From: Luteimonas sp.
GTDB lineage: Bacteria; Pseudomonadota; Gammaproteobacteria; Xanthomonadales; Xanthomonadaceae
DNA length: 64,000 nucleotides
Reading direction: 5' to 3'
Assembly: GCA_024707405.1 (NCBI GenBank)
Contig: JANPZU010000003.1
Span: 310,001-374,000, forward strand
Within the stretch, counting starts at the first letter, position 1. The number at the start of each line of letters is the position of its first letter. Made by a program: the position numbers and the translations under genes. The notes under the pieces were generated by a model. That model was not told the origin of the DNA, searched no databases, and worked only from the letters and a program-made list of their open reading frames with translations. This document shows, piece by piece, positions 1 to 64,000 of the stretch.

Positions 1-876
1 CAACACCAGGAACTTCGGGATCGACTGGTCGGAGAACAGCACGATCCACGACAGCGGGAAGATGGTGACGATATGGAACAGCGCATAGCTGCCCAGCGCA
101 GCGAACGCACCGATCACCACGTGCTGGCCCTTGGCACGGAACAGTTCCGCCACCGGCGTCGGTTCGAGCTCCAGCTCGCCCATCTGGTTGCGGTACTCGT
201 CCGCAACCACCAGGCGCAGGCGCGCGAACAACGCCACCACGTTGATCGCGAACGCGACGAAGAACGGATAGCGCCAGCCCCAGGCCAGCAGCTCGTCTTC
301 GGACAAGCTGGCATAGAGGAAGGCGAAGACCGAAGCGGCGACGATGAAGCCCACCGGCGCGCCCAGTTGCCCCAGCATCGCATACCAGCCGCGGCGTTCC
401 TTGGGCGCGTTCATCGCCAGCAATGACGGCAGTCCATCCCAGGAACCGCCCAGCGCGACGCCCTGCAGCACGCGGAAGAACGCAAGCAGCCAGATCGCGA
501 CCGCGCCGAGCGTGCCGTACGACGGCACGAACGCGATGCCCGCGGTCGCCGTGCCCAGCAGGAACAACGCGACGGTCAGTTTCACGCCCATGCCCCAGCG
601 CGACTGGATCCGCATGAACACGATGGTGCCCAGCGGGCGCGCGACGAAGGCCAGCGCGAAGATCGCGAACGAATACAGCGTGCCCTGCAACCGATCCACG
701 AACGGGAAGAACACCGCCGGGAAGATCAGCGCCGAGGCGATGCCATAGACGAAGAAGTCGAAGTATTCGGACGTGCGCCCGACCACCACGCCCACCGCGA
801 TCTCGCCCGGCGCGATGTGGCTGGGCGCCTTCACGCCATGGTCGTGGTCGGTCGTGGTACTGGTCATGGTCGACAT
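1..876 (-). CDS. MFS transporter, metabolite:H+ symporter type (C-terminus cut by window)
   Basis: Inner-membrane major facilitator permease, read on the minus strand from ATG 876 (an in-frame ATG at 867 is possible; neither has a strong ribosome site). About 292 residues are visible and the C-terminus lies outside the window. The acidic/His-rich N-terminus is followed by the SEYFDFFVYG motif typical of the metabolite:H+ symporter (MHS) branch, then alternating hydrophobic helices, a central ERRGW loop and a WGWRYPFF segment. Substrate cannot be told; MHS members carry organic acids, proline/betaine or similar solutes. It diverges from the cyo operon, and the FNR-like box at 999-1012 lies in the shared upstream region. 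Confidence 0.85.
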   Translation of the reverse strand, partial: MSTMTSTTTDHDHGVKAPSHIAPGEIAVGVVVGRTSEYFDFFVYGIASALIFPAVFFPFVDRLQGTLYSFAIFALAFVARPLGTIVFMRIQSRWGMGVKLTVALFLLGTATAGIAFVPSYGTLGAVAIWLLAFFRVLQGVALGGSWDGLPSLLAMNAPKERRGWYAMLGQLGAPVGFIVAASVFAFLYASLSEDELLAWGWRYPFFVAFAINVVALFARLRLVVADEYRNQMGELELEPTPVAELFRAKGQHVVIGAFAALGSYALFHIVTIFPLSWIVLFSDQSIPKFLVL

Positions 877-998
877 CGTTCTGTCAGTCAGCCTGGACGG
901 GATGGACGGCAATTCCTGCCGCGACAGCTTGGCAGCGGGCACGCCCCGAATCGATAGGACAAAACGTCCAATGTTGCCCGGCAAGCGCACTGTTTACA

Positions 999-1012
999 TT
1001 GACCTGGATCAA
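999..1012. promoter_or_regulatory. FNR/ANR-like box before cyoA
   Basis: TTGACCTGGATCAA matches the FNR/ANR consensus TTGAT-N4-ATCAA at 9 of 10 informative positions. It lies between the divergent MFS transporter and cyoA and ends 17 bases before the preferred cyoA start. In enterobacteria FNR represses cyoABCDE without oxygen; a site this close to the start codon would suit repression of cyoA or activation of the divergent gene. The site is seen; its function is inferred. Confidence 0.65.
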
Positions 1013-1029
1013 TGCGGCGCGAACATCCA

Positions 1030-2106
1030 ATGCCCGTCTCCACACGCCTGACCTCCCGGATCCTCGTCACCTTGGCCGCGCTGCTGCTGTCGGGCTGCAA
1101 CATGGTCGTCCTGTCGCCGCAGGGCGACGTCGCCGCGCAGCAGGGCAAGCTGATCATCGTCGCCACGTTGCTGATGCTGATCGTGATCGTACCCGTGATC
1201 GCGCTCACGTTCTGGTTCGCGTGGCGTTACCGTGCGTCCAACACAAAAGCCACCTACAAACCCGACTGGGATCATTCCACCCAGCTCGAACTGGTGATCT
1301 GGGCCGTGCCGCTGCTGATCATCATCGCGCTGGGCGCGGTGACCTGGATCAGCACCCACCTGCTCGACCCGTACCGTCCGCTCGAACGCATCGCGCCGGG
1401 ACGGCCCGTGCCGGAAGGCGTCGAACCGCTGGAAGTGCAGGTCGTGTCGCTGGACTGGAAATGGCTGTTCGTCTATCCCGAGTACGGCGTGGCCTCGATC
1501 AACGAGATGGCAGCCCCGATCGACCGGCCGATCCATTTCCGCCTTACGTCCTCGACCACGATGAACGCGTTCTACGTTCCCGCCCTGGCCGGGATGATCT
1601 ACACCATGCCCGGCATGGAAACGAAGTTGAACGCGGTCATGAACGAGGAAGGCGAGTACACCGGCATTTCGTCGCATTACAGCGGCGAAGGGTTCTCGCA
1701 CATGCGCTTCAATTTCCGCGGGCTTTCGGAGCAGGGCTTCGCGGAATGGATCGAGGCCGCGCGCGCCGGCGATGATCCATTGACGCGTGCCGAGTACCTG
1801 GCGCTGGAAGTCCCCTCGTCGCGCGAACCGGCACGCCTGTTCTCGAGAGTCGATTCCGGCCTGTTCGACGCCGTCGTCAACCGCTGCGTGGATACCGACC
1901 GCCTGTGCATGAACCAGATGATGGCCTACGACGCCATGGGCGGCCTCGGGCTGGATGCCATCGATGCACTGGCGCGCCCCCGCCGCGGCAACCTCAATGC
2001 CGGCCCGTTCGTCAGCGCGGACGTCTGCACCGTGGACGACGCGCCGACCGCATTCATCACGCCCGCCACGCCGTCATCCACCGCGGGCGGACTGCGCGCG
2101 CCTTGA
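1030..2106 (+). CDS. cyoA: Cytochrome bo3 ubiquinol oxidase subunit II
   Basis: Subunit II of the proton-pumping quinol oxidase, 358 residues. The start at ATG 1030 gives a lipoprotein signal peptide ending LLSG-C23; the upstream in-frame ATG at 1012 overlaps the FNR-like box and would bury the lipobox. Two transmembrane helices follow (about residues 42-66 and 86-108), then a periplasmic cupredoxin-fold domain with the WKWLFVYPEYG segment. The Cu-A cysteine pair of cytochrome c oxidases is absent, as expected for a quinol oxidase. First gene of cyoABCD-SURF1-regB-regA. Confidence 0.95.
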   Translation: MPVSTRLTSRILVTLAALLLSGCNMVVLSPQGDVAAQQGKLIIVATLLMLIVIVPVIALTFWFAWRYRASNTKATYKPDWDHSTQLELVIWAVPLLIIIALGAVTWISTHLLDPYRPLERIAPGRPVPEGVEPLEVQVVSLDWKWLFVYPEYGVASINEMAAPIDRPIHFRLTSSTTMNAFYVPALAGMIYTMPGMETKLNAVMNEEGEYTGISSHYSGEGFSHMRFNFRGLSEQGFAEWIEAARAGDDPLTRAEYLALEVPSSREPARLFSRVDSGLFDAVVNRCVDTDRLCMNQMMAYDAMGGLGLDAIDALARPRRGNLNAGPFVSADVCTVDDAPTAFITPATPSSTAGGLRAP

Positions 2107-2189
2107 CGCCCGCACGCCACCACGCTTGACCGGAACCACGCAATGGCTTTCGACCCGACCACCGTCGAACACTCCCCCTGACAGGCCGC

Positions 2190-4151
2190 ATGGCATGGGA
2201 CGCCATCCCCATGCTGCACGACCCGATCATCGCCGCGACCTTCGCCGGCACCGTGGTCGGCGGCCTCGCCCTGCTCGCGGTGATCACCAAGTACAAACTG
2301 TGGGGTTGGCTGTGGCGCGAGTGGTTCACCAGCATCGACCACAAGAAGATCGGGATCATGTACATGATCCTGGGTCTGGTGATGCTGCTGCGCGGCTTCG
2401 CCGACGCCATCATGATGCGCCTGCATCAGGCGATGGCCTTCGGCGACAACATGGGCTACCTGCCGCCGCACCACTACGACCAGATCTTCACCGCGCACGG
2501 CGTGATCATGATCTTCTTCGTGGCGATGCCGCTCGTCACCGGCTTGATGAACTACCTCGTGCCGCTGCAGATCGGTGCACGCGACGTGGCATTCCCGTTC
2601 CTCAACAACTTCAGCTTCTGGATGACCACCGCCGGCGCGGTGCTGGTGATGCTGTCGCTGTTCTTCGGCGAGTTCTCCACCTCCGGCTGGCTGGCACTGT
2701 CCAACCTGGGCAACCAGAACCCGGGCGTGGGGCTGGATTACTACATCTGGGCCTTGCAGATCGCGGGCGTCGGCACCTTGCTGTCAGGCGTGAACCTGCT
2801 GGTGACCATCATCAAGATGCGCGCACCGGGCATGGGCCTGATGAAGATGCCCGTGTTCACCTGGACGGCACTGTGCACCAACATCCTGATCGTGGTGTCG
2901 TTCCCGGTGCTGACCGCGGTACTGGCGTTGATGACGCTCGACCGCTACCTGGGCATGAACTTCTTCACGACCGATCTTGGCGGCAACGCCATGCTGTACG
3001 TGAACTTGATCTGGATCTGGGGCCACCCGGAGGTCTACATCCTGATCCTGCCGCTGTTCGGCGTGTATTCGGAAATCGTGTCGACCTATTCGGGCAAGCG
3101 CCTGTTCGGCTATTCGTCGATGGTGTACGCCACGGTCTGCATCACCATCCTGTCCTACCTGGTGTGGCTGCACCACTTCTTCACCATGGGTTCGGGCGCG
3201 AGCGTCAACTCGTTCTTCGGCATCACCACGATGATCATTTCGATCCCGACGGGCGCGAAGATCTTCAACTGGCTGTTCACCATGTACCGCGGCCGTATCC
3301 GCTTCGAAGTGCCGATGCTGTGGACGATGGGCTTCATGGTCACCTTCGTGATCGGTGGCATGACCGGTGTGCTGCTCGCGGTGCCGCCTGCCGACTTCGT
3401 GCTGCACAACTCGCTGTTCCTGGTCGCGCATTTCCACAACGTGATCATCGGCGGCGTGGTGTTCGGCCTGTTCGCGGCGATGACGCACTGGTTCCCGAAG
3501 GCATTCGGTTTCAAGCTCGACGACTTCTGGGGCAAGGTCTCGTTCTGGTTCTGGCTGGCCGGGTACTGGCTCGCCTTCACCCCGCTCTACGTGCTCGGCC
3601 TGATGGGCGTGACCCGCCGCGTCAGCCACTTCGAGGACATGTCGATCCAGATCTGGTTCCAGATCGCCGCGTTCGGCGCGTTCCTGGTCGCGATAGGCAT
3701 TGCCGCGTTCCTGTTCTGCATCTACATCAGCTTCCGCAGGCGCGAGCAGTTGCGCGATGTCAGCGGCGACCCGTGGGACGGGCGCACGCTGGAATGGTCG
3801 ACGTCCTCGCCGCCACCGGACTACAACTTTGCGTTCACGCCGGTCGTGCACGACAACGATGCCTGGTCGGACATGAAGCAGCGCGGTTTCCAGCGCCCCG
3901 ACAGTGGCTTCGTGCCGATCCACATGCCGCGCAACACCGGCGCCGGCGTGATCCTGTCGGTGCTGAGCACGATCTGCGGCTTCGCCCTGATCTGGCATGT
4001 CTGGTGGCTGGCGGGCGTGTCGCTGCTGGCGACCATCGTGTACGCGATCTGGCACAGCTTCGACCGCGACCGGGATTACTACATCCCCGCCGAGCAGGTG
4101 GCCGAAACCGAAGTCGAACGCAGCAAGCAACTGGCGAACATCCATGTCTGA
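2190..4151 (+). CDS. cyoB: Cytochrome bo3 ubiquinol oxidase subunit I
   Basis: Catalytic subunit (653 residues) that oxidises ubiquinol and reduces O2 at the haem-copper centre while pumping protons. WGHPEVYI places Cu-B ligand H279 and the cross-linked Y283, and HH at 328-329 gives the other Cu-B histidines. These positions run five behind the E. coli numbering as remembered. Full length, with the extra terminal helices of bo3 enzymes. It lies 83 bases after cyoA and its last 8 bases overlap cyoC. Confidence 0.97.
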
Positions 4152-4776
4152 GTCCATCGCCCTGTCCCGCGCCGACGGCACCCCGGTGTTCCTGGATACC
4201 GAAGGCAAACACCATCCCGAGAACGGCACGCTGCTGGGTTTCTGGATCTACCTGCTCAGCGACCTGATGATCTTCGGCTCGCTGTTCGCCACCTTCGGCG
4301 TGTTCGCCGGCAGCTACGCGGCCGGCCCGTCGGGGCGCGACCTGTTCGGGCCCAACCTGCACCTGATCGCGATCAACACCGCGATCCTGCTGGTGTCCTC
4401 GATCACCTACGGCTTCGCCATGCTCGCGATGCAGAAGCGCAACAGCCGCGGCACGATCGGCTGGCTGGTCGTGACCGGATTGCTGGGTCTGGCGTTCCTG
4501 TCGATCGAGATCTACGAGTTCCACCACCTGATCCACCTGGGGGCCGGGCCGCAGCGCAGCGCGTTCCTCTCTGCGTTCTTCACCCTGGTGGGCACCCACG
4601 GCCTGCACGTGCTCTTCGGCGTGGTCTGGTTGGTGGTGCTGTGCTTCCAGGTGCACAAGTGGGGACTCAACCGCACCACGACCCGCCGCATCGCCTGCCT
4701 GTCGATGTTCTGGCACTTCCTCGACGTCGTCTGGATCGGCGTCTTCACCTTCGTCTACCTGATGGGCGTGCTTTGA
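4144..4776 (+). CDS. cyoC: Cytochrome bo3 ubiquinol oxidase subunit III
   Basis: Subunit III (210 residues), a five-helix membrane protein supporting oxidase stability. ATG 4144 was chosen because it overlaps the end of cyoB by 8 bases and begins the normal N-terminus MSESIALS; an open frame continues upstream but lies inside cyoB. Family features are [20 protein letters not shown] near the start, a conserved Glu in the SIEIYEFHH helix, and [18 protein letters not shown] at the end. Translation is probably coupled to cyoB. Confidence 0.95.
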
Positions 4777-4790
4777 ACAGGAACGCAGTG

Positions 4791-5186
4791 ATGAGCGACC
4801 ATTCCGCCCCGCACCACCACGATGACGACTTCCTGGAAGACGGCATCCCCCATACCAGCCTCAAGGAGTACGTGACGGGCTTCGTGCTGTCGGTCGTGCT
4901 GACGGCCATCCCGTTCTGGCTGGTGATGGGCAAGGTGTTGCCGACGCCCGGCATCACCACGCTGGTCATCCTCGCGTTCGCGATGGTGCAGGTCGTGGTG
5001 CACATGGTCTATTTCCTGCACATGAACCCGAAGTCCGAGGGCGGGTGGAACCTGATCGCCCTGATCTTCACTCTGGTGCTGCTGGTGATCGTGCTGGCGG
5101 GTACGTTGTGGGTGATGCACCACATGAACAGCAACATGATGCCGGCCACGCACGACATGCAGGACATGCTGCAGTCGCTGCCATGA
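4791..5186 (+). CDS. cyoD: Cytochrome bo3 ubiquinol oxidase subunit IV
   Basis: Small three-helix subunit (131 residues) that helps assemble the Cu-B site in bo3 oxidases. The His/Asp-rich N-terminus is followed by SLKEYVTGF, VVHMVYFLHM and a C-terminal helix before a Met-rich tail. ATG 4791 lies 14 bases after cyoC. The stop overlaps the next gene in an ATGA junction, so the SURF1 gene is co-translated. No cyoE (haem O synthase) follows in this window. Confidence 0.93.
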   Translation: MSDHSAPHHHDDDFLEDGIPHTSLKEYVTGFVLSVVLTAIPFWLVMGKVLPTPGITTLVILAFAMVQVVVHMVYFLHMNPKSEGGWNLIALIFTLVLLVIVLAGTLWVMHHMNSNMMPATHDMQDMLQSLP

Positions 5187-5986
5187 CCCCTCCCGCGGCC
5201 CGTGCGGACGCGCAGCGCACGCCGCGGCGGCCCGTGCTGCGGCTGCTGTTCGCAGGCGGCATCGCGCTCGCCTTCGTCGGCTTCACCTGCCTGGGCATCT
5301 GGCAACTGCAGAGGCTGGCGTGGAAACGCGACCTGGTCGAGCGTGTCGATGCCCGCATCCACGCCGAGCCGTCCGTACCGCCATCGCGCAGCGAATGGGC
5401 CGGCATCGATGCAGCCGACCACGAATATCGGCGCCTCCGCCTTGCGGGGACATGGCTCGACGTGGCGCCGACGCGCACGCAGGCCGTCACCGCGCTGGGT
5501 GCCGGCTGGTGGTGGATGTCGCCGCTGCAACTGGACGATGGCGGCATCGTGCTGGTCAACCGCGGCTTCGTGCCGACCGGCGAGACCGCAGACGACCTGT
5601 CCGCGGGCCACGTCGAGATCACCGGACTGCTGCGGCTGACCGAACCCGGCGGCGGCTTCCTGCGCAGCAACGCGCCGGCCGAGGATCGCTGGCACTCGCG
5701 CGACGTGCAGGCCATCGCCGCTGCACGCGGTTTGCCCGCGGATCGAGTCGCCCCGTATTTCGTCGATGCCGGGCGTGAGCCGGCGACGCAGGGATGGCCG
5801 CGTGGTGGCATGACCGTCGTCAGTTTCCGCGACCACCACCTGCAGTACGCGCTGACATGGTTCGGAATGGCCCTGCTCAGCGCCATCGCCGGGATGCTGT
5901 TGTTCGTATCGGAACGCCGTTTGCGGCAACATCGCCGGCAGTCGCCTGCAGGCTCCGACCATGCCGCCCGCTCCGCCCCACGATGA
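5183..5986 (+). CDS. SURF1 family oxidase assembly protein
   Basis: Assembly factor of the SURF1/Shy1 family (267 residues), which helps insert haem into terminal oxidases. It has one N-terminal helix (residues about 22-44, containing GIWQLQRLAWK), a periplasmic domain with the VLVNRGFVP motif, and one C-terminal helix (YALTWFGMALLSAIAG), the standard two-helix architecture. It starts in an ATGA overlap with cyoD. SURF1 is best known for aa3 cytochrome c oxidase; here its place in the operon points to the bo3 enzyme. Confidence 0.9.
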   Translation: MTPPAARADAQRTPRRPVLRLLFAGGIALAFVGFTCLGIWQLQRLAWKRDLVERVDARIHAEPSVPPSRSEWAGIDAADHEYRRLRLAGTWLDVAPTRTQAVTALGAGWWWMSPLQLDDGGIVLVNRGFVPTGETADDLSAGHVEITGLLRLTEPGGGFLRSNAPAEDRWHSRDVQAIAAARGLPADRVAPYFVDAGREPATQGWPRGGMTVVSFRDHHLQYALTWFGMALLSAIAGMLLFVSERRLRQHRRQSPAGSDHAARSAPR

Positions 5987-7304
5987 AACCATCGCAGACA
6001 CCCTCCCGCGACGCGGCGTGAACGGCACGCCTGCCGGCGCCGGGCTGCGCAACATGCAGCAGTTGATCGAACTGCGATGGATCGCGGTGTTCGGCCAGGT
6101 CATCACCATCATGCTGGTGCACCACGGGCTGGAGATCGAACTTCCCATCCACGCGATGTTGCTGGTTGTCGCCGGACTCGCGGCGTTCAACCATCTCAGC
6201 CTGCTGTACTGGCGCCACAAGACGCGCGTGACCGACACCGCCCTGCTGGTCGGCCTGCTGGTGGACGTGTCCTCGCTCACCGCGCAGCTCTACCTCAGCG
6301 GCGGCATCACCAATCCCTTCGCCTTCCTCTACCTGCTGCAGGTGGCACTGGGCGCGGTGCTGCTGCGCCCGCTGTCGAGCTGGATCGTGGTCGCGGCCAC
6401 CGGCCTCGCGCTGACCGCGCTGACACTGGCCGGCAGCCCGACCGAGCTGCCCGTGCGCGCGGGCAGCGGGCTGGCACCTTCGTACCTGCTGGGCCTGCTG
6501 CTCTGCTTCGTGATGATCGCGATCCTGCTGGTGGTGTTCATCACCCGCATCGGCGGCATCATCCGCGAGCGCGATGCGCGCGTCGCGGAACTGCGCCAGC
6601 GCGCCGCGGAAGAAGACCACATCGTGCGCATCGGGCTGCTTGCCTCCGGCGCCGCGCACGAGTTGGGCACGCCGCTGTCCACGCTCTCGGTGATCCTGGG
6701 CGACTGGCGGCACCTGCCCACGTTCGCCTCCGACCCGGAACTGCTCAACGACGTGGCCGAGATGCAGGGGCAAGTGGAACGCTGCAAGTCGATCGTCACC
6801 AACATACTGCTCTCCGCCGGCGAAACCCGCGGGGATGCGCCGGTCGAGACCACGCTGCATGCCTTCCTCGACGGGCTGGTGTCGGATTGGCGCACGTCGC
6901 GCGCAAGCGGAAACCTCGCCTACCGCAACGATTGCAGCGAAAACCCCGGCATCGTCGCTGACACCGGCTTGCAGCAGATGATGTTCAACGTGCTCGACAA
7001 CGCGCTGGAAGTCTCGCCCGATCGCGTCGAACTGCATGCGCGCGTGGATGGCGCCAACCTCGTCATCGACGTGTCCGACGACGGCCCCGGCTTCGCGCCC
7101 GCCATCCTCGAACGCTTGGGCACACCCTACAACTCCAGCAAGGGTCGCCCCGGTGGCGGGCTCGGCCTGTTCCTGTCGGTCAACGTGGCCCGTACACTGG
7201 GCGGCAGGCTCACCGCGCGCAATCGCCCCGAAGGCGGCGCGATCGTCACGGTGACCTTGCCATTGTCGGCGCTGAGCATCGAGGAGCGCGAAGATGACGA
7301 GTGA
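5961..7304 (+). CDS. regB: RegB/PrrB-type redox-sensing histidine kinase
   Basis: Membrane histidine kinase, 447 residues, of the RegB/PrrB/ActS family, which senses redox state through ubiquinone and a reactive cysteine. Six hydrophobic helices fill the first half. The heptapeptide GGITNPF (114-120) matches the quinone-binding motif. The H-box HELGTPLST has phosphoacceptor H233, and VERCKSIV places C275 where RegB has its redox-active cysteine. The ATPase boxes NVLDNALE, DDGPGF and GGGLGLFL are present. It starts 26 bases inside the SURF1 gene and overlaps the regulator by 11 bases. Confidence 0.92.
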   Translation: MPPAPPHDETIADTLPRRGVNGTPAGAGLRNMQQLIELRWIAVFGQVITIMLVHHGLEIELPIHAMLLVVAGLAAFNHLSLLYWRHKTRVTDTALLVGLLVDVSSLTAQLYLSGGITNPFAFLYLLQVALGAVLLRPLSSWIVVAATGLALTALTLAGSPTELPVRAGSGLAPSYLLGLLLCFVMIAILLVVFITRIGGIIRERDARVAELRQRAAEEDHIVRIGLLASGAAHELGTPLSTLSVILGDWRHLPTFASDPELLNDVAEMQGQVERCKSIVTNILLSAGETRGDAPVETTLHAFLDGLVSDWRTSRASGNLAYRNDCSENPGIVADTGLQQMMFNVLDNALEVSPDRVELHARVDGANLVIDVSDDGPGFAPAILERLGTPYNSSKGRPGGGLGLFLSVNVARTLGGRLTARNRPEGGAIVTVTLPLSALSIEEREDDE

Positions 7305-7833
7305 ACGCAGGCTGCTGATCGTCGAGGACGACGACGCCTTCGCGCGCACGCTGGTGCGCTCGTTCGAGCGCCGCGGTTACTCAGTGCGCAGCATCCCGGG
7401 ACAGGAAGGCCTGCACGCCTTGCTGGGACAGTTCACGCCGACGCACGCCGTGGTCGACCTCAAGCTCGCGGGCGGCGCCTCGGGCCTGTCCATCGTGAAG
7501 GCGCTGCACGAACACGACCCGGGCATCCTGATCGTCGTGTTGACGGGCTATGCCAGCATCGCCACCGCCGTCGAGGCGATCAAGCTCGGCGCCTGCCATT
7601 ACCTTGCCAAGCCGTCGAACACGGACGACATCGAGGCCGCGTTCGAACGCCCCGACGACGGCGACACCGACGTCGAGCTCACCGCACGCAAGACCTCGAT
7701 CAAGACGCTCGAGTGGGAACACATCCACGAAACGCTGGCCGAGACCGGATTCAACATCTCCGAAGCGGCGCGCAGGCTGGGCCTGCACCGACGCACGCTG
7801 GCGCGCAAGCTTGAAAAACGCCGGGTGAAGTAA
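7294..7833 (+). CDS. regA: RegA/PrrA-type response regulator
   Basis: Response regulator (179 residues), the partner of the preceding kinase. The receiver domain has the acidic pocket EDDD (11-14), phosphoacceptor D55, T84 and K106. The C-terminus is the short Fis-type helix-turn-helix characteristic of RegA: LEWEHIHETL, NISEAARRLGLHRRTLARKL. RegA/PrrA proteins control respiration genes according to redox state, so this one may regulate its own operon as well as other oxidases. Last gene of the operon. Confidence 0.93.
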   Translation: MTSERRLLIVEDDDAFARTLVRSFERRGYSVRSIPGQEGLHALLGQFTPTHAVVDLKLAGGASGLSIVKALHEHDPGILIVVLTGYASIATAVEAIKLGACHYLAKPSNTDDIEAAFERPDDGDTDVELTARKTSIKTLEWEHIHETLAETGFNISEAARRLGLHRRTLARKLEKRRVK

Positions 7834-7920
7834 CCGCAACTCCGCGACCATGGACTTGGCGACGCTCGTCCGTCGTGGTTCGCGGCCAGAGGGTTTCCGA
7901 ATCCGATGTTCGGCAGCCCG

Positions 7921-8018
7921 TCATTCCCGCCAAAGCGGGAATCGATTTTCGACAGACCCATGTCTGGTCATCCAGCTTTTCGCCCGATGCCCGTGGATTC
8001 CCGCTTTGGCGGGAATGA
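7921..8018. repeat. Pair of inverted 23-bp intergenic repeats, each a hairpin
   Basis: In the 218-base gap between regA and the amylase gene, a 23-base element at 7921-7943 recurs as an exact reverse complement at 7996-8018. Each copy contains the perfect palindrome ATTCCCGC-CAAA-GCGGGAAT (8-base arms). The family resembles the dispersed ATTCCCGC palindromic repeats common between genes in xanthomonads and some other proteobacteria. Two head-to-head copies could fold into one large hairpin and serve as a bidirectional terminator between these convergent operons. Confidence 0.8.
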
Positions 8019-8051
8019 CGAAGAAGCGCAATCGATTCGCACGAAGTCTCT

Positions 8052-9722
8052 CTAGTGCAGATTGCCCGCCATCGACTTCCGCAACCTCTGCTGCAACGCA
8101 GGCACATCGACCGGCACGTCACGCAGCAGCACGCGCACGCCATGCGCCGGAACCTCGATGTCGATGCGATCGTCGATCGCGACCACGCCATCGCCGAAGG
8201 CATCCCGCCATTCACCCGGCTGCACCAGATCGCCCACCACGATCCTGGTCGCAGCATCGCCCTTGTTCAGCAGCACCAACGCGGTCTGCGCGACGCCATC
8301 GTGCTGGTAGACGCGATAGAAGGCTGCCTGGTCGCCTTCGAGCTTCAGGTTGACCTGCAGGCCACGCTGCAGCGCCACCGATTCGCGGCGCAACGTGGCG
8401 ATGCGCTGCAGCGGCGTGAAGATCGGGCTCTGCGACGCCGCATCGATGCGTTCCTGCCCGAAATAGGCGCGATTGCCACCGTGTTCGCCATGGCCGCGCA
8501 TGAATCCGGTTTCGGATCCGTAATAGACCACGGGGATGCCGCGCACTGTGAACAGCCAGTTGTGCGCATCGATGAAGCCCGCGTCGCTGGCGTCGATGCG
8601 GGGCATGTCGTGGTTGTCGTAGAACGTGGCGAGGTCGTAGACGTTCGCATACGGACTGTCCTCGAGGTACAGCGCGTCGGCGAGCCGCTCGAAACCTGAT
8701 TGCTTGCTGCCGAAGACCTCGACCATCGCCGTCTTCATCGGGAAATCGAGCACGCTGATGCCGCCGTTCTCGGGCAGCGTGAACGGTGCGATGTTCTCGG
8801 CCTTGTCGTCGAAGGCCTCGCCGAACATGTACATGCCCGGGTGCTCGGCGCGGATGCGGTCGGAGGCTTCTTTCCAGAACGACAATGGCTGGTGGCGGAT
8901 CGTGTCGATGCGCAAGGCATCCACGCCTTGGCCGATCCAGTACAGCCAGGAATCGACGAGGTAATCGACGACTTCCGGATTGTCCGGATCCAGGTCGGCC
9001 AACTGCGCCAGGTCGCGCTTGGTGTTGTAGAAGCGATGCAGCGGATTGTTCGCCGGATCGAGTTTTTCCGGCGGCAGGTTCTGGTGGTCGGCCAGCAAGG
9101 TGCCGTAACGGTCGTAAATCTTGCCGAACTTCGGTTGATCCGCCGTCATGGTGTAGGCCGGCGAACCGTGGTTGCCGACGATATCCAGCACCGTCTTCAA
9201 TCCGTGCCCACGCAGGCCCGAGGTGAGCCCGCGGAAATCGAGGTCGCCACTGGGCAGGTGCTCGTCCAGCTCGAAGAAATTGACGCCCCAGTAGCCGTGG
9301 TAACCGGTCTTGCCGCGATCGCTGAGGAAACTGGTGCAGTCGATCTCGTCGCCGCCGGTGAAAGCCTCATCCGGGTTGTCGATGATCGGCGTCAGCCACA
9401 CCGCGGTGAACCCGAGGTCGCGGATGTAGCCGGCGTTCTCGAGCAGGCCACGGAAGTCGCCGCCGAGATAACCGATGTTGCCGGCCACGCCGTCGCAGGG
9501 GTCCAGCGGGATGTCGAAGGTGCGTCGTTCCCCGCCCTGGTCGCGATGGTCATTGGCGGGATCGCCGTTGACGAAGCGGTCGGTGACCACGAAGTACACC
9601 GCCTCGCTGGCGAAGGGTTCGAGCGTGCCGTGGAAATCGTCCGTCGCAGCGGGATCGGTACCGTTGGAACAGGCCCCGAGGCAGGCGACAGCGAGCAGGG
9701 CGAAAATCGGCTTGCGAACCAA
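8052..9722 (-). CDS. Alpha-amylase family (GH13) lipoprotein
   Basis: Starch- or maltodextrin-cleaving GH13 enzyme, 556 residues. The start is TTG at 9722, with AAGGAG seven bases upstream; it gives a lipoprotein signal ending LGA-C18, so the enzyme is probably anchored in the outer membrane. Catalytic motifs are DALRIDTIRH (nucleophile Asp), MFGEAFDD (acid/base Glu) and FYDNHD (transition-state Asp), with DIVGNHGSP as the first conserved region. It follows the MFS transporter by two bases in the same operon. Exact specificity (amylase, neopullulanase or glucanotransferase) cannot be decided. Confidence 0.9.
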   Translation of the reverse strand: MVRKPIFALLAVACLGACSNGTDPAATDDFHGTLEPFASEAVYFVVTDRFVNGDPANDHRDQGGERRTFDIPLDPCDGVAGNIGYLGGDFRGLLENAGYIRDLGFTAVWLTPIIDNPDEAFTGGDEIDCTSFLSDRGKTGYHGYWGVNFFELDEHLPSGDLDFRGLTSGLRGHGLKTVLDIVGNHGSPAYTMTADQPKFGKIYDRYGTLLADHQNLPPEKLDPANNPLHRFYNTKRDLAQLADLDPDNPEVVDYLVDSWLYWIGQGVDALRIDTIRHQPLSFWKEASDRIRAEHPGMYMFGEAFDDKAENIAPFTLPENGGISVLDFPMKTAMVEVFGSKQSGFERLADALYLEDSPYANVYDLATFYDNHDMPRIDASDAGFIDAHNWLFTVRGIPVVYYGSETGFMRGHGEHGGNRAYFGQERIDAASQSPIFTPLQRIATLRRESVALQRGLQVNLKLEGDQAAFYRVYQHDGVAQTALVLLNKGDAATRIVVGDLVQPGEWRDAFGDGVVAIDDRIDIEVPAHGVRVLLRDVPVDVPALQQRLRKSMAGNLH

Positions 9723-9724
9723 GG

Positions 9725-11224
9725 TCAGACTCCTTGCACGGGATTGGCAGCGGCATGCGAAACGGGCCTGCGCACCAGCAGCGCGCACAGGCCTGCGATG
9801 AGGAAGCAGACGCCGCCCATCATCAGCACGCGGATCGGTTCGCCCGCGAATGCCTTCGACAGCAGCACGCCGAGCGTGCTCACCGCGACGAGCTGCGGGA
9901 TCACGATGAAGAAATTGAAGATGCCCATGTAGATGCCCATCTTTGCCGCCGGCAGGCTGTCGGACAACATCGCGTAGGGCAGCGACAGGATCGAGGCCCA
10001 GGCGAAGCCCACGCCGACCATCGACAGCAACAACCACTGCGGATCGTCGATGAACGCGATCGACAGCAGGCCGATGCCGCCCAGCCACAGGTTGACGAGA
10101 TGGCTGGCACGCAGGCCGAAGCGCCGCGCCATCCACGGAATCGCGATTGCCGCCAGCGCGGCAAAGCCGTTGTAAGCGGCGAACAGCACGCCGACCCAGT
10201 TCGCGCCATCGTTCCACAGCGCGGAAGCGGTATCGGTGGTGCCGTAGTGGTGTTTGGTCACCGCCGCCGTGGTGTACAGCCACATGCAGAACAGGCCGAC
10301 CCACGAAAAGAACTGCACCACCGCGAGTTGCTTCATCACCACCGGCATTGCATGGAGGTCGGCGGTGACGGCGGCCGGCATCGATTGTCGCGGCAGCATC
10401 GGCGCGATCGCACGCAGCAGACCATAGGCAATCGGCAACCCGGCCAGCACGTACAGCATTCGGTTCCAACCGGAGTATGCGATCAACGCGACGCCAACCG
10501 CGCCGACCAGCAACCACGGGATGCCGCCCGCTGCCGATGGCACCGGTGCATCGCCGTGGTGCGTACCTTCCGGCTCGGCGTCATCGAACGAACGCAACGC
10601 CTCCGGCGGATATTCACGCGTGCGCAGCACCGTCCACAGGATCGCCAGCAGCAACACCGCGCCACCGGCGTAGAACGCATAGCGCACCGTGTCCGGCACC
10701 ACGCCCGGTTCGGCGGTATTGGCCACGCCCCACTTCGCCAGCAGCCACGGCAGCAGGCTCGCCACCACCGATCCCACGCCGATGAAGAAGCTCTGCATCG
10801 CGTAACCGGTCGGGCGCTGCCGCGGCGAGAGATTGTCGCCAACGAAGGCACGGAACGGCTCCATCGACACATTGAGGGACGCGTCGAGGATCCACAGCGT
10901 GCCAGCGGCGATCCAGAGCTCGGGCGAGTTGGGCATCACCAGCAGCGCGGCGGTGGAGAAGATCGCGCCCCACAGGAAGTACGGACGCCGACGGCCGAGG
11001 CGCGTCCAGGTGCGATCGGAGAAGTAGCCGATCACCGGCTGCACCAGCAGGCCGGTCAGCGGCGCGGCGATCCACAACCCGGGCACCTGCTCCATGTCGG
11101 CGCCGAGCGTCTGGAAGATGCGGCTGACGTTCGCGTTCTGCAACGCGAAGCCGAACTGGATGCCGAGGAATCCGAAACACATGTTCCAGATCTGCCAGAA
11201 CGACAATTGCGGCTTCTCGGCCAT
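9725..11224 (-). CDS. MFS sugar transporter (maltose/maltodextrin type)
   Basis: Inner-membrane sugar importer of 499 residues. ATG 11224 was chosen because it gives the usual start MAEKPQLSFWQIWNM with a GGGG ribosome site; the open frame runs further upstream into the promoter region. Twelve helices are apparent. PVIGYFSDRTWTRLGRRRPYF is the loop 2-3 signature of the SLC45/glycoside-type MFS group, whose bacterial members import maltose or sucrose. It diverges from the alpha-glucosidase gene, with a LacI-type operator between them, and probably brings in sugars that cross the outer membrane through the TonB receptor downstream. Confidence 0.9.
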   Translation of the reverse strand: MAEKPQLSFWQIWNMCFGFLGIQFGFALQNANVSRIFQTLGADMEQVPGLWIAAPLTGLLVQPVIGYFSDRTWTRLGRRRPYFLWGAIFSTAALLVMPNSPELWIAAGTLWILDASLNVSMEPFRAFVGDNLSPRQRPTGYAMQSFFIGVGSVVASLLPWLLAKWGVANTAEPGVVPDTVRYAFYAGGAVLLLAILWTVLRTREYPPEALRSFDDAEPEGTHHGDAPVPSAAGGIPWLLVGAVGVALIAYSGWNRMLYVLAGLPIAYGLLRAIAPMLPRQSMPAAVTADLHAMPVVMKQLAVVQFFSWVGLFCMWLYTTAAVTKHHYGTTDTASALWNDGANWVGVLFAAYNGFAALAAIAIPWMARRFGLRASHLVNLWLGGIGLLSIAFIDDPQWLLLSMVGVGFAWASILSLPYAMLSDSLPAAKMGIYMGIFNFFIVIPQLVAVSTLGVLLSKAFAGEPIRVLMMGGVCFLIAGLCALLVRRPVSHAAANPVQGV

Positions 11225-11414
11225 GGATCCCCGCACCCCTGTTGTGTTGCGTGCATTGTCGGTGCTGCGCGACGCGCTTGCCTTGTCGCAATGCAACATT
11301 CCGGCGCGCATGTGGCGGCGATGCCGTGCACGCGGATTCGGCGACACGTCAAGGCTGTTTTTGCGATTCATGCGGATTCCGACCGACCAGGCGAATCCTT
11401 TCGCTAGGTCGCCT

Positions 11415-11428
11415 TGCATACGTATTCA
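11415..11428. promoter_or_regulatory. LacI-type operator, transporter/alpha-glucosidase promoter region
   Basis: TGCATACGTATTCA is a near-perfect palindrome centred on CG, the form bound by LacI-family repressors. With one flanking T it is repeated as an exact 15-base reverse complement at 16143-16157, before the TonB receptor gene. The 305-base gap 11225-11529 otherwise shows no gene. The matching regulator (a MalR-like protein) is not in the window, so control by it is inferred. Confidence 0.72.
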
Positions 11429-11529
11429 TCGCATCGACCCAACCGATGCCACGCATCGCCGAGGCCGTGCTGTGGAATAGTGTCGCCGCCGAAGGCGCCG
11501 CCGGCGCCGGGCATGCACGCGGGGACAGG

Positions 11530-13197
11530 ATGGCAGTCGGCAAGTGGTGGCGCGGCGCGGTGATCTACCAGATCTATCCGCGCAGCTACATGGACACGAA
11601 CGGCGACGGCGTGGGCGACCTGCAGGGCATCCTCGCGCGCCTCGACCATGTCGCCTCGCTGGGCGTCGATGCGATCTGGATCTCGCCCTTCTTCAAGTCG
11701 CCGATGGCCGACTTCGGCTACGACATCGCCGACTATCGCGACGTCGACCCGCTGTTCGGCACGCTCGACGATTTCGACCGGCTGCTGGCCAAGGCGCATT
11801 CGCTCGGCATCAAGGTCATGATCGACCAGGTGCTCAGCCACACCTCCAGCGAGCACGAGTGGTTCAGGGAAAGCCGCCTCAGCCGGGACAACCCGAAGGC
11901 CGACTGGTACGTGTGGGCCGACCCGAAGGAAGACGGCACGCCGCCCAACAACTGGATGGCACTGTTCGGCGGCGTGGCCTGGAAGTGGGAACCGCGCCGC
12001 GAGCAGTACTACCTGCACAACTTCCTGTCGTCGCAGCCCGACCTGAACTTCCACAACCCGGCGGTGCAGCAGGCGACGCTGGACAACGTGCAGTTCTGGC
12101 TCGACCGCGGCGTCGACGGGTTGCGTCTGGACGCGATCAATTTCTGCTTCCATGACGCGGCACTACGCGACAACCCGCCCAAGCCCAAGGACAAGCGTGT
12201 CGGCCGCGGCTTCAGTCCCGACAATCCCTACGCCTACCAGTACCACTGGCACAACAACACGCAGCCGGAGAACCTGCCGTTCCTCGAATCGCTGCGCGCC
12301 CTGCTCGACCGGTATCCCGGCGCGACCACGCTGGGCGAGATCTCATCCGAGGATTCGCTGGCGACCACCGCGGAATACGTCAACGACCAGCGATTGCACA
12401 TGGGCTACAGCTTCGAGTTGCTGACCGACGATTTCAGCGCCGGCTACATCCGCGGTACGGTCGAACGACTGGAAGCGGCGATGACCGAAGGCTGGCCGTG
12501 CTGGGCGATCTCCAACCACGACGTGCAGCGCGCGGTCACGCGCTGGGGCGGCACGCATCCACCACCGCAACTGGCGCCGATGCTGGTGGCGCTGGTGTGC
12601 TCGCTGCGCGGCTCCGTCTGTTTGTACCAGGGCGAGGAACTGGGCCTGCCGGAAGCGGAGGTACCGTTCGAATCCCTGCAGGATCCCTACGGCATCGCAT
12701 TCTGGCCGAAGTTCAAGGGCCGCGACGGTTGCCGCACGCCGATGCCGTGGAACAACGACGCACGCGGCGGATTCACCGATGGCGCGCCGTGGTTGCCGAT
12801 CCCGGCATCGCATGCCGGGCTTGATGTCGCCACGCAGGATGCCGACCCGGCATCGACACTCAACGCCACGCGACGCTTCCTTGCCTGGCGCAAGTCGCAG
12901 CCCGCGCTCGTCCACGGCGCGATCCGCTTCCTCGACGTGCCCGAAGCGGTGCTTGCCTTCGTCCGCGAAGCCGAGGGACAGCGGTTGCTGGTCGCATTCA
13001 ACCTGTCCGCACGGTCGGTCGACGTGGCCCTGCCCGGACTCGATGGCCACAACCTCGACGGACACGGCCTGGCGTCCGGCGCCATGGCAAGTGGTCGCCT
13101 CCAGCTCCCGGCCTACGGGGCATGGTTCGGCAACATCGCAACCGCATCGCACACCGAAGACGAGCCGGCACTCGCCTCGTCGCATGGCGATGCCTGA
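11530..13197 (+). CDS. GH13 alpha-glucosidase / transglucosidase
   Basis: Cytoplasmic GH13 enzyme of 555 residues releasing or transferring glucose from short alpha-glucosides. ATG 11530 has GGGGACAGG just upstream and starts before the conserved WWRGAVIYQIYPRSY. Catalytic residues are D201 (GLRLDAINF), E270 (LGEISSED) and D331 (SNHD). The 201/270 positions are, from memory, those of the Xanthomonas alpha-glucosyl-transfer enzyme XgtA (subfamily GH13_23). DFGYDIADYRDVDP is also typical. No signal peptide, so it acts on imported maltodextrins. The pullulanase-type gene follows 87 bases later. Confidence 0.93.
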   Translation: MAVGKWWRGAVIYQIYPRSYMDTNGDGVGDLQGILARLDHVASLGVDAIWISPFFKSPMADFGYDIADYRDVDPLFGTLDDFDRLLAKAHSLGIKVMIDQVLSHTSSEHEWFRESRLSRDNPKADWYVWADPKEDGTPPNNWMALFGGVAWKWEPRREQYYLHNFLSSQPDLNFHNPAVQQATLDNVQFWLDRGVDGLRLDAINFCFHDAALRDNPPKPKDKRVGRGFSPDNPYAYQYHWHNNTQPENLPFLESLRALLDRYPGATTLGEISSEDSLATTAEYVNDQRLHMGYSFELLTDDFSAGYIRGTVERLEAAMTEGWPCWAISNHDVQRAVTRWGGTHPPPQLAPMLVALVCSLRGSVCLYQGEELGLPEAEVPFESLQDPYGIAFWPKFKGRDGCRTPMPWNNDARGGFTDGAPWLPIPASHAGLDVATQDADPASTLNATRRFLAWRKSQPALVHGAIRFLDVPEAVLAFVREAEGQRLLVAFNLSARSVDVALPGLDGHNLDGHGLASGAMASGRLQLPAYGAWFGNIATASHTEDEPALASSHGDA

Positions 13198-13284
13198 GCC
13201 GCGCGCCGCATCCGATTCCCGTCGTTTGTTCCGTTCCCTTCCGCGGCGTGGAAACACGTCGCCGGATCGCCATGGACACCGCCC

Positions 13285-16047
13285 GTGAAAAAAGCACCAT
13301 GCCTGCGTGCCTTCCTGTGCCTGTCGTTGTCGCTCGGCGCCAGCCAGGCGCTGGCCACCTCGATTCCCGCCGCGACGCTGCAGGACTGCGACGCCAACGG
13401 TCATGCCCGCACCCTGCTGCCACTGGTGCATGCGGACACGCCAACGGCACGTGCGCACTGGCTGGATCGCAGGCAGATCCGTTGGCCGGGCAAGGACGAC
13501 GATGGCATCTTCCGCCTGTACCACGCCGCCTCTGGCAGCATCGTCGCAACGCAAGGCAGCCGCGTGTCGGGAGCGGATGCCACCCTCGCATTGTCGTTCT
13601 TCAACGACGAACTGCCCGAGGCCCTTGCCACCCGTTTCCGCTTCGTCGACGCCGGCGCCACGCTGACTGTCGCAGGCGGAGACCTGCCGCGCATCGCCGA
13701 CCTCTTGCGCGGCCAGTTGCTGCTGGTCGAGGAAGACGCCTCCGGCCACGTGATCGAGGCCACTGCCCTGCAACACGCCGGCGCATTGGATGATCTTCAT
13801 GCCGATGCCGCCAGGGATGCCTCACTCGGCGTGGTTGTTTCCGATGGCGGCACGCACTTCGCGCTGTGGGCACCTACGGCACGCAACGTCTCGATCTGCC
13901 TGCACGACGATGCCGATGCACGCGCCAGCGCGCTGCTGTCCGCGACGCGCGACGAAAGCACCGGCATCTGGGCGCACGCGGCGAATCGCGACCTGTCCGG
14001 CCGCTACTACACCTGGCTGGTCGATGTCTTCGTGCCCGGCACGGGCCTCGTGCGCAATCGCGTCACCGACCCCTATTCCGTCGGACTGAACGCCAACTCC
14101 AGGCGCAGCTGGATCGCCGACCTGGACGATCCCCGGCTCAAGCCCGCGGGCTGGGACAAATCGCATGCGCCGTCGCTCGCCGCGCAGACCGACATGGTGA
14201 TCTACGAACTGCACGTGCGCGATTTCTCGATCCACGACACCACCGTGCCGGGCGCAGACCGCGGCAAGTATCTCGGCTTCACCCATGCCGGCTCGGACGG
14301 CATGCGCCACCTGCGCGCCCTGTCCGATGCCGGCATGACCGACGTGCACCTGCTGCCGGTGTTCGACATCGCCACCATCCCCGAGACGGGATGCGTCACG
14401 CCGGACGTTCCCGACGCGCCACCGGACAGCGAACGCCAGCAGGTCGCGGTGATGGCGGCTGCCGCCGACGACTGCTTCAACTGGGGCTACGACCCGTTCC
14501 ACTTCAACGCACCCGAAGGCAGCTATTCCAGCGATGCCAACGATGCCTCGGCGCGCATCATCGAGTTCCGCCGCATGATCATGGCGCTGCATGCCGCCGG
14601 CCTGCGCGCGGGCAAGGACGTGGTCTACAACCATACCTCCGCGTCCGGGCAACACGAGAAGTCGGTGCTCGACCGCATCGTCCCCGGCTACTACCACCGC
14701 CTCGACGCCGAAGGCCGCGTCACGCAGTCGACCTGCTGCGAGAACACCGCTACCGAACACGCGATGATGGCGAAGCTGATGATCGATTCGGCGGTGCTGT
14801 GGACGAAGCACTACAAGATCGACTCGTTCCGCTTCGACCTGATGGGACACCAGCCGCGCGAAGCGATGGAACGGCTGCAGGTCGCAGTCGATGCGGTAGC
14901 CGGCAAACACGTGAACCTGATCGGCGAAGGCTGGAACTTCGGAGAGGTCGTCGATGGCGCACGCTTCGTGCAGGCCTCGCAAGGATCGCTCAATGGTTCC
15001 GGCATCGGCACCTTCAGCGATCGCGCACGCGACGCGTTGCGTGGCGGTGGCCCCGCCGACAACGGCGAGACACTGCTGCGCGAACAGGGCTGGCTGAACG
15101 GCCTGGTCTTCGCGCCCAATGCACACGCCGATCCGGAACGTCCGCACAGCGACCTCCTGCACGCCGCCGACCTCGCGCGCGCCGGGCTGGCCGGCACGCT
15201 GCGTAACTACGAACTGCTTGCACACGATGGCCGCCGGTTGCGTCTCGACCAGCTCGACTACAAGGGCCAGCCAGCCGGTTACGCCAGCCAGCCCGGCGAA
15301 GTGGTCAACTATGTCGAGAACCACGACAACCAGACCCTGTTCGACATCAACGTCTTCAAACTGCCGCGGGACACCTCGCGCGAGGATCGCGCGCGTGTGC
15401 AGGTGCTGGGCATGGCGAACACCGCCTTCAGTCAGGGTGTCGCCTATTTCCATGCCGGCATCGAGACGCTGCGCTCCAAGTCGCTCGACCGCAACAGCTA
15501 CGACTCCGGCGACTGGTTCAACCGTTTCGACTGGACGTTACGCGACAACTTCTTCGGTACCGGGCTGCCGCCGGCACAGAACAACGGCAACGACTGGCCG
15601 TTGATGCGTCCGTTGCTGGCCGATGCCTCCATCAAGCCGGATCCGGAGCACATCGTGTTTGTCCGGGACGCGATGCTCGACCTGCTGCGCATCCGCGCCA
15701 GCACGCCGCTGTTCCGCCTGCGGAGCACGGACGACGTGCAGCGACGCCTGAGCTTCCCCAACAGCGGCCCGCAGCAGAATCCCGTCGTGCTCGTGGGTCG
15801 GCTGGATGGCGCAGGCCTTGCAGATGCAGGCTTTGGCGAAGTGCTCTACTTCATCAACGCCGCCCCCGAGGCACAGACGCTGGTGCTGCCGGAACTCCGC
15901 GGCATCGCCTACACGCTGCATCCGGTGCACCTTGCCGACGATGCGGCGGATGCGCGGCCACGCGAACAGGCCAGCTACGACGCCAGCAGCGCGACGTTCA
16001 CCATCCCGGCGCGAACCGCGATGGTGTATGTCCATCATCGACATTGA
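13285..16047 (+). CDS. Pullulanase-type GH13 alpha-1,6-glucosidase
   Basis: Debranching enzyme of 920 residues that hydrolyses alpha-1,6 branches in pullulan or limit dextrins. It starts at GTG 13285 with a cleavable signal peptide (KKAPCLRAF..., cleavage after ALA). An N-terminal domain precedes a CBM48-like module (FALWAPTARNVSICLHDD) and the catalytic barrel. FNWGYDPFHFNAPEGSYS is the pullulanase signature. DSFRFDLMGH supplies the nucleophile, IGEGWNFGE the acid/base and YVENHDNQTLFD the third acid. No stretch looks broken. Confidence 0.92.
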   Translation: MKKAPCLRAFLCLSLSLGASQALATSIPAATLQDCDANGHARTLLPLVHADTPTARAHWLDRRQIRWPGKDDDGIFRLYHAASGSIVATQGSRVSGADATLALSFFNDELPEALATRFRFVDAGATLTVAGGDLPRIADLLRGQLLLVEEDASGHVIEATALQHAGALDDLHADAARDASLGVVVSDGGTHFALWAPTARNVSICLHDDADARASALLSATRDESTGIWAHAANRDLSGRYYTWLVDVFVPGTGLVRNRVTDPYSVGLNANSRRSWIADLDDPRLKPAGWDKSHAPSLAAQTDMVIYELHVRDFSIHDTTVPGADRGKYLGFTHAGSDGMRHLRALSDAGMTDVHLLPVFDIATIPETGCVTPDVPDAPPDSERQQVAVMAAAADDCFNWGYDPFHFNAPEGSYSSDANDASARIIEFRRMIMALHAAGLRAGKDVVYNHTSASGQHEKSVLDRIVPGYYHRLDAEGRVTQSTCCENTATEHAMMAKLMIDSAVLWTKHYKIDSFRFDLMGHQPREAMERLQVAVDAVAGKHVNLIGEGWNFGEVVDGARFVQASQGSLNGSGIGTFSDRARDALRGGGPADNGETLLREQGWLNGLVFAPNAHADPERPHSDLLHAADLARAGLAGTLRNYELLAHDGRRLRLDQLDYKGQPAGYASQPGEVVNYVENHDNQTLFDINVFKLPRDTSREDRARVQVLGMANTAFSQGVAYFHAGIETLRSKSLDRNSYDSGDWFNRFDWTLRDNFFGTGLPPAQNNGNDWPLMRPLLADASIKPDPEHIVFVRDAMLDLLRIRASTPLFRLRSTDDVQRRLSFPNSGPQQNPVVLVGRLDGAGLADAGFGEVLYFINAAPEAQTLVLPELRGIAYTLHPVHLADDAADARPREQASYDASSATFTIPARTAMVYVHHRH

Positions 16048-16142
16048 ATGGTCGCCACGCATGGCCCTCGCGGACAACCGGCATCTCATTCGCGTGACGA
16101 CGCTCCCTCGCGACTGCACCTGCGGGCACAACAGAAGCGATA

Positions 16143-16156
16143 TGAATACGTATGCA
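16143..16156. promoter_or_regulatory. LacI-type operator before the TonB receptor
   Basis: TGAATACGTATGCA, the reverse complement of the site at 11415-11428, lies about 140 bases before the receptor start in the 246-base gap 16048-16293. An exact 15-base match between two promoters of the same pathway is unlikely by chance and suggests one repressor for both units. Confidence 0.72.
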
Positions 16157-16293
16157 AACAGTCTCCCGCAGGCCATGCGCCGACTACCATGGCCGCAAGC
16201 CCGGAATGCCATTCCCCGGACTTGCCCTGTGCAGAAACCAACCTGTCGGGCCACAACTCAAGCCAAGCCGACATTCGCCTTTGGGAGGGGAAA

Positions 16294-19035
16294 ATGTTGC
16301 AACGCAAGCGCAACCTGCTGAGCGCCGCGCTCGCCTCAGCGATGATCATGGCCGTACCGCAGGCCTTCGCACAGGAAGCACCCGAAAGTGAAGGCGAAGA
16401 TGCGTCGGAGCTCGATCGCGTCACCGTCACCGGCATTCGCCGAGGCATCGAAAGCGCGATTTCGGTCAAGCGCGAATCCACCTCGATCGTCGAAGCGATC
16501 TCGGCCGAAGACATCGGCAAACTGCCTGACGTCAGCATCGCCGAATCACTTGCCCGCCTACCCGGACTGAGCGCGCAGCGCGTCGCCGGGCGTGCCCAGG
16601 TAATCAGCGTACGCGGCCTGTCTCCGGACTTCTCCACCACGCTGCTCAACGGCCGAGAGATGGTCAGCACCGGCGACAACCGTAGCGTCGAATTCGACCA
16701 GTATCCATCCGAGCTGATCAATAGCGTCACGGTCTACAAGACCCCTGATGCCGGACTGATCGGACAGGGGCTTTCCGGCACCCTGAACATGCAGACCGTG
16801 AGGCCACTCAGCTTCGACAGCCCGGTCGGCGTCTTCGGCGTGCGCGGCCAGCACAATGCCTTGGGCGCTGCCGCGGATGCCTCGAGCTACGGCGAGCGTA
16901 TCAACGCCAGCTACATCACCCAGAACGAAGCGCGTACGTTCGGTTTTTCCATCGGTTATTCGCACTCGACCACGCCCGTACAGGAAAACCAGGTTGGCCT
17001 GTACGAACCTTGGCAGGCCATCGGTGAAGGATGGCGACCTGGCGTGACACCCGGCACTTACTACTCGGACGGCATCAAGGCTTTGCGCCGCACTGGCGAA
17101 ACCAAGCGCGACGGCGTGATGGCAACGCTGCAATTCCGCCCATCGAATGATTGGACGAGCACGCTTGACCTGTTCTACTCGCAGGCCAAGCAAGTCAACA
17201 CCGCAAACCAGTTCGAAGTCCACATCGGCGACTACAACGGCGGACATGGTCGACTGGAAGTCACCAATCCCCAGGTCAACGGCAACAACACGTTCACCGG
17301 CGGCGTTGCCAACAATGTCTACCCGCTGGTTCGCGGCATGTACAACAAGCGCGACGACGAGATCACCGCGTTCGGATGGAACAACGAGTTCAATGCCGGC
17401 CGGGCGAAGATCGTCGCGGACATCAGCTATTCCAAGACCGATCGCGATGAGCTCAATCTGGAGAACAACACGCAGTTGCTTCCCGCGCCGCAGCTGGACT
17501 CGGTGGGACTCTCGATCCGGCAGGATGGCTTCTCCCAGATCACGCCCGGTCTCGACTACTCCAACCCGGCCTCTCTGTTTCTGACCAACACCATCTACGG
17601 ATCCGGATACGGCAAGGTACCGCGTGTCGAGGACGAGCTTCGTGCAGTTCGCATCGGCGTGTCGATGCCGGCACCGGAAGCGCTGTCCATGCTGTCTGAC
17701 TTCGACTTCGGCCTGAACTACGCGGATCGGCAAAAGAACAAATGGCAGCCTGAAGGCAACATCAACCTTGGCGCGCAAGGCAATTCGGCCATCGCCAATG
17801 ACCTCCAGTACCGTCCGGTGGATCTTGGCTTTGCCGGCATCGGCTTGATCCCGGCCTGGAACGTCCCCGCCGCCGTCGCGCGCTACATGACGTTCAATCC
17901 CGTCGACAATCTGTCCTACCTGATCCCGAAGGCATGGCAGGTCGACGAAGAGATTTACACCGGCTACGTGCGTGCCAACATCGATACCGACTGGGGTTCC
18001 GTGCCCGTGCGCGGCAACATCGGCGTGCAGGTGCAACGCGTGGATCAGTCTTCCACGTCACGCTACTGGGATGCCACTCGTCCGGAAGGCAGCAACGTGC
18101 AGCCGATCGAGCTGGGCAAGACCTACACCGACGTGCTGCCCAGCCTGAATCTCGCGTTCTCATTGCCCAATGACCAGACCTTGCGCATTGGCCTGGCCGA
18201 GCAGGTGGCAAGGCCACGTGTCGACGAGTTGCGCGCTTCGCTCGAATTCGGGGTCAACACCGCAACCGGCGAACCCGGCGGTGGTGGCGGCAATCCCGAG
18301 CTTGATCCGTGGCGTGCCTATGCCTTCGACATCTCATACGAGAAGTATTTCGGTGCGCGCGCCTACGTGTCCGCTGCGTTCTACTACAAGGATCTGCGAA
18401 CCTACATCTACACCGAGGCACGCGACGGCTACGACTTCAGCGACCTGCTGGTGGATTACGTGCCCGGCCCGGGGGAGCCTCCGACACAAAGCATCGGCCG
18501 CTTCACCGCTCCCTACAACGGTCAGGGCGGATCGATGCAAGGCTTGGAGTTGACGGCCTCGTTGCCCCTGGATCTGTTCAGCGATGCGCTGCGGGGCTTC
18601 GGCATCGTCGCCAGTGCCAGCTTCAACGACAGCGACATCACCATCCCGCCGCCACCCAATGCCTCAAGCAGCGTGGGCAGTGAGAACATCATGCTGCCGG
18701 GCCTGTCCGAGCGCGTCTACAACCTGACGGCCTACTACGAACGAAACGGGTTCGAGGCACGCGTGAGCCAGCGCCGCCGCTCGGACTTCATCGGCGAGAT
18801 CGGCAACTTCGACGGCGACCGCTCGCTGCGCTATGTGGTCGGCGAGAACATCACCGATGCCCAGGTCGGCTATTCGTTCGGTGAAGGACATGCGCTTGGC
18901 GGGCTGAGCCTGTTGTTCCAGGTGAGCAACCTGACCAACGAGTCGTATCGCACCTACGCCGGCACGAAAGACCGCCCGCTGGAATACATCCAGTGGGGTC
19001 GCACCTACCTGCTCGGCTTGAACTACAGGTTCTGA
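16294..19035 (+). CDS. TonB-dependent receptor, maltodextrin type
   Basis: Outer-membrane, energy-coupled receptor of 913 residues, probably importing maltodextrins. ATG 16294 follows GGGAGGGG and opens a signal peptide ending AFA-QEA. The TonB-box region and plug follow (DRVTVTGIRRGIES, DIGKLPDVSIAESLARLPG, VISVRGLSPDFSTTLLNGRE), then a long beta-barrel ending in LLGLNYRF with the terminal Phe. The plug resembles the Caulobacter MalA/xanthomonad sugar receptor group. An operator shared with the transporter/glucosidase promoter lies upstream and a strong terminator follows. Confidence 0.92.
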   Translation: MLQRKRNLLSAALASAMIMAVPQAFAQEAPESEGEDASELDRVTVTGIRRGIESAISVKRESTSIVEAISAEDIGKLPDVSIAESLARLPGLSAQRVAGRAQVISVRGLSPDFSTTLLNGREMVSTGDNRSVEFDQYPSELINSVTVYKTPDAGLIGQGLSGTLNMQTVRPLSFDSPVGVFGVRGQHNALGAAADASSYGERINASYITQNEARTFGFSIGYSHSTTPVQENQVGLYEPWQAIGEGWRPGVTPGTYYSDGIKALRRTGETKRDGVMATLQFRPSNDWTSTLDLFYSQAKQVNTANQFEVHIGDYNGGHGRLEVTNPQVNGNNTFTGGVANNVYPLVRGMYNKRDDEITAFGWNNEFNAGRAKIVADISYSKTDRDELNLENNTQLLPAPQLDSVGLSIRQDGFSQITPGLDYSNPASLFLTNTIYGSGYGKVPRVEDELRAVRIGVSMPAPEALSMLSDFDFGLNYADRQKNKWQPEGNINLGAQGNSAIANDLQYRPVDLGFAGIGLIPAWNVPAAVARYMTFNPVDNLSYLIPKAWQVDEEIYTGYVRANIDTDWGSVPVRGNIGVQVQRVDQSSTSRYWDATRPEGSNVQPIELGKTYTDVLPSLNLAFSLPNDQTLRIGLAEQVARPRVDELRASLEFGVNTATGEPGGGGGNPELDPWRAYAFDISYEKYFGARAYVSAAFYYKDLRTYIYTEARDGYDFSDLLVDYVPGPGEPPTQSIGRFTAPYNGQGGSMQGLELTASLPLDLFSDALRGFGIVASASFNDSDITIPPPPNASSSVGSENIMLPGLSERVYNLTAYYERNGFEARVSQRRRSDFIGEIGNFDGDRSLRYVVGENITDAQVGYSFGEGHALGGLSLLFQVSNLTNESYRTYAGTKDRPLEYIQWGRTYLLGLNYRF

Positions 19036-19060
19036 CCTTCCAATGCCCTCACAGGCATTC

Positions 19061-19099
19061 GCCCCTGCCGAACCCTCCGTCGGCAGGGGCTTTTTTTCT
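19061..19099 (+). terminator. Rho-independent terminator of the TonB receptor gene
   Basis: An 11-bp stem, GCCCCTGCCGA pairing with TCGGCAGGGGC around an 8-base loop, is followed by seven T residues, 25 bases after the receptor stop. Confidence 0.92.
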
Positions 19100-19123
19100 T
19101 GCCTGCCGGGTGCCCACAGGATG

Positions 19124-19154
19124 GAAACAAAAACGGCGCACAAGGGCGCCGTTT
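19124..19154 (-). terminator. Stranded terminator of the original tRNA-Val locus
   Basis: On the minus strand AAACGGCGC and GCGCCGTTT form a 9-bp hairpin followed by a T-rich run. It lies just beyond the tRNA-Val 3' fragment at 19187-19232 and was probably the terminator of this tRNA before the element inserted. Confidence 0.7.
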
Positions 19155-19181
19155 GTCATTGTGTCGCGGTATCCACGCCGG

Positions 19182-19232
19182 AGCGTGGTGGGCGGTACAG
19201 GGTTCGAACCTGTGACCCCTACCATGTCAAGG
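19182..19232. repeat. attL: direct repeat holding the tRNA-Val 3' half
   Basis: 51 bases identical to 37001-37051; with one mismatch the match extends left to 19174/36993. It contains the 3' half of tRNA-Val from the anticodon loop to the CCA end (19187-19232, minus strand) without the 5' half, so it is a remnant and not a second tRNA gene. Confidence 0.92.
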
Positions 19233-19281
19233 CATGCTCCTGACTTGTAATTTCAATAACTTAAGAATATTTTTGAGTTTC

Positions 19282-19301
19282 TTGAACCAATTTTGAACCA
19301 A
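19282..19301. repeat. Paired TTGAACCAA repeats inside the left end (possible integrase arm sites)
   Basis: TTGAACCAA occurs at 19282-19290 and 19293-19301, an 11-base period, between attL and the integrase start. A similar pair of GAACCA cores with the same 11-base period lies inside the right end at 36849-36866. Same-orientation short repeats near both ends are what tyrosine integrase arm-type sites look like; this role is inferred. Confidence 0.35.
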
Positions 19302-19315
19302 AGGTCTCTCAGAGC

Positions 19316-20400
19316 ATGGGATGCATCATCAAGCGCGATAGCGGCAAGTGGTGGGCCAGAGTGCGAGTCGCTGGCTACCCCCAGCAGTCCCGGACGTTCG
19401 ATCTTAAGAAGGACGCCGAACATTGGGTGACGGCGACTGAGCGTGAGCTACAGACCTCCGGCTTCATCGATCGACGCGAGGCCGAGAAAACCACCCTGCG
19501 CGCTGCCCTCAAACGATACCTCGAAGAAGTCACACCGCGAAAGAAGAGCAAGGATTTCGAGACGATCAAGATTGGGATCTTTCTGGCGGACAAGGCCTTG
19601 GCCGACCTGAAAATGTCCGCCATCACCAGTTCTGCGGTGGCTGGCTGGCGCGACCGCCGAGCCAAAGAAGTTGGTGCGGCGACGATCATCCGTGAGCTGG
19701 GGATTCTCTCGGCCGTGCTCAACCAAGCTCGGCGCGAGTGGGGAATCCACGTCGAGAATCCTATCCGCTACGTCAAACGCCCCCCGGCTCCGCGTGCGCG
19801 CGATCGCCGGCTGTCTGTCGAGGAACAGGTCACTCTGCTCGGCGTGCTGACCGAGGAAGCGCCCAGGAAGGCGGATGGCACTTTTGGCGGTGGCGGGAGT
19901 CGGAACCCTGGCTCGCGCCAGTTGTTCGGCTGGCGCTGGCGACGGCCATGCGACGCGGTGAATTGCTGTCGCTGGTTTGGGAGCACATCGACTTGAAGCG
20001 ACAAGTGGCGCATCTGCCAGAAACAAAGAATGGCGAAAGTCGGGACGTGCCCTTATCGAAAGAGGCAGTCGAAATCCTAAAGGGGTTGCCGGGCGGTATT
20101 AAGGTCGAGGGCAAGGTGTTCCCCATCACTCCGAACGCCATCAAGATGGGATTCGTTCACGCGAAAGAGAGAGCTCTGGCTAAGTACCGGAAGGATTGTG
20201 AGGAAGCTGGAAAGCAGCCGTCACCAAAATTCCTCACCGACCTGCGCTTCCATGATCTTCGCCACGAATCCACATCACGGCTTGCCGAAAAGCTCCCGAA
20301 CGTCATCGAACTCTCGTCGGTCACTGGGCACAAGGATTTGCGGATGTTGAAGCGCTATTACCACCCGAAGGCAGAAGATTTAGCCAAGAAGCTGGGTTGA
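19316..20400 (+). pseudogene. Tyrosine recombinase integrase, one frameshift
   Basis: Site-specific integrase of the phage type, about 361 residues across two frames. The N-terminal arm-binding and core-binding part (19316 to about 19885) reads to DGTF; the catalytic part continues in the -1 frame. Adding one T to the T4 run at 19882-19885 restores DGTF-WRWRESEPWLAP. All catalytic residues are present: Arg in ATAMRRGELLSL, HDLRH, and GHKDLRMLKRYYHP with the Tyr nucleophile. It lies 84 bases inside attL, as expected for the element's own integrase. The break may be a sequencing undercall, a real deletion or, less likely, frameshift decoding on TTTT. Confidence 0.85.
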
Positions 20401-20403
20401 GCG

Positions 20404-21326
20404 TCAGGAGGTGGCTCTCGTCATGTTGATGAAATCACCAAGATCATCCAGGCGGTGCGCCCAGAACAATGAAAGCCCTTTGTCTTGGGCGAGTAATAGA
20501 TTTTGCGGACGAAAGACGCCACTCAGGACTGCTGCAGGCACAGCATGAGCTGTTCCCAACTTACTTGTCCATGCCGTGGCTTTGCCTGCGGCCTCATGCA
20601 CTACTCGCTTGAAGCTGTTGACCGAACTATTGGAAACCTTACATTCGATAAGCAGAAGACGGTCATCGAACAGGGACACAACGATATCTGCCTTCTCTCC
20701 CCAAACTTCGCTCTCCCCGCAAAATGAACCTGCGGGCGGGACATCTCGAAACGTTCTTATTGGTCGAGGCGCAACCTCTGTGAGTCCGAGGATGTCTTGA
20801 AGGTATGCTTTGGTCGCTCGTTCTTGCTCATTTTTTCCCGCATGTCGACGTTGGGTTGCCACCGCCTGCGCGGTCATGAGGGCTGCAGTAGCAGTGATCG
20901 CTGCACGCCACTCGCCGGCGTGAGGCTTCACTCCCGAGCTTATCCATGGAAATCTGATCGGATCGAGTGACGCACGCAGTGTGCGAAGTACGCCTTTAGC
21001 ATGCGAAGGCTGTCGAAGCGCTTTTAAGCTGAGCGTTGAGTCGGAAAGCGTCTTTAAATCGTCGTCTGAGATCGGCGGGGCTGCGAGGTACCTTAGAACG
21101 CCACCAAGACCCTTCTCGTGCATCGCATGAATCTGGCGCGAGTGCACACGTGCGGGATTTCGAAAATTCAGCGCATTGAATGTCTGCCGGACTTGGCGAC
21201 GCTTTTGGAAGAAGGTGGTCTTCCAAATACTCAATGGCTCCCCAATCCTGGACTCCCTGAATAAGGCCGTTGCCTTTGCAACGTCGACCTGCAGGTCTTC
21301 GAGAGTCCACTGTCGGGGCTTGGCAG

Positions 21327-21330
<4 letters not shown>
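20404..21330 (-). CDS. Type II restriction endonuclease, XamI-like
   Basis: 308-residue nuclease read from ATG 21330, which overlaps the methyltransferase stop in an ATGA junction. The C-terminal half holds a PD-(D/E)XK core: KADIVVSLFDDRLLLIECKV gives the Asp and the ECK pair at normal spacing. The overall look, and the pairing with a gamma-class adenine methyltransferase, recall XamI/SalI-type enzymes that cut GTCGAC; the family call is from memory and moderate. The gene is intact. The integrase converges on it with a gap of three bases. Confidence 0.7.
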
Positions 21331-22990
<1,660 letters not shown>

Positions 22991-23206
22991 GGCCTCTCAT
23001 CCGTGCAATGGCCCAGCCTGTCCACGATGGACGGGCCAGGCCGCTCAGGCATTTTTACCATGAACGTCGCAAGAGATGCGACTTTGCCGCCCGTCGAGGT
23101 GAGTGTGCAGGGGGCGGCCCTTGTTTCATCTGGGTGAAGCGAGACGGCGGCGCGTGTCAAGTGGATGAGCGGTCACATTCGGCATGGTGACATCTGGGGA
23201 GGAGCA
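22991..23206. other. Intergenic stretch, no gene recognised
   Basis: 216 bases between the methyltransferase start and the next minus-strand gene. Short open frames exist on the plus strand but lack a ribosome site or recognisable sequence. It presumably holds the promoter of the restriction-modification operon; no clear -35/-10 pair or operator could be picked out. Confidence 0.4.
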
Positions 23207-23518
23207 TCACATCAAGAGCTCCAGTGTGAACTCCTCAACTCCTTCGTTCGGACGAAGGTAGTCAAGCACATCAAGCAATTGATCGAACTCATCCTCACCA
23301 ACATTGGACGCATGCAATGCGCCGAGTAGATAGAAGTAGACCTCGTTTGGGTGCTTCGTCAGCATGCCACTTCTCATGGCCGAAATCGCAGGGCGTAGGC
23401 GGTTGAATAGCGCGGGGATTGCCGAAGTGATTTGCTCAACCTTGGCCACCACCGCGAGGTTGTCATCATTGGCCGCAGCCAATGAATACGAACTATCCCG
23501 AATCCTTTGCAATGTCAT
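23207..23518 (-). CDS. Hypothetical protein, 103 aa
   Basis: Small acidic protein, predicted soluble and mostly helical, with no recognised family. ATG 23518 has AAGGA ten bases upstream. It follows the TraD-like gene in the same direction with a 37-base gap, so the two may form a short transfer operon to the left of oriT. These genes would enter a recipient early, because the nicked strand runs leftward from oriT. Function unknown. Confidence 0.55.
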   Translation of the reverse strand: MTLQRIRDSSYSLAAANDDNLAVVAKVEQITSAIPALFNRLRPAISAMRSGMLTKHPNEVYFYLLGALHASNVGEDEFDQLLDVLDYLRPNEGVEEFTLELLM

Positions 23519-23555
23519 CGACCCTATTCCTTGGGTTGTGGTGGATGGAACGCTT

Positions 23556-23834
23556 CTAAGATCCGCTGGCCTCCGAGTCCTGAAACAGGAAGCTAAGCAC
23601 TGCCTGCTGGTCCCGATGCTGCAAGTGCTTGGAAATTAGATCACGCACAGCCGAGCGACTGCCTGGCTCTGATACTAGCTGCTTCTCGATCGCGACACCA
23701 AGAAGGAGAAGGCAGCGATTACGCGCTCGTCGTTCCGCCGCGGCTTCTCGGCTCTTCACTCGAGCGATTCGCGCATTAATTTTCGCATTCAGATCTGACT
23801 TCTTCTGGAGAAGCTTTTCAAGGCTAATAGACAT
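23556..23834 (-). CDS. TraD-like conjugal transfer accessory protein
   Basis: 92-residue basic, helical protein starting at ATG 23834 (MSISLEKLLQKKSDL). The run of Lys/Arg-rich heptads with RIARVKSREAAAERRARNR, then a short hydrophobic patch LLLLGVAIEK, resembles the small TraD/MobC-like proteins encoded beside MobA/MobL relaxases on Ti and related plasmids. It is divergent from the relaxase across oriT, the usual place for such proteins, and probably helps the relaxase at oriT. An open frame continues further upstream but overlaps the oriT region. Confidence 0.6.
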   Translation of the reverse strand: MSISLEKLLQKKSDLNAKINARIARVKSREAAAERRARNRCLLLLGVAIEKQLVSEPGSRSAVRDLISKHLQHRDQQAVLSFLFQDSEASGS

Positions 23835-23984
23835 ACTGGTCTTCTGGCGTGGAGATAGATCCAGAAGATCACTTCTGCCGATGAATCTCAATGCAGAAAA
23901 GTCTAAGAACGTCGGTGCACATAACGACTCTGGCAGCATTAGTCGTGCTGGTTCCTGCTCTTGATTGTGACCCGAAGCGGAGCA

Positions 23985-24014
23985 AGGGCGCACTTATACA
24001 TCGCTTCGCGATGT
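23985..24014 (-). other. oriT core: MOBQ-type nic site with hairpin
   Basis: On the minus strand, a perfect hairpin ACATCGC-GAA-GCGATGT (24014-23998) is followed by TATAAGTGCGCCCT. TAAGTGCG/CCCT is the nic sequence of RSF1010/Ti-type (MOBQ) origins. The predicted cut lies on the minus strand between 23989 and 23988. It sits in the 246-base gap between the divergent TraD-like and relaxase genes. Transfer would begin leftward, so the relaxase gene would enter last. Confidence 0.85.
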
Positions 24015-24080
24015 GTGCGGCCTGCCGGCGACAGAAGCAGGGCAGCGGCCTCCTATTAAACGGCATGAGGAAAGCGGCGC

Positions 24081-25493
24081 GTGGCGATCTTCCATCTCAG
24101 CGCTCAGATCATCGGTCGCAGTAACGGCCGATCCGCCACTGCGGCGGCGGCTTATCGATCTGGCGTCCGTATCGCCGACGAAAGAACGGGTGAGATTCAC
24201 GACTTCACGCGAAAGTCCGGAGTCCGGGAATCATTCATTGTTGCACCGGAATCTGCGCCGTCTTGGATGCTTGATCGTGATCGGCTTTGGAACGCTGTCG
24301 AGGCTTCAGAGCGGCGCAAGGATTCGCAGCTCGCGCGGGAGGTAGAGGTAAGCCTCCCGCACGAACTGACGGCAGAGAATCGCCGCAACCTGTTGCTAGG
24401 GTTCGTCCAGGATGAATTTGTGTCTCGTGGGATGATCGCCGACGTCGCAATGCATGCGCCCAGCAGGGCTGGTGATCGTCGGAATGAGCACGCTCATATC
24501 ATGCTGACTTTGCGCGAAATCGATGGCGATGGCTTCGGGAAGAAGGCCAGAGAGTGGAATGATTCCGAATTGGTGGAGCAATGGCGAAGAGCTTGGGCGC
24601 AGCGTGTGAATCAAGCGCTTTCTGACAACCAGATCGCCGAGCGGGTTGACCATCGCAGCTATGAGCGGCAGGCGGTGGCGGCTGGGCACGATACGGCGCT
24701 GAGCAATCTGGCAACCATTCATCTAGGCCCCCGGGCGTCCGGCATGGAGCGGCGGGGGAAACGCACGGCCCCTGGCGACTTGAATCGCGAAATCGGCGTG
24801 ATCAATTTAGAGCTTGAGCGCGCAAGGCGAGCAGCACAGCCTCTGAACGAGTGGCCAGATTTTCCGCAGGCGGAACGTGCATGGTTTGGTGCGCCTGACT
24901 TGCTGAAGTATTTTCGGGAGGTTCCGGCTCAGCCACCGCGCAAGGAAACTCCGGCCGCCACTTTGAGCGAGCCTGCCTTGCCAGAGCAGCGGCCATTCCG
25001 ACTGATGCAGAACGCAGTTCTTCTCATGAACAAATCTAGCGTTCCCGCGAAGAAGAAGTGCACGACATCGACGACGAAGAGCGGGTGGACAGAAGCCGAG
25101 AAGAGTAAGTGGCGGCGACTGCTGCTTGAGCGGCACTATCAGTCCAGAATCGAAGAATCGCTAGCCGTGATGCTTAAGTTCGTCGACCGGAATAGTGTTC
25201 AGAATGGCTTGCTTCTGAAACTTGTGGGAGGCGGGCAGATCGAGGATATCGGGGATCGAATTCAAGCCCGTGGTTACGATCTTCAAAGTGAGTGCCGTGC
25301 AACGGTTGCGCTTTGCAAGTCAAAGGGCTGGACCTCGATTTCCAGTTCCGGGCCGTCCGAGTATGTGGCGATGATGCGGGGTGAGGCTGAGCGCGCGGGG
25401 CTGAAATTCGTAACGAACAGCCACAGTAATTTCCAATTGAATGGCGAAGACTTCATGGATGGGGATGGGGATGAGATGAAGTTTCGCCCCTAG
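24081..25493 (+). CDS. MobA/MobL family relaxase (MOBQ)
   Basis: Relaxase of 470 residues that nicks oriT and pilots the strand. It starts at GTG 24081 with GAGGAAAG upstream. The N-terminal catalytic domain opens MAIFHLSAQIIGRSNGRSAT; the nucleophile Tyr lies in AAAAYRSG, and NEHAHIMLTL supplies the metal-binding His motif. The last 130 residues (ESLAVMLKFV ... CKSKGWTSISSSG) look like the LPD7-type domain found on many relaxases. It lies directly beside the oriT it should recognise. Confidence 0.9.
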   Translation: MAIFHLSAQIIGRSNGRSATAAAAYRSGVRIADERTGEIHDFTRKSGVRESFIVAPESAPSWMLDRDRLWNAVEASERRKDSQLAREVEVSLPHELTAENRRNLLLGFVQDEFVSRGMIADVAMHAPSRAGDRRNEHAHIMLTLREIDGDGFGKKAREWNDSELVEQWRRAWAQRVNQALSDNQIAERVDHRSYERQAVAAGHDTALSNLATIHLGPRASGMERRGKRTAPGDLNREIGVINLELERARRAAQPLNEWPDFPQAERAWFGAPDLLKYFREVPAQPPRKETPAATLSEPALPEQRPFRLMQNAVLLMNKSSVPAKKKCTTSTTKSGWTEAEKSKWRRLLLERHYQSRIEESLAVMLKFVDRNSVQNGLLLKLVGGGQIEDIGDRIQARGYDLQSECRATVALCKSKGWTSISSSGPSEYVAMMRGEAERAGLKFVTNSHSNFQLNGEDFMDGDGDEMKFRP

Positions 25494-25622
25494 CTTCGCA
25501 TCACGTTTCCACCACCCAGGAGCCGAATTTTTCGAACTTCGGTGTTCACCTGCGTCCACCTATTACCCTTTCAGAATTAGCGGCATTCTTTAGCCAAGAA
25601 TCTGTCGCCGGTGGGGGCGAAG

Positions 25623-25994
25623 ATGGACTATGGCGTTCTCGCTTTTCTACGTCGCCCAGCGCCCGGGTGGATGCGTATCGCTTCGCTGACTCTGATTCAT
25701 TCCACCGTCGGCCTTGTGCTCCTGATCGCTGCCGCGCTGTTGCCAGTTGCCGGCTGGCACCGTCTCTATCTCCGTCGTCCAGGCTGGTGGCTGATGCCCC
25801 TAGTCTATTCCGCCAGCGCCGGCACCATCGCCATTGTTGCCCTGGCGCCATTGGCGCGCCCGTGGGTGCTGCTCGTCGCTGCCGCACCGTTGGCTGTGCT
25901 CTGGGTCGCGGAATGCCACCTGATCCTTCGATCAGCGCCTGCGCTCGCGCGCAAGCAGGTCGCGCTCGACAAGCGCGAGGCGGTGGAAGTATGA
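25623..25994 (+). CDS. Small membrane protein before the DotA/TraY gene
   Basis: 123 residues from ATG 25623, which has GGGGGCGA upstream and is preferred over an in-frame GTG at 25611. Three to four hydrophobic helices fill the protein (LTLIHSTVGLVLLIAAALLP, GWWLMPLVYSASAGTIAIVAL, WVLLVAAAPLAVLWVAE), with a charged C-terminal tail. No family recognised. It overlaps the DotA/TraY start in an ATGA junction, so the two are co-translated and probably act in one membrane complex. Entry-exclusion or channel accessory roles are guesses. Confidence 0.65.
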   Translation: MDYGVLAFLRRPAPGWMRIASLTLIHSTVGLVLLIAAALLPVAGWHRLYLRRPGWWLMPLVYSASAGTIAIVALAPLARPWVLLVAAAPLAVLWVAECHLILRSAPALARKQVALDKREAVEV

Positions 25995-28297
25995 GCCGCT
26001 GCCCATTCGTTTCATGGGCAGTTGCTGCGCTCGCCGTCGGCGTGGCTCTCACCAGCCCTGCCACGGCGGCGCAGCAGCTGCCCACCCAATCCCGATTCTT
26101 CAGCCCGCCAGCTGACGACCCTGCCCTCGGCGTGCTGCGGGAGATCTTCGGGAACCTGGTCGACTATGTCGCCGGCAATGGTACGGTCGCAGACCTCGCC
26201 AACAACGACACGGTGCTTGGCGCCGGCTTCGCGGTCTTCTGCACCGCAGTTCTGACCCTCGGCCTGCTGTTCGTCGCTTACACCTCGATCGTCGGCGTCG
26301 TGAACACAGCGCACGACGGCGAGTTCCTGGGCAAGAAGATGTCGTCGATCTGGATACCGCTCCGAACGGCCGTGGGCAGCGCGCTCCTGCTGCCGTTGGC
26401 CGGTGGATTCTGCCTGCTGCAGATCATCGTGATGTGGCTGGCCGTCCAGGGCGTTGGCATTGCCGATGCTGGCTGGTCGGCCATGCTGTCCCGGATCCAG
26501 CAGACTGGAATGGTCGGGCATCCGAACATTCCGAGCGCCCGGCCCCTGGTCGCCAGCATCTTCCGCAGCGAAGTGTGCATGGCGGCCATGAACAAATCTT
26601 ACGAAGCGTCCGGCCGGAGTGAACGGATCCAGTTGGTGGAGATCCCAAGATCTGTTCTAGTACGAGTCCCCGATACGGTGAACAACGCGATTGACTCAAT
26701 TGGCCTGCTGGGCATGGGCTACAAACCTGCGGAGACACAAACTACAACATTCGCTTGGCAGTCCACCGGTGGCTATACGCGCAATGACGTGTGCGGACGA
26801 CTGGAATGGGAGGAAAGCTCCGCCTCGGAGGCCGGGAATGCTCGTCATATCAACCTGAGATCGGTTTATCACGCGCATGGTCGGTATGTCCGGGATGTGA
26901 TCATCCCGGAGATGCGATCTGCGGCCCAAGCCATCGTGGCAGGCCAGAAGCCGGAAGTGATCCCGATTGCAGACCTTGCCTATCGTTACGAAAACGAGCT
27001 CCGGGATTTGTCGCGTCAAGCTGTGGCTTCGATCGACAATTCACCACGGGATGGGTTCATCTCCTTCGCTGATCGCGGTGGGTTTCTCTCCGCTGGCACT
27101 TACTACAACCACATTATCTCCCTGCAAGATGCGGTGCAGATGGCCGTGAACTCGTTTCCGACCTCGGAAAGCATCGAAATAGACGAAAAGGAAACCGAGG
27201 CTGCACTTGTGGGCTATCGGGACGCCATGGCCGTTGCCGATGAATATCTGCTCAGGCGCACATCTTCTTCTCAGCAGGCATACCAGGCCGAACGTGGAGG
27301 CTGGGGAGCCTGCACGAATATCCCAAGAACCTGGGAAGCAATGAAAAAATGCATGTCGGAGCCGGCGCTTTGGGCCATCGGACAGATCACCGAGAACTTG
27401 GCCGGATCCAACACCTCGCACGTCGCACAGGTCAAATCGATCGGTGATGTGATCATGAATACAGCGTGGGCGGTCACGGGCGCCAACGTTGCACTTCGAT
27501 TCGCGGCCGGAACCGCCGAGAACGCTTCCGTTCTGGGGACGAAACCCGGCGTTGGAGGAGGAATAAAGTCGGCACTGGAATCTGTGGGCTTCCTTGTCTC
27601 GTTCCTGGTGATTTCATTGCTCTGCGCCGGTGCGATGATGTCGTTCTACATCCCAATGATCCCCTTCATCGCGTGGATCACGGGCATCATCAAATGGGTT
27701 ACGAGCGTCGTCGAGGCGATGATCTCCGCGCCGATCTGGGGTGCAGCGCACATCCACCCTGATGGAGACGACGCCGTCGGCCGCGCAGGCCCCGGCTACT
27801 TCATCATCCTGTCGATGATCATGCGTCCATTGCTGATGATCTTCGGCCTGATCTGTTCGATCGCCGTAGCCAATCCAATCGCGCACCTGGTCAACGACGG
27901 CTTCATGATGGCGGTCTCAGGTGCCATGCACGACAGCGCCAACGGCTTGGGCGCCCTGGTGGCCTATTCGGCGATCTACGTTGTCATCATGACCACCGTC
28001 CTGCATGCCTTGTTCGCGCTGATCAACTGGGTGCCCGACATGGTGATGCGCTGGATGGGAAGCGCCGTCGGCATGCACGGCGTGGGCGATCGAGAGGATC
28101 ACGAAGCCCAACAGGTCTTCGTCGCCGGCAGTCAGCGGATCTCGCACGGCTTCGGCGGTGCCGGGAAAGCCGGCAGGGGTGGTAAGGTCGGTGGTGACGG
28201 CGGCTCCGGCGGCAAGCCGGGCGGCGGTAGCGCGAGCACGAAGCAAAGCGACCATGCCGCGACCGAACGCGGTAGCACCAAAGAGAGCAAGGTATGA
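25991..28297 (+). CDS. DotA/TraY family type IV secretion inner-membrane protein
   Basis: Polytopic inner-membrane protein of 768 residues, homologous to DotA of the Dot/Icm system and TraY of IncI conjugation systems. A signal peptide ends ATA-AQQ. The first cluster of helices lies at about residues 70-160 (AVFCTAVLTLGLLFVAYTSI, PLRTAVGSALLLPLAGGFCL), then a long periplasmic loop, then helices from about 530 (SVGFLVSFLVISLLCAGAMM) to 690. The Gly-rich C-terminus is low complexity. In IncI systems TraY is the donor target of recipient exclusion protein ExcA. No other Dot/IncI gene is in the element. Co-translated with the genes on both sides. Confidence 0.85.
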   Translation: MSRCPFVSWAVAALAVGVALTSPATAAQQLPTQSRFFSPPADDPALGVLREIFGNLVDYVAGNGTVADLANNDTVLGAGFAVFCTAVLTLGLLFVAYTSIVGVVNTAHDGEFLGKKMSSIWIPLRTAVGSALLLPLAGGFCLLQIIVMWLAVQGVGIADAGWSAMLSRIQQTGMVGHPNIPSARPLVASIFRSEVCMAAMNKSYEASGRSERIQLVEIPRSVLVRVPDTVNNAIDSIGLLGMGYKPAETQTTTFAWQSTGGYTRNDVCGRLEWEESSASEAGNARHINLRSVYHAHGRYVRDVIIPEMRSAAQAIVAGQKPEVIPIADLAYRYENELRDLSRQAVASIDNSPRDGFISFADRGGFLSAGTYYNHIISLQDAVQMAVNSFPTSESIEIDEKETEAALVGYRDAMAVADEYLLRRTSSSQQAYQAERGGWGACTNIPRTWEAMKKCMSEPALWAIGQITENLAGSNTSHVAQVKSIGDVIMNTAWAVTGANVALRFAAGTAENASVLGTKPGVGGGIKSALESVGFLVSFLVISLLCAGAMMSFYIPMIPFIAWITGIIKWVTSVVEAMISAPIWGAAHIHPDGDDAVGRAGPGYFIILSMIMRPLLMIFGLICSIAVANPIAHLVNDGFMMAVSGAMHDSANGLGALVAYSAIYVVIMTTVLHALFALINWVPDMVMRWMGSAVGMHGVGDREDHEAQQVFVAGSQRISHGFGGAGKAGRGGKVGGDGGSGGKPGGGSASTKQSDHAATERGSTKESKV

Positions 28298-28638
28298 ACT
28301 CGACCGACTACTGGAGCGGTGCCGCAGCAGAGCGGATGAGCAACAACCGCGAGATCAGCGAGTGGCGCGCCCTTGTCCAAAGTCTGGAGCAGCGTCTGGC
28401 GGAAGCTGAGACCGCGTTGACCCATGAACGCATGTGGTCGAGCTACTACAGCACCCTTCGCGATATCGGCTATCAGGAACGCGAGCGCATGGCTGCAGAG
28501 CTGCAGCGCATCAAATCGCCGGTGCAAGAGAGCCCGCAGCCCGTGCTGCAGCAAAAGCTCATCGATGAGATGCGCCGCCAAGGCATCGAAGTATCCGGTC
28601 TTGGTACCAAGACCGTGAGGCTGACGCAGCTCCGCTAA
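28294..28638 (+). CDS. Hypothetical coiled-coil protein, 114 aa
   Basis: Soluble, charged protein starting in an ATGA overlap with the DotA/TraY gene. Residues about 20-75 carry heptad-like Leu/Glu/Arg spacing (SLEQRLAEAETALTHER, YQERERMAAELQRI), suggesting a coiled coil, and the C-terminus ends RRQGIEVSGLGTKTVRL. No family recognised. The tight coupling makes it part of the same three-gene unit as the small membrane protein and DotA/TraY, so it could be a cytoplasmic partner of the channel protein. Confidence 0.65.
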   Translation: MNSTDYWSGAAAERMSNNREISEWRALVQSLEQRLAEAETALTHERMWSSYYSTLRDIGYQERERMAAELQRIKSPVQESPQPVLQQKLIDEMRRQGIEVSGLGTKTVRLTQLR

Positions 28639-28646
28639 TCAGCGGG

Positions 28647-28898
28647 CTATGGCGAAGGTCTGAATGCCTCGCCCAGCACCTGGATCAGGGCATTCTCCTG
28701 CGCGACATCGAGCGCGGCGTCCGGCTGGGAAAGGGGGCGAGTCACAACCAGTTCCAGACGAGCGCGATCTATCCCGTCGGCATCGAGTTGGGCGATCAAG
28801 TCCTCGGCCGACCTTGCCGACCACCGCTGCGCGTTCGGCCCAGCGATCCTGGCTAGAAAGCCGCCAGCGCCAATGATGAAAACCGTGTCGTCGGGCAT
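28647..28898 (-). CDS. Hypothetical protein, 83 aa
   Basis: ATG 28898 was chosen because GGAGG lies eight bases upstream; an in-frame ATG at 28913 has no ribosome site. The protein begins MPDDTVFIIGAGGFLARI and is otherwise soluble and mixed in character; no family recognised. It converges on the DotA/TraY unit with an 8-base gap and stands alone on this strand. Confidence 0.5.
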   Translation of the reverse strand: MPDDTVFIIGAGGFLARIAGPNAQRWSARSAEDLIAQLDADGIDRARLELVVTRPLSQPDAALDVAQENALIQVLGEAFRPSP

Positions 28899-29057
28899 GT
28901 TCCCAGCCTCCATGGCAACTCATTTTACGCCGCATGCCGCAGTGGGGTGTGCGGGCCGTCTGGTGCCGAGTAGGCCGGTAGATTTCGGGAGGCGGCACTG
29001 GTTTCCAGTGGGCACCACTTAGACGGAGGCATGTAGCGCCCAACCGACCACTTGCAA

Positions 29058-29078
29058 TATGTGGTAATATGCCACATA
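29058..29078. promoter_or_regulatory. Inverted repeat before the ParD-like gene (putative operator)
   Basis: TATGTGG-N7-CCACATA, perfect 7-base arms, lies 8 bases before the preferred antitoxin start. Autoregulation of toxin-antitoxin operons through such a repeat is usual, and its position argues against the upstream in-frame ATG at 29069, which lies inside it. The remaining gap 28899-29057 shows nothing else. Confidence 0.6.
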
Positions 29079-29086
29079 CTGCCCCA

Positions 29087-29392
29087 ATGGCAAAGAATGT
29101 TCGCATTTCAGACGAGCTGTATGCCCTGGCCCAGATGGAATCCAGGCTGCAAGACCGCAGCATCGCCCAGCAGTTGGAGCACTGGGCCAAGCGGGGGATA
29201 GCTGCGGTTGGGAGCCTGGGGGCTGGGCATCGCACCGTGAGCGCGGTGGATGCCGCCGTGGCCATGACCCGGCGATTGGATGAACTCGAGGTCCTCAGTG
29301 GCAGGCGCTCCGCCGACGCGACGCATCTCATCTCTCGCTCAGCGGCACGCCAAAGTAAGCGGGTCTTCCATGGCAAGTATCAGAAGAGCTGA
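29087..29392 (+). CDS. ParD-like antitoxin
   Basis: 101 residues from ATG 29087. The N-terminus KNVRISDELYALAQMES followed by RSIAQQLEHWAKRGIA is the short helix-rich DNA-binding form of ParD-like antitoxins. The C-terminal half (GHRTVSAVDAAVAMTRRLD, then a basic tail) would be the toxin-binding part. It is followed after three bases by the nucleotidyltransferase-like gene and preceded by an operator-like repeat, the arrangement of a Type II or Type IV toxin-antitoxin pair. Confidence 0.65.
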   Translation: MAKNVRISDELYALAQMESRLQDRSIAQQLEHWAKRGIAAVGSLGAGHRTVSAVDAAVAMTRRLDELEVLSGRRSADATHLISRSAARQSKRVFHGKYQKS

Positions 29393-29395
29393 CGG

Positions 29396-30220
29396 ATGAG
29401 CCGAGAAAACGAAGCCTACATGCCCCCGGATCTGATCCGGAGGGTTCTGGAGGGCGCATCGACCGGCGAGGTGCTGATCGGCGGCCAGGCTTTGGCTTAC
29501 TGGATGGGGGTCTATAACGTTCGCTTGCCTATCGGCAGTGGATCAGCAGTTTCCCGGGACGTGGATTTCTTCACGCGCAATGCCGCGAACATCACTCCGC
29601 TCAAGCAGTTTGCTCTTGCGATAGGCGGTCGCGAGGAAGTTAATGACATCCGAAACATTTCCGCGCTAATTGGCAGTGCCATCGCCCCTGCCGAGGACGG
29701 GCGGATCTACAACGTGGATCTCCTGCACGATGTTGTCGGGTTAGATCGCGATCGGCTCGAAGCCAATGCGTTCACTGTGCAGTTGCCAGGAACAGATACT
29801 GAAATTCGGGTGATGCACCCGCTCGATCTACTGCAGAGCCGTAATGCCAATCTGCATTTGTTGACTGAGAAGCAGGATCATGCCGGCCAGCTTCAATTCC
29901 GCTTGGCGATCGAGGTTGCCAGAGCATTTTTGGAAGAGCAGATCGATCAGATCACAGAAGACGCAGAGCTGACGGTTCAGCAGCGCCAACGTGCCGTTTT
30001 CGATGCCGTCAGTATCGTGAATGACTACTCCACGGAAGATGCCGCAAAGAAGAATGCCGAGCGGTACGGCATTTTTCTGGCCGATGCGATACCCGCATGG
30101 CGCATCGAGTCCGATGTGTTCTGGGAAAAGCAGTGGCCACACCTGCGGGAACGTATGTCACAAGACTATGCAAATGAATGTGAGGAATGGGTGGGTCGAA
30201 ATCTTTCGTCAGGATCATGA
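29396..30220 (+). CDS. Nucleotidyltransferase-fold protein (putative toxin)
   Basis: 274-residue protein with the polymerase-beta nucleotidyltransferase signature: IGGQALAYW (G29-G30) and SRDVDFF, whose D55 and D57 would bind metal. Proteins of this fold serve as toxins or abortive-infection effectors (AbiEii, MenT) by modifying tRNA or proteins. The middle part (LLHDVVGLDRDR, RVMHPLDLLQSR) also fits the AbiEii-like layout. The pairing with a ParD-like partner, and not an AbiEi or HEPN/MNT partner, is unusual. A free-standing enzyme is the alternative. Confidence 0.65.
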   Translation: MSRENEAYMPPDLIRRVLEGASTGEVLIGGQALAYWMGVYNVRLPIGSGSAVSRDVDFFTRNAANITPLKQFALAIGGREEVNDIRNISALIGSAIAPAEDGRIYNVDLLHDVVGLDRDRLEANAFTVQLPGTDTEIRVMHPLDLLQSRNANLHLLTEKQDHAGQLQFRLAIEVARAFLEEQIDQITEDAELTVQQRQRAVFDAVSIVNDYSTEDAAKKNAERYGIFLADAIPAWRIESDVFWEKQWPHLRERMSQDYANECEEWVGRNLSSGS

Positions 30221-30240
30221 TCTTTCATCGGGTCAAGTAA

Positions 30241-30423
30241 ATGCCTCTGCTCAAGCTGGTAATCGACAACCCCAGCCCCACGCCTTCGGCTTACCTGCCA
30301 CGCCCCTGGGTAGAGATGTTCGGCGCCCAAGATCCTCACATGGAGGACATTTCCACGTGGGAGGATGCCCTGCGCAGTGGCCTGCCGATCGTGCGTCACC
30401 CCGACGACTTCGACGCCCTATAG
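30241..30423 (+). CDS. Hypothetical protein, 60 aa
   Basis: Short acidic open frame 20 bases after the nucleotidyltransferase gene on the same strand (MPLLKLVIDNPSPTPSAYLP ...). No family and no clear ribosome site, so it may be real and co-transcribed or may be chance. It is followed closely by the convergent helicase gene. Confidence 0.4.
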   Translation: MPLLKLVIDNPSPTPSAYLPRPWVEMFGAQDPHMEDISTWEDALRSGLPIVRHPDDFDAL

Positions 30424-30474
30424 CGTGCCGACCTGCCTCTAGTGGCCGGCACTAAGAACGTGCGCAGAGGCAAA

Positions 30475-33171
30475 CTAACGCACGGGCGTAAACCCCTGGC
30501 GAGCCGCAAGAAGGACGACATCCTTAGGATTGACCGTGCGCCGAAGGTTCTTGAGCACCTTGTATTGGGTTTCCGGCGTCCAGAAGATCCGCAAATGGCG
30601 TCGCGCGCGGGTGACTGCGGTATAGAAGATGCTGTGCGTCAAGTTGTCTTCGTTGGCGTCAGTCACCACGACCTTCACCGAGTCGTACTCCAAGCCTTGG
30701 GCCTTATGAATCGAGACCGCATAGGCGACCTGGAAGGGCACTACATTTTGCGGTTGGTCGTCATCGTCGTCGCTGGTGTCCTGGTCGGTCACGGAAAACC
30801 GCACGGTTGAATCGGCGACCCATTCCAGTTCGGTTCCTGCGACGTCGAAGGCATCAAGCGGACGCTCCACCTGCACGTCGAATCGCAACGATTCTAGGCC
30901 ATGGCGCATTGCCACGATGCGTCCCTTGAGATTGTTGTACAGGATCGGGCGAAATCGTTCAGACTCGTTGAACAGAATTGGGTCGCCCACCTTGTAGGTG
31001 GCCTCTCGCCAGATCACTGCAGGGTTAGGGTTGCCACCCTGCAGGAAGCGATTGACGTTGTTGATGCCGTAAAGGCCGTCGTAATTCAGGCATAGGATGA
31101 TTTCGTCATCGCTCGTGCGCTCGAACAAGCTCTTGTCAAGAACGCTAGAATAGCCATTTTTCGCAATCACCTCGTCGATGTCATCTTCGATATTTCGAAC
31201 CTTGTTCCAGAAGCGCAGCAGAGGCGGACTCTTCGTCCGAAACGGCGTGGTCAGCTCGAAGATCGCGCTCTTTGGCAGGAACGAACGGATGATTGAAAAC
31301 CAGTTGCCGAACTGAATCGACTCGATTTGGTAGACGTCACCGACAAGCACCAGCAGCTTGAAAGAGGTCTTCCTTAGCACCTTTAACAGGTCTGCATTAC
31401 TGACCGTACTGCACTCGTCGATGACCAACAGGTCGTATTCGGGATCCAGGCCGGTTCGGTGGATGTGTTTGCTGATCGTCCGGAACGTCGCATGCTGGGC
31501 ATTGACCTTGCGATCGAGGTTATCGATGGCTGGGTTGGTGTGGGCTAGGAAAAGCTTGGTCTTGTCGTTGAAGTAGTTTGCGATATGGTCGACCATGGTC
31601 GACTTTCCAGTGCCGGCGGCGCCATAGATCAAGGCGACCTTGGAGTCGGTAAACAGGCGCTCGAGCGCATCCTTCTTGACCGGGTCGTCGACGTGAGGGG
31701 GCTGCTGCTGTAGCCACCGCGCCACTGCCTGGCTGTAACCGGCAATGCCCTCCCGCGCAATCGCTTGCAACGCTGAAACAATGGCAGCCGTCTCATCCTC
31801 GTAGCCGCGGATAAAGACGTGGTCTCTGTCTTGCTCGAGCGTCCGGTGCCCATGCCTGTAGTAGAGCTGGCTGTTGAACACAGCGATCAGCGCCGTCGTA
31901 TCGCCGAACAGGTTCAGATCTTCGGCCGGAGTGTAGAGCATCCCGTGTTGTTCGACGTTGATGTGCAGCCGACGTGCCAGCATTTCGTGCCGCCGATCAC
32001 CGGCATCTAACGCTTCAACAAGATCAGCAAAGCGCGGGTTGTGACCGCGAAGCGAGGTGCAAAACGGCATGGTTTCAAAGGGAATGCAGCCGAACTCAAC
32101 GTTCAAATTCGATAGTCGCCAGCATGAATCCGTCGAGTACTGTGCGCGGATCACCGAATTGTGCAGACGCAGCATCAGGTATCGCAGGAGGTTGTGGCCG
32201 GCTAGGCGTGCGCGAACGATGCGGCGTGCTTCATCGAGAATCGGATAGATGGCAAGGCGGGTACCGGCAGATCTGGGAACAAAGCGGATAGCCTGATAGG
32301 CGTCCTCGTCCATGTCCATCAAGTCCAGCAGACTTCCTGCGGTGTTCGTCAGCCACTGATTAAGCTGGCGGAACTCGGCCGAGGTGCTCGACACCTGGCT
32401 GTGAATACCCAGTACCTTCCCGAAGTTGGTCAGTTCGCAGGGGCGAATGGATACGTCCCAGGCGCGGACAAGCGTGATGGGCATTGTCTGGTCAAGCACG
32501 CGGATCGAGTCGCGTTGCAGTACCAAATAAGCCGAGTAGTTGTCGGTCAGGTCGATGTCGGTGAAGGCAATGATGCGATCAAATTTGCTCACCATGTCCA
32601 CCGCACGAGAGAAGGTCACCTCGTAGTAGATGCTTCGCTCGACGAAGAAGGGACGTACCTTGTGGATGTAGTACCGCGCACCACGTTCGCGGTCAAAGTG
32701 CGTACCGATGGCCGCTTCGATGCGCTGAGCAATCTTCTGGTGGTACTCGCGCAACGAGGGATCTAGATCGAGCGGAAACGACTCCAGGTTGCCCAGCACT
32801 TCCATCGCGCAGGTGGTTCGTACCAAGTTTCGCAGACGGTACATATACTCGTAGTACTTGAGCATCAGCCGCTCGGAGGCATCGCCATCGAGGGTGTAGT
32901 GCGAGCTGCTGGCTTGGAGTAAGCGGTGGAAGCGGGCGAGGAAGTTCAATTTCCCCTGGCTGCGGACGTACGCCAGCGCCGGTTTGACCACATCAAAGCT
33001 AAACTCTGCGTCGTTATTGTCCTGGTGGAGGCGCACCATGACACCTTCGACCAAGTTGCGTAGTTGCGCCAGCACATTTTGAGACAACAGCGGACGTTGC
33101 TCGCCCAATGCATCAATGTTCTGGCAAATTGCTGCGCTGGCGCTTCTTATTTGCTCTGCAACTTTTGTCAT
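30475..33171 (-). CDS. RecD-like superfamily 1 helicase with large unassigned N-terminus
   Basis: 898 residues. The first 500 or so residues have no recognised domain. A superfamily 1 helicase follows: Walker A IYGAAGTGKST, Walker B-like LLVIDECSTV, LVGDVYQIES (motif III), then the UvrD-type C-terminal motifs YAVSIHKAQGLEYD and FYTAVTRARRHL. This is the RecD/TraA-like layout. It stands alone between a toxin-antitoxin-like pair and the partition module. Related stand-alone helicases occur in defence islands, so an anti-phage role is possible; element replication or transfer are alternatives. Confidence 0.8.
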   Translation of the reverse strand: MTKVAEQIRSASAAICQNIDALGEQRPLLSQNVLAQLRNLVEGVMVRLHQDNNDAEFSFDVVKPALAYVRSQGKLNFLARFHRLLQASSSHYTLDGDASERLMLKYYEYMYRLRNLVRTTCAMEVLGNLESFPLDLDPSLREYHQKIAQRIEAAIGTHFDRERGARYYIHKVRPFFVERSIYYEVTFSRAVDMVSKFDRIIAFTDIDLTDNYSAYLVLQRDSIRVLDQTMPITLVRAWDVSIRPCELTNFGKVLGIHSQVSSTSAEFRQLNQWLTNTAGSLLDLMDMDEDAYQAIRFVPRSAGTRLAIYPILDEARRIVRARLAGHNLLRYLMLRLHNSVIRAQYSTDSCWRLSNLNVEFGCIPFETMPFCTSLRGHNPRFADLVEALDAGDRRHEMLARRLHINVEQHGMLYTPAEDLNLFGDTTALIAVFNSQLYYRHGHRTLEQDRDHVFIRGYEDETAAIVSALQAIAREGIAGYSQAVARWLQQQPPHVDDPVKKDALERLFTDSKVALIYGAAGTGKSTMVDHIANYFNDKTKLFLAHTNPAIDNLDRKVNAQHATFRTISKHIHRTGLDPEYDLLVIDECSTVSNADLLKVLRKTSFKLLVLVGDVYQIESIQFGNWFSIIRSFLPKSAIFELTTPFRTKSPPLLRFWNKVRNIEDDIDEVIAKNGYSSVLDKSLFERTSDDEIILCLNYDGLYGINNVNRFLQGGNPNPAVIWREATYKVGDPILFNESERFRPILYNNLKGRIVAMRHGLESLRFDVQVERPLDAFDVAGTELEWVADSTVRFSVTDQDTSDDDDDQPQNVVPFQVAYAVSIHKAQGLEYDSVKVVVTDANEDNLTHSIFYTAVTRARRHLRIFWTPETQYKVLKNLRRTVNPKDVVLLAARQGFTPVR

Positions 33172-33412
33172 TGACAGAACCTAAAAATAGACACGGTAAA
33201 AGCCATCGGAAGAAAAAACGAGATGCTCGAAAAGTTGATTCTAGTGGCTTCAGTCGACCAGAGTGAGCGTCGGTCATCCAGCGGGACATTGTCTCAACGG
33301 GTCTAGGTTCCACTGGCTGGCTACTCAGAATTCTGACTGGTGCTTACGTAGTGGCCGGCTGACGAATACATCACAACCTCGGTAGCATCGCAGTGTCAAG
33401 CGAGGGGATAAC

Positions 33413-33655
33413 ATGCTCATTAAGGGCGCCGACGGGCGCGATTATTTCGATCCGTGCCATGGACGCCTGCAGGCCATCACTGCGACCGGTCGGCGTCTGG
33501 ATGCGCTGCTGTCCACTATCCCTCCGGAGAAGCGCGAGGTCTATCTCGTGGAGGCCTTGGCGGAGTTTGATTGCCCGGATGAGGCCGAAGCCTTGGCACT
33601 ACGCATCATCGAACTAAAACTGCGCCAGTCTCACGGGCTGCCAGAACCGACATAA
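33413..33655 (+). CDS. Hypothetical protein, 80 aa
   Basis: Small soluble protein with a good ribosome site (GAGGGG, 6 bases before ATG 33413). It starts MLIKGADGRDYFDPCHGRLQ and has helical character later (EKREVYLVEALAEFDCPDEAEALAL). No family recognised. It diverges from the helicase across a 241-base gap (33172-33412) in which no other gene or clear motif is seen. Confidence 0.55.
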   Translation: MLIKGADGRDYFDPCHGRLQAITATGRRLDALLSTIPPEKREVYLVEALAEFDCPDEAEALALRIIELKLRQSHGLPEPT

Positions 33656-33737
33656 CCGACCATTTGGCGGCTCATAGCGATGAGCGGAGCATTGCCTTTC
33701 TAAACTCGCGTCTAGTTATTTGAACTACACATCCAAT

Positions 33738-33773
33738 CCAATGCAGGGGGATATTGAGGTCCCCCTGCATTGG
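33738..33773. repeat. Perfect 14-bp inverted repeat (strong hairpin)
   Basis: CCAATGCAGGGGGA and TCCCCCTGCATTGG flank an 8-base loop in the gap between two convergent genes of the element. The stem is long and GC-rich but no T-run follows on either strand, so it is not a standard terminator. A Rho-assisted transcript end, a replication-related hairpin or a protein site are possible. Confidence 0.7.
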
Positions 33774-33793
33774 CTGGGTGATGTTGGAAAACC

Positions 33794-34009
33794 CTAGCCC
33801 GCCGTCGCACCCTTGGCTAGCGCCTCCAGGGCGCTGAGGTTGCGATCGCCGAGTGATGACTCGACCTGGCGCTTGATCGCCTCGCGAAGCGCGCGACGCT
33901 GCTGAGGATCGCGAACGTCCCGGAACCAGTGGGGCACCAAGGCACGCGCAAGCGCCTGTGCTGTGCGGGCCTTCTGCTGGGTGGTACGGGTAATCTGTGA
34001 CGTAGCCAT
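33794..34009 (-). CDS. Hypothetical small basic protein, 71 aa
   Basis: ATG 34009 has an excellent ribosome site (AGGAGG five bases upstream), so the gene is probably real despite its size. The protein is helical and basic (TRTTQQKARTAQALARAL, HWFRDVRDPQQRRALREAIK). No family recognised. It is the last gene of the minus-strand maintenance operon after ParA and the ribbon-helix-helix protein. Confidence 0.6.
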   Translation of the reverse strand: MATSQITRTTQQKARTAQALARALVPHWFRDVRDPQQRRALREAIKRQVESSLGDRNLSALEALAKGATAG

Positions 34010-34076
34010 AGCTGCCTCCTGTATAGGCGGTTGTGGTTAGGTGCGCCCGGGATGGCCGTCTCGGGTGCACCGCTTC

Positions 34077-34094
34077 ATGGCGTCATGACGCCAT
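34077..34094. repeat. 18-bp perfect palindrome in the par region (possible centromere or operator)
   Basis: ATGGCGTCATGACGCCAT is a perfect palindrome just after the RHH gene, with a further GTGACGTC immediately beyond it. Clusters of such sites near a ParA/RHH pair can be the partition site or operator; this role is inferred. Confidence 0.4.
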
Positions 34095-34106
34095 TGCTTC
34101 GTGACG

Positions 34107-34412
34107 TCAAAGTGGCGGAAGCCCACGTTTGACGAAAATCTCATTGATCCCCTTCTGGATCAACTGATTAAGACTTAGCCCTTCGGTGAGAGCCAGTTCG
34201 TGCAACCGGCGCCATTGGTTTCGATCGATGCGGTACGTTAGGGCGACGGTCGGCCCTTTGCCGCGCCGACGAGCCTCTCGGGCTGGCAATGCAGTCGCTT
34301 CTGGCGTGGTGGCCTGGGCATCGGCCGTCGACGTTGCAGTCGTGGCAATGGCAACTACCTTGTTCTCGGCCCCGAAGGCGGCCAAGCCTGTTGGCTTCCT
34401 TCCGGCGCTCAT
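34107..34412 (-). CDS. Ribbon-helix-helix DNA-binding protein, ParA partner
   Basis: 101 residues. A flexible Ala/Thr-rich N-terminal arm of about 50 residues is followed by TVALTYRIDRNQWRRLHELA and GLSLNQLIQKGINEIF, a ribbon-helix-helix fold. Small RHH proteins of this kind (ParG/ParC-like) bind the centromere and stimulate ParF-type ATPases. It overlaps the ParA gene by four bases, so the two are coupled. Confidence 0.7.
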   Translation of the reverse strand: MSAGRKPTGLAAFGAENKVVAIATTATSTADAQATTPEATALPAREARRRGKGPTVALTYRIDRNQWRRLHELALTEGLSLNQLIQKGINEIFVKRGLPPL

Positions 34413-35023
34413 GCCAACCTCCCTTTGAGTTCATTCCACACGGCACTGATTTCGGCAGCTGCTCGGCCCGCTGGCTCAAACTCGCTTACCGCGCGCCCGG
34501 ATGCCACTGCGCGAGCGAACGCTCGACGCTCAGTGAGCTCGGCGTCAAGCACCGGAATCCCATAGCGCTGCAACACCACCCTTGATTCAGCAATCTCAGG
34601 TGCTCGTGTCGGGCATGAGGACAGCATCACCACGACCTGCCTTGACTGCCTGGCGATTGCGATCGATGCCTCCGCAGCAGCCAAGTCAAAAGCCGAGGGT
34701 CGAACCGGAATCACGACAAGATCCGCGGATCTCGCAACTGTCGCGGCACCTGCTGTAGCGTGCGGGGGTGTATCTACGATGCATAACGTCATGGCGTCAT
34801 AGCGTCCTGCCGCCAGAACGTCATCAAGTCTGTCAATCGGGATAGCAATAACAGCGGGGTCACCTTGATTCCGTGTCCGCGCCCAAGCTGCTGCGCTTCC
34901 TTGGGGATCGGTGTCTACGATGAAGGCTCGCTCTCCGGCTTTGAAGGCTTCGACGGCCAGATGAACCGCAAGCGTGGTCTTGCCCGCGCCACCTTTCTGC
35001 GCGGCTATGGCGATCGTCTTCAT
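34409..35023 (-). CDS. parA: ParA-family partition ATPase
   Basis: 204-residue ParF/Soj-like ATPase that drives DNA segregation. The deviant Walker A KGGAGKTT lies near residue 11, FIVDTDPQGSAAAW follows as A', and CIVDTPPHAT is the Walker B region. No N-terminal HTH, so it is the short Type Ib form that works with a small RHH partner, here the next gene. Its start overlaps the replication-initiator-like gene by four bases. It suggests the element exists at least transiently as a circle that must be segregated. Confidence 0.88.
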   Translation of the reverse strand: MKTIAIAAQKGGAGKTTLAVHLAVEAFKAGERAFIVDTDPQGSAAAWARTRNQGDPAVIAIPIDRLDDVLAAGRYDAMTLCIVDTPPHATAGAATVARSADLVVIPVRPSAFDLAAAEASIAIARQSRQVVVMLSSCPTRAPEIAESRVVLQRYGIPVLDAELTERRAFARAVASGRAVSEFEPAGRAAAEISAVWNELKGRLA

Positions 35024-35955
35024 GGGCGGGGCCTCATCGAACCGGAACTGCGCGAAGCTCGTGGTTTGAGCTCGGCAGCGATTGCGGCTATGGCATCAGC
35101 AGCTATGGCTTTCGACCTCGGGCTGTTCAGCTTTTCGGTGAGATCTGCTGCCTCCTTCCTCTTGGCCTCCAACTCTGCCGCCGCTTGGGTACGCATCTCG
35201 CGATCCCTTACGATATCCAAGCCATAGTTCAGCTCGAACGCACCACTCTTGGCGTTCACGCACAGACTTCGGAACCAAGCTTGCCAAGATTGGCTGAACA
35301 CCTTCTTTCGGCGCCGAGCTCCGGCCAGTTCATCGAGTAGATCTTGCTGCAGATGCACCTCGAAATCCTTTACGAGGCCGACAACAACAACCTTCTCCCT
35401 GTCGATCAGGTCGCTGAGAAAGCTCCAATCCAATCGATCGAGCTCTGTTTCTGTTGTTGTTGTTTCTTTTTTTATTGATGCTCCTTCTTTATTTATTAGG
35501 GTGCGGATTGTCCGGCAGTGGGTTTTACCGTCGTCGGGTAAGCCGTCGCCGGAAATCCCGTCGTTGGCGTTCAGTCCCGATTTGTCCATTGACGGGTTCC
35601 CCGTCGCCGGAAAACCCGTCAATGGCGCCGCTGCCCGATGGAGTCTCCAGATGGTGCGCACATAGCGCCCACGCTCGTCTCGTTCGACCGTTCTGGTTAG
35701 CCGTGTAGCGGCCTCAAGATCGCGCACAATGGCCCGGAGGGCATCTCGGCCGATGCCCAGATGCTCGATCAGCCACGCCTCATGGAACCGCCACCCTTTC
35801 GGCAGGCTCCTCATGGCAACGTAAACCCCCAACGCAGCAGGTCTCAGGATCAGCCTGCGCGACCGATTGGGCTGATCCCAGATGTCGCGGTTGTCAACAA
35901 GAGTGAAGCCCGAGGGATAACCGTCGTCGTGATGGATCTCGATTTGATCTTCCAT
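35020..35955 (-). CDS. Replication initiator-like helix-turn-helix protein
   Basis: 311 residues. The N-terminus (YPSGFTLVDNRDIWD ... LRPAALGVYVAMRSLP, HLGIGRDALRAIVRDLE) is a winged-helix module like those of plasmid and phage replication initiators. A Gly/Pro linker (LTGFPATGNPSMD, ISGDGLPDDGKT) has degenerate TGxP repeats, and the C-terminal half is charged and helical. The linker is seen in many such proteins. Overlap with ParA supports a replication/partition operon. Not assigned to a Rep family with certainty. Confidence 0.6.
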   Translation of the reverse strand: MEDQIEIHHDDGYPSGFTLVDNRDIWDQPNRSRRLILRPAALGVYVAMRSLPKGWRFHEAWLIEHLGIGRDALRAIVRDLEAATRLTRTVERDERGRYVRTIWRLHRAAAPLTGFPATGNPSMDKSGLNANDGISGDGLPDDGKTHCRTIRTLINKEGASIKKETTTTETELDRLDWSFLSDLIDREKVVVVGLVKDFEVHLQQDLLDELAGARRRKKVFSQSWQAWFRSLCVNAKSGAFELNYGLDIVRDREMRTQAAAELEAKRKEAADLTEKLNSPRSKAIAADAIAAIAAELKPRASRSSGSMRPRP

Positions 35956-35958
35956 GTG

Positions 35959-36291
35959 CTAGGCCCCGTTGCCACGAGGCCTATTGCGACTTCCCTTGGG
36001 CCGACCAGGCTTGCGTCGCTCTGCAGGCGGCTCAGGAGCTCGTTGGCCGGTCGTCATCCAGGCATCCACCACGTCCTCGTACCAGAGCCACGCTCGCCCA
36101 CCTGGGCGCTTGAATGCCCCTGGTGGCAAGCGGTGGCGCCGGGAGGGGTCACACATGTAGTGGCGGATGGTCTGGTGGCTCAGGCCTGTCTTCGCAGTGA
36201 GACCGCGATGATCGATTACTCGTCGGCTGACAGTATCGTGGTGCATCGTGTGCCGGGTTGCGGCACCGAGAGAGGATCCTTGGTTATGCAT
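35959..36291 (-). CDS. AlpA/excisionase-like DNA-binding protein
   Basis: Up to 110 residues; a shorter start at ATG 36246 (MHHDTVSRRV) is equally possible. The core GLTAKTGLSHQTIRHYMCD followed by RPGGRAWLWYEDVVDAWM is a winged HTH of the AlpA/MerR-like excisionase group, with a basic tail (RRKPGRPKGSRNR). It is the first gene of the replication/partition operon, near the right end of the element, and may control excision or that operon. Confidence 0.6.
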   Translation of the reverse strand: MHNQGSSLGAATRHTMHHDTVSRRVIDHRGLTAKTGLSHQTIRHYMCDPSRRHRLPPGAFKRPGGRAWLWYEDVVDAWMTTGQRAPEPPAERRKPGRPKGSRNRPRGNGA

Positions 36292-36296
36292 TGGGT

Positions 36297-36314
36297 GCGC
36301 TCATTGGTGAGCGC
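36297..36314. promoter_or_regulatory. Inverted repeat upstream of the AlpA-like gene
   Basis: GCGCTCA-TTGG-TGAGCGC, perfect 7-base arms, lies directly before the longer start of the AlpA-like gene. It may be an operator for autoregulation; a second dyad GGCGGTC-GTCT-GACCGCC is at 36362-36379. Confidence 0.4.
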
Positions 36315-36387
36315 GCAGCTGCGGCCGGCTTGCCGCGGGCTGTCGGGATAGGTGCTGCGCGGGCGGTCGTCTGACCGCCAAAGCCCG

Positions 36388-36789
36388 TTACGCCGTACCG
36401 GGCTGACGAGGAGGGCGTTCTAGACCGGCAGCAGGCCAGCCAATGACAAGAAGTGCCGGATCAGATGATCCGGATCCGCAGAAGGTGGGAGCCCCGGTGC
36501 TATGCGACGGGGCGTAGAACACTACCAACCAACCGATCGCGGGAAGGCACAGACAAGCTCCGAGACCCACTGCCCCGATCACGATGAGCAATTGGATGGA
36601 ACCCCAATCAACCCCTTGCTGAGCAATCAGGAGGGCCAGGCCGGCCACCAGCAACGCGATGCCGAACACAGCCAAGAGCCAGCGGCCCAGCCCCCAGCCC
36701 TCGGGCCAGAGCTTTTCGATGACGAGCGACATTCCGGCCAGTGCAGCTTGATGCGAATTGAGGCTGCGGCGGGCGGGACGGGAACTCAT
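36388..36789 (-). CDS. Hypothetical membrane protein, 133 aa
   Basis: Two hydrophobic helices are clear (WLLAVFGIALLVAGLALLIAQ and LLIVIGAVGLGACLCLPAIG), with a possible third (GWLVVFYAP). The C-terminus is Pro/Gly-rich. No family recognised. It is the last gene before the right end of the element and is read toward the AlpA-like gene. Confidence 0.5.
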   Translation of the reverse strand: MSSRPARRSLNSHQAALAGMSLVIEKLWPEGWGLGRWLLAVFGIALLVAGLALLIAQQGVDWGSIQLLIVIGAVGLGACLCLPAIGWLVVFYAPSHSTGAPTFCGSGSSDPALLVIGWPAAGLERPPRQPGTA

Positions 36790-36944
36790 GGTGTCTGTGT
36801 ATCACCGTGCCAGAGAGGCGTCAATCGGGCCAAATACCAGTCGGGGGCTTGAACCAAAACGGAACCAGTGGCGACGCAAATGGCGTGGCGTGCAGGTGCA
36901 TTTACCAGCGTTCACCGTTTTCAGCTGTATTTCGAGCAGGCAAC

Positions 36945-36971
36945 AAAAAACCCGGAAAATCCGGGTTTTTT
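36945..36971. terminator. Bidirectional terminator at the right end of the element
   Basis: AAAAAACCCGG-AAAAT-CCGGGTTTTTT is an 11-bp stem with T-runs on both strands. On the minus strand it ends the rebuilt tRNA-Val transcript, replacing the original terminator left at 19124-19154. Confidence 0.85.
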
Positions 36972-37000
36972 GGCGGTATTTTTCCATGTCCTCACGCCGA

Positions 37001-37051
37001 AGCGTGGTGGGCGGTACAGGGTTCGAACCTGTGACCCCTACCATGTCAAGG
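37001..37051. repeat. attR: direct repeat within tRNA-Val
   Basis: 51 bases identical to 19182-19232, covering the tRNA from the anticodon loop to the 3' end plus a few bases beyond the CCA. The 3' half of the functional tRNA is therefore supplied by the element, which keeps the gene intact after integration. Confidence 0.92.
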
Positions 37052-37079
37052 TAGTGCTCTACCGCTGAGCTAACCGCCC
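37005..37079 (-). tRNA. tRNA-Val (GAC)
   Basis: 75 bases including an encoded CCA. GGGCGGT pairs with ACCGCCC in the acceptor stem; the anticodon stem CTACC/GGTAG encloses loop TTGACAT with anticodon GAC; the T-arm has GGTTCGAACCC. It is the integration target of the element. Confidence 0.95.
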
Positions 37080-37175
37080 AACGACCGCATGGTAAGCCCA
37101 TGCAGGGTCGCGAATTCTAGCCTACGGCAGCCTCCGGGACAACAGAGCCCGGCCTGGCGGCCTGTGGGGTAGCGG

Positions 37176-39212
<2,037 letters not shown>

Positions 39213-39225
39213 CTGAACCTGCAAG

Positions 39226-39250
39226 TGTAGGAGCGGATCCTGCCCGCGAT
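39226..39250. repeat. REP-like element before uvrB
   Basis: TGTAGGAGCGG followed by GCCCGCGAT resembles the dispersed GTAGGAGCGGC...GCCGCGA repeats of pseudomonads and xanthomonads, with a degenerate centre. A separate 16-bp palindrome GGGGCAGCGCTGCCCC is at 39269-39284 in the same gap. Confidence 0.5.
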
Positions 39251-39397
39251 AAAGCGCCCGAACCCCACGGGGCAGCGCTGCCCCATGGATGGGGGCGAAC
39301 GCGGGGTTTTCCTACCCCACGCCCCGCAGAGGCCCGATCCACCCGATCGCTGCCGGACAGCAACCTGATGGCGTGAAGGGGCCATGGAGGGCTCGAC

Positions 39398-39919
39398 ATG
39401 AACCGCAAGGACGCGGGCTTCACGTTGATGGAGGCGATGGTGGCATTGGCCACCATCGCCGTGATTGTCACGATCGCCCTGCCAGCTTTCGGGAGCGTGA
39501 TCGACAGGACGCGCGTCACCACGGCCATGCACCTGCTCAGCGCGGATCTGGCGATGGCACGAAATACTGCCATCATGCGACGCATGCCGGTGATCGTCTG
39601 CCCGCTTGATGCGGATGGTCGCTGCCGCACGGACAGCAACTGGATGCACGGCTGGCAAGTGTTCCTGGATCCGGACGGCAACCGCATCCCTGATCACGAA
39701 AGCCAGCTCATCCGCCTCCACGACACTCCTCTAGCAGGCAATCTCCGTGCGCCGTCATCCCGTCCCTTCCTGCGCTACCTGCCCGACGGAAGGAGCCCAG
39801 GCACCAACCTCACCATCCATCTATGCAGCAAGGGCACCCTGACAGGAGACGTCGTGGTCAACAACCTGGGGCGGGTGCGCACCAGCCGCCCCGGCAAGGA
39901 AACAGCCTGTCCACGCTGA
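39398..39919 (+). CDS. GspH/FimT family pseudopilin (stand-alone)
   Basis: 173-residue type IV pilin-like protein. The leader MNRKDAG is followed by FTLMEAMVALATIAVIVTIALPAF, with the prepilin peptidase site after Gly and Glu at mature position 5. The C-terminal GspH-type domain contains CPLDADGRC, WMHGWQVFLDPDGN and a terminal Cys, the usual FimT/GspU plan. It is separate from and divergent to the fimT-pilE operon, with tRNA-Asn between, so it is a second FimT-like protein. Confidence 0.85.
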   Translation: MNRKDAGFTLMEAMVALATIAVIVTIALPAFGSVIDRTRVTTAMHLLSADLAMARNTAIMRRMPVIVCPLDADGRCRTDSNWMHGWQVFLDPDGNRIPDHESQLIRLHDTPLAGNLRAPSSRPFLRYLPDGRSPGTNLTIHLCSKGTLTGDVVVNNLGRVRTSRPGKETACPR

Positions 39920-39977
39920 CACAAACCCACCTCCCGGCCTTGACCCCGGCCAACGAGCCACTAAAATGGCCGTCCCC

Positions 39978-40054
39978 GCCCGAATAGCTCAGCCGGTTAG
40001 AGCACTTGACTGTTAATCAGGGGGTCGTTGGTTCGAGTCCAACTTCGGGCGCCA
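39978..40054 (+). tRNA. tRNA-Asn (GTT)
   Basis: 77 bases with encoded CCA. GCCCGAA pairs with TTCGGGC; the anticodon loop CTGTTAA carries GTT; the T-arm has GGTTCGAGTCC. A strong terminator follows ten bases later. Confidence 0.95.
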
Positions 40055-40063
40055 GATACAGAA

Positions 40064-40094
40064 AAGCCGCGGATCGCTCCGCGGCTTTTTCTTT
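40064..40094 (+). terminator. Terminator of tRNA-Asn, facing pilE
   Basis: AAGCCGCGGA and TCCGCGGCTT form a 10-bp stem followed by T residues. It lies between tRNA-Asn and the convergent pilE gene and may serve both. Confidence 0.85.
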
Positions 40095-40100
40095 GTGGCG

Positions 40101-40547
40101 CTACCAGCACTCGGAGAGCGGGGCAGAGCCTGTCCTGGTCTTGGCACCTGTGTTGGACAAGGTCAAGGTGCCACACCGGTCGTTGGCCTGATCACCGATG
40201 GGGGCCGCCGTCAGCACGAATGCCTGTGCTCCCGCGCCGATGTTCACCGGCGTGATGTTGTACCTCGCCGTCGTCCCGGGATCCTTGGGCGATACCGTAT
40301 ACGGCAAGGCCCCGGCATACGAATTGTTGATGGTGTGCCTGCGCTCAAGCGCCTGCGCCAGCTCGACCAGATCGGCTTTCGCTTGCCCCCGCCGTGCCTT
40401 CCTGACCTGATCTTGATAGGCAGGAACCGCAATGGCGGCGAGGATCGCCACAATGGCGACCGTCACCATCAGTTCGATCAAGGTGAAGCCCCGCGCCAAC
40501 CGTCGCGCCATCGCACTTCTCCGGCCTGATCTACCAAAGCGAATCAT
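40101..40547 (-). CDS. pilE: PilE-type minor pilin
   Basis: Type IV pilin-like protein of 148 residues. ATG 40547 overlaps the pilY1 stop in an ATGA junction and has GGAGG upstream, giving a 20-residue leader; ATG 40511 also has GGAG and gives an 8-residue leader. After the cleavage Gly comes FTLIELMVTVAIVAILAAIAVPAYQD. The globular part has two Cys (DRCGTLTL and the end, SECW) forming the D-region loop. Last gene of fimT-pilV-pilW-pilX-pilY1-pilE. Confidence 0.9.
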   Translation of the reverse strand: MIRFGRSGRRSAMARRLARGFTLIELMVTVAIVAILAAIAVPAYQDQVRKARRGQAKADLVELAQALERRHTINNSYAGALPYTVSPKDPGTTARYNITPVNIGAGAQAFVLTAAPIGDQANDRCGTLTLSNTGAKTRTGSAPLSECW

Positions 40548-43500
40548 TGGATCTGCCTCCAGGACTGACGTCCGCAGGGATAAGGCAAGTACATCGCCTG
40601 CGCACCAGCCACACTCACCATCATCCAGCACCCTTGTTCAGGAGGAGCAGGAGGTGCAGGCGGCGGCGAACCCGGTGCACCACCTGTCAAAGGCGGGGGC
40701 GGCTGCCGTGGAATCGCCATGACGCCAACGTCCTTGACGGGAGCTGTGCCACCGGTATTCAGTCCGATCGAGGCAGTACCCGACGCCGGGGATGTGCCAC
40801 CCGGCGACCCGTAGCGAACCGACGACAATGCCGGTGCGCCGGTGCGTGCATTCAGACCAAACAATGAATTGAACCCGCTGGTCGAGCACCCCGATGCACT
40901 TGGATTGGGTGAGTACGTTGGCATGAACACCACGCCGGTTGCGATCTCAGGATTGCCAACGAACCGTTCACGCGCAGGCAGATCGACATACCAGCCTCTG
41001 GAATTGAGAGGATTGGTCTGCCGTGTCAGCGTACGATCAGCCACGCCTGCAATCGCAGTAACGGTGTACCTCACGAGCGTGTTCAATGCCACCGTCGCCG
41101 TCGTCGGGACACGCTCAGTGTCATTGATCGCATACAGCGATTGCACCACGGTATCTGTGGGATCGTTCTGGAAAGAGAAACTTCCCGTGCCGAAGTAAAT
41201 CATCACGCCGCCATTGGGGCCGCTGGTCGCCGTAAGCCCGCCCAGGATCGGCTGCCGGTAACGCCCGCCACCGTCAGTATGTTCCTGCGTTCTGAACAGG
41301 GGCGTCGTGATGGTCGCCACGGCCGCACCACTGCCTGGCACCCCGGCGAACGCAGCATCGCGAATATCGAACTTCCACAAAGCACCCTGTTGGTCGGCGG
41401 CGTAAACCGTATCAGCGAACCCGTCGCGCTGTGGCGAATTCAAATCATCACCACCCCAACGATCTACGACGACGATATTGCCCAAGCCATTTCTGCTGGT
41501 AGAGGACAAGCCTGGCGATGACTCCTCGGCAACGATCCTCCTGACAACAGGATTTCCTGTCCCGATGTCGACCATGAACAACACCGCACGTCCCCTGCCT
41601 CCATTGGCAGCGCTCTCGTAACCGTTGCCGAAAATTGCCTTCCAGACCACGGTATCCGAATTTCTCTGTTTGACCGGCACGATGACCGGCGCACCAAGCA
41701 CATGGCCAATGTCATCGCGAATGGGCTGCAGCAACGATGTGTTCAGGTTGCTGATTTCCCAAAGTCGATTGGAGGCGCCAAAGGAAGCCGGATTCGAAAC
41801 ATCGAGTGCGAATACACTCCTGCCGCCAGCACCTGCTGACCCGACCAGCACCGTGCTCCACCCGGTTCCGTAATGTGCATCGGACACGGTAAGCGGGCCG
41901 TCGACGTAATAGCGATGCTGGAACTTCTGGTCGTTCTGGTTGGTGGCATCGTATGGGAAAAGCAGGTTGCCCATCTTGCCAAGAGATGTCGCCGGGATAT
42001 AGGCGAACTCTTCGCGACCGCCATTGAGATCCGGAGCCTGTCCGGCTTCAACCATCGCCTTGGTCAAACCTCCATCAAAGGCATGCAGCATGCCATCGTT
42101 GGCCCCTACGTAGACCATGTAACGACGGGTTGCCTTCGTCGTGGTGAGATAGGTTCGATAAGTACTACCCAACGTCCCCCCAAGGGACGCATATCCGTAG
42201 TCATCCGTCGGGCTGCTGACTACCGGGGTGGAATTGACGATATCCCCTAGCCGTGTGCTTCTGTCGCGGAATGGGCCGCCATTGCGCTTTTCCTGAGTCA
42301 CGTCGCCGAGAAGGTAATTCACGGCATTGCCCAGGGTCGCCGTCGCTCCCAATGCCGAAACCTGCGTGGCCGTGCATGCATACGCCGTGCACATGTCCGC
42401 TATCGTGACATTCGTGGCGTTGAACCGCTGTGCGTTTCCAGTACCACGCGAGAAGAACACATCACGTGAACCATGCGTCGGGAATCGCTCGCTGGCTCGC
42501 CACGCAAGGACGGTTTCCGGAATGCGCGTGGTCGCATTGAGCTGCACTCGATGAGCCGTCAATTCGCTGGACCAATCGGTGCCTTCGTTCCGGACGTCGT
42601 AACTGGGCGTCACCTGCAACGACCCTGCACCAATGCGGGCACCCGTGATCGCGATGCTTCCGGAAGGCGAAGCACCTGAACTCACGGAGGCCAGGATCCG
42701 CCTCATCGCCGCCGTGATTTCCTCCGGGGTGTTGGCATTGATGAAATCGCCACGGGTATTCACGGTTGCGTGCCACAGATCATCAACCGTTGCCGCCGAA
42801 TTGTTTGCCGGCCTGGTCGTAGGCCATGCAATCGGCGTGACGAATGGATCCTGCTTGGGATTGGCGTCCGGATCGAAGGAAACACCTCGGGCACCAAGGG
42901 TGATGGCATAGAAATTCATGTGCAGGTTGGTCTGACAGTCCAGCCGTTTCCATTCGGCACTTGTTTGCGAGAGCGTGCTGCACGCTTCCGGTACCGGCAC
43001 CTGCCCCCGGCAAACGCGCCCGCACCCGTTGTCCCCCGCAATGGCGACGTGCCCGGCAACCCGACCGTGTTTGTATTGTGGTTGTAGTAATACCTGGATG
43101 CGATTGCAGCCATGGTGTTGGCACCCGTCGTATCGAAGGGCGCGCCTAGCCCATTGATCGCAGGAGCAGTCGGGGTGGCGCTATCGTTGTTGAAGCCATC
43201 GGTAAACAACATGCCTGCGTTCTTTTGGCAAGCCACTTGGATAGGCATATCTTCAATGCGCTCTCCACTGCCAGGAACGCGCTGAAATTGTTGCCCCAAG
43301 AAATTCACTGCACTCGTGTTTGGCGTCGAGCCACCGTTGGCTGGCAATCCAAGGAGCGTGGAAGCCCCAGGCGCCGTCGCAGGAATAGTGCCAGACGCCG
43401 AATTCCCGATACCGAACAAGGCCGCCTTCTGGCTAGCAACACCCATGTCATACATGGTGACGTTGTTGCGGGCGTTGATGGTGAAATATCCGACGCGCAT

Positions 43501-44563
43501 GTTGTTCACATCTGCAAGCGCATGTGATGCCGACGCAATTGCAGCATTCTGGCGCGTGCCATAGTACGTGAACCAGTTCGCGAAGTTCCTGATTGCCGCC
43601 TGATACGCCGCACCGCCTGCGCCGCCGACATAATTTTCCGGCTTGATTTCATAACGATACATGTCACAACGATTCACGCCCGTTGCTGCCGTGAAAGAAC
43701 ACGCATTGGCCGCCGTGGTGCGATTCGCTTCGATAAAGCCTTCCGGCAACGGGTGATCGATCGGGAGATAGAAGGTAGCTGGGAAGTACTCGATGTACAT
43801 GCCGCAGGTTGCCGTCATCGTGTGGCCTGAGGCCCCGATCTCTCGAACGTTGTTTGTACCCCCGTTGGACAAACCACCGCAATTTGCGTTGGTGTTGCCA
43901 GTCAGGCGGAAACGCATTCCGCTGGGCAGGCGCATGCCAAGATGCGCTTGGAACTGCGCGTTGGCATTCTGACTAAGCAGGTTGACTGTCAGGTTGTAGG
44001 TGGTGTTGTTGTGTGGTGCCATTCTGGCAGCGGTGGCGCTGGAATTTGGATAGGTCGATCCATCCCCACGCGACCATGGCAAATATTGCGCATTTGGATT
44101 GAAATAGTTGTAGCTGTACACATGCGAACGGGCGAATCCGAACGCATCAATCGGCGGCACACCATTATTGTTCAAATCCGTATCCCGAGCTCCCGCCATG
44201 TAGTAAAAATAGGCACAGGTGCCTCGGTTTGAAACCCGATCCAACCGCAGTTGGTCGGGGCCGGAAAAAAACCCCACGAGGCATCCGTCGCAGCGTTGGA
44301 ATTTCCGCTCCAGCATGCACCGCCCCCCCGCCCGCGAGGTTCTGCGTGTCCCGTGTAGGAAACACAGACTGGTAGCCCATCGACCGGGAATCATCCATCG
44401 CCATGATGAAGGCCGGAGGCACCTGCACCTGCGTATTCAAGGGCGCTTGGGCCAGCGTTCCACTCTGCGCCTGTGCTGCAAACAGCGAATAGACGAAATA
44501 GCCAGAGGTTCCGACCACCGCAAGCGCGGCAGCGACAAGCATTTTCTTGCGATGGATAGTCAT
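40544..44563 (-). pseudogene. pilY1: PilY1 tip adhesin/assembly factor, three frameshifts
   Basis: Large type IV pilus-associated protein that promotes pilus assembly and adhesion. The start ATG 44563 gives a signal peptide (KKMLVAAALAVVG ...) and the vWA-like start PAFIMAMDDSRSMGYQSVFPTRD. The frame breaks three times. One more base in the C7 run at 44323-44329, the A7 run at 44265-44271 and the C5 run at 43004-43008 restores the sequence, giving ACWSGNSNAATDASWGFF, SGPDQLRLDRVSNRGTCAYFYY and GGQVPVPEACSTLS at the joints. The C-terminal beta-propeller (YMVYVGANDGMLHAFDGG) is intact. Either sequencing undercalls or slipped-strand variation. Confidence 0.85.
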
Positions 44564-44574
44564 GCCGGCGTTCC

Positions 44575-45099
44575 TCACAGCTTGAAGATGGTATCGACCA
44601 CGGACGACGACGATGCATTGCCGACATCGTCCGCCGCGTAGGACGTGATCTGATAGATCGGGAAAGGCTTCTCGCTGGCAGGCCCGGTACCCATGTCGAG
44701 CGTGCCTTCACCCTGCACGCAGGTATCGATCTGCCGCACGTTGACGACTGGAACCGCCGCAAAGCTCTGGAGGGCACCCCATCCGGCAGGATCGAAGGCG
44801 TCATCGCAGATATGCTTGATGTCTGCTGCCGCAATGATGGTGCAACCACCTGCCCCGGTACGGTTGGCGATGGCCTCGATGGCACATTCGGCCTCGCGCA
44901 CCACGCCTTCGGCATTCTGGAATGCCCGGTTGACCGCACGATAGCTGGCCGACATGCGCTCCTGGATGCCGGCCACCTGCATGCCGACGATCCCGATCAT
45001 CGCCAGCAGGATCAACATGATCAGGGCCACATACAAGACGGCACCACGCTGCCTGTATGCACTTGCCCTCATCCTGCCCACACGGAAGATTCTGTTCAT
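44575..45099 (-). CDS. pilX: PilX minor pilin
   Basis: Minor type IV pilin (174 residues) of the PilX/GspK-like group. ATG 45099 is preferred over a TTG three codons upstream. The pilin helix is QRGAVLYVALIMLILLAMIGIVGMQVAG, where the residues after Gly are AVLYV instead of FTLIE, as usual for PilX. MSASYRAVNRAFQNAEGVVREAE follows. It ends next to the pilY1 start; the two proteins work together at the pilus tip. Confidence 0.88.
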   Translation of the reverse strand: MNRIFRVGRMRASAYRQRGAVLYVALIMLILLAMIGIVGMQVAGIQERMSASYRAVNRAFQNAEGVVREAECAIEAIANRTGAGGCTIIAAADIKHICDDAFDPAGWGALQSFAAVPVVNVRQIDTCVQGEGTLDMGTGPASEKPFPIYQITSYAADDVGNASSSSVVDTIFKL

Positions 45100-45104
45100 T
45101 GCGC

Positions 45105-46262
45105 TCAATTCCCGAACAGCCGATTGCGAAGCGCAATCGTCGATTCATAACTCGCACGATAACGACCATCTTCGACCGCTGCCGGATTGAACTGGGTGCC
45201 AAGCACGCGGATCGCGCCCGTGGCACCAGGTGCCGCCGAAGGATTGGGGCTGCGCGCGAGGACACCCACCTGCACCAGGCCGACACGGCGCCATGCGTTG
45301 GGGAGGTTGCTGGCACCACCCGTGCGAATCTGGGCAGCTGTCCCATGCTGCGTGATATTGCCGATCGGGGGCGTCGTCGCAGTCAGGTTGGCACGCGCAT
45401 CCTGACCATACAGCACCTGCAGGCTTTCAATCCCTTCCACCAATTCTTCGGAGGTGTAGGTGCCAGCGGTGCCGGCACGCGCCCGATAGAGCGCAGGTTC
45501 GCCCACGGTGTTGAGGCCGACGTAATAGATGATGGAGTTGGCGCGATACAACATGGTCTGCCCGGTTGGTTGGGGCGTGTAGCGCGCAGCCAGGCCCGTC
45601 GATGTCGACGTGGTTACTGCCGCTGCCGCCAAGGTTGCCGGGAACACATCGGCATGCGTGCAATCGGCTACCCCGAACAATGTCGGTGTTCCCACACCGT
45701 CAGACGTGAGTCGTCCGGATCCAGCAGCGGCAAACGTGACCGCCTCGCCACCACCGGATACAGCGATGTTGTCGACAGGAACGCCCTCCGGCGAGAAGAA
45801 CCGCAACACGATCAGGTCGCTGCCGCCCACCGGAACAGGACTCAGCGTGGGAATGCCGGTCGGCACCGACCAAGCAGCCCCCAAGGTCAATGTATTGGCC
45901 GGGCCGGTATTCGGCGCTTCGTAGCCTTCAATCGACACGGAGAAATCCAGCGCATGTCCCTCACCACTGGTAATGCTGCCGAAGTGTCGTGCCGGATCGC
46001 CTTCGCCCTTCACCCAGTGGGCCTGGTCGTTCACGCAACCGAAATGCCCCGCCATCCGGATGTCGCGCTGCAGGAAGTCGATGGCAAAGCGTGCGTTTTC
46101 CTGCACGCGGCTCATCCCTTCCGCCGTCATGTAGGCCGCTCGGGAAGCGGCGAACACCTGCACCAGGCCGAGCATCAGGACGGTGCCGATGGCCAGCGCA
46201 ACCATCAACTCGACAAGGGACACGCCCATGTCACGTCGGGATTTGGCAATGATCTTGTTCAT
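45105..46262 (-). CDS. pilW: PilW minor pilin
   Basis: Minor pilin/assembly protein (385 residues). Leader RRDMG is followed by VSLVELMVALAIGTVLMLGLVQVFAASRAAY and the conserved RVQENARFAIDFLQRDIRMAGHFGC. Long PilW form with the C-terminal globular domain. It overlaps pilV by four bases and ends just before pilX, so translation of the operon is coupled. Confidence 0.92.
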   Translation of the reverse strand: MNKIIAKSRRDMGVSLVELMVALAIGTVLMLGLVQVFAASRAAYMTAEGMSRVQENARFAIDFLQRDIRMAGHFGCVNDQAHWVKGEGDPARHFGSITSGEGHALDFSVSIEGYEAPNTGPANTLTLGAAWSVPTGIPTLSPVPVGGSDLIVLRFFSPEGVPVDNIAVSGGGEAVTFAAAGSGRLTSDGVGTPTLFGVADCTHADVFPATLAAAAVTTSTSTGLAARYTPQPTGQTMLYRANSIIYYVGLNTVGEPALYRARAGTAGTYTSEELVEGIESLQVLYGQDARANLTATTPPIGNITQHGTAAQIRTGGASNLPNAWRRVGLVQVGVLARSPNPSAAPGATGAIRVLGTQFNPAAVEDGRYRASYESTIALRNRLFGN

Positions 46263-46771
46263 AGGCGCGTCGTCAAAGAAAAGGCGTTGCGAAGATCGAC
46301 CGCAGAAATGGCATCTCCGCCTTCTTCCCAGCGTTCGTCATTCCAGGCGACACCTACGGTGGCCACGCCGTTGACATAGGTGACGTTGGCGCTTGCACCA
46401 TCGCCCAAGGCGTTCACGACCTGGCACCGCCACCGCGTGACGCTGTTGGCGAGCGTGACGGCACCCGTCGGCGGATTGCCGCAGCCTGCCCGGGTCACAT
46501 CGCCGGCATTGAAACTCGCAGTCGAGTACCAGGCAGCCTGGAACCTGTTGGCGCGCATCTGGTCAAGCAGGTCATAGGCCAGGTTGGTGGCCTGGGTCCG
46601 CTGGTTGGCACTCTGGGTGAAGCGCAGGTTCATGGTCTGCAACAAGGCGAATCCGAGCAGGCCGATGGCAAGTACCAGCAGTGCGATCATCACCTCGATC
46701 ATGCTGAAGCCGGCCATGCGCGTTGCAGGCTTGATGGACGCGGCCCTGCGGCGACGGATTGACGCGATCAT
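46259..46771 (-). CDS. pilV: PilV minor pilin
   Basis: Minor pilin of 170 residues. A basic leader ends in MAG, then FSMIEVMIALLVLAIGLLGFALLQTMNLR, the class IV pilin helix with Glu at position 5, and QRTQATNLAYDLLDQMRANR, a typical PilV segment. It overlaps fimT and pilW by four bases on each side. Confidence 0.92.
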   Translation of the reverse strand: MIASIRRRRAASIKPATRMAGFSMIEVMIALLVLAIGLLGFALLQTMNLRFTQSANQRTQATNLAYDLLDQMRANRFQAAWYSTASFNAGDVTRAGCGNPPTGAVTLANSVTRWRCQVVNALGDGASANVTYVNGVATVGVAWNDERWEEGGDAISAVDLRNAFSLTTRL

Positions 46772-47304
46772 GTGCAGGTTCCTTTCGTCGTCCTTACCTG
46801 CCCCGTACGCGCAAGTTCCAGTTGCCTGTGCAATTGCTGCCCGGACGGGCAGTCATCGGGCTGGAGCGTGAGCGTGCGTGGATGAGGATCGACCCGACCA
46901 CGGTTGTCGAAGGCGATCGTGTTGGTGAACGCCGCCCCGCCCGGGGACGTTGCATTGAACGTGAGCCGATTGTTGGCCCGGACGTAGCGGAGGATCCGGT
47001 CGTTGGGCGCGTCCAGGTTGCCGTTGCCGTTGACATCGATCCAGACGATCCAGCCGTCGTTCCAGGTACCGCCACATGACGTGCCGTTGGCGCTGGTACA
47101 GATCACGGCACCTCGTGGGTTGCGCATGCCTTCCGTGCGCGCAAGCGAAATCGACGCGATCAGTTCGTTGGTCGCAGACGTCACCCGATTGCTGCGCAAC
47201 GATCCCTGGAAGCTCGGAAAGGCCAAGGCCACCAAAATCGCCACGATGGCGACCGTGACCAAGAGTTCGATCAGGCTGAAGCCCGATGTCCGGTAACGAC
47301 GCAT
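46768..47304 (-). CDS. fimT: FimT/GspH family pseudopilin
   Basis: First gene of the minor-pilin operon, 178 residues. A short leader MRRYRTSG precedes FSLIELLVTVAIVAILVALAFPSFQ. SATNELIASISLARTEGMRN and the GspH domain with WNDGWIVWIDVNGNG follow, and the C-terminus ends in the conserved LARTGQVRTTKGTC. FimT proteins prime the minor pilin complex and in Pseudomonadota can help bind DNA during natural transformation. Confidence 0.9.
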   Translation of the reverse strand: MRRYRTSGFSLIELLVTVAIVAILVALAFPSFQGSLRSNRVTSATNELIASISLARTEGMRNPRGAVICTSANGTSCGGTWNDGWIVWIDVNGNGNLDAPNDRILRYVRANNRLTFNATSPGGAAFTNTIAFDNRGRVDPHPRTLTLQPDDCPSGQQLHRQLELARTGQVRTTKGTCT

Positions 47305-47440
47305 TCCCCCACCCGCTCTGCGGCCAGACTGGAGGACAGACTAACCCGGGCAACGCTTGCCGCAACCGGGCGGGGGACGGACGGTCGGCCCGGACGGATG
47401 AACGCGACCCGGACGGCCGCGCACGCGCCCGCGCCCGCGG

Positions 47441-48835
47441 TCAGGCCACGACCTGGTAGCAAGGCCGGTACTGACCCGAGATCTTCATCCTGCGCTGTTC
47501 GACGAAGGCGCGCAGCAGGGCGTCGAGCGCCTGCATGATGTCGGTGTCGCCGTGGATCTGGAACGGGCCATGCTCCTCGACGCGGCGCATGCCGTCTTCC
47601 TTGACGTTGCCGGCGACGATGCCGGAGAACGCGCGCCGCAGGTCGGCGGCCAGATCCTGCGGCTTGCGCCCGTGGTGCAGGTCGAGCGCAGCCATCGCTT
47701 CGTGCGTGGGCACGAACGGCTGCTGCAGGTCGAACGGGATTTCGATGCCCCAGTTGAAGAAGAACGAATCCTTCTGCGCGATGCGGTGCTCGCGCACCTT
47801 GCGGATGCCGGCCACCATGCGCTTGGCCACCTTCTCCGGGTCGGCGACGATGATTTCGTACCGCGACGCGGCGGCCTCGCCGAGCGTGAGCCGGATGAAC
47901 TGGTCGATCTGCTCGAAGTACGGCGCCGAAGCCGTCGGCCCGGTGAGGATGAAGGGGAACGGCAGGTGCGCGTTCTCTTCGCGCAGCAGGATGCCGAGCA
48001 GGTAGAGAATTTCTTCCGCCGTGCCGACGCCACCAGGAAACACGATGATGCCGTGGCCGAGCCGTACGAACGACTCGAGGCGCTTCTCGATGTCCGGCAT
48101 GATCACCAAGTGGTTGACGATCGGGTTTGGCGATTCCGCCGCGATGATCCCCGGTTCGGTGATGCCGATGTAGCGCATCCGGCGCTTGCGTTGCTTGGCG
48201 TGCGCGATGGTGGCGCCCTTCATCGGCCCCTTCATCGCACCCGGGCCGCAGCCGGTGCAGATGTCCAGGCCGCGCAGGCCGAGTTCGTAGCCGACGTTCT
48301 TGGTGTACTGGTATTCGTCGCGACCGATCGAATGGCCGCCCCAGCACACGACGAGGTTCGGATCCGACGGCTGCAGCAGGCGCGCATTGCGCAGCAGGCC
48401 GAACACAGCGTTGGTCAGGCCCGACGATGATTCCAGGTCGGCTGCGTACTCGGGGCCAAGTTCGATTGCGGTGTAGGCCAGGTCGCGTACTACCGCAAAC
48501 AGCAATTCTGCGATGCCGCGGATGATCTCGCCATCCACGAACGCCACCGCGGGCGCGTTGATCAAGTCGATCCGGACGCCGCGATCCTGCTGCAGTACCT
48601 GGATGTCGAAGTCGGGGTACAGCTCCTGCGCTGCGCGCGGGTCGTCCGATGCGCTGCCGCTGGTCAGCACCGCCAGTGCGCAGCGTCGCAGCAGGTCGTG
48701 CATGCCGCCGCTGGAGGCATCCTTGAGTCGCGCCACTTCGTCGCGCGACAGCACGTCGAGGCCGCCCTTGGGGTAGATCCGTGCATTCACCACCGGCAGC
48801 GCCCTCGCCACCACTTCGTTCGTGTTTTCGGTCAT
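47441..48835 (-). CDS. ppnN: Nucleotide 5'-monophosphate nucleosidase PpnN (LOG family)
   Basis: Cleaves nucleotide monophosphates to base and ribose 5-phosphate; in E. coli it is activated by (p)ppGpp. ATG 48835 gives 464 residues starting MTENTNEVVARALPVVNARI; the open frame extends a little further upstream without support. It has the YgdH-type N-terminal domain, the Rossmann LOG domain with ITEPGIIAAESPNP and the nucleotide-binding signature FPGGVGTAEEI, and the PpnN C-terminal domain. Single-gene unit. Confidence 0.9.
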   Translation of the reverse strand: MTENTNEVVARALPVVNARIYPKGGLDVLSRDEVARLKDASSGGMHDLLRRCALAVLTSGSASDDPRAAQELYPDFDIQVLQQDRGVRIDLINAPAVAFVDGEIIRGIAELLFAVVRDLAYTAIELGPEYAADLESSSGLTNAVFGLLRNARLLQPSDPNLVVCWGGHSIGRDEYQYTKNVGYELGLRGLDICTGCGPGAMKGPMKGATIAHAKQRKRRMRYIGITEPGIIAAESPNPIVNHLVIMPDIEKRLESFVRLGHGIIVFPGGVGTAEEILYLLGILLREENAHLPFPFILTGPTASAPYFEQIDQFIRLTLGEAAASRYEIIVADPEKVAKRMVAGIRKVREHRIAQKDSFFFNWGIEIPFDLQQPFVPTHEAMAALDLHHGRKPQDLAADLRRAFSGIVAGNVKEDGMRRVEEHGPFQIHGDTDIMQALDALLRAFVEQRRMKISGQYRPCYQVVA

Positions 48836-48895
48836 TCGTCTTCTCTCGTTTGGGGCGTGACTGTAGCGCAAGCCCCGCCCCGGACGGAAACCCGC

Positions 48896-48925
48896 CAAAA
48901 GGAACGGCCGGGTTTCCCCGGCCGT
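48896..48925 (-). terminator. Terminator of the Oar-like receptor gene
   Basis: On the minus strand ACGGCCGGG-GAAA-CCCGGCCGT forms a 9-bp GC-rich stem followed by TCCTTTT, 30 bases after the receptor stop. Confidence 0.8.
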
Positions 48926-48955
48926 CCTCGTGTCACTGCGAACCCAACGGGATCG

Positions 48956-51900
48956 TCAGAACTGGTAGCGGATCGTGAACTGCGCGGCCCACTGCGACTC
49001 GCCACGCGCCTGGCGGGTGGTGTAGTCCTCGACGAAGGTATTCACGCCGTAGACGTAGCGCCCGTCTTCGGTCAGGCCCAGGCCCTCGACGAAGGCGCGC
49101 GACATGCCGCCCTGCGACTGGAACCCGACTTCGTCGACGCGGCCCCAATCCTTGTTGATCAGGTTGCCGACATTGAGGATGTCCAGAACCAGCACGGTCT
49201 TGTTGCCCTTGAAGAAGCCGGGCAGTTCCTGGCTGAAGCGCACGTCGAACGAGTTGGTCCACTCGGCGAAATGCGAGTTGCGGGGCACCACGCCACCGGC
49301 ATAGCGGTCGAGGCCGTTCTCCTGCACGAACTGCCAGAAGCGCTGCTCTTCGTCGGCCCCGCTGCCGTTGCCGTTGGTGTCACGGAACACGACTTCACCC
49401 GAACCGACGCCACGCGGGATGTACATCAGGTCGTTGGTGTTGCCGTCGCCGTTGAGATCGTTGTCGAAGTTCCAGCTGTACGGCTTGCCGGAACGGCCTT
49501 CGTAGAAGAGACCAACGCGGGTCTTGTAGTCGCCGAAGAACGCACGGCTCCAGTTGAGCTGGCCGACAAAGCGATCCTTGATGAGGTAGGCGGAGTTGGC
49601 CGCGACTTCCTCGTTGGTGTTGAACACCGACACCGAGTTCCAGTTGGAGTTGGCGACGGACGAGGTCAGCGGGCTGACTTCGGTGGCGCGGGTGTAGGAA
49701 TAACCGAAGCTCCAGTTCCAGTCCTGCGCAAAGGCACCGCTCAGGCTCAATGAGAAGCTGTCACCGCGGCCCTTGCCCGTGCGCTCGGCCACGAGCACGT
49801 TGTTGAAGTTCGGGTTGTTCAGTGCACGGGCGCGCGTACCGACGCAGGCACCGCTACTGGCGGAGATGACCGAGCCGTTGTTGTTCCAGCACGCTGTATT
49901 CAGGCCTGCCGGCGTCCAGAACAGGTTGCGGCCATCCAAGCCCACCGCGGTCGGGTTGCCGATGTTGAGGTGCTTGTAATAGATGCCATCCTGGACTTCG
50001 GTACGGATGTATTCGGCCGTGACCACCATGTTGCCGAAGGGCAGTTCATGGTCGAACGCCAGGTTGGCCTTCCACACCGACGGCTGCTCCAGATCCGGCG
50101 ACAGGAAGTCGACGTTCGGCGCCGGGAGCGCACCGGCGAAATTGGTCGGCTGCGCGTCCGGGTTGGCACTGAACAGGCCATCCGCGGTCGGGCAAGCGGA
50201 GAAGCCGGAGATGCCGCAACCGATGGTCGCCGTCGCCAGACCAGTGTTGGAGTAGGGGTTGGACAGCCACACGTTGGCCGCTGCGCCCTCGAACAGGCCG
50301 AAACCACCGCGCATCTGGGTGCGACGCTCGCTGTTGAACATGTAGTTGAAGCCGAACCGCGGCTGCACCAGGCGGCTGCCGTCGAGGGTCCTGTCATTGC
50401 GATACCCGAAGCCGCCGCTGGCGCGGGTGACCGTACCCACGTGCGGCGTGGTGTTGCCGGAGATGGTGCCGGCCACCGGGGCCGCCGCGGCAGCGGCGTT
50501 GAACAGCGGCGAAGTGCCCATGCCCTTTTCGTCGATGCGCACGCCGGCCATCAGGGTCAGGTTGGTGCTGACCGCCCAGGTATCCTGCAGGAACAAGCCC
50601 AGGTTCTGGTAATCCCAATTGGCGATGCCGTCTTCCAGGCTACGGCCCGGCAGGCCGACCTGCACCGAATAGCTGGTGGGACGGCCGCGGCGGAAGTTCT
50701 CGAGCACGGCGGCTTCGTTCTGTTCACGGGTCGCGGTGTTGCAGGTGAGGCCGCCTGCAAGCGATGCATGCTCGTAGAAACCGGCACCGGCATTGATGCA
50801 GGCGAAGGTGTAGTTGCCGTTGGTGTCCTGCAGGAAGGCGTTGTAGACGGTGTTGTCGTCGTAATCCACGCCGAACTTGAGTTCGTGGTCGCCAAGGAAC
50901 CAGTTTGCGCCCAACGAGTAGTTCCAGGTTTCGGTCGCCAGGTCGTTGAGGTGGCGGCTACGCTCGGTGCCGAACACCAGGCCGGAGCTGGTGTTGGCGA
51001 CCGAAGGCGAGCCCGGCGGCAAGGCACCGGCGAAGTTGAGGCGGATCAGCGGCAGGCGCGCATTGTTGGCCGGCGTGCTCTTGTAGTCGCGGTAGGAGAC
51101 CTTGAACGCGGTGGAGAAATTCTCGGTCCAGTCGGAGAACAACTCGCCGACGACGGTCTCGATGGTCTTGTTCTGGGTGTACCAGTGCGAGCTGAGCGAG
51201 ATGGCGTTGTCGAAATTCGTCGGGAACAGCGGCTCGCTCTGCTCGGTCTTGCTCCAGCGCAGGCTGGCGCGGTGGTTGTCAGTGATGTTGGCATCCAGCT
51301 TGATCAGGCTGTCCTTGACCGTCAGGTTGGTGGAACCATCGATCTCGGTGCCGCCCACGTCGAACCCGTAGGTATTGGCGATGCTGGTAGCGCCGGTGAT
51401 TGCGGACTGCGTGATCGCGACGTTGGTGCGGTCGCTGCCAAGCGGGCCGAAATTCAGCGAATTGCGCGAGCTTTCCAGCTCTTCATAGGCGGCGAAGAAG
51501 AACAGGCGATCCTTGATCAGCGGGCCGCCGAAGGTGACGCCCTTGGTTTCCTCGCGGAATGCAGGCGGTGCATAGTAGGTATCGTTCGTGCGGTTGTAGC
51601 GGTCGCCGGCGAAATCGTCATTGCGGTAGACGTAGTAGACCGAGCCGCCGAAGGTGTTGGTGCCGGACTTGGTGACGGCGTTGATGTTGGCGCCGGTGTA
51701 GCCCTTCTGCGAGACATCGTAGTTGGAGATGTTGACCTGCACCGACTCGATCGCATCGATCGAGATCGGCTGCTTCAACGTCGGCATGTTGTTGGCTTCG
51801 AGGCCGAAGGTGTCGTTGGTGGTGACGCCGTCGATCGTGACCGAGTTGAAGCGGCTGTTCTGGCCGCCGGCCGAGATCTCGCCGCGCTCCTTGTCGGTCT

Positions 51901-52423
51901 GCGACAGGCGCGGGTCGAGGCGCGCGTAGTCCTGCAGGTTGCGCTGGATCGAGGCCAGGCTGTTGAGCTGCTCGCTGGTGATGTCGGTACCGGCACCCAT
52001 CTTGGTGGCGCTGAACACGTCCGAACCGACGCCGGCGACACCGATGACGGTGACCGAATCCAGCGACGTCACGTCACCGGTCAGGCCGACGTTGACCTGG
52101 GTCACCTGGTCGAGGCCGAGGTAGACGCTGTCTTCGGTGGCCGTGCCCGAACCGGACTTGGTCACGACGATTTCGTAGGGACCACCCACGCGCAGGCCGC
52201 GTGCGTTGTAGCGACCGTTCGCGTCCGTGGTGGCCCGGCTCACCGTGCCCGACTCGACGTGGCGGATGACGACTTCGGCGCCTGCGATCGGCTGTCCGCC
52301 GTTGTCGGTCACCACGCCACCGACGCCGGCGGAAGTGGATTGCGCGAAGACGGGCGCTGCGGCGAGCGCGGCGATCAGACCGAGCGACAGCTTGGAGTAT
52401 CGGACGCGGTTGCGGTGGGTCAT
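48956..52423 (-). CDS. Oar-like TonB-dependent receptor with CarboxypepD-like N-terminal domain
   Basis: Outer-membrane receptor of 1155 residues. ATG 52423 has GAGG nine bases upstream and begins a signal peptide ending VFA-QST. A carboxypeptidase regulatory-like beta-sandwich follows (GVVTDNGGQPIAGAEVVIRH ... TDANGRYNARGL), then the plug (NMPTLKQPISIDAIESVQVNISNYD, GYTGANINAVTKSGTN) and a beta-barrel ending ...FTIRYQF. This is the OmpA-related Oar/TBDR architecture of xanthomonads and myxobacteria; the substrate is unknown. A tandem hexamer lies just upstream of the ribosome site. Confidence 0.92.
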   Translation of the reverse strand: MTHRNRVRYSKLSLGLIAALAAAPVFAQSTSAGVGGVVTDNGGQPIAGAEVVIRHVESGTVSRATTDANGRYNARGLRVGGPYEIVVTKSGSGTATEDSVYLGLDQVTQVNVGLTGDVTSLDSVTVIGVAGVGSDVFSATKMGAGTDITSEQLNSLASIQRNLQDYARLDPRLSQTDKERGEISAGGQNSRFNSVTIDGVTTNDTFGLEANNMPTLKQPISIDAIESVQVNISNYDVSQKGYTGANINAVTKSGTNTFGGSVYYVYRNDDFAGDRYNRTNDTYYAPPAFREETKGVTFGGPLIKDRLFFFAAYEELESSRNSLNFGPLGSDRTNVAITQSAITGATSIANTYGFDVGGTEIDGSTNLTVKDSLIKLDANITDNHRASLRWSKTEQSEPLFPTNFDNAISLSSHWYTQNKTIETVVGELFSDWTENFSTAFKVSYRDYKSTPANNARLPLIRLNFAGALPPGSPSVANTSSGLVFGTERSRHLNDLATETWNYSLGANWFLGDHELKFGVDYDDNTVYNAFLQDTNGNYTFACINAGAGFYEHASLAGGLTCNTATREQNEAAVLENFRRGRPTSYSVQVGLPGRSLEDGIANWDYQNLGLFLQDTWAVSTNLTLMAGVRIDEKGMGTSPLFNAAAAAAPVAGTISGNTTPHVGTVTRASGGFGYRNDRTLDGSRLVQPRFGFNYMFNSERRTQMRGGFGLFEGAAANVWLSNPYSNTGLATATIGCGISGFSACPTADGLFSANPDAQPTNFAGALPAPNVDFLSPDLEQPSVWKANLAFDHELPFGNMVVTAEYIRTEVQDGIYYKHLNIGNPTAVGLDGRNLFWTPAGLNTACWNNNGSVISASSGACVGTRARALNNPNFNNVLVAERTGKGRGDSFSLSLSGAFAQDWNWSFGYSYTRATEVSPLTSSVANSNWNSVSVFNTNEEVAANSAYLIKDRFVGQLNWSRAFFGDYKTRVGLFYEGRSGKPYSWNFDNDLNGDGNTNDLMYIPRGVGSGEVVFRDTNGNGSGADEEQRFWQFVQENGLDRYAGGVVPRNSHFAEWTNSFDVRFSQELPGFFKGNKTVLVLDILNVGNLINKDWGRVDEVGFQSQGGMSRAFVEGLGLTEDGRYVYGVNTFVEDYTTRQARGESQWAAQFTIRYQF

Positions 52424-52435
52424 GTTGGTGGCCTC

Positions 52436-52459
52436 GATGCGGATGCGGATGCGGATGCG
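52436..52459. repeat. Four tandem copies of GATGCG in the receptor 5' leader
   Basis: Hexanucleotide repeat (CGCATC on the coding strand) 13-36 bases before the Oar-like receptor start, next to its ribosome site. Copy-number change would alter the leader length without changing the protein. The rest of the 279-base gap 52424-52702 shows no gene. Confidence 0.8.
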
Positions 52460-52702
52460 GAATTGAACGGTGGCAGGCGATGGAGAAAACACTGCGCTAA
52501 AACGGAACGCGACCCGCCCCTTCCCCGTCGCGGGATTCAGAGATGCGGATCACATGGGGTTAACAACAGATTAACACGGTAGCTGCCGAAGATGACAGCA
52601 AAAAGACAAAGATTGCCGCACGGAAATGCTTGATCCCGCTGGATTTAATCCCTGCGGGAACTATTCGCGCTAAGTCCTTGTTGTGCCGTGCAGCATCCCG
52701 GC

Positions 52703-53296
52703 TCAGGAGGTGCTTGCGAGGTAACTCGAAAGACCATCGAGCAGCATCTGCACCGAGATCGCGACCAGCAGCATGCCCATCAGTCGCTCGACCGCGGTCA
52801 GGGCGCGCGGCCCGAGCAGCTTGTACAGCCAGGGTGCGGTGAACAGGATCGCCGCCGTGCCTGCCCAGGCCAGCAGCAAGGCCAGGCTCCATTCGCCGAG
52901 TCGTTCAGGCTCGTTGCTCCCCATCAGCATGACCGCGGCCATGCCGGAAGGGCCGGCCACCAAGGGGATGGCCAGGGGCACGATGAAAGGCTCGCCGTCG
53001 GGGATCTCGCCCATCAACCCTTCCGGGGGCGGGAAGATCATCCGCAGGCCGATCAGGAACAACACGATGCCGCCGGCGATCGCCACCGATTCCTGGCGCA
53101 GATGCATGACTTCGAGCGCGTACTTGCCCGCCCACAGGAACCCCATCAGCACCACGAGCGCGATCAGCAGTTCGCGTGCCAGCACGATGCGTTGGCGCCT
53201 GGGTTCCAGCCTTCGCAACATGCTCAGGAACACGGGGATGTTGCCCAGCGGATCGAGGATCAGGAACAGCAGCAACGCGGCCGACAGGATCGTCAT
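52703..53296 (-). CDS. MarC family membrane protein
   Basis: Six-helix inner-membrane protein of 197 residues in the MarC/YhgN family, whose transport role is unsettled. ATG 53296 overlaps the SDR stop in an ATGA junction and is preferred over a GTG five codons upstream. Family motifs are LILDPLGNIPVFLSML at the start and PLAIPLVAGPSGMAAVM in the middle, with GMLLVAISVQMLLDGL near the end. Last gene of grxD-SDR-marC. Confidence 0.88.
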   Translation of the reverse strand: MTILSAALLLFLILDPLGNIPVFLSMLRRLEPRRQRIVLARELLIALVVLMGFLWAGKYALEVMHLRQESVAIAGGIVLFLIGLRMIFPPPEGLMGEIPDGEPFIVPLAIPLVAGPSGMAAVMLMGSNEPERLGEWSLALLLAWAGTAAILFTAPWLYKLLGPRALTAVERLMGMLLVAISVQMLLDGLSSYLASTS

Positions 53297-54033
53297 GCCG
53301 ACAGGCTCCACACGCCGCCCCGGTGGACACGCCCTCCGTCCGACAACAACGTCACGCAGGCTTCCGCATAAGTGCTTGCGTCTTTGGCTGCGGCCGCCGC
53401 CTCCTCGGCATAGGCGCGGGCACGCAACGGCGTGCGCATCGGCCCCGGGCGCAGTCCGCTGATGCGCACGGCGGACGATGCCGTTTCGGCGTGCAGCATC
53501 GCCACCAGCGCGTCGATCGTGGGCTGCACCAATCCGTATGCACCCCAGTAGGCGCTGCCCGCCGTCGCGGGATCGTCGACGACGAACACGACTGCGGCGT
53601 CATCGGCCCGGCGCAGCAATGGCATGCAGGCCTGGGTCAGCCACCAGCGCGCGGTGAGGTTGACGTGCACGCCGCGCGCGAACGTCGCCGGATCGGTGTG
53701 CTCCAGCGGCGTCAGCCCCGGGAACGACGCGGCGCAGTGGAGCAGTCCATCCAACCGACCCAGTTCCGCTTCGATCCGTTGCGCCAGTTCGGCATAGTCG
53801 TCGGGCGAGGCGCCTTCGAGGTCGAGCGGATACAGCAACGCTTCGCCGCCGATGGCCTCGATCGCATCATGGACACGGTTGAGTTTCGGCACCTTGCGGC
53901 CCAGCAGGACGACCTTCGCGCCGGCCTTCGCGCATGCCAGCGCAGCCTCGCGCCCGAGCCCCCCTGCCGCTCCACTGACCAGCACCACGCGTCCTTCCAG
54001 CGCGCGTGCGCCCTCGACCAGGATCGCGCTCAC
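53293..54033 (-). CDS. Short-chain dehydrogenase/reductase family protein
   Basis: 246-residue NAD(P)-binding oxidoreductase, read from GTG 54033, which overlaps the grxD stop (GTGA). SGAAGGLGREAAL is the TGxxxGxG cofactor motif, HCAAS matches the NNAG region and YGLVQPTIDAL holds the catalytic Tyr, but the Lys four residues later is Gln here. That change suggests altered or lost dehydrogenase activity unless the alignment is shifted. It resembles YciK-like SDRs of unknown substrate. Confidence 0.82.
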   Translation of the reverse strand: MSAILVEGARALEGRVVLVSGAAGGLGREAALACAKAGAKVVLLGRKVPKLNRVHDAIEAIGGEALLYPLDLEGASPDDYAELAQRIEAELGRLDGLLHCAASFPGLTPLEHTDPATFARGVHVNLTARWWLTQACMPLLRRADDAAVVFVVDDPATAGSAYWGAYGLVQPTIDALVAMLHAETASSAVRISGLRPGPMRTPLRARAYAEEAAAAAKDASTYAEACVTLLSDGGRVHRGGVWSLSA

Positions 54034-54350
54034 CCGCTCTGCACTTCCGCGATGATGCGGGCCAGCTCGCCGGACTCGTGCAGTTCCAGCGCGATATCGC
54101 AACCGCCGATGAGTTCGCCGTGGATGAACAGTTGCGGGAACGTCGGCCAGTTGGAGAAGCGCGGCAGGTTGGCGCGGATCTCCGGTTCCTGCAGCACGTT
54201 GATGGTGTGGAAGGCGTCCGCGCCGGCAGCCTGCAGTGCTTCGACGGTACGGCTGGAAAAACCGCACATCGGGAACTGCGGCGTGCCCTTCATGAACAAC
54301 ACGACGGGATGGTTCTCGACCTCGGCGCGGATGCGATCGAGCACGGCCAT
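54030..54350 (-). CDS. grxD: Monothiol glutaredoxin, Grx4 type
   Basis: 106-residue CGFS glutaredoxin that carries and transfers [2Fe-2S] clusters. ATG 54350 has GGAG seven bases upstream; the open frame continues further but without a start signal. The active site is KGTPQFPMCGFSSRTVEAL, followed by WPTFPQLFIHGELIGGCDI, the glutathione-binding region. First gene of a three-gene unit with overlapping ends. Confidence 0.95.
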   Translation of the reverse strand: MAVLDRIRAEVENHPVVLFMKGTPQFPMCGFSSRTVEALQAAGADAFHTINVLQEPEIRANLPRFSNWPTFPQLFIHGELIGGCDIALELHESGELARIIAEVQSG

Positions 54351-54461
54351 GGGGGATCTCCTGCAAGGCAGCCGAGCGGCCCGCGTCGGCGGGCGGCAAG
54401 GCATGGATTCGATGCCTGCCATTGTAAGGCTTCGACCGGGGATTACCCGTGCGGCAGGCCT

Positions 54462-55607
54462 TCAGCCCGATGCCAATGCCGACAGCACCGGTGCCACCTG
54501 TTCGCAGCGGCCCAATCCTTCGCCCGCGAGTGCCAGCGCGGCAGCCAGCGCGGCGGCGTCATCGGCACGCAAGGTGGCGTGGCCGACCTTGCGCCCGGCA
54601 CGCGGCGACTTGCCGTAATCGTGCCAATGGCCGCCCGGTTCGCGCAGCACGGCGGTTGCCGCAGGCAGTTCGCCGATCCAGTTGAGCATGCAGGCGTGGC
54701 CGAGCATGCGGGTGGCGCCGAGCGGCAGGCCGAGCACCGCGCGCAGGTGGTTCTCGAATTGCGAGGTCTCCGCGCCTTCGATCGTCCAGTGCCCGGAATT
54801 GTGCACGCGCGGCGCCAGTTCGTTGGCCAGCAAGGTGCCGTCGCGCAGGAACAGTTCGAGCGCGAACACGCCTACGTAGTCGAGCCGTTCGGCCAATGCG
54901 CGCGCATGCGCATGGGCGGCATCGCGCAGCGCGTCATCGACGACCGCGGGCGCGAGGCTCGCCGACAGCACGCCATCGACATGCCAGTTCTCGGTCAACG
55001 GCCAGGTGCGGAATTCGCCATCGCGGCCGCGCACTGCGACCACGCTGAGTTCACGCTCGAACGGGACGAAGGCCTCGAGGATCAGCCCGACCGTACCCGC
55101 CTGCTCGCCCAATGCAGCCCATGCCGCATCGGCATCCGTCGACGACTTGATCCGGAACTGTCCCTTGCCGTCGTAACCCAGCCGCCGGGTCTTGAGGATG
55201 CAGGGTGTACCGACGCGCGCCATGGCGACATCCAGCGCAGCGCGATCGGGCACGTCGGCGAAGTCCGGCACCGGGATGCCGAGTTCGCGGAACAGCGTCT
55301 TCTCGACCATCCGATCCTGCGCGGTGGCCAGCGCGCGCGGATTCGGGAACACCGGAATGCGTGCAGCCAGCCACTCCGCGCTTTCGGCCGGTACGTTCTC
55401 GAAATCGAACGTGGCCACGTCGACCTTCGACGCGAATTCCGCCAACGCCGCCTCGTCGCGGTAATCGCCCACCAGCAGCGGTGCGAACTGCCCCGCGCAG
55501 GCATCGGCCACCGTATCCATCACCAGGAAACGCAAGCCGAGCGGCGCACCTGCCAGCGCCATCATGCGCGCGAGCTGTCCGCCACCCAATATTCCGACCG
55601 TCGTCAT
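54462..55607 (-). CDS. purK: 5-(carboxyamino)imidazole ribonucleotide synthase
   Basis: Purine biosynthesis enzyme (381 residues) that carboxylates AIR with ATP and bicarbonate to N5-CAIR. It has the ATP-grasp fold: GILGGGQLARMMALA at the N-terminus, KTRRLGYDGKGQ, EAFVPFERELSVV, and NELAPRVHNSGHWTIEG near the metal site. Full length. It follows purE with a 9-base gap. Confidence 0.95.
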   Translation of the reverse strand: MTTVGILGGGQLARMMALAGAPLGLRFLVMDTVADACAGQFAPLLVGDYRDEAALAEFASKVDVATFDFENVPAESAEWLAARIPVFPNPRALATAQDRMVEKTLFRELGIPVPDFADVPDRAALDVAMARVGTPCILKTRRLGYDGKGQFRIKSSTDADAAWAALGEQAGTVGLILEAFVPFERELSVVAVRGRDGEFRTWPLTENWHVDGVLSASLAPAVVDDALRDAAHAHARALAERLDYVGVFALELFLRDGTLLANELAPRVHNSGHWTIEGAETSQFENHLRAVLGLPLGATRMLGHACMLNWIGELPAATAVLREPGGHWHDYGKSPRAGRKVGHATLRADDAAALAAALALAGEGLGRCEQVAPVLSALASG

Positions 55608-55616
55608 CGCGAGTGC

Positions 55617-56120
55617 CTAGCGACGCGGATCATCGTTGGCGGAAACATCATCGGTCTGCCGCTTCCGGAACTCGGCCAACGCGGCACCTATGTCGGGATA
55701 CTCATTGCCAAGTATCGCCGCAGCGAACAGCGCGGCGTTGATCGCACCGGCCTGCCCGATCGCGAAGGTCGCCACCGGGATACCACCGGGCATCTGCACG
55801 ATCGACAGCAGCGAATCAAGGCCATTGAGCGCCTTGCTCTGCACCGGCACGCCGAGCACCGGCACTGCGGTCTTGGCCGCCAGCATGCCTGGCAGGTGCG
55901 CGGCACCGCCGGCGCCGGCGATGATCGCGCGCAGGCCGCGCGATTCCGCGTTGGCACCGTAGTCGAACAACACATCCGGCGTGCGATGCGCCGAGACCAC
56001 GCGCACTTCGTGCGCAACACCGAGCGCATCGAGTTTCGCCGATGCGTGCTGCATGGTGTCCCAGTCCGATCGCGATCCCATCACGATGCCGACCAGCGGG
56101 CTGGAGGATTGTGCTGACAT
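55617..56120 (-). CDS. purE: 5-(carboxyamino)imidazole ribonucleotide mutase
   Basis: Converts N5-CAIR to CAIR (167 residues). [13 protein letters not shown] and VSAHRTPD are the substrate-phosphate and catalytic His motifs; [16 protein letters not shown] and [28 protein letters not shown] follow. Divergent from the Trm112-like gene and in one operon with purK. Confidence 0.96.
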
Positions 56121-56177
56121 GGCTGTCCCCGGGCCTAAAGACGTATTCTACCGGCTCATCCGCCATCGTTGCCCGCC

Positions 56178-56447
56178 ATGGATCGCAAACTGCTCGACAT
56201 CCTCGTCTGTCCCGCCAGCAGGCAGCCCCTGGCGTTGCTCGACAAGGCCGGGATCGAGGCGCTGAACCGGGGCATCGCCGCGGGTGCCGTGGTGCGTGCG
56301 GACGACAGCCCGCAATCCGATCCGGTTTCCGAAGCGCTGGTCACCCGGGATCGACGCATCGTGTACCGCGTCGACGACGGCATCCCCGTCCTGCTGGCCG
56401 AGGAAGGCATCGCCACCGCCCAGCTCCCTGGTTTCCCGAAGGCATGA
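56178..56447 (+). CDS. Trm112 family small protein
   Basis: 89-residue protein of the YcaR/Trm112 group starting at ATG 56178 (an upstream in-frame TTG is unsupported). MDRKLLDILVCPASRQPL is the family signature with only the first zinc-ligand Cys kept. DDGIPVLLAEEGI closes the domain, which is longer than the 60-residue E. coli form by an inserted middle part. It overlaps nadC in an ATGA junction. Confidence 0.88.
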   Translation: MDRKLLDILVCPASRQPLALLDKAGIEALNRGIAAGAVVRADDSPQSDPVSEALVTRDRRIVYRVDDGIPVLLAEEGIATAQLPGFPKA

Positions 56448-57334
56448 GCGCCGACGCCAGCGATCGCTTCGCGGTTCCACTGCAAACGGTCGCGGAGGAC
56501 GTGGCCCGCGCCCTCGCCGAGGACATCGGTTCGGGCGACGTGACCGCTGCGCTGCTGCCGGATGCGGCCGACGCGGCCTACCTGCTGTGCAAACAAGACG
56601 CCATCGTCTGCGGCCGGCCTTGGTTCGACGCCTGCCATCGCACGCTCGACCCGGACGTGCGCATCGACTGGCGCGTGGCCGAAGGTGACCACGTCGGCAA
56701 GGGCACGGTGCTGGCGACCTTGCACGGACGCGCCCGCGCACTGGTGACGGCTGAACGTACATCGCTCAACTTCATGCAGACGCTCAGCGCCACCGCCACC
56801 GCCACCGCCGCCTACGTGGATGCGGTTCGCGGTACGGGCACGAGGATCCTCGACACGCGCAAGACCCTGCCCGGCCTGCGGCTGGCGCAGAAGTACGCCG
56901 TGCGCGTCGGCGGCGGACACAACCACCGCATCGGCCTTTACGACACGGTGATGCTGAAGGAAAACCATGTCCGCGCGGCAGGCACGCTAACCGCAGCCAT
57001 CCGCAGCGCGCGCGAACGGCAGCCGGGATTGCCGCTGGTCGTCGAGGTCGAGTCCCTGGAACAGTTGCAGGAAGCCCTCGCCGAAGGCTGCGACCGCATC
57101 CTGATCGACGACTTCGATGCGCGGATGCGCCGCGACGCCGTGCGCATCGCACGTTCGGCGCCGTTCGATGGCCGCATCCCGCTGGAAGTGTCCGGCGGCG
57201 TCGACCTGTCGACTGTGCGCGCGATCGCCGAGGACGGCGTGGACTGCATCTCGATCGGCGGACTGACCAAGCATGTCCACGCGATCGACCTGTCGCTCAA
57301 GCTGGGGCCACCGCCTGGCCCGGCAGGTTCCTGA
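56444..57334 (+). CDS. nadC: Nicotinate-nucleotide pyrophosphorylase (carboxylating)
   Basis: Makes nicotinate mononucleotide from quinolinate and PRPP in NAD synthesis (296 residues). AEDIGSGDVTAALLP at the start, TAERTSLNFMQTLSATAT, DTRKTLPGLRLAQKYAVRVGGG (Arg/Lys binding quinolinate), EVESLEQLQEAL and EVSGGVDLSTVRAIA are all in place. It starts in an overlap with the Trm112-like gene. Confidence 0.95.
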   Translation: MSADASDRFAVPLQTVAEDVARALAEDIGSGDVTAALLPDAADAAYLLCKQDAIVCGRPWFDACHRTLDPDVRIDWRVAEGDHVGKGTVLATLHGRARALVTAERTSLNFMQTLSATATATAAYVDAVRGTGTRILDTRKTLPGLRLAQKYAVRVGGGHNHRIGLYDTVMLKENHVRAAGTLTAAIRSARERQPGLPLVVEVESLEQLQEALAEGCDRILIDDFDARMRRDAVRIARSAPFDGRIPLEVSGGVDLSTVRAIAEDGVDCISIGGLTKHVHAIDLSLKLGPPPGPAGS

Positions 57335-57426
57335 TCTGCGAGGATGACCAACGCGCCCCCCGCGCGCGACGCAACATCCCGCTGCATCGCATTGCAATCC
57401 GCCACGGACATCACCACATCCCCGCC

Positions 57427-57807
57427 ATGCTCGACTTCCCCACCATGATCGTCCTGATGATCGCCGGCGCCAGCGCCTATGCGTGGTGGAATGCATCGCG
57501 CGCGGCGGCCGAACGCGCCATCGTCCTCGGGCGCAATGCCTGCCAGTCCGCGGGCGTGATCTGGCTCGACCAGAGCGTGCATGCGAATGGACTGAAGCCG
57601 CGCCGTCGCGACGATGGCTGGCTGGGGCTGGAGCGCAGCTTCCGCTTCGAATATTCCGAGGACGGCATCGAACGCCATGTCGGACGGCTGGTGCTGTTCG
57701 ACGACAAGCTGGTGTCGTTCGTCGGCCCGCGCCGCCGCTCGCCCGACGACCTTGCACCGCTGGGCACATCGGCGCGCGTGACGCATGTGAAGCACGACGG
57801 CTTTTGA
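57427..57807 (+). CDS. DUF3301 family protein
   Basis: 126-residue protein with one N-terminal helix (MIVLMIAGASAYAWW) and a cytoplasmic part with AAERAIVLGRNACQSAGVIWLDQSV, the DUF3301 signature. RSFRFEYSEDGIERHVGRLVLF follows. Function unknown. It lies after nadC and converges on sspB. Confidence 0.8.
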   Translation: MLDFPTMIVLMIAGASAYAWWNASRAAAERAIVLGRNACQSAGVIWLDQSVHANGLKPRRRDDGWLGLERSFRFEYSEDGIERHVGRLVLFDDKLVSFVGPRRRSPDDLAPLGTSARVTHVKHDGF

Positions 57808-57861
57808 ATCCCGCTCCAAGCCCGCCAAAGGCCACGCAGGCCCCATCGAGTTGATGCCGCC

Positions 57862-58320
57862 CTACTTCACCACGCGCAGGTGCGCCCCGCGCTTGGGCGC
57901 CGACTCTGCGGCGTCGGCCGCATCACCACCATCGCCATCGACGGGCGTGTCGTCCGGGGGCGTCGGATCATCATCGGGATCCGTATTGCCGATGTCCTCG
58001 GGTAACGCCATGCCTTGCCCGGTCTCGCGCGCATAGATCGCCATCACCGCCGACACCGGCACCACCACCGCATGGCTCACGCCGCCGAATCGCGCCGAAA
58101 AGCGAACGCTCTCGTTGTCGAGCTCGAGCCGGGCGACCGCACGGTCGGCGATGTTGAGCACCACGCGACCATCCTTGACGGTATGCGGCGGCACGCGCAC
58201 GCCGGGCTGTTGCGCATCGACCAGGATGTGCGGCGTCATGCCGTTGTCGGCGATCCACTCGTACAGCGCCCGCAACAGGTACGGGCGATGGCTGGTCATG
58301 GCGGGCGGCGTGTCTGGCAT
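57862..58320 (-). CDS. sspB: ClpXP specificity-enhancing factor SspB
   Basis: Adaptor of 152 residues that hands ssrA-tagged peptides to ClpXP. The folded domain has RPYLLRALYEWIADNGMTPHILVDA and NESVRFSARFGGV; an acidic linker (DPDDDPTPPDD) leads to the C-terminal ClpX-binding tail APKRGAHLRVVK. An internal start at 58299 is possible. It follows sspA, the usual pairing. Confidence 0.93.
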   Translation of the reverse strand: MPDTPPAMTSHRPYLLRALYEWIADNGMTPHILVDAQQPGVRVPPHTVKDGRVVLNIADRAVARLELDNESVRFSARFGGVSHAVVVPVSAVMAIYARETGQGMALPEDIGNTDPDDDPTPPDDTPVDGDGGDAADAAESAPKRGAHLRVVK

Positions 58321-58387
58321 CTCGCGTGCAGTATGACGAAAGCCGTGGCTTGCGTCGCGGCGCGCGGCTTCACCGCGCGCGCGATGA

Positions 58388-59023
58388 TTACTCCGGCAAT
58401 GCGCGCAGGTTCTTTTCCTGCGGCGTGAGGCTGCGCAGGAAACCGGGATTGCGGAAGATCCGGTTGCCGTAGTCCTCGATCGCCTTGCCGTCCTTCGGCA
58501 GCGGGATGTCCAGCGCCTGCAGGCGCCAGATGATCGGCGCCATCGCGCAGTCGGCCAGGCTCATTTCCGGGTTGAGGAAGAACTTGCTGGCCTTGAACAG
58601 CGGCACCGATGCGGTGAGCAGTTCCTTGAGCCGCTTGCGACCGGTATCGGCCTGCTGCTTGTTGCCGAACTGGATCGCCTGCACCTGCGGCACCCAGTCG
58701 TGCTCGATGCGCAGCATGGCCAGCCGCAAGCGTGCGCGCGACAACGGATCGACCGGCATCAGCGGTGGATGCGGATAGCGCTCGTCGAGGTACTCGCTCA
58801 CCACGCTCGCGGCATAGAGCACCAGGTCGCGCTCGACCAGCGTCGGCACCGAGTGGTAGGGGTTGAGGTCGACCAGATCCTCGGGCGGGTTCTGCGGATC
58901 GACGGGGATCAGGTCGTAGCTGACGCCCTTGGCCGCCAGCACCAGCCGCACGCGGTGGCACAGCACGTCATCGACCGATGAAAACAACGTCATTGCATTG
59001 CGCATACGCGGACTCGCAACCAT
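58388..59023 (-). CDS. sspA: Stringent starvation protein A
   Basis: RNA polymerase-associated, glutathione S-transferase-like protein (211 residues). ATG 59023 has GGGAG upstream; ATG 59005 is an alternative. MTLFSSVDDVLCHRVRLVLAAKG is the thioredoxin-like N-terminus and NPYHSVPTLVERDLVLYAASVVSEYLDERYPHPPLMPVDP the linker with the conserved Pro/His patch. It lies downstream of the cytochrome bc1 genes, as in many gammaproteobacteria. Confidence 0.93.
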   Translation of the reverse strand: MVASPRMRNAMTLFSSVDDVLCHRVRLVLAAKGVSYDLIPVDPQNPPEDLVDLNPYHSVPTLVERDLVLYAASVVSEYLDERYPHPPLMPVDPLSRARLRLAMLRIEHDWVPQVQAIQFGNKQQADTGRKRLKELLTASVPLFKASKFFLNPEMSLADCAMAPIIWRLQALDIPLPKDGKAIEDYGNRIFRNPGFLRSLTPQEKNLRALPE

Positions 59024-59165
59024 TACAGGCCATCTCCCGCGACCGGAACCGCCGGCCGCATCGGCGCCGACTGCCCCTCGCAGGCGGTCGCCTCGGTCTT
59101 GGCGCATTGCGGATGCATCCATGCCTGCCGCGAACCACTATCCGCGGCAGTTGCCACCGCCCGCG

Positions 59166-59936
59166 CTAGTGAACGTCCTTCCAGTACTCGTTCTTCAGCA
59201 ACCAGGCCAGGAACGCGAGGAATGCGAGGAACAGGATCACCCACACGCCCATGCCCTGGCGCTTGGCGGCGATCGGCTCGCTCGCATACTCCAGGAACGC
59301 GGTGATGTCGCGCACGGTCTGGTCGAATTCGGCTGCCGTCTGCGTCCCCGGCGTGGCGACCTCGAGGCGCTCGACCACCGGTTCGCCGGTCGCTGCGTCG
59401 GGCTCGCCATAGATCGCACGCTGCAGGCCCTGCTGTTCCCAGAGCACGTTCGGCATCGACGCGTTCGGGAACAAGGTGTTGTTCCAGCCCAGCGGGCGTG
59501 ATTCGTCGAGGTAGAACGACTTGAGGTAGGTGTAGATCCAGTCCGGGCCACCCAGCTTCACGCGTGCGGTCAGGGTGAGATCCGGCGGCACCTGCCCGAA
59601 CCACTTCGCGGCCTGCTCGGCCGGCATCGACGACACGATGTGCTCGCCGAACTTGGCGCCGGTGAGGTTGAGGTTGTTCATCACCTCGTCCTCGGACAGG
59701 CCGAGATCCTGCGCCATGCGCGAGTAGCGCAGGTACTTGAGCGAGTGGCAGCCGGCGCAGTAGTTCATGTACAGCTGCGCGCCACGCTGCAGCGACGCCT
59801 TGTCGCTGATGTCGGTGCCCGACTGCTGCAGCGGCGCACCCGGGCCGGCGGCAAGGGCGGTGAAGGACAGCAGCAACCCGCCGGCGAACGCAGCCGCGCG
59901 CTTCATCAGAGCCGGGGCCTTGAAAGTCTTAGTCAT
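59166..59936 (-). CDS. petC: Ubiquinol-cytochrome c reductase, cytochrome c1
   Basis: Haem c1 subunit (256 residues) passing electrons from the Rieske protein to cytochrome c. A signal peptide ends ALA-AGP; CAGCH binds haem c, and NASMPNVLWE holds the axial Met. A C-terminal anchor helix (VWVILFLAFLAFLAWLL) follows. It overlaps petB by eight bases. Confidence 0.95.
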   Translation of the reverse strand: MTKTFKAPALMKRAAAFAGGLLLSFTALAAGPGAPLQQSGTDISDKASLQRGAQLYMNYCAGCHSLKYLRYSRMAQDLGLSEDEVMNNLNLTGAKFGEHIVSSMPAEQAAKWFGQVPPDLTLTARVKLGGPDWIYTYLKSFYLDESRPLGWNNTLFPNASMPNVLWEQQGLQRAIYGEPDAATGEPVVERLEVATPGTQTAAEFDQTVRDITAFLEYASEPIAAKRQGMGVWVILFLAFLAFLAWLLKNEYWKDVH

Positions 59937-61188
59937 GCGTCGTCACCCGCTCGGGCACTGGCTTGGTCGAATCGATCCTGGTCCAGACCGGCATCAACAG
60001 GAAGAACAGGAAGTAGTAGGCGGTCAGGAAGCGGCCGACGATGGTCTCGACCGGGTCGGTACCCGGGCCGGCGCCGATCTTGCCCAGCCAGATGAAGCAG
60101 ATCGCGAAGATGCCCAGCAGCAACTTCGACATCAGGCCGCGGTAGCGGTACGACTTGACCTTGGCGCGGTCGAGCCACGGCACCAGGAACAGGATCGCGA
60201 TCGCCCCGAACATCACCAGCACGCCGCCCAGCTTGTCCGGCACCACGCGCAACATCGCGTAGTACGGGGTGTAGTACCAGACGGGCTTGATGTGCTCGGG
60301 CGTGACCAGTCGGTTGGCCTCGACGAAGTTGTCGTGCTCGAGGAACCAGCCGCCGAATCCCGGCGCGAAGAAGATGATGAAGGACGCGATGATCAGGAAG
60401 AAGCACACGTAGAACGTGTCCTTCACCGTGAAGTACGGGTGGAACGGGATACCGTCGGCCGGCGCGGTCGGCGACCAGCGGTTGCCCTTCGGCCCCTTCT
60501 TGATCTCGACGCCGTCGGGGTTGTTCGAACCCACTTCATGCAGCGCGAAGATGTGCAGCACGACCAGCAGCAGCAACACCAGCGGCAGCGCGATGACGTG
60601 CAGCGCGAAGAAGCGGTTGAGTGTGGCGTCGCTGGGCAGGTAGTCGCCCATGATCCACTCGGTCAGGCCGTTGCCGATCACCGGGATCGCGCCGAACAGC
60701 GAGATGATCACCTTCGCGCCCCAGAACGACATCTGGCCCCACGGCAGCACGTAGCCGAGGAAGGCTTCGGCCATCAGCACGAGGTAGATCAGCATGCCCA
60801 GGATCCACACCAGTTCGCGCGGCTTCTGGTAGCTGCCGTACATCAGGCCGCGGAACATGTGGATGTAGACCACGATGAAGAACAGCGAGGCGCCGGTGCT
60901 GTGCATGTAGCGGATCAGCCAGCCCCACTCCACGTCGCGCATGATGTATTCGACCGAGGCGAAGGCTTCCGCCGCGCTCGGCTTGTAATGCATCGTCAGG
61001 AAGATGCCGGTGACGATCTGGTTGACCAGCACCACCAGCGACAGCACGCCGAAGATGTACCAGATGTTGAAGTTCTTGGGCGCGTAGTACTCGCTCATGT
61101 GCTTGCGGTACACGGGCATGAAGCCCGGCGCACGCTCGTTGAACCAGTCCCACGCGTTGTTGGCGGTACGCACGATCACGTTCGACAT
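59929..61188 (-). CDS. petB: Ubiquinol-cytochrome c reductase, cytochrome b
   Basis: Membrane cytochrome b (419 residues) with both haem b groups and the quinol-oxidation and quinone-reduction sites. Haem-ligand helices carry the His pairs (SLFFIVVYIHMFRGL, RFFALHVIALPL), GYVLPWGQMSFWGAKV lies near the Qo site and PEHIKPVWYYTPYY is the PEWY-like region. The extended C-terminus adds helices as in other proteobacteria. Confidence 0.96.
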   Translation of the reverse strand: MSNVIVRTANNAWDWFNERAPGFMPVYRKHMSEYYAPKNFNIWYIFGVLSLVVLVNQIVTGIFLTMHYKPSAAEAFASVEYIMRDVEWGWLIRYMHSTGASLFFIVVYIHMFRGLMYGSYQKPRELVWILGMLIYLVLMAEAFLGYVLPWGQMSFWGAKVIISLFGAIPVIGNGLTEWIMGDYLPSDATLNRFFALHVIALPLVLLLLVVLHIFALHEVGSNNPDGVEIKKGPKGNRWSPTAPADGIPFHPYFTVKDTFYVCFFLIIASFIIFFAPGFGGWFLEHDNFVEANRLVTPEHIKPVWYYTPYYAMLRVVPDKLGGVLVMFGAIAILFLVPWLDRAKVKSYRYRGLMSKLLLGIFAICFIWLGKIGAGPGTDPVETIVGRFLTAYYFLFFLLMPVWTRIDSTKPVPERVTTHD

Positions 61189-61191
61189 GGC

Positions 61192-61827
61192 TTACGCAGC
61201 TCCCGGATCGACACCGATCACGATGGTGTTGTCGTCGGCGAAGTGGTACGGCGGCACCACCAGGTTGGTCGGCGCGGGCACGCCCTGGAAGACGCGGCCG
61301 GCCATGTCGAACTTCGACTTGTGGCAGGGGCAGAAGTAGCCGCCCTTCCAGTTGGGGTCGAACGGCTCGGGGCGGATCTCCGCGACCATTTCCGGCGCGC
61401 AGCCCAGGTGGGTGCACAGGCCGACCAGCACCGAGATCTCGGGCTTGAGCGAACGCAGTTGCGGATCGGCCTCGCGGATGTAGGCGGGCTGCTGGTCCAG
61501 GTTCTCCGACTGCGGGTCACGCAGCTGGTCGTCCAGCGTCGGCAGTGCCTCAAGGATGGCCTTGGAGCGCTTGACGATCCAGATCGGCTGGCCACGCCAC
61601 TCCAGCACGAGGCGCTGGCCTTCCTGCAGGCCGCTGATGTCGGCGGTGACCGGCGCACCGGCGAGCTGCGCCCGGGCGCTGGGGTTCCAGGACTTGATGA
61701 ACGGCACGGCGGCAAAGCCGGCGCCGACGGCACCTACCACGGCAGTCGTCGCGGTCAGGAACCGGCGCCTCCCGGTATTGTCGGGGCCTGCCCCCTCGGC
61801 AGGATCGATCACCGCATCGTTGGACAT
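61192..61827 (-). CDS. petA: Ubiquinol-cytochrome c reductase, Rieske iron-sulfur subunit
   Basis: Rieske protein (211 residues). A twin-arginine signal GRRRFLTATTAVVGAVGAGFA directs Tat export and anchors it. The cluster motifs are CTHLGCAP and CPCHKSKFD. First gene of petABC, three bases before petB. The 170-base gap upstream (61828-61997) shows no gene or clear regulatory motif. Confidence 0.96.
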   Translation of the reverse strand: MSNDAVIDPAEGAGPDNTGRRRFLTATTAVVGAVGAGFAAVPFIKSWNPSARAQLAGAPVTADISGLQEGQRLVLEWRGQPIWIVKRSKAILEALPTLDDQLRDPQSENLDQQPAYIREADPQLRSLKPEISVLVGLCTHLGCAPEMVAEIRPEPFDPNWKGGYFCPCHKSKFDMAGRVFQGVPAPTNLVVPPYHFADDNTIVIGVDPGAA

Positions 61828-61997
61828 CCGGAACTCCGCAATCGTCGGTAGCTATCTGGTGTTGGCTGCCGCAAGCCGCTTCGATGCACTGGAAGCGACC
61901 GCATAAAGACGACGAAGTGTAACGGAACGCTGAATCCTGCGACAACGCCACGCACCCGGGCGCAATGCCCGAGGCCCTCTCCCCGCAGTGGAATCAA

Positions 61998-62951
61998 TCA
62001 GTTGGCGGCGACCTGGCCGCGATAGCGCTCGGCCAGCACGGCGACGCGCTGCACGTAACGCTGGGTCTCGCTGTAGGGCGGCACGCCCTTGTGCCGGTCG
62101 ACCGCGCCCTCGCCCGCGTTGTAGCCGGCGGCGGCCAGCGTGAGGTCGCCGTTGAAACGCTTGAGCAGCCAGGCCAAGTATTCCACGCCACCATGGATGT
62201 TCTGGGTGGGATCGTAGGCATTGGTCACGCCGAAGCGGCGTGCCGTGGCCGGCATCAATTGCATCAGACCCTGTGCCCCGGCCCGCGACAATGCATTCGG
62301 GTTGAAGGCGGATTCGGCGTGCATGATCGCCCGCACCACCGCCTCCTCGACCCCGAACTTGCGGGCGGCTGCACTGACTTCCGCCGCGTAGGCCGTGGTG
62401 TTGAGGCGCACCGTGCCGAAGTTGACGCCGGGCGCGGCCGCACAGGCATAGCAGGTCTCGAAGAAGCTGTACTGGATGGTGCGCACGGCGGTGACGTCGG
62501 CACCGCGCGGGCGGGCACTGGTGTAATGCCGCACGCCGTCCTTGATGTAGGAATAGACCTGCCCTTGCTGCAGCCGACGACTGGCGGGCGTGGCCGTCGC
62601 CGGCACGGGCGCAGCCGTGTTGGCAGGCGCGGGAGCCGTCGCCGCGACGGATCCGCCACCACCCATGAAGGTCGCCGGCGCGGCGCCGCCCGTCCTCACC
62701 GGGGAGCCTGCGACCGGGTTGGCCGGCGTGGCGCTCCCGGTGCCGGCAGGGGCCGCGGGCCGCGAGGGCCGGGCCGGGGAAGGACGGTAGCTGGTCACAG
62801 CCGTGCACTTGGCACCGGGCACGCGCTTGCTGACATAGCTGGGGATGCCGTCGGTGCCGTCGCAGCGGTAGATCGTGCCCGCGAGCGCAGGCATGGCGGG
62901 CGCAAGGAACGCCAGCCCGAGGATCATTGCCAGTCCCCTGCCCCCTTTCAT
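61998..62951 (-). CDS. Lytic transglycosylase (SLT domain)
   Basis: Exported peptidoglycan-cleaving enzyme of 317 residues. ATG 62951 is preferred over a GTG five codons upstream; a signal peptide ends ALA-GTI. A DUF4124-like start (IYRCDGTDGIPSYVSKR), a Pro/Ala-rich linker and then the Slt domain follow: AIMHAESAFNPNALSRAGAQGLMQLMPATARRFG with catalytic Glu, GGVEYLAWLLKRFNGDLTLAAAGYNAGEGAV. Common near pet/mia genes in xanthomonads. Confidence 0.9.
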   Translation of the reverse strand: MKGGRGLAMILGLAFLAPAMPALAGTIYRCDGTDGIPSYVSKRVPGAKCTAVTSYRPSPARPSRPAAPAGTGSATPANPVAGSPVRTGGAAPATFMGGGGSVAATAPAPANTAAPVPATATPASRRLQQGQVYSYIKDGVRHYTSARPRGADVTAVRTIQYSFFETCYACAAAPGVNFGTVRLNTTAYAAEVSAAARKFGVEEAVVRAIMHAESAFNPNALSRAGAQGLMQLMPATARRFGVTNAYDPTQNIHGGVEYLAWLLKRFNGDLTLAAAGYNAGEGAVDRHKGVPPYSETQRYVQRVAVLAERYRGQVAAN

Positions 62952-63099
62952 CCGCGCAGTGTCCACCCTTCGTTCCCGACTGCCAAGTCCTTGATCGATA
63001 AACGCCGGGCGATTCCGGAACCGGACGCGTGACGGCTTACACTATTCCGACAATCCACAGCCATCCGGCCCGGAATCACCGCCGCGCCCCGGAGATGCC

Positions 63100-64000
63100 A
63101 TGACCCAGTTGCCCGTCCTCGCCGACGCCGGGATCGCCCCCGCATCGGCCACGCCACCCGCGAGCGCCAAGCCGCGCGGCAAGCTCTTCATCCAGACCCA
63201 CGGTTGCCAGATGAACGAGTACGACTCGGCCAAGATGGCCGACGTGCTCGCCGCCAGCGACGGGCTGGAGCTGACCACCAACGTCGAGGAAGCCGACGTG
63301 GTGCTGGTCAACACCTGCTCGATCCGCGAGAAGGCGCAAGAGAAGGTGTTCAGCCAGCTCGGTCGCTGGAAGGCCCTCAAGAAGGACGGCCGCGACGTGA
63401 TCATCGGCGTCGGCGGCTGCGTGGCATCGCAGGAAGGCGAAGCGATCGTCAAGCGCGCGCCGTACGTCGATCTCGTGTTCGGCCCGCAGACCCTGCACCG
63501 GCTGCCGGAGCTGATCCGCGCCCGCCGCGAACAGCAGAAGCCGCAGGTCGACATCAGCTTCCCCGAGATCGAGAAGTTCGACCGCCTGCCGGAGCCACGC
63601 GCCGAAGGCCCGAGCGCCTTCGTCTCGATCATGGAAGGCTGCAGCAAGTACTGCAGCTTCTGCGTCGTGCCCTACACGCGCGGCACCGAGATCAGCCGCC
63701 CGTTCGAGGACGTGCTGGTGGAAGCCGTGCAACTCGCCGGCCAGGGCGTGCGCGAGATCAACCTGCTCGGCCAGAACGTCAACGCCTATCGCGGCGCAAT
63801 GGAAGGCACGGACGAACTGGCCGACCTCGGCCTGCTGATCCGCACCCTCGCCGAGATCGACGGCATCGACCGCATCCGCTTCACCACCTCGCACCCGCTG
63901 GAATTCAGCGACTCGCTGGTCGACGCCTATCGCGACGTGCCGCAACTGGCCAACTACCTGCACCTGCCGGTGCAGGCCGGCAGTGACCGCATCCTCGCGG
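63100..64000 (+). CDS. miaB: tRNA-2-methylthio-N6-dimethylallyladenosine synthase (5' part; cut by window)
   Basis: Radical-SAM methylthiotransferase that adds 2-methylthio to i6A37 of tRNAs. ATG 63100 has GGAG upstream. About 300 residues are visible: N-terminal MTTase domain with cluster Cys in [24 protein letters not shown] and [11 protein letters not shown], then the radical-SAM motif CSKYCSFC and TSHPLEF. The TRAM domain lies beyond the window. Confidence 0.95.

What the first reader, a model, noticed from the sequence alone, without database searches (positions are those of the whole stretch)
25623..28638. A mobilizable element carries a lone DotA/TraY channel protein with two coupled partners
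Seen: a 123-aa membrane protein, a 768-aa DotA/TraY homologue and a 114-aa coiled-coil protein start in ATGA overlaps, inside an element with oriT and relaxase but no other type IV secretion gene. Known: in IncI plasmids TraY is the donor protein recognised by recipient exclusion protein ExcA, and the mobilizable island SGI1 replaces IncC channel subunits with its own versions, one of which evades exclusion. Inference: this trio may be swapped into a helper IncI/Dot-type channel to favour the element or bypass exclusion. I know of no such described unit for DotA/TraY.
Basis: partly seen in the sequence, partly recalled or inferred. Interest (0 to 1): 0.8.

Follow-up and report, generated by a model that had tools for sequence, protein, structure and literature searches.

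The report
Satellite element with borrowed DotA channel
A small mobile DNA element in this bacterium carries its own enzyme and likely start site for DNA transfer but only one recognisable part of a transfer machine, a DotA/TraY channel protein, which it likely swaps into a helper plasmid's machine to get itself moved; elements with the same lone part turn up repeatedly in other bacteria.

Summary
The trio (25623-28638) lies in a 17.8-kb element in tRNA-Val, bounded by a 59-nt repeat, with a MOBQ relaxase, an oriT core and no other T4SS gene found; the host genome has one DotA/TraY match and none for DotH or DotO. Lone DotA recurs: in a 395-genome family sample, DotA is in 11 genomes and DotH in 3 of those; the 8 without DotH also lack DotO (one holds only a DotA fragment). 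Plasmid pXCV19 has the same relaxase type, a nearly identical oriT and a lone DotA, and coexists with pXCV183, which has a Dot/Icm-type T4SS. Lone and T4SS-linked DotAs interleave on a tree (at least 5 changes), and two usable lone pairs show purifying selection. Two related islands also carry a lone PilV pilus-tip adhesin. DotA is the VirB6 of this machine; SGI1, GISul2 and the IncP island carry VirB6-type proteins of other machines. Best reading: a satellite that puts its own VirB6 subunit into a helper MPF_I channel. Exclusion bypass is plausible but untested; region-wise divergence gave no sign of it. The trio is not a fixed unit. New variant of a known kind.

The parts
19174..19232 (.). 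attL-like copy of a 59-nt direct repeat (3' end of tRNA-Val)
   Evidence: 58 of 59 identical to 36993-37051; 51 nt exact
36993..37051 (.). attR-like copy, overlapping intact tRNA-Val(gac) 37005-37079(-)
   Evidence: the same receptor gene - tRNA-Val - uvrB junction without the element in relative G010 (L101), with the tRNA on the other strand
19316..20400 (+). tyrosine integrase, read in two frames (19316-19996 and 19738-20400), so frameshifted in this assembly
   Evidence: integrases of L002, L005 and L015 align in two frames; 36% to the L001 integrase, which is PF00589 E 1.1e-27; Int_N PF24624 24.8 bits, below its cut-off of 27
23985..23996 (-). oriT core TAAGTGCGCCCT with adjacent hairpin
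   Evidence: 1 match, 0 expected; same core with near-identical hairpin in pXCV19, pB2_V1/V3 and p66, and with a changed hairpin in G152; fold
23556..23993 (-). probable mobilization accessory protein
   Evidence: 41-42% to genes annotated 'plasmid mobilization protein' in pB2 and p66
24081..25493 (+). MOBQ (MobA/MobL) relaxase with C-terminal LPD7 domain
   Evidence: PF03389 E 2.7e-69, PF18821 E 4.4e-6, at its cut-off; 61-62% to pXCV19, pB2 and p66 relaxases
25623..25994 (+). 123-aa membrane protein (start uncertain), 'HR-WW' family, no Pfam family above cut-off
   Evidence: 21-row alignment, invariant L34 P41 G44 H46 R47 W55 W56 P59 W81; 4 of 17 lone-DotA elements, 0 of 10 T4SS-linked DotA loci
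25991..28297 (+). DotA/TraY (VirB6-type) channel subunit, 768 aa
   Evidence: TIGR04346 383.9 bits; PDB DotA E 2e-44
28294..28638 (+). 114-aa coiled-coil-like protein of a DotA/relaxase-associated family
   Evidence: alignment of 5; HMM hits beside DotA or relaxase in other loci
34409..35023 (-). ParA-type partition ATPase (plasmid-like trait)
   Evidence: NF041546 181.6 bits, cut-off 180

Best explanation
This is a 17.8-kb element in tRNA-Val that carries a MOBQ relaxase, a likely oriT and a single recognised T4SS gene, a DotA/TraY (VirB6-type) channel subunit, which is predicted to take the place of the helper's own DotA/TraY in a conjugative MPF_I (Dot/Icm, IncI-type) channel, likely favouring export of the element and perhaps letting it pass the helper's entry exclusion. 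Shown: the anatomy, the absence of other recognised T4SS genes, recurrence of lone DotA in different elements, purifying selection in two usable pairs, interleaving with helper DotAs, and coexistence with an MPF_I system in one named strain. Inferred: that a helper drives transfer, that this DotA assembles in the helper channel, that the upstream HR-WW membrane protein assists DotA or acts as the element's exclusion factor, and that the coiled-coil protein links relaxase and channel. Exclusion bypass is the least certain step.
For: One DotA and no DotH, DotO or VirB10 match in the host. Family census: DotA in 11 of 395 genomes, DotH in 3 of 395, all three among the 11; DotO, sought in the 11, only in those three. 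In the 9 DotH loci whose flanks I read (6 DotH-only genomes of the class sample, G297, G323, G441), DotH always has other T4SS genes beside it. Small replicons or contigs with lone DotA: pXCV19, 19.1 kb, circular record; contigs of 20.2, 21.0 and 59.4 kb, fetched whole in pieces. Shared oriT core. pXCV19 coexists with pXCV183 (both named for 85-10 in PMC10432156 passages). dN/dS 0.07 and 0.21 in the two lone pairs with unsaturated dS. Tree: at least 5 changes lone/linked. Lone PilV beside DotA in L001 and L002, a counterpart of SGI1 TraN (PMC8213034 passages name TraN and PilV as the two mating-pair adhesin types). Precedents: PMC5389848, PMC5704250; trans complementation of traY: PMC6112013.
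Against: No helper T4SS found in the host genome or in the seven genomes holding L001-L007. G323 has DotI/DotH/DotG 96% identical to pXCV183 and a DotO besides its island DotA, but only one DotA match in all, so it is not a clean satellite-plus-helper pair. The integrase is frameshifted in this assembly. Lone-helper divergence is not focused on any segment. Class-wide counts are less lopsided: 11 DotA+ DotH- against 6 DotH+ DotA-. p66's DotA is split into two ORFs and G032 has only a fragment. Five further lone pairs have saturated dS and say little. No transfer data.
Confidence: 0.7

Rival explanations
1. Decay remnant: a former T4SS-bearing plasmid or ICE that lost everything but dotA, kept by chance.
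For: Frameshifted integrase; split DotA in p66 and in one of two copies on plA; fragments in G032, G521, G711 and G769; at least five separate changes between linked and lone DotA could be losses.
Against: DotA is the part left over: the 8 DotH-less genomes of the family have no DotO, and in 9 of 9 DotH loci whose flanks I read DotH is not lone. dN/dS 0.07 and 0.21 in two usable pairs. In the window/pXCV19 group the relaxase (MOBQ) differs from the MOBP of pXCV183 and R64, and the oriT core is shared across chromosomes and plasmids.
Confidence: 0.15
2. Interference: the element's DotA and HR-WW protein poison or block the channel of incoming or resident MPF_I plasmids, so the module is a defence or fertility-inhibition device rather than a transfer part.
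For: HR-WW was found only in lone elements; the element also carries restriction-modification genes. Mixed VirB6 pentamers could be inactive (inference).
Against: Frequent linkage to a relaxase (11 of 17 elements, one of them short and one in fragments), and lone PilV in two relatives, fit transfer better. Columns conserved across linked and lone DotAs are retained.
Confidence: 0.15
3. The upstream HR-WW protein is the element's own entry-exclusion factor, paired with its DotA as ExcA is with TraY, and the module serves mainly to keep sister elements out.
For: Small multi-helix membrane protein abutting DotA; excA is next to the TraY gene in R64; GISul2 has TrbK beside TrbL, and the IncP island a similar small gene (PMC5704250 passages).
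Against: No similarity to a known family; it is upstream like TraX, not downstream like ExcA, though it does not align with TraX. I did not compare it with ExcA. Found in 4 of 17 lone elements only.
Confidence: 0.25

Closest known systems
SGI1 family (TraN/TraH/TraG of MPF_F, IncC helper)
   Same: A chromosomal mobilizable element encodes a VirB6-type subunit of its helper's channel; TraGS replaces the helper protein and disables entry exclusion (PMC5389848, abstract and section 15 read). L001/L002 add PilV as SGI1 adds TraN.
   Different: Different T4SS class (MPF_I); own MOBQ relaxase and oriT core; no TraH counterpart; control by the helper not tested; exclusion effect not shown here.
GISul2 and IncP island (TrbJ/TrbK/TrbL of MPF_T)
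   Same: Mobilizable elements carrying VirB6 (TrbL) without a full MPF (PMC5704250, passages).
   Different: They carry VirB5 (TrbJ) too; here tblastn with R64 TraW found none, though the VirB5 counterpart of the pXCV183 lineage is not identified. Different T4SS class.
pXCV19 of Xanthomonas euvesicatoria 85-10
   Same: MOBQ relaxase 61%, oriT core identical, lone DotA 57.6%.
   Different: A 19-kb plasmid, not integrated; no HR-WW hit; the coiled-coil gene follows the relaxase; its relaxase has no LPD7 hit.
IncI1 R64 TraX-TraY-ExcA
   Same: DotA/TraY with a small protein gene (traX) just upstream.
   Different: R64 has the full T4SS and ExcA; HR-WW does not align with the TraX-like profile.

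Membership tests
DotA/TraY family (TIGR04346) | Score above the curated cut-off over the full model | tested here: met
   383.9 bits, cut-off 100, model 5-656 of 656
T4SS_DotA equivalog (NF033886) | Score above cut-off 500 | tested here: not met
   352.9 bits: a relative, not the type IVB DotA of that model
Integrative mobilizable element | att repeats with an integrase gene beside one | tested here: met
   59-nt repeat at tRNA-Val, integrase gene starting 83 nt inside the left copy; the integrase is frameshifted in this assembly, so its activity is doubtful
Integrative mobilizable element | Own relaxase and oriT, no full MPF | tested here: met
   oriT by motif only
Integrative mobilizable element | Excision and transfer with a helper | not testable with these tools
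   No experiment; an element-free junction in G010 is consistent
MPF_I (Dot/Icm, IncI) conjugation system | DotH, DotO and DotG in the genome | tested here: not met
   No match for DotH, DotO or TrbI/VirB10
SGI1 family | TraN/TraH/TraG, trmE insertion, no canonical relaxase | tested here: not met
   DotA instead, tRNA-Val site, MOBQ relaxase; trmE from the PMC8409611 abstract in a search listing, lack of relaxase from PMC5704250 passages; TraN/H/G not searched by sequence
Entry-exclusion bypass by subunit swap | Element DotA permits transfer into recipients that carry the helper | not testable with these tools
   Needs matings

The most novel reading that the evidence does not exclude
MPF_I (Dot/Icm, IncI-type) machines have a widespread, repeatedly arisen class of satellites that bring their own recipient-facing subunits: DotA/TraY, the exclusion target, in all of them, and in some also PilV, the recipient-recognising pilus tip, with a satellite-only HR-WW membrane protein as switch or exclusion factor. 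Together with SGI1 (TraG, TraN) and GISul2 (TrbL), VirB6 replacement would then be a general, convergent satellite strategy across three T4SS classes.
Probability: 0.5. Interest if true: 0.85.

Novelty: new variant of a known kind. Interest (0 to 1): 0.72.

Why it matters
It would extend helper-channel remodelling, shown for IncC and suspected for IncP satellites, to the Dot/IncI class of secretion machines, and suggests a rule: the one part a conjugation satellite brings is VirB6, sometimes with a recipient-binding adhesin. It would turn orphan DotA/TraY genes, easily passed over as remnants, into markers of helper-satellite pairs, and makes exclusion in MPF_I systems testable.

Tried and rejected
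Full T4SS elsewhere in the genome: no match. HR-WW as a TraX relative: hhalign shows no similarity. HR-WW in plasmid records: no tblastn match for the window's protein among 72,556. Homologues of the 114-aa protein by single-sequence search: only itself; the family appeared only through neighbours. pXCV183's 378-aa protein as IcmX/VirB5 by PDB sequence search: no support. Focused divergence in DotA: none; helper-helper pairs show the same loop-below-core pattern. Lone TraY in Enterobacterales: TraY and TraU records are alike (3538 and 3750 in all; Escherichia 1423 and 1378, Klebsiella 920 and 918, Salmonella 456 and 449), so no large excess; the 45 extra in Escherichia were not looked at. Class-wide genome counts alone are a weak argument (11 against 6); some genomes are incomplete (G725 63%, G755 58%, G719 77%), and L083 has a TraX-like gene near DotA, so that locus may be an ordinary icmV-dotA locus. 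(0 of 8 with DotH) had no positive control of its own; PF12293 rang.

Rows left out: from the HR-WW alignment P0004 and P0005 (17 of 19 hits used; P0012 is the L002 protein again, so the 21 rows are not 21 independent sequences). From the DotA tree p66 and G312 (split), G032 (fragment), and most of the T4SS-linked records.
Full report
What is there. The three genes at 25623-28638 are real and on the + strand. Genes two and three start in ATGA overlaps. The 768-aa protein is a DotA/TraY family protein (TIGR04346, 383.9 bits against a cut-off of 100) with a solved relative, DotA 9ngy (E 2e-44). It is below the cut-off of the T4SS_DotA equivalog (352.9 against 500). The start of the first gene is uncertain: 123 aa from 25623 agrees with several homologues, but the database copy of the same protein is 107 aa (P0005).

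The element. A 59-nt direct repeat, 58 of 59 identical, lies at 19174-19232 and 36993-37051. The right copy overlaps an intact tRNA-Val(gac), 37005-37079. The spacing is 17.8 kb; GC inside is 58.8%, against 64.6% and 64.2% in the flanks. A relative, G010, has the same TonB-receptor gene (90% over the 395 residues in view), tRNA-Val and uvrB side by side without the element; the tRNA is on the other strand there. The integrase beside the left repeat is read in two frames and looks frameshifted in this assembly. Other content includes a XamI-type restriction enzyme, a methylase and a ParD-like protein, a helicase and a ParA ATPase.

Mobilization. The relaxase is MobA/MobL type with a C-terminal LPD7 domain. 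LPD7 is also in the relaxases of L002, L005, L031 and L038 but not L032, and in a 1255-aa R64 protein, but not in NikB or in pXCV19's relaxase. Just upstream of the relaxase is TAAGTGCGCCCT (one match, none expected) with a hairpin. The same core stands beside the relaxase in pXCV19, pB2_V1, pB2_V3 and p66_OSU778 with a nearly identical hairpin, and in chromosome G152 with a changed one. That this is the MOBQ nick motif is recalled.

No other T4SS gene found. tblastn with 44 R64 and pXCV183 transfer-region proteins (E up to 1e-3) finds only DotA in the window. The whole genome (92.9% complete) has one DotA and no match for DotH, DotO or TrbI/VirB10.

Recurrence. I examined 17 lone-DotA elements (pB2_V1 and V3 counted once; L007 and the G032 fragment left out): the window, L001-L006, pXCV19, pB2, p66, G323-C81, G415, G260, G362, G369, G152 and G312. 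'Lone' means no other DotH/DotO-type core gene by tblastn in the stretch. Qualifications: L003 has a coupling-protein-like gene (PF12696), five have a TraX-like gene, two have PilV and one a PilM-like gene (below), and G323 has T4SS genes on other contigs. L007, left out, has homologues of two pXCV183 genes before DotA. Relaxases were recognised by Pfam in the window, L002, L005, G415, G260, G312 and pXCV19, by BLAST in L006 and G152 (the G152 gene is short), by annotation in pB2 and p66, and as a fragment in G323-C81. None was recognised in L001, L003, L004, G362 or G369 in what I scanned, which was a part of their genes. G415-C2 (20,156 bp) and G362-C2 (20,959 bp) are second contigs of two-contig genomes. 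G312-C7 (59,352 bp) was fetched whole, with DotA in two pieces at its ends, as expected of a circular replicon. None of the three has another T4SS gene by tblastn, apart from the TraX-like ones.

Census and control. In a sample of 395 genomes of the family, drawn the same way twice, DotA matches 11 and DotH 3, all three among the 11. A DotO profile on the 11 plus the seven genomes holding L001-L007 rings in just those three, with one weak hit in G817 (E 5e-4). So 8 of 11 DotA-bearing genomes lack both core genes; one of the 8 (G032) holds only a fragment. In a class-wide sample of 369 genomes, DotA matches 52 and DotH 47: 41 share both, 11 have DotA only, 6 DotH only. These counts alone are not lopsided, and some genomes are incomplete. 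The flanks differ more. All 6 DotH-only loci sit among several other T4SS genes. Of the 10 DotA-only loci besides the window, none has another T4SS gene by tblastn within the 8-20 kb read, though L083 has a TraX-like gene by HMM and L084 matched not even DotA by tblastn. With G297, G323 and G441, DotH had T4SS company in 9 of 9 loci whose flanks I read; the flanks of the other 41 were not read.

Selection and descent. dN/dS is 0.07 for pXCV19/pB2 and 0.21 for G362/G369. Five other lone pairs give 0.08-0.32, but with dS above 1.2, so they say little; a linked pair gives 0.22. On a 34-row tree (15 lone, 10 linked, 8 class-sample rows, L007) the lone and T4SS-linked DotAs interleave, with at least five changes forced by well-supported branches. 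P. agarici's lone DotA is sister to Pseudomonas MPF_I plasmids, pXCV19/pB2 to the T4SS-linked DotA of G297, and G415/G323 group with IncI-like systems. This fits repeated capture from helper-type machines, or repeated loss of the rest with DotA kept.

Helpers. Strain 85-10 holds pXCV19 (mobilizable, MOBQ, lone DotA) and pXCV183 (typed MPF_I, with DotA, a DotB-type ATPase, DotD, IcmT, DotI, DotH, DotG, IcmB, IcmO and IcmP); PMC10432156 (passages) names both plasmids for that strain. G323 has a lone-DotA island on one contig, DotI/DotH/DotG 96% identical to pXCV183 on a second and DotO on a third, but no second DotA, so it is suggestive only. The window's host and the hosts of L001-L007 show no helper.

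The neighbours. The 123-aa protein belongs to a family without a Pfam name (21 rows, nine invariant residues after the start), found in the window, G152, L001 and L002 and in none of 10 T4SS-linked DotA loci (stretches of 1-20 kb around DotA). In R64 and in other lone elements (G415, L005, L006, G362, G369) a TraX-like protein fills that place. The two families do not align. The 114-aa protein belongs to a weakly conserved coiled-coil-like family. Members lie beside or near DotA in helper plasmids (L015, L132, L133, L138, G297) and in L001, L004 and G312, and directly after the relaxase in L002 and the pXCV19 group (weak hits, E 0.005-0.1, in the latter). One hit, L002 2977-3603 (E 8e-7), lies away from DotA: coiled coils can match by composition, so position is the stronger argument.

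PilV. L001 and L002 carry a PilV (PF04917, E 4.7e-83 and 1.5e-45) next to DotA, in L002 between HR-WW and DotA, with no other R64- or pXCV183-type pilus gene in the stretch by tblastn. L001's PilV is 70% identical to that of plasmid pNY11210, whose DotA is in the sister group. L005 has a PilM-like gene. The window has neither.

Mechanism and literature. DotA is the VirB6 of the Dot/Icm machine and forms a central pentamer with IcmX (PMC12857230, passages). SGI1's TraG, a VirB6 homologue, replaces the helper's and disables entry exclusion (PMC5389848, abstract and section 15). GISul2 and the IncP island carry TrbL, VirB6 of MPF_T (PMC5704250, passages; the words TraY and DotA do not occur in it). 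[quoted passage not shown] TraN and PilV are the two mating-pair adhesin types (PMC8213034, passages). The same logic here would be a DotA swap. Full-text searches for DotA with TraY and mobilizable (4 papers, passages of two read), TraY with orphan (3 papers, none opened) and PilV with TraY and genomic island (none) gave no title or abstract start describing such a unit; PMC11389934 (passages) has no TraY. Subscription papers are mostly not held.

Limits. No transfer data exist. Lone-helper divergence is not focused on any DotA segment, so sequence does not show exclusion escape. In Enterobacterales plasmids lone TraY is not in large excess. I hold the swap-in reading at 0.7 and the exclusion part at about 0.45.

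Noticed in passing
window 20404-21447 and 21881-22990: XamI-type restriction endonuclease (PF09572, E 4.3e-26) near an Eco57I-like methylase: restriction-modification cargo of the element.
   Followed up: no
window 29069-30220: ParD-like protein (PF11903) followed 3 nt later by a 274-aa protein without a Pfam family above cut-off: possible toxin-antitoxin pair.
   Followed up: no
L001 12588-13850; L002 8463-9875: Lone PilV pilus-tip adhesins beside lone DotA.
   Followed up: partly
L005 13305-13739: Lone PilM-like protein in a lone-DotA island (31%, E 4e-14).
   Followed up: no
L007 1-3784: DotA preceded by homologues of two pXCV183 genes (378 and 166 aa) near an integrase, in a MAG without a DotH or DotO match: perhaps a satellite with more subunits.
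   Followed up: no
L003 2412-4565: Coupling-protein-like gene (PF12696, E 2.2e-7) on a contig with DotA in a genome without DotH.
   Followed up: no
L082, L085, L086, L011: Open frames of 278-482 aa covering only the C-terminal part of DotA.
   Followed up: no
window 37005-37079 against L101, L103, L108: The tRNA-Val gene stands on opposite strands relative to uvrB in close relatives.
   Followed up: no
L001 6210-8057; L004 14388-15446: Reverse transcriptase genes (PF00078) near two lone-DotA islands.
   Followed up: no
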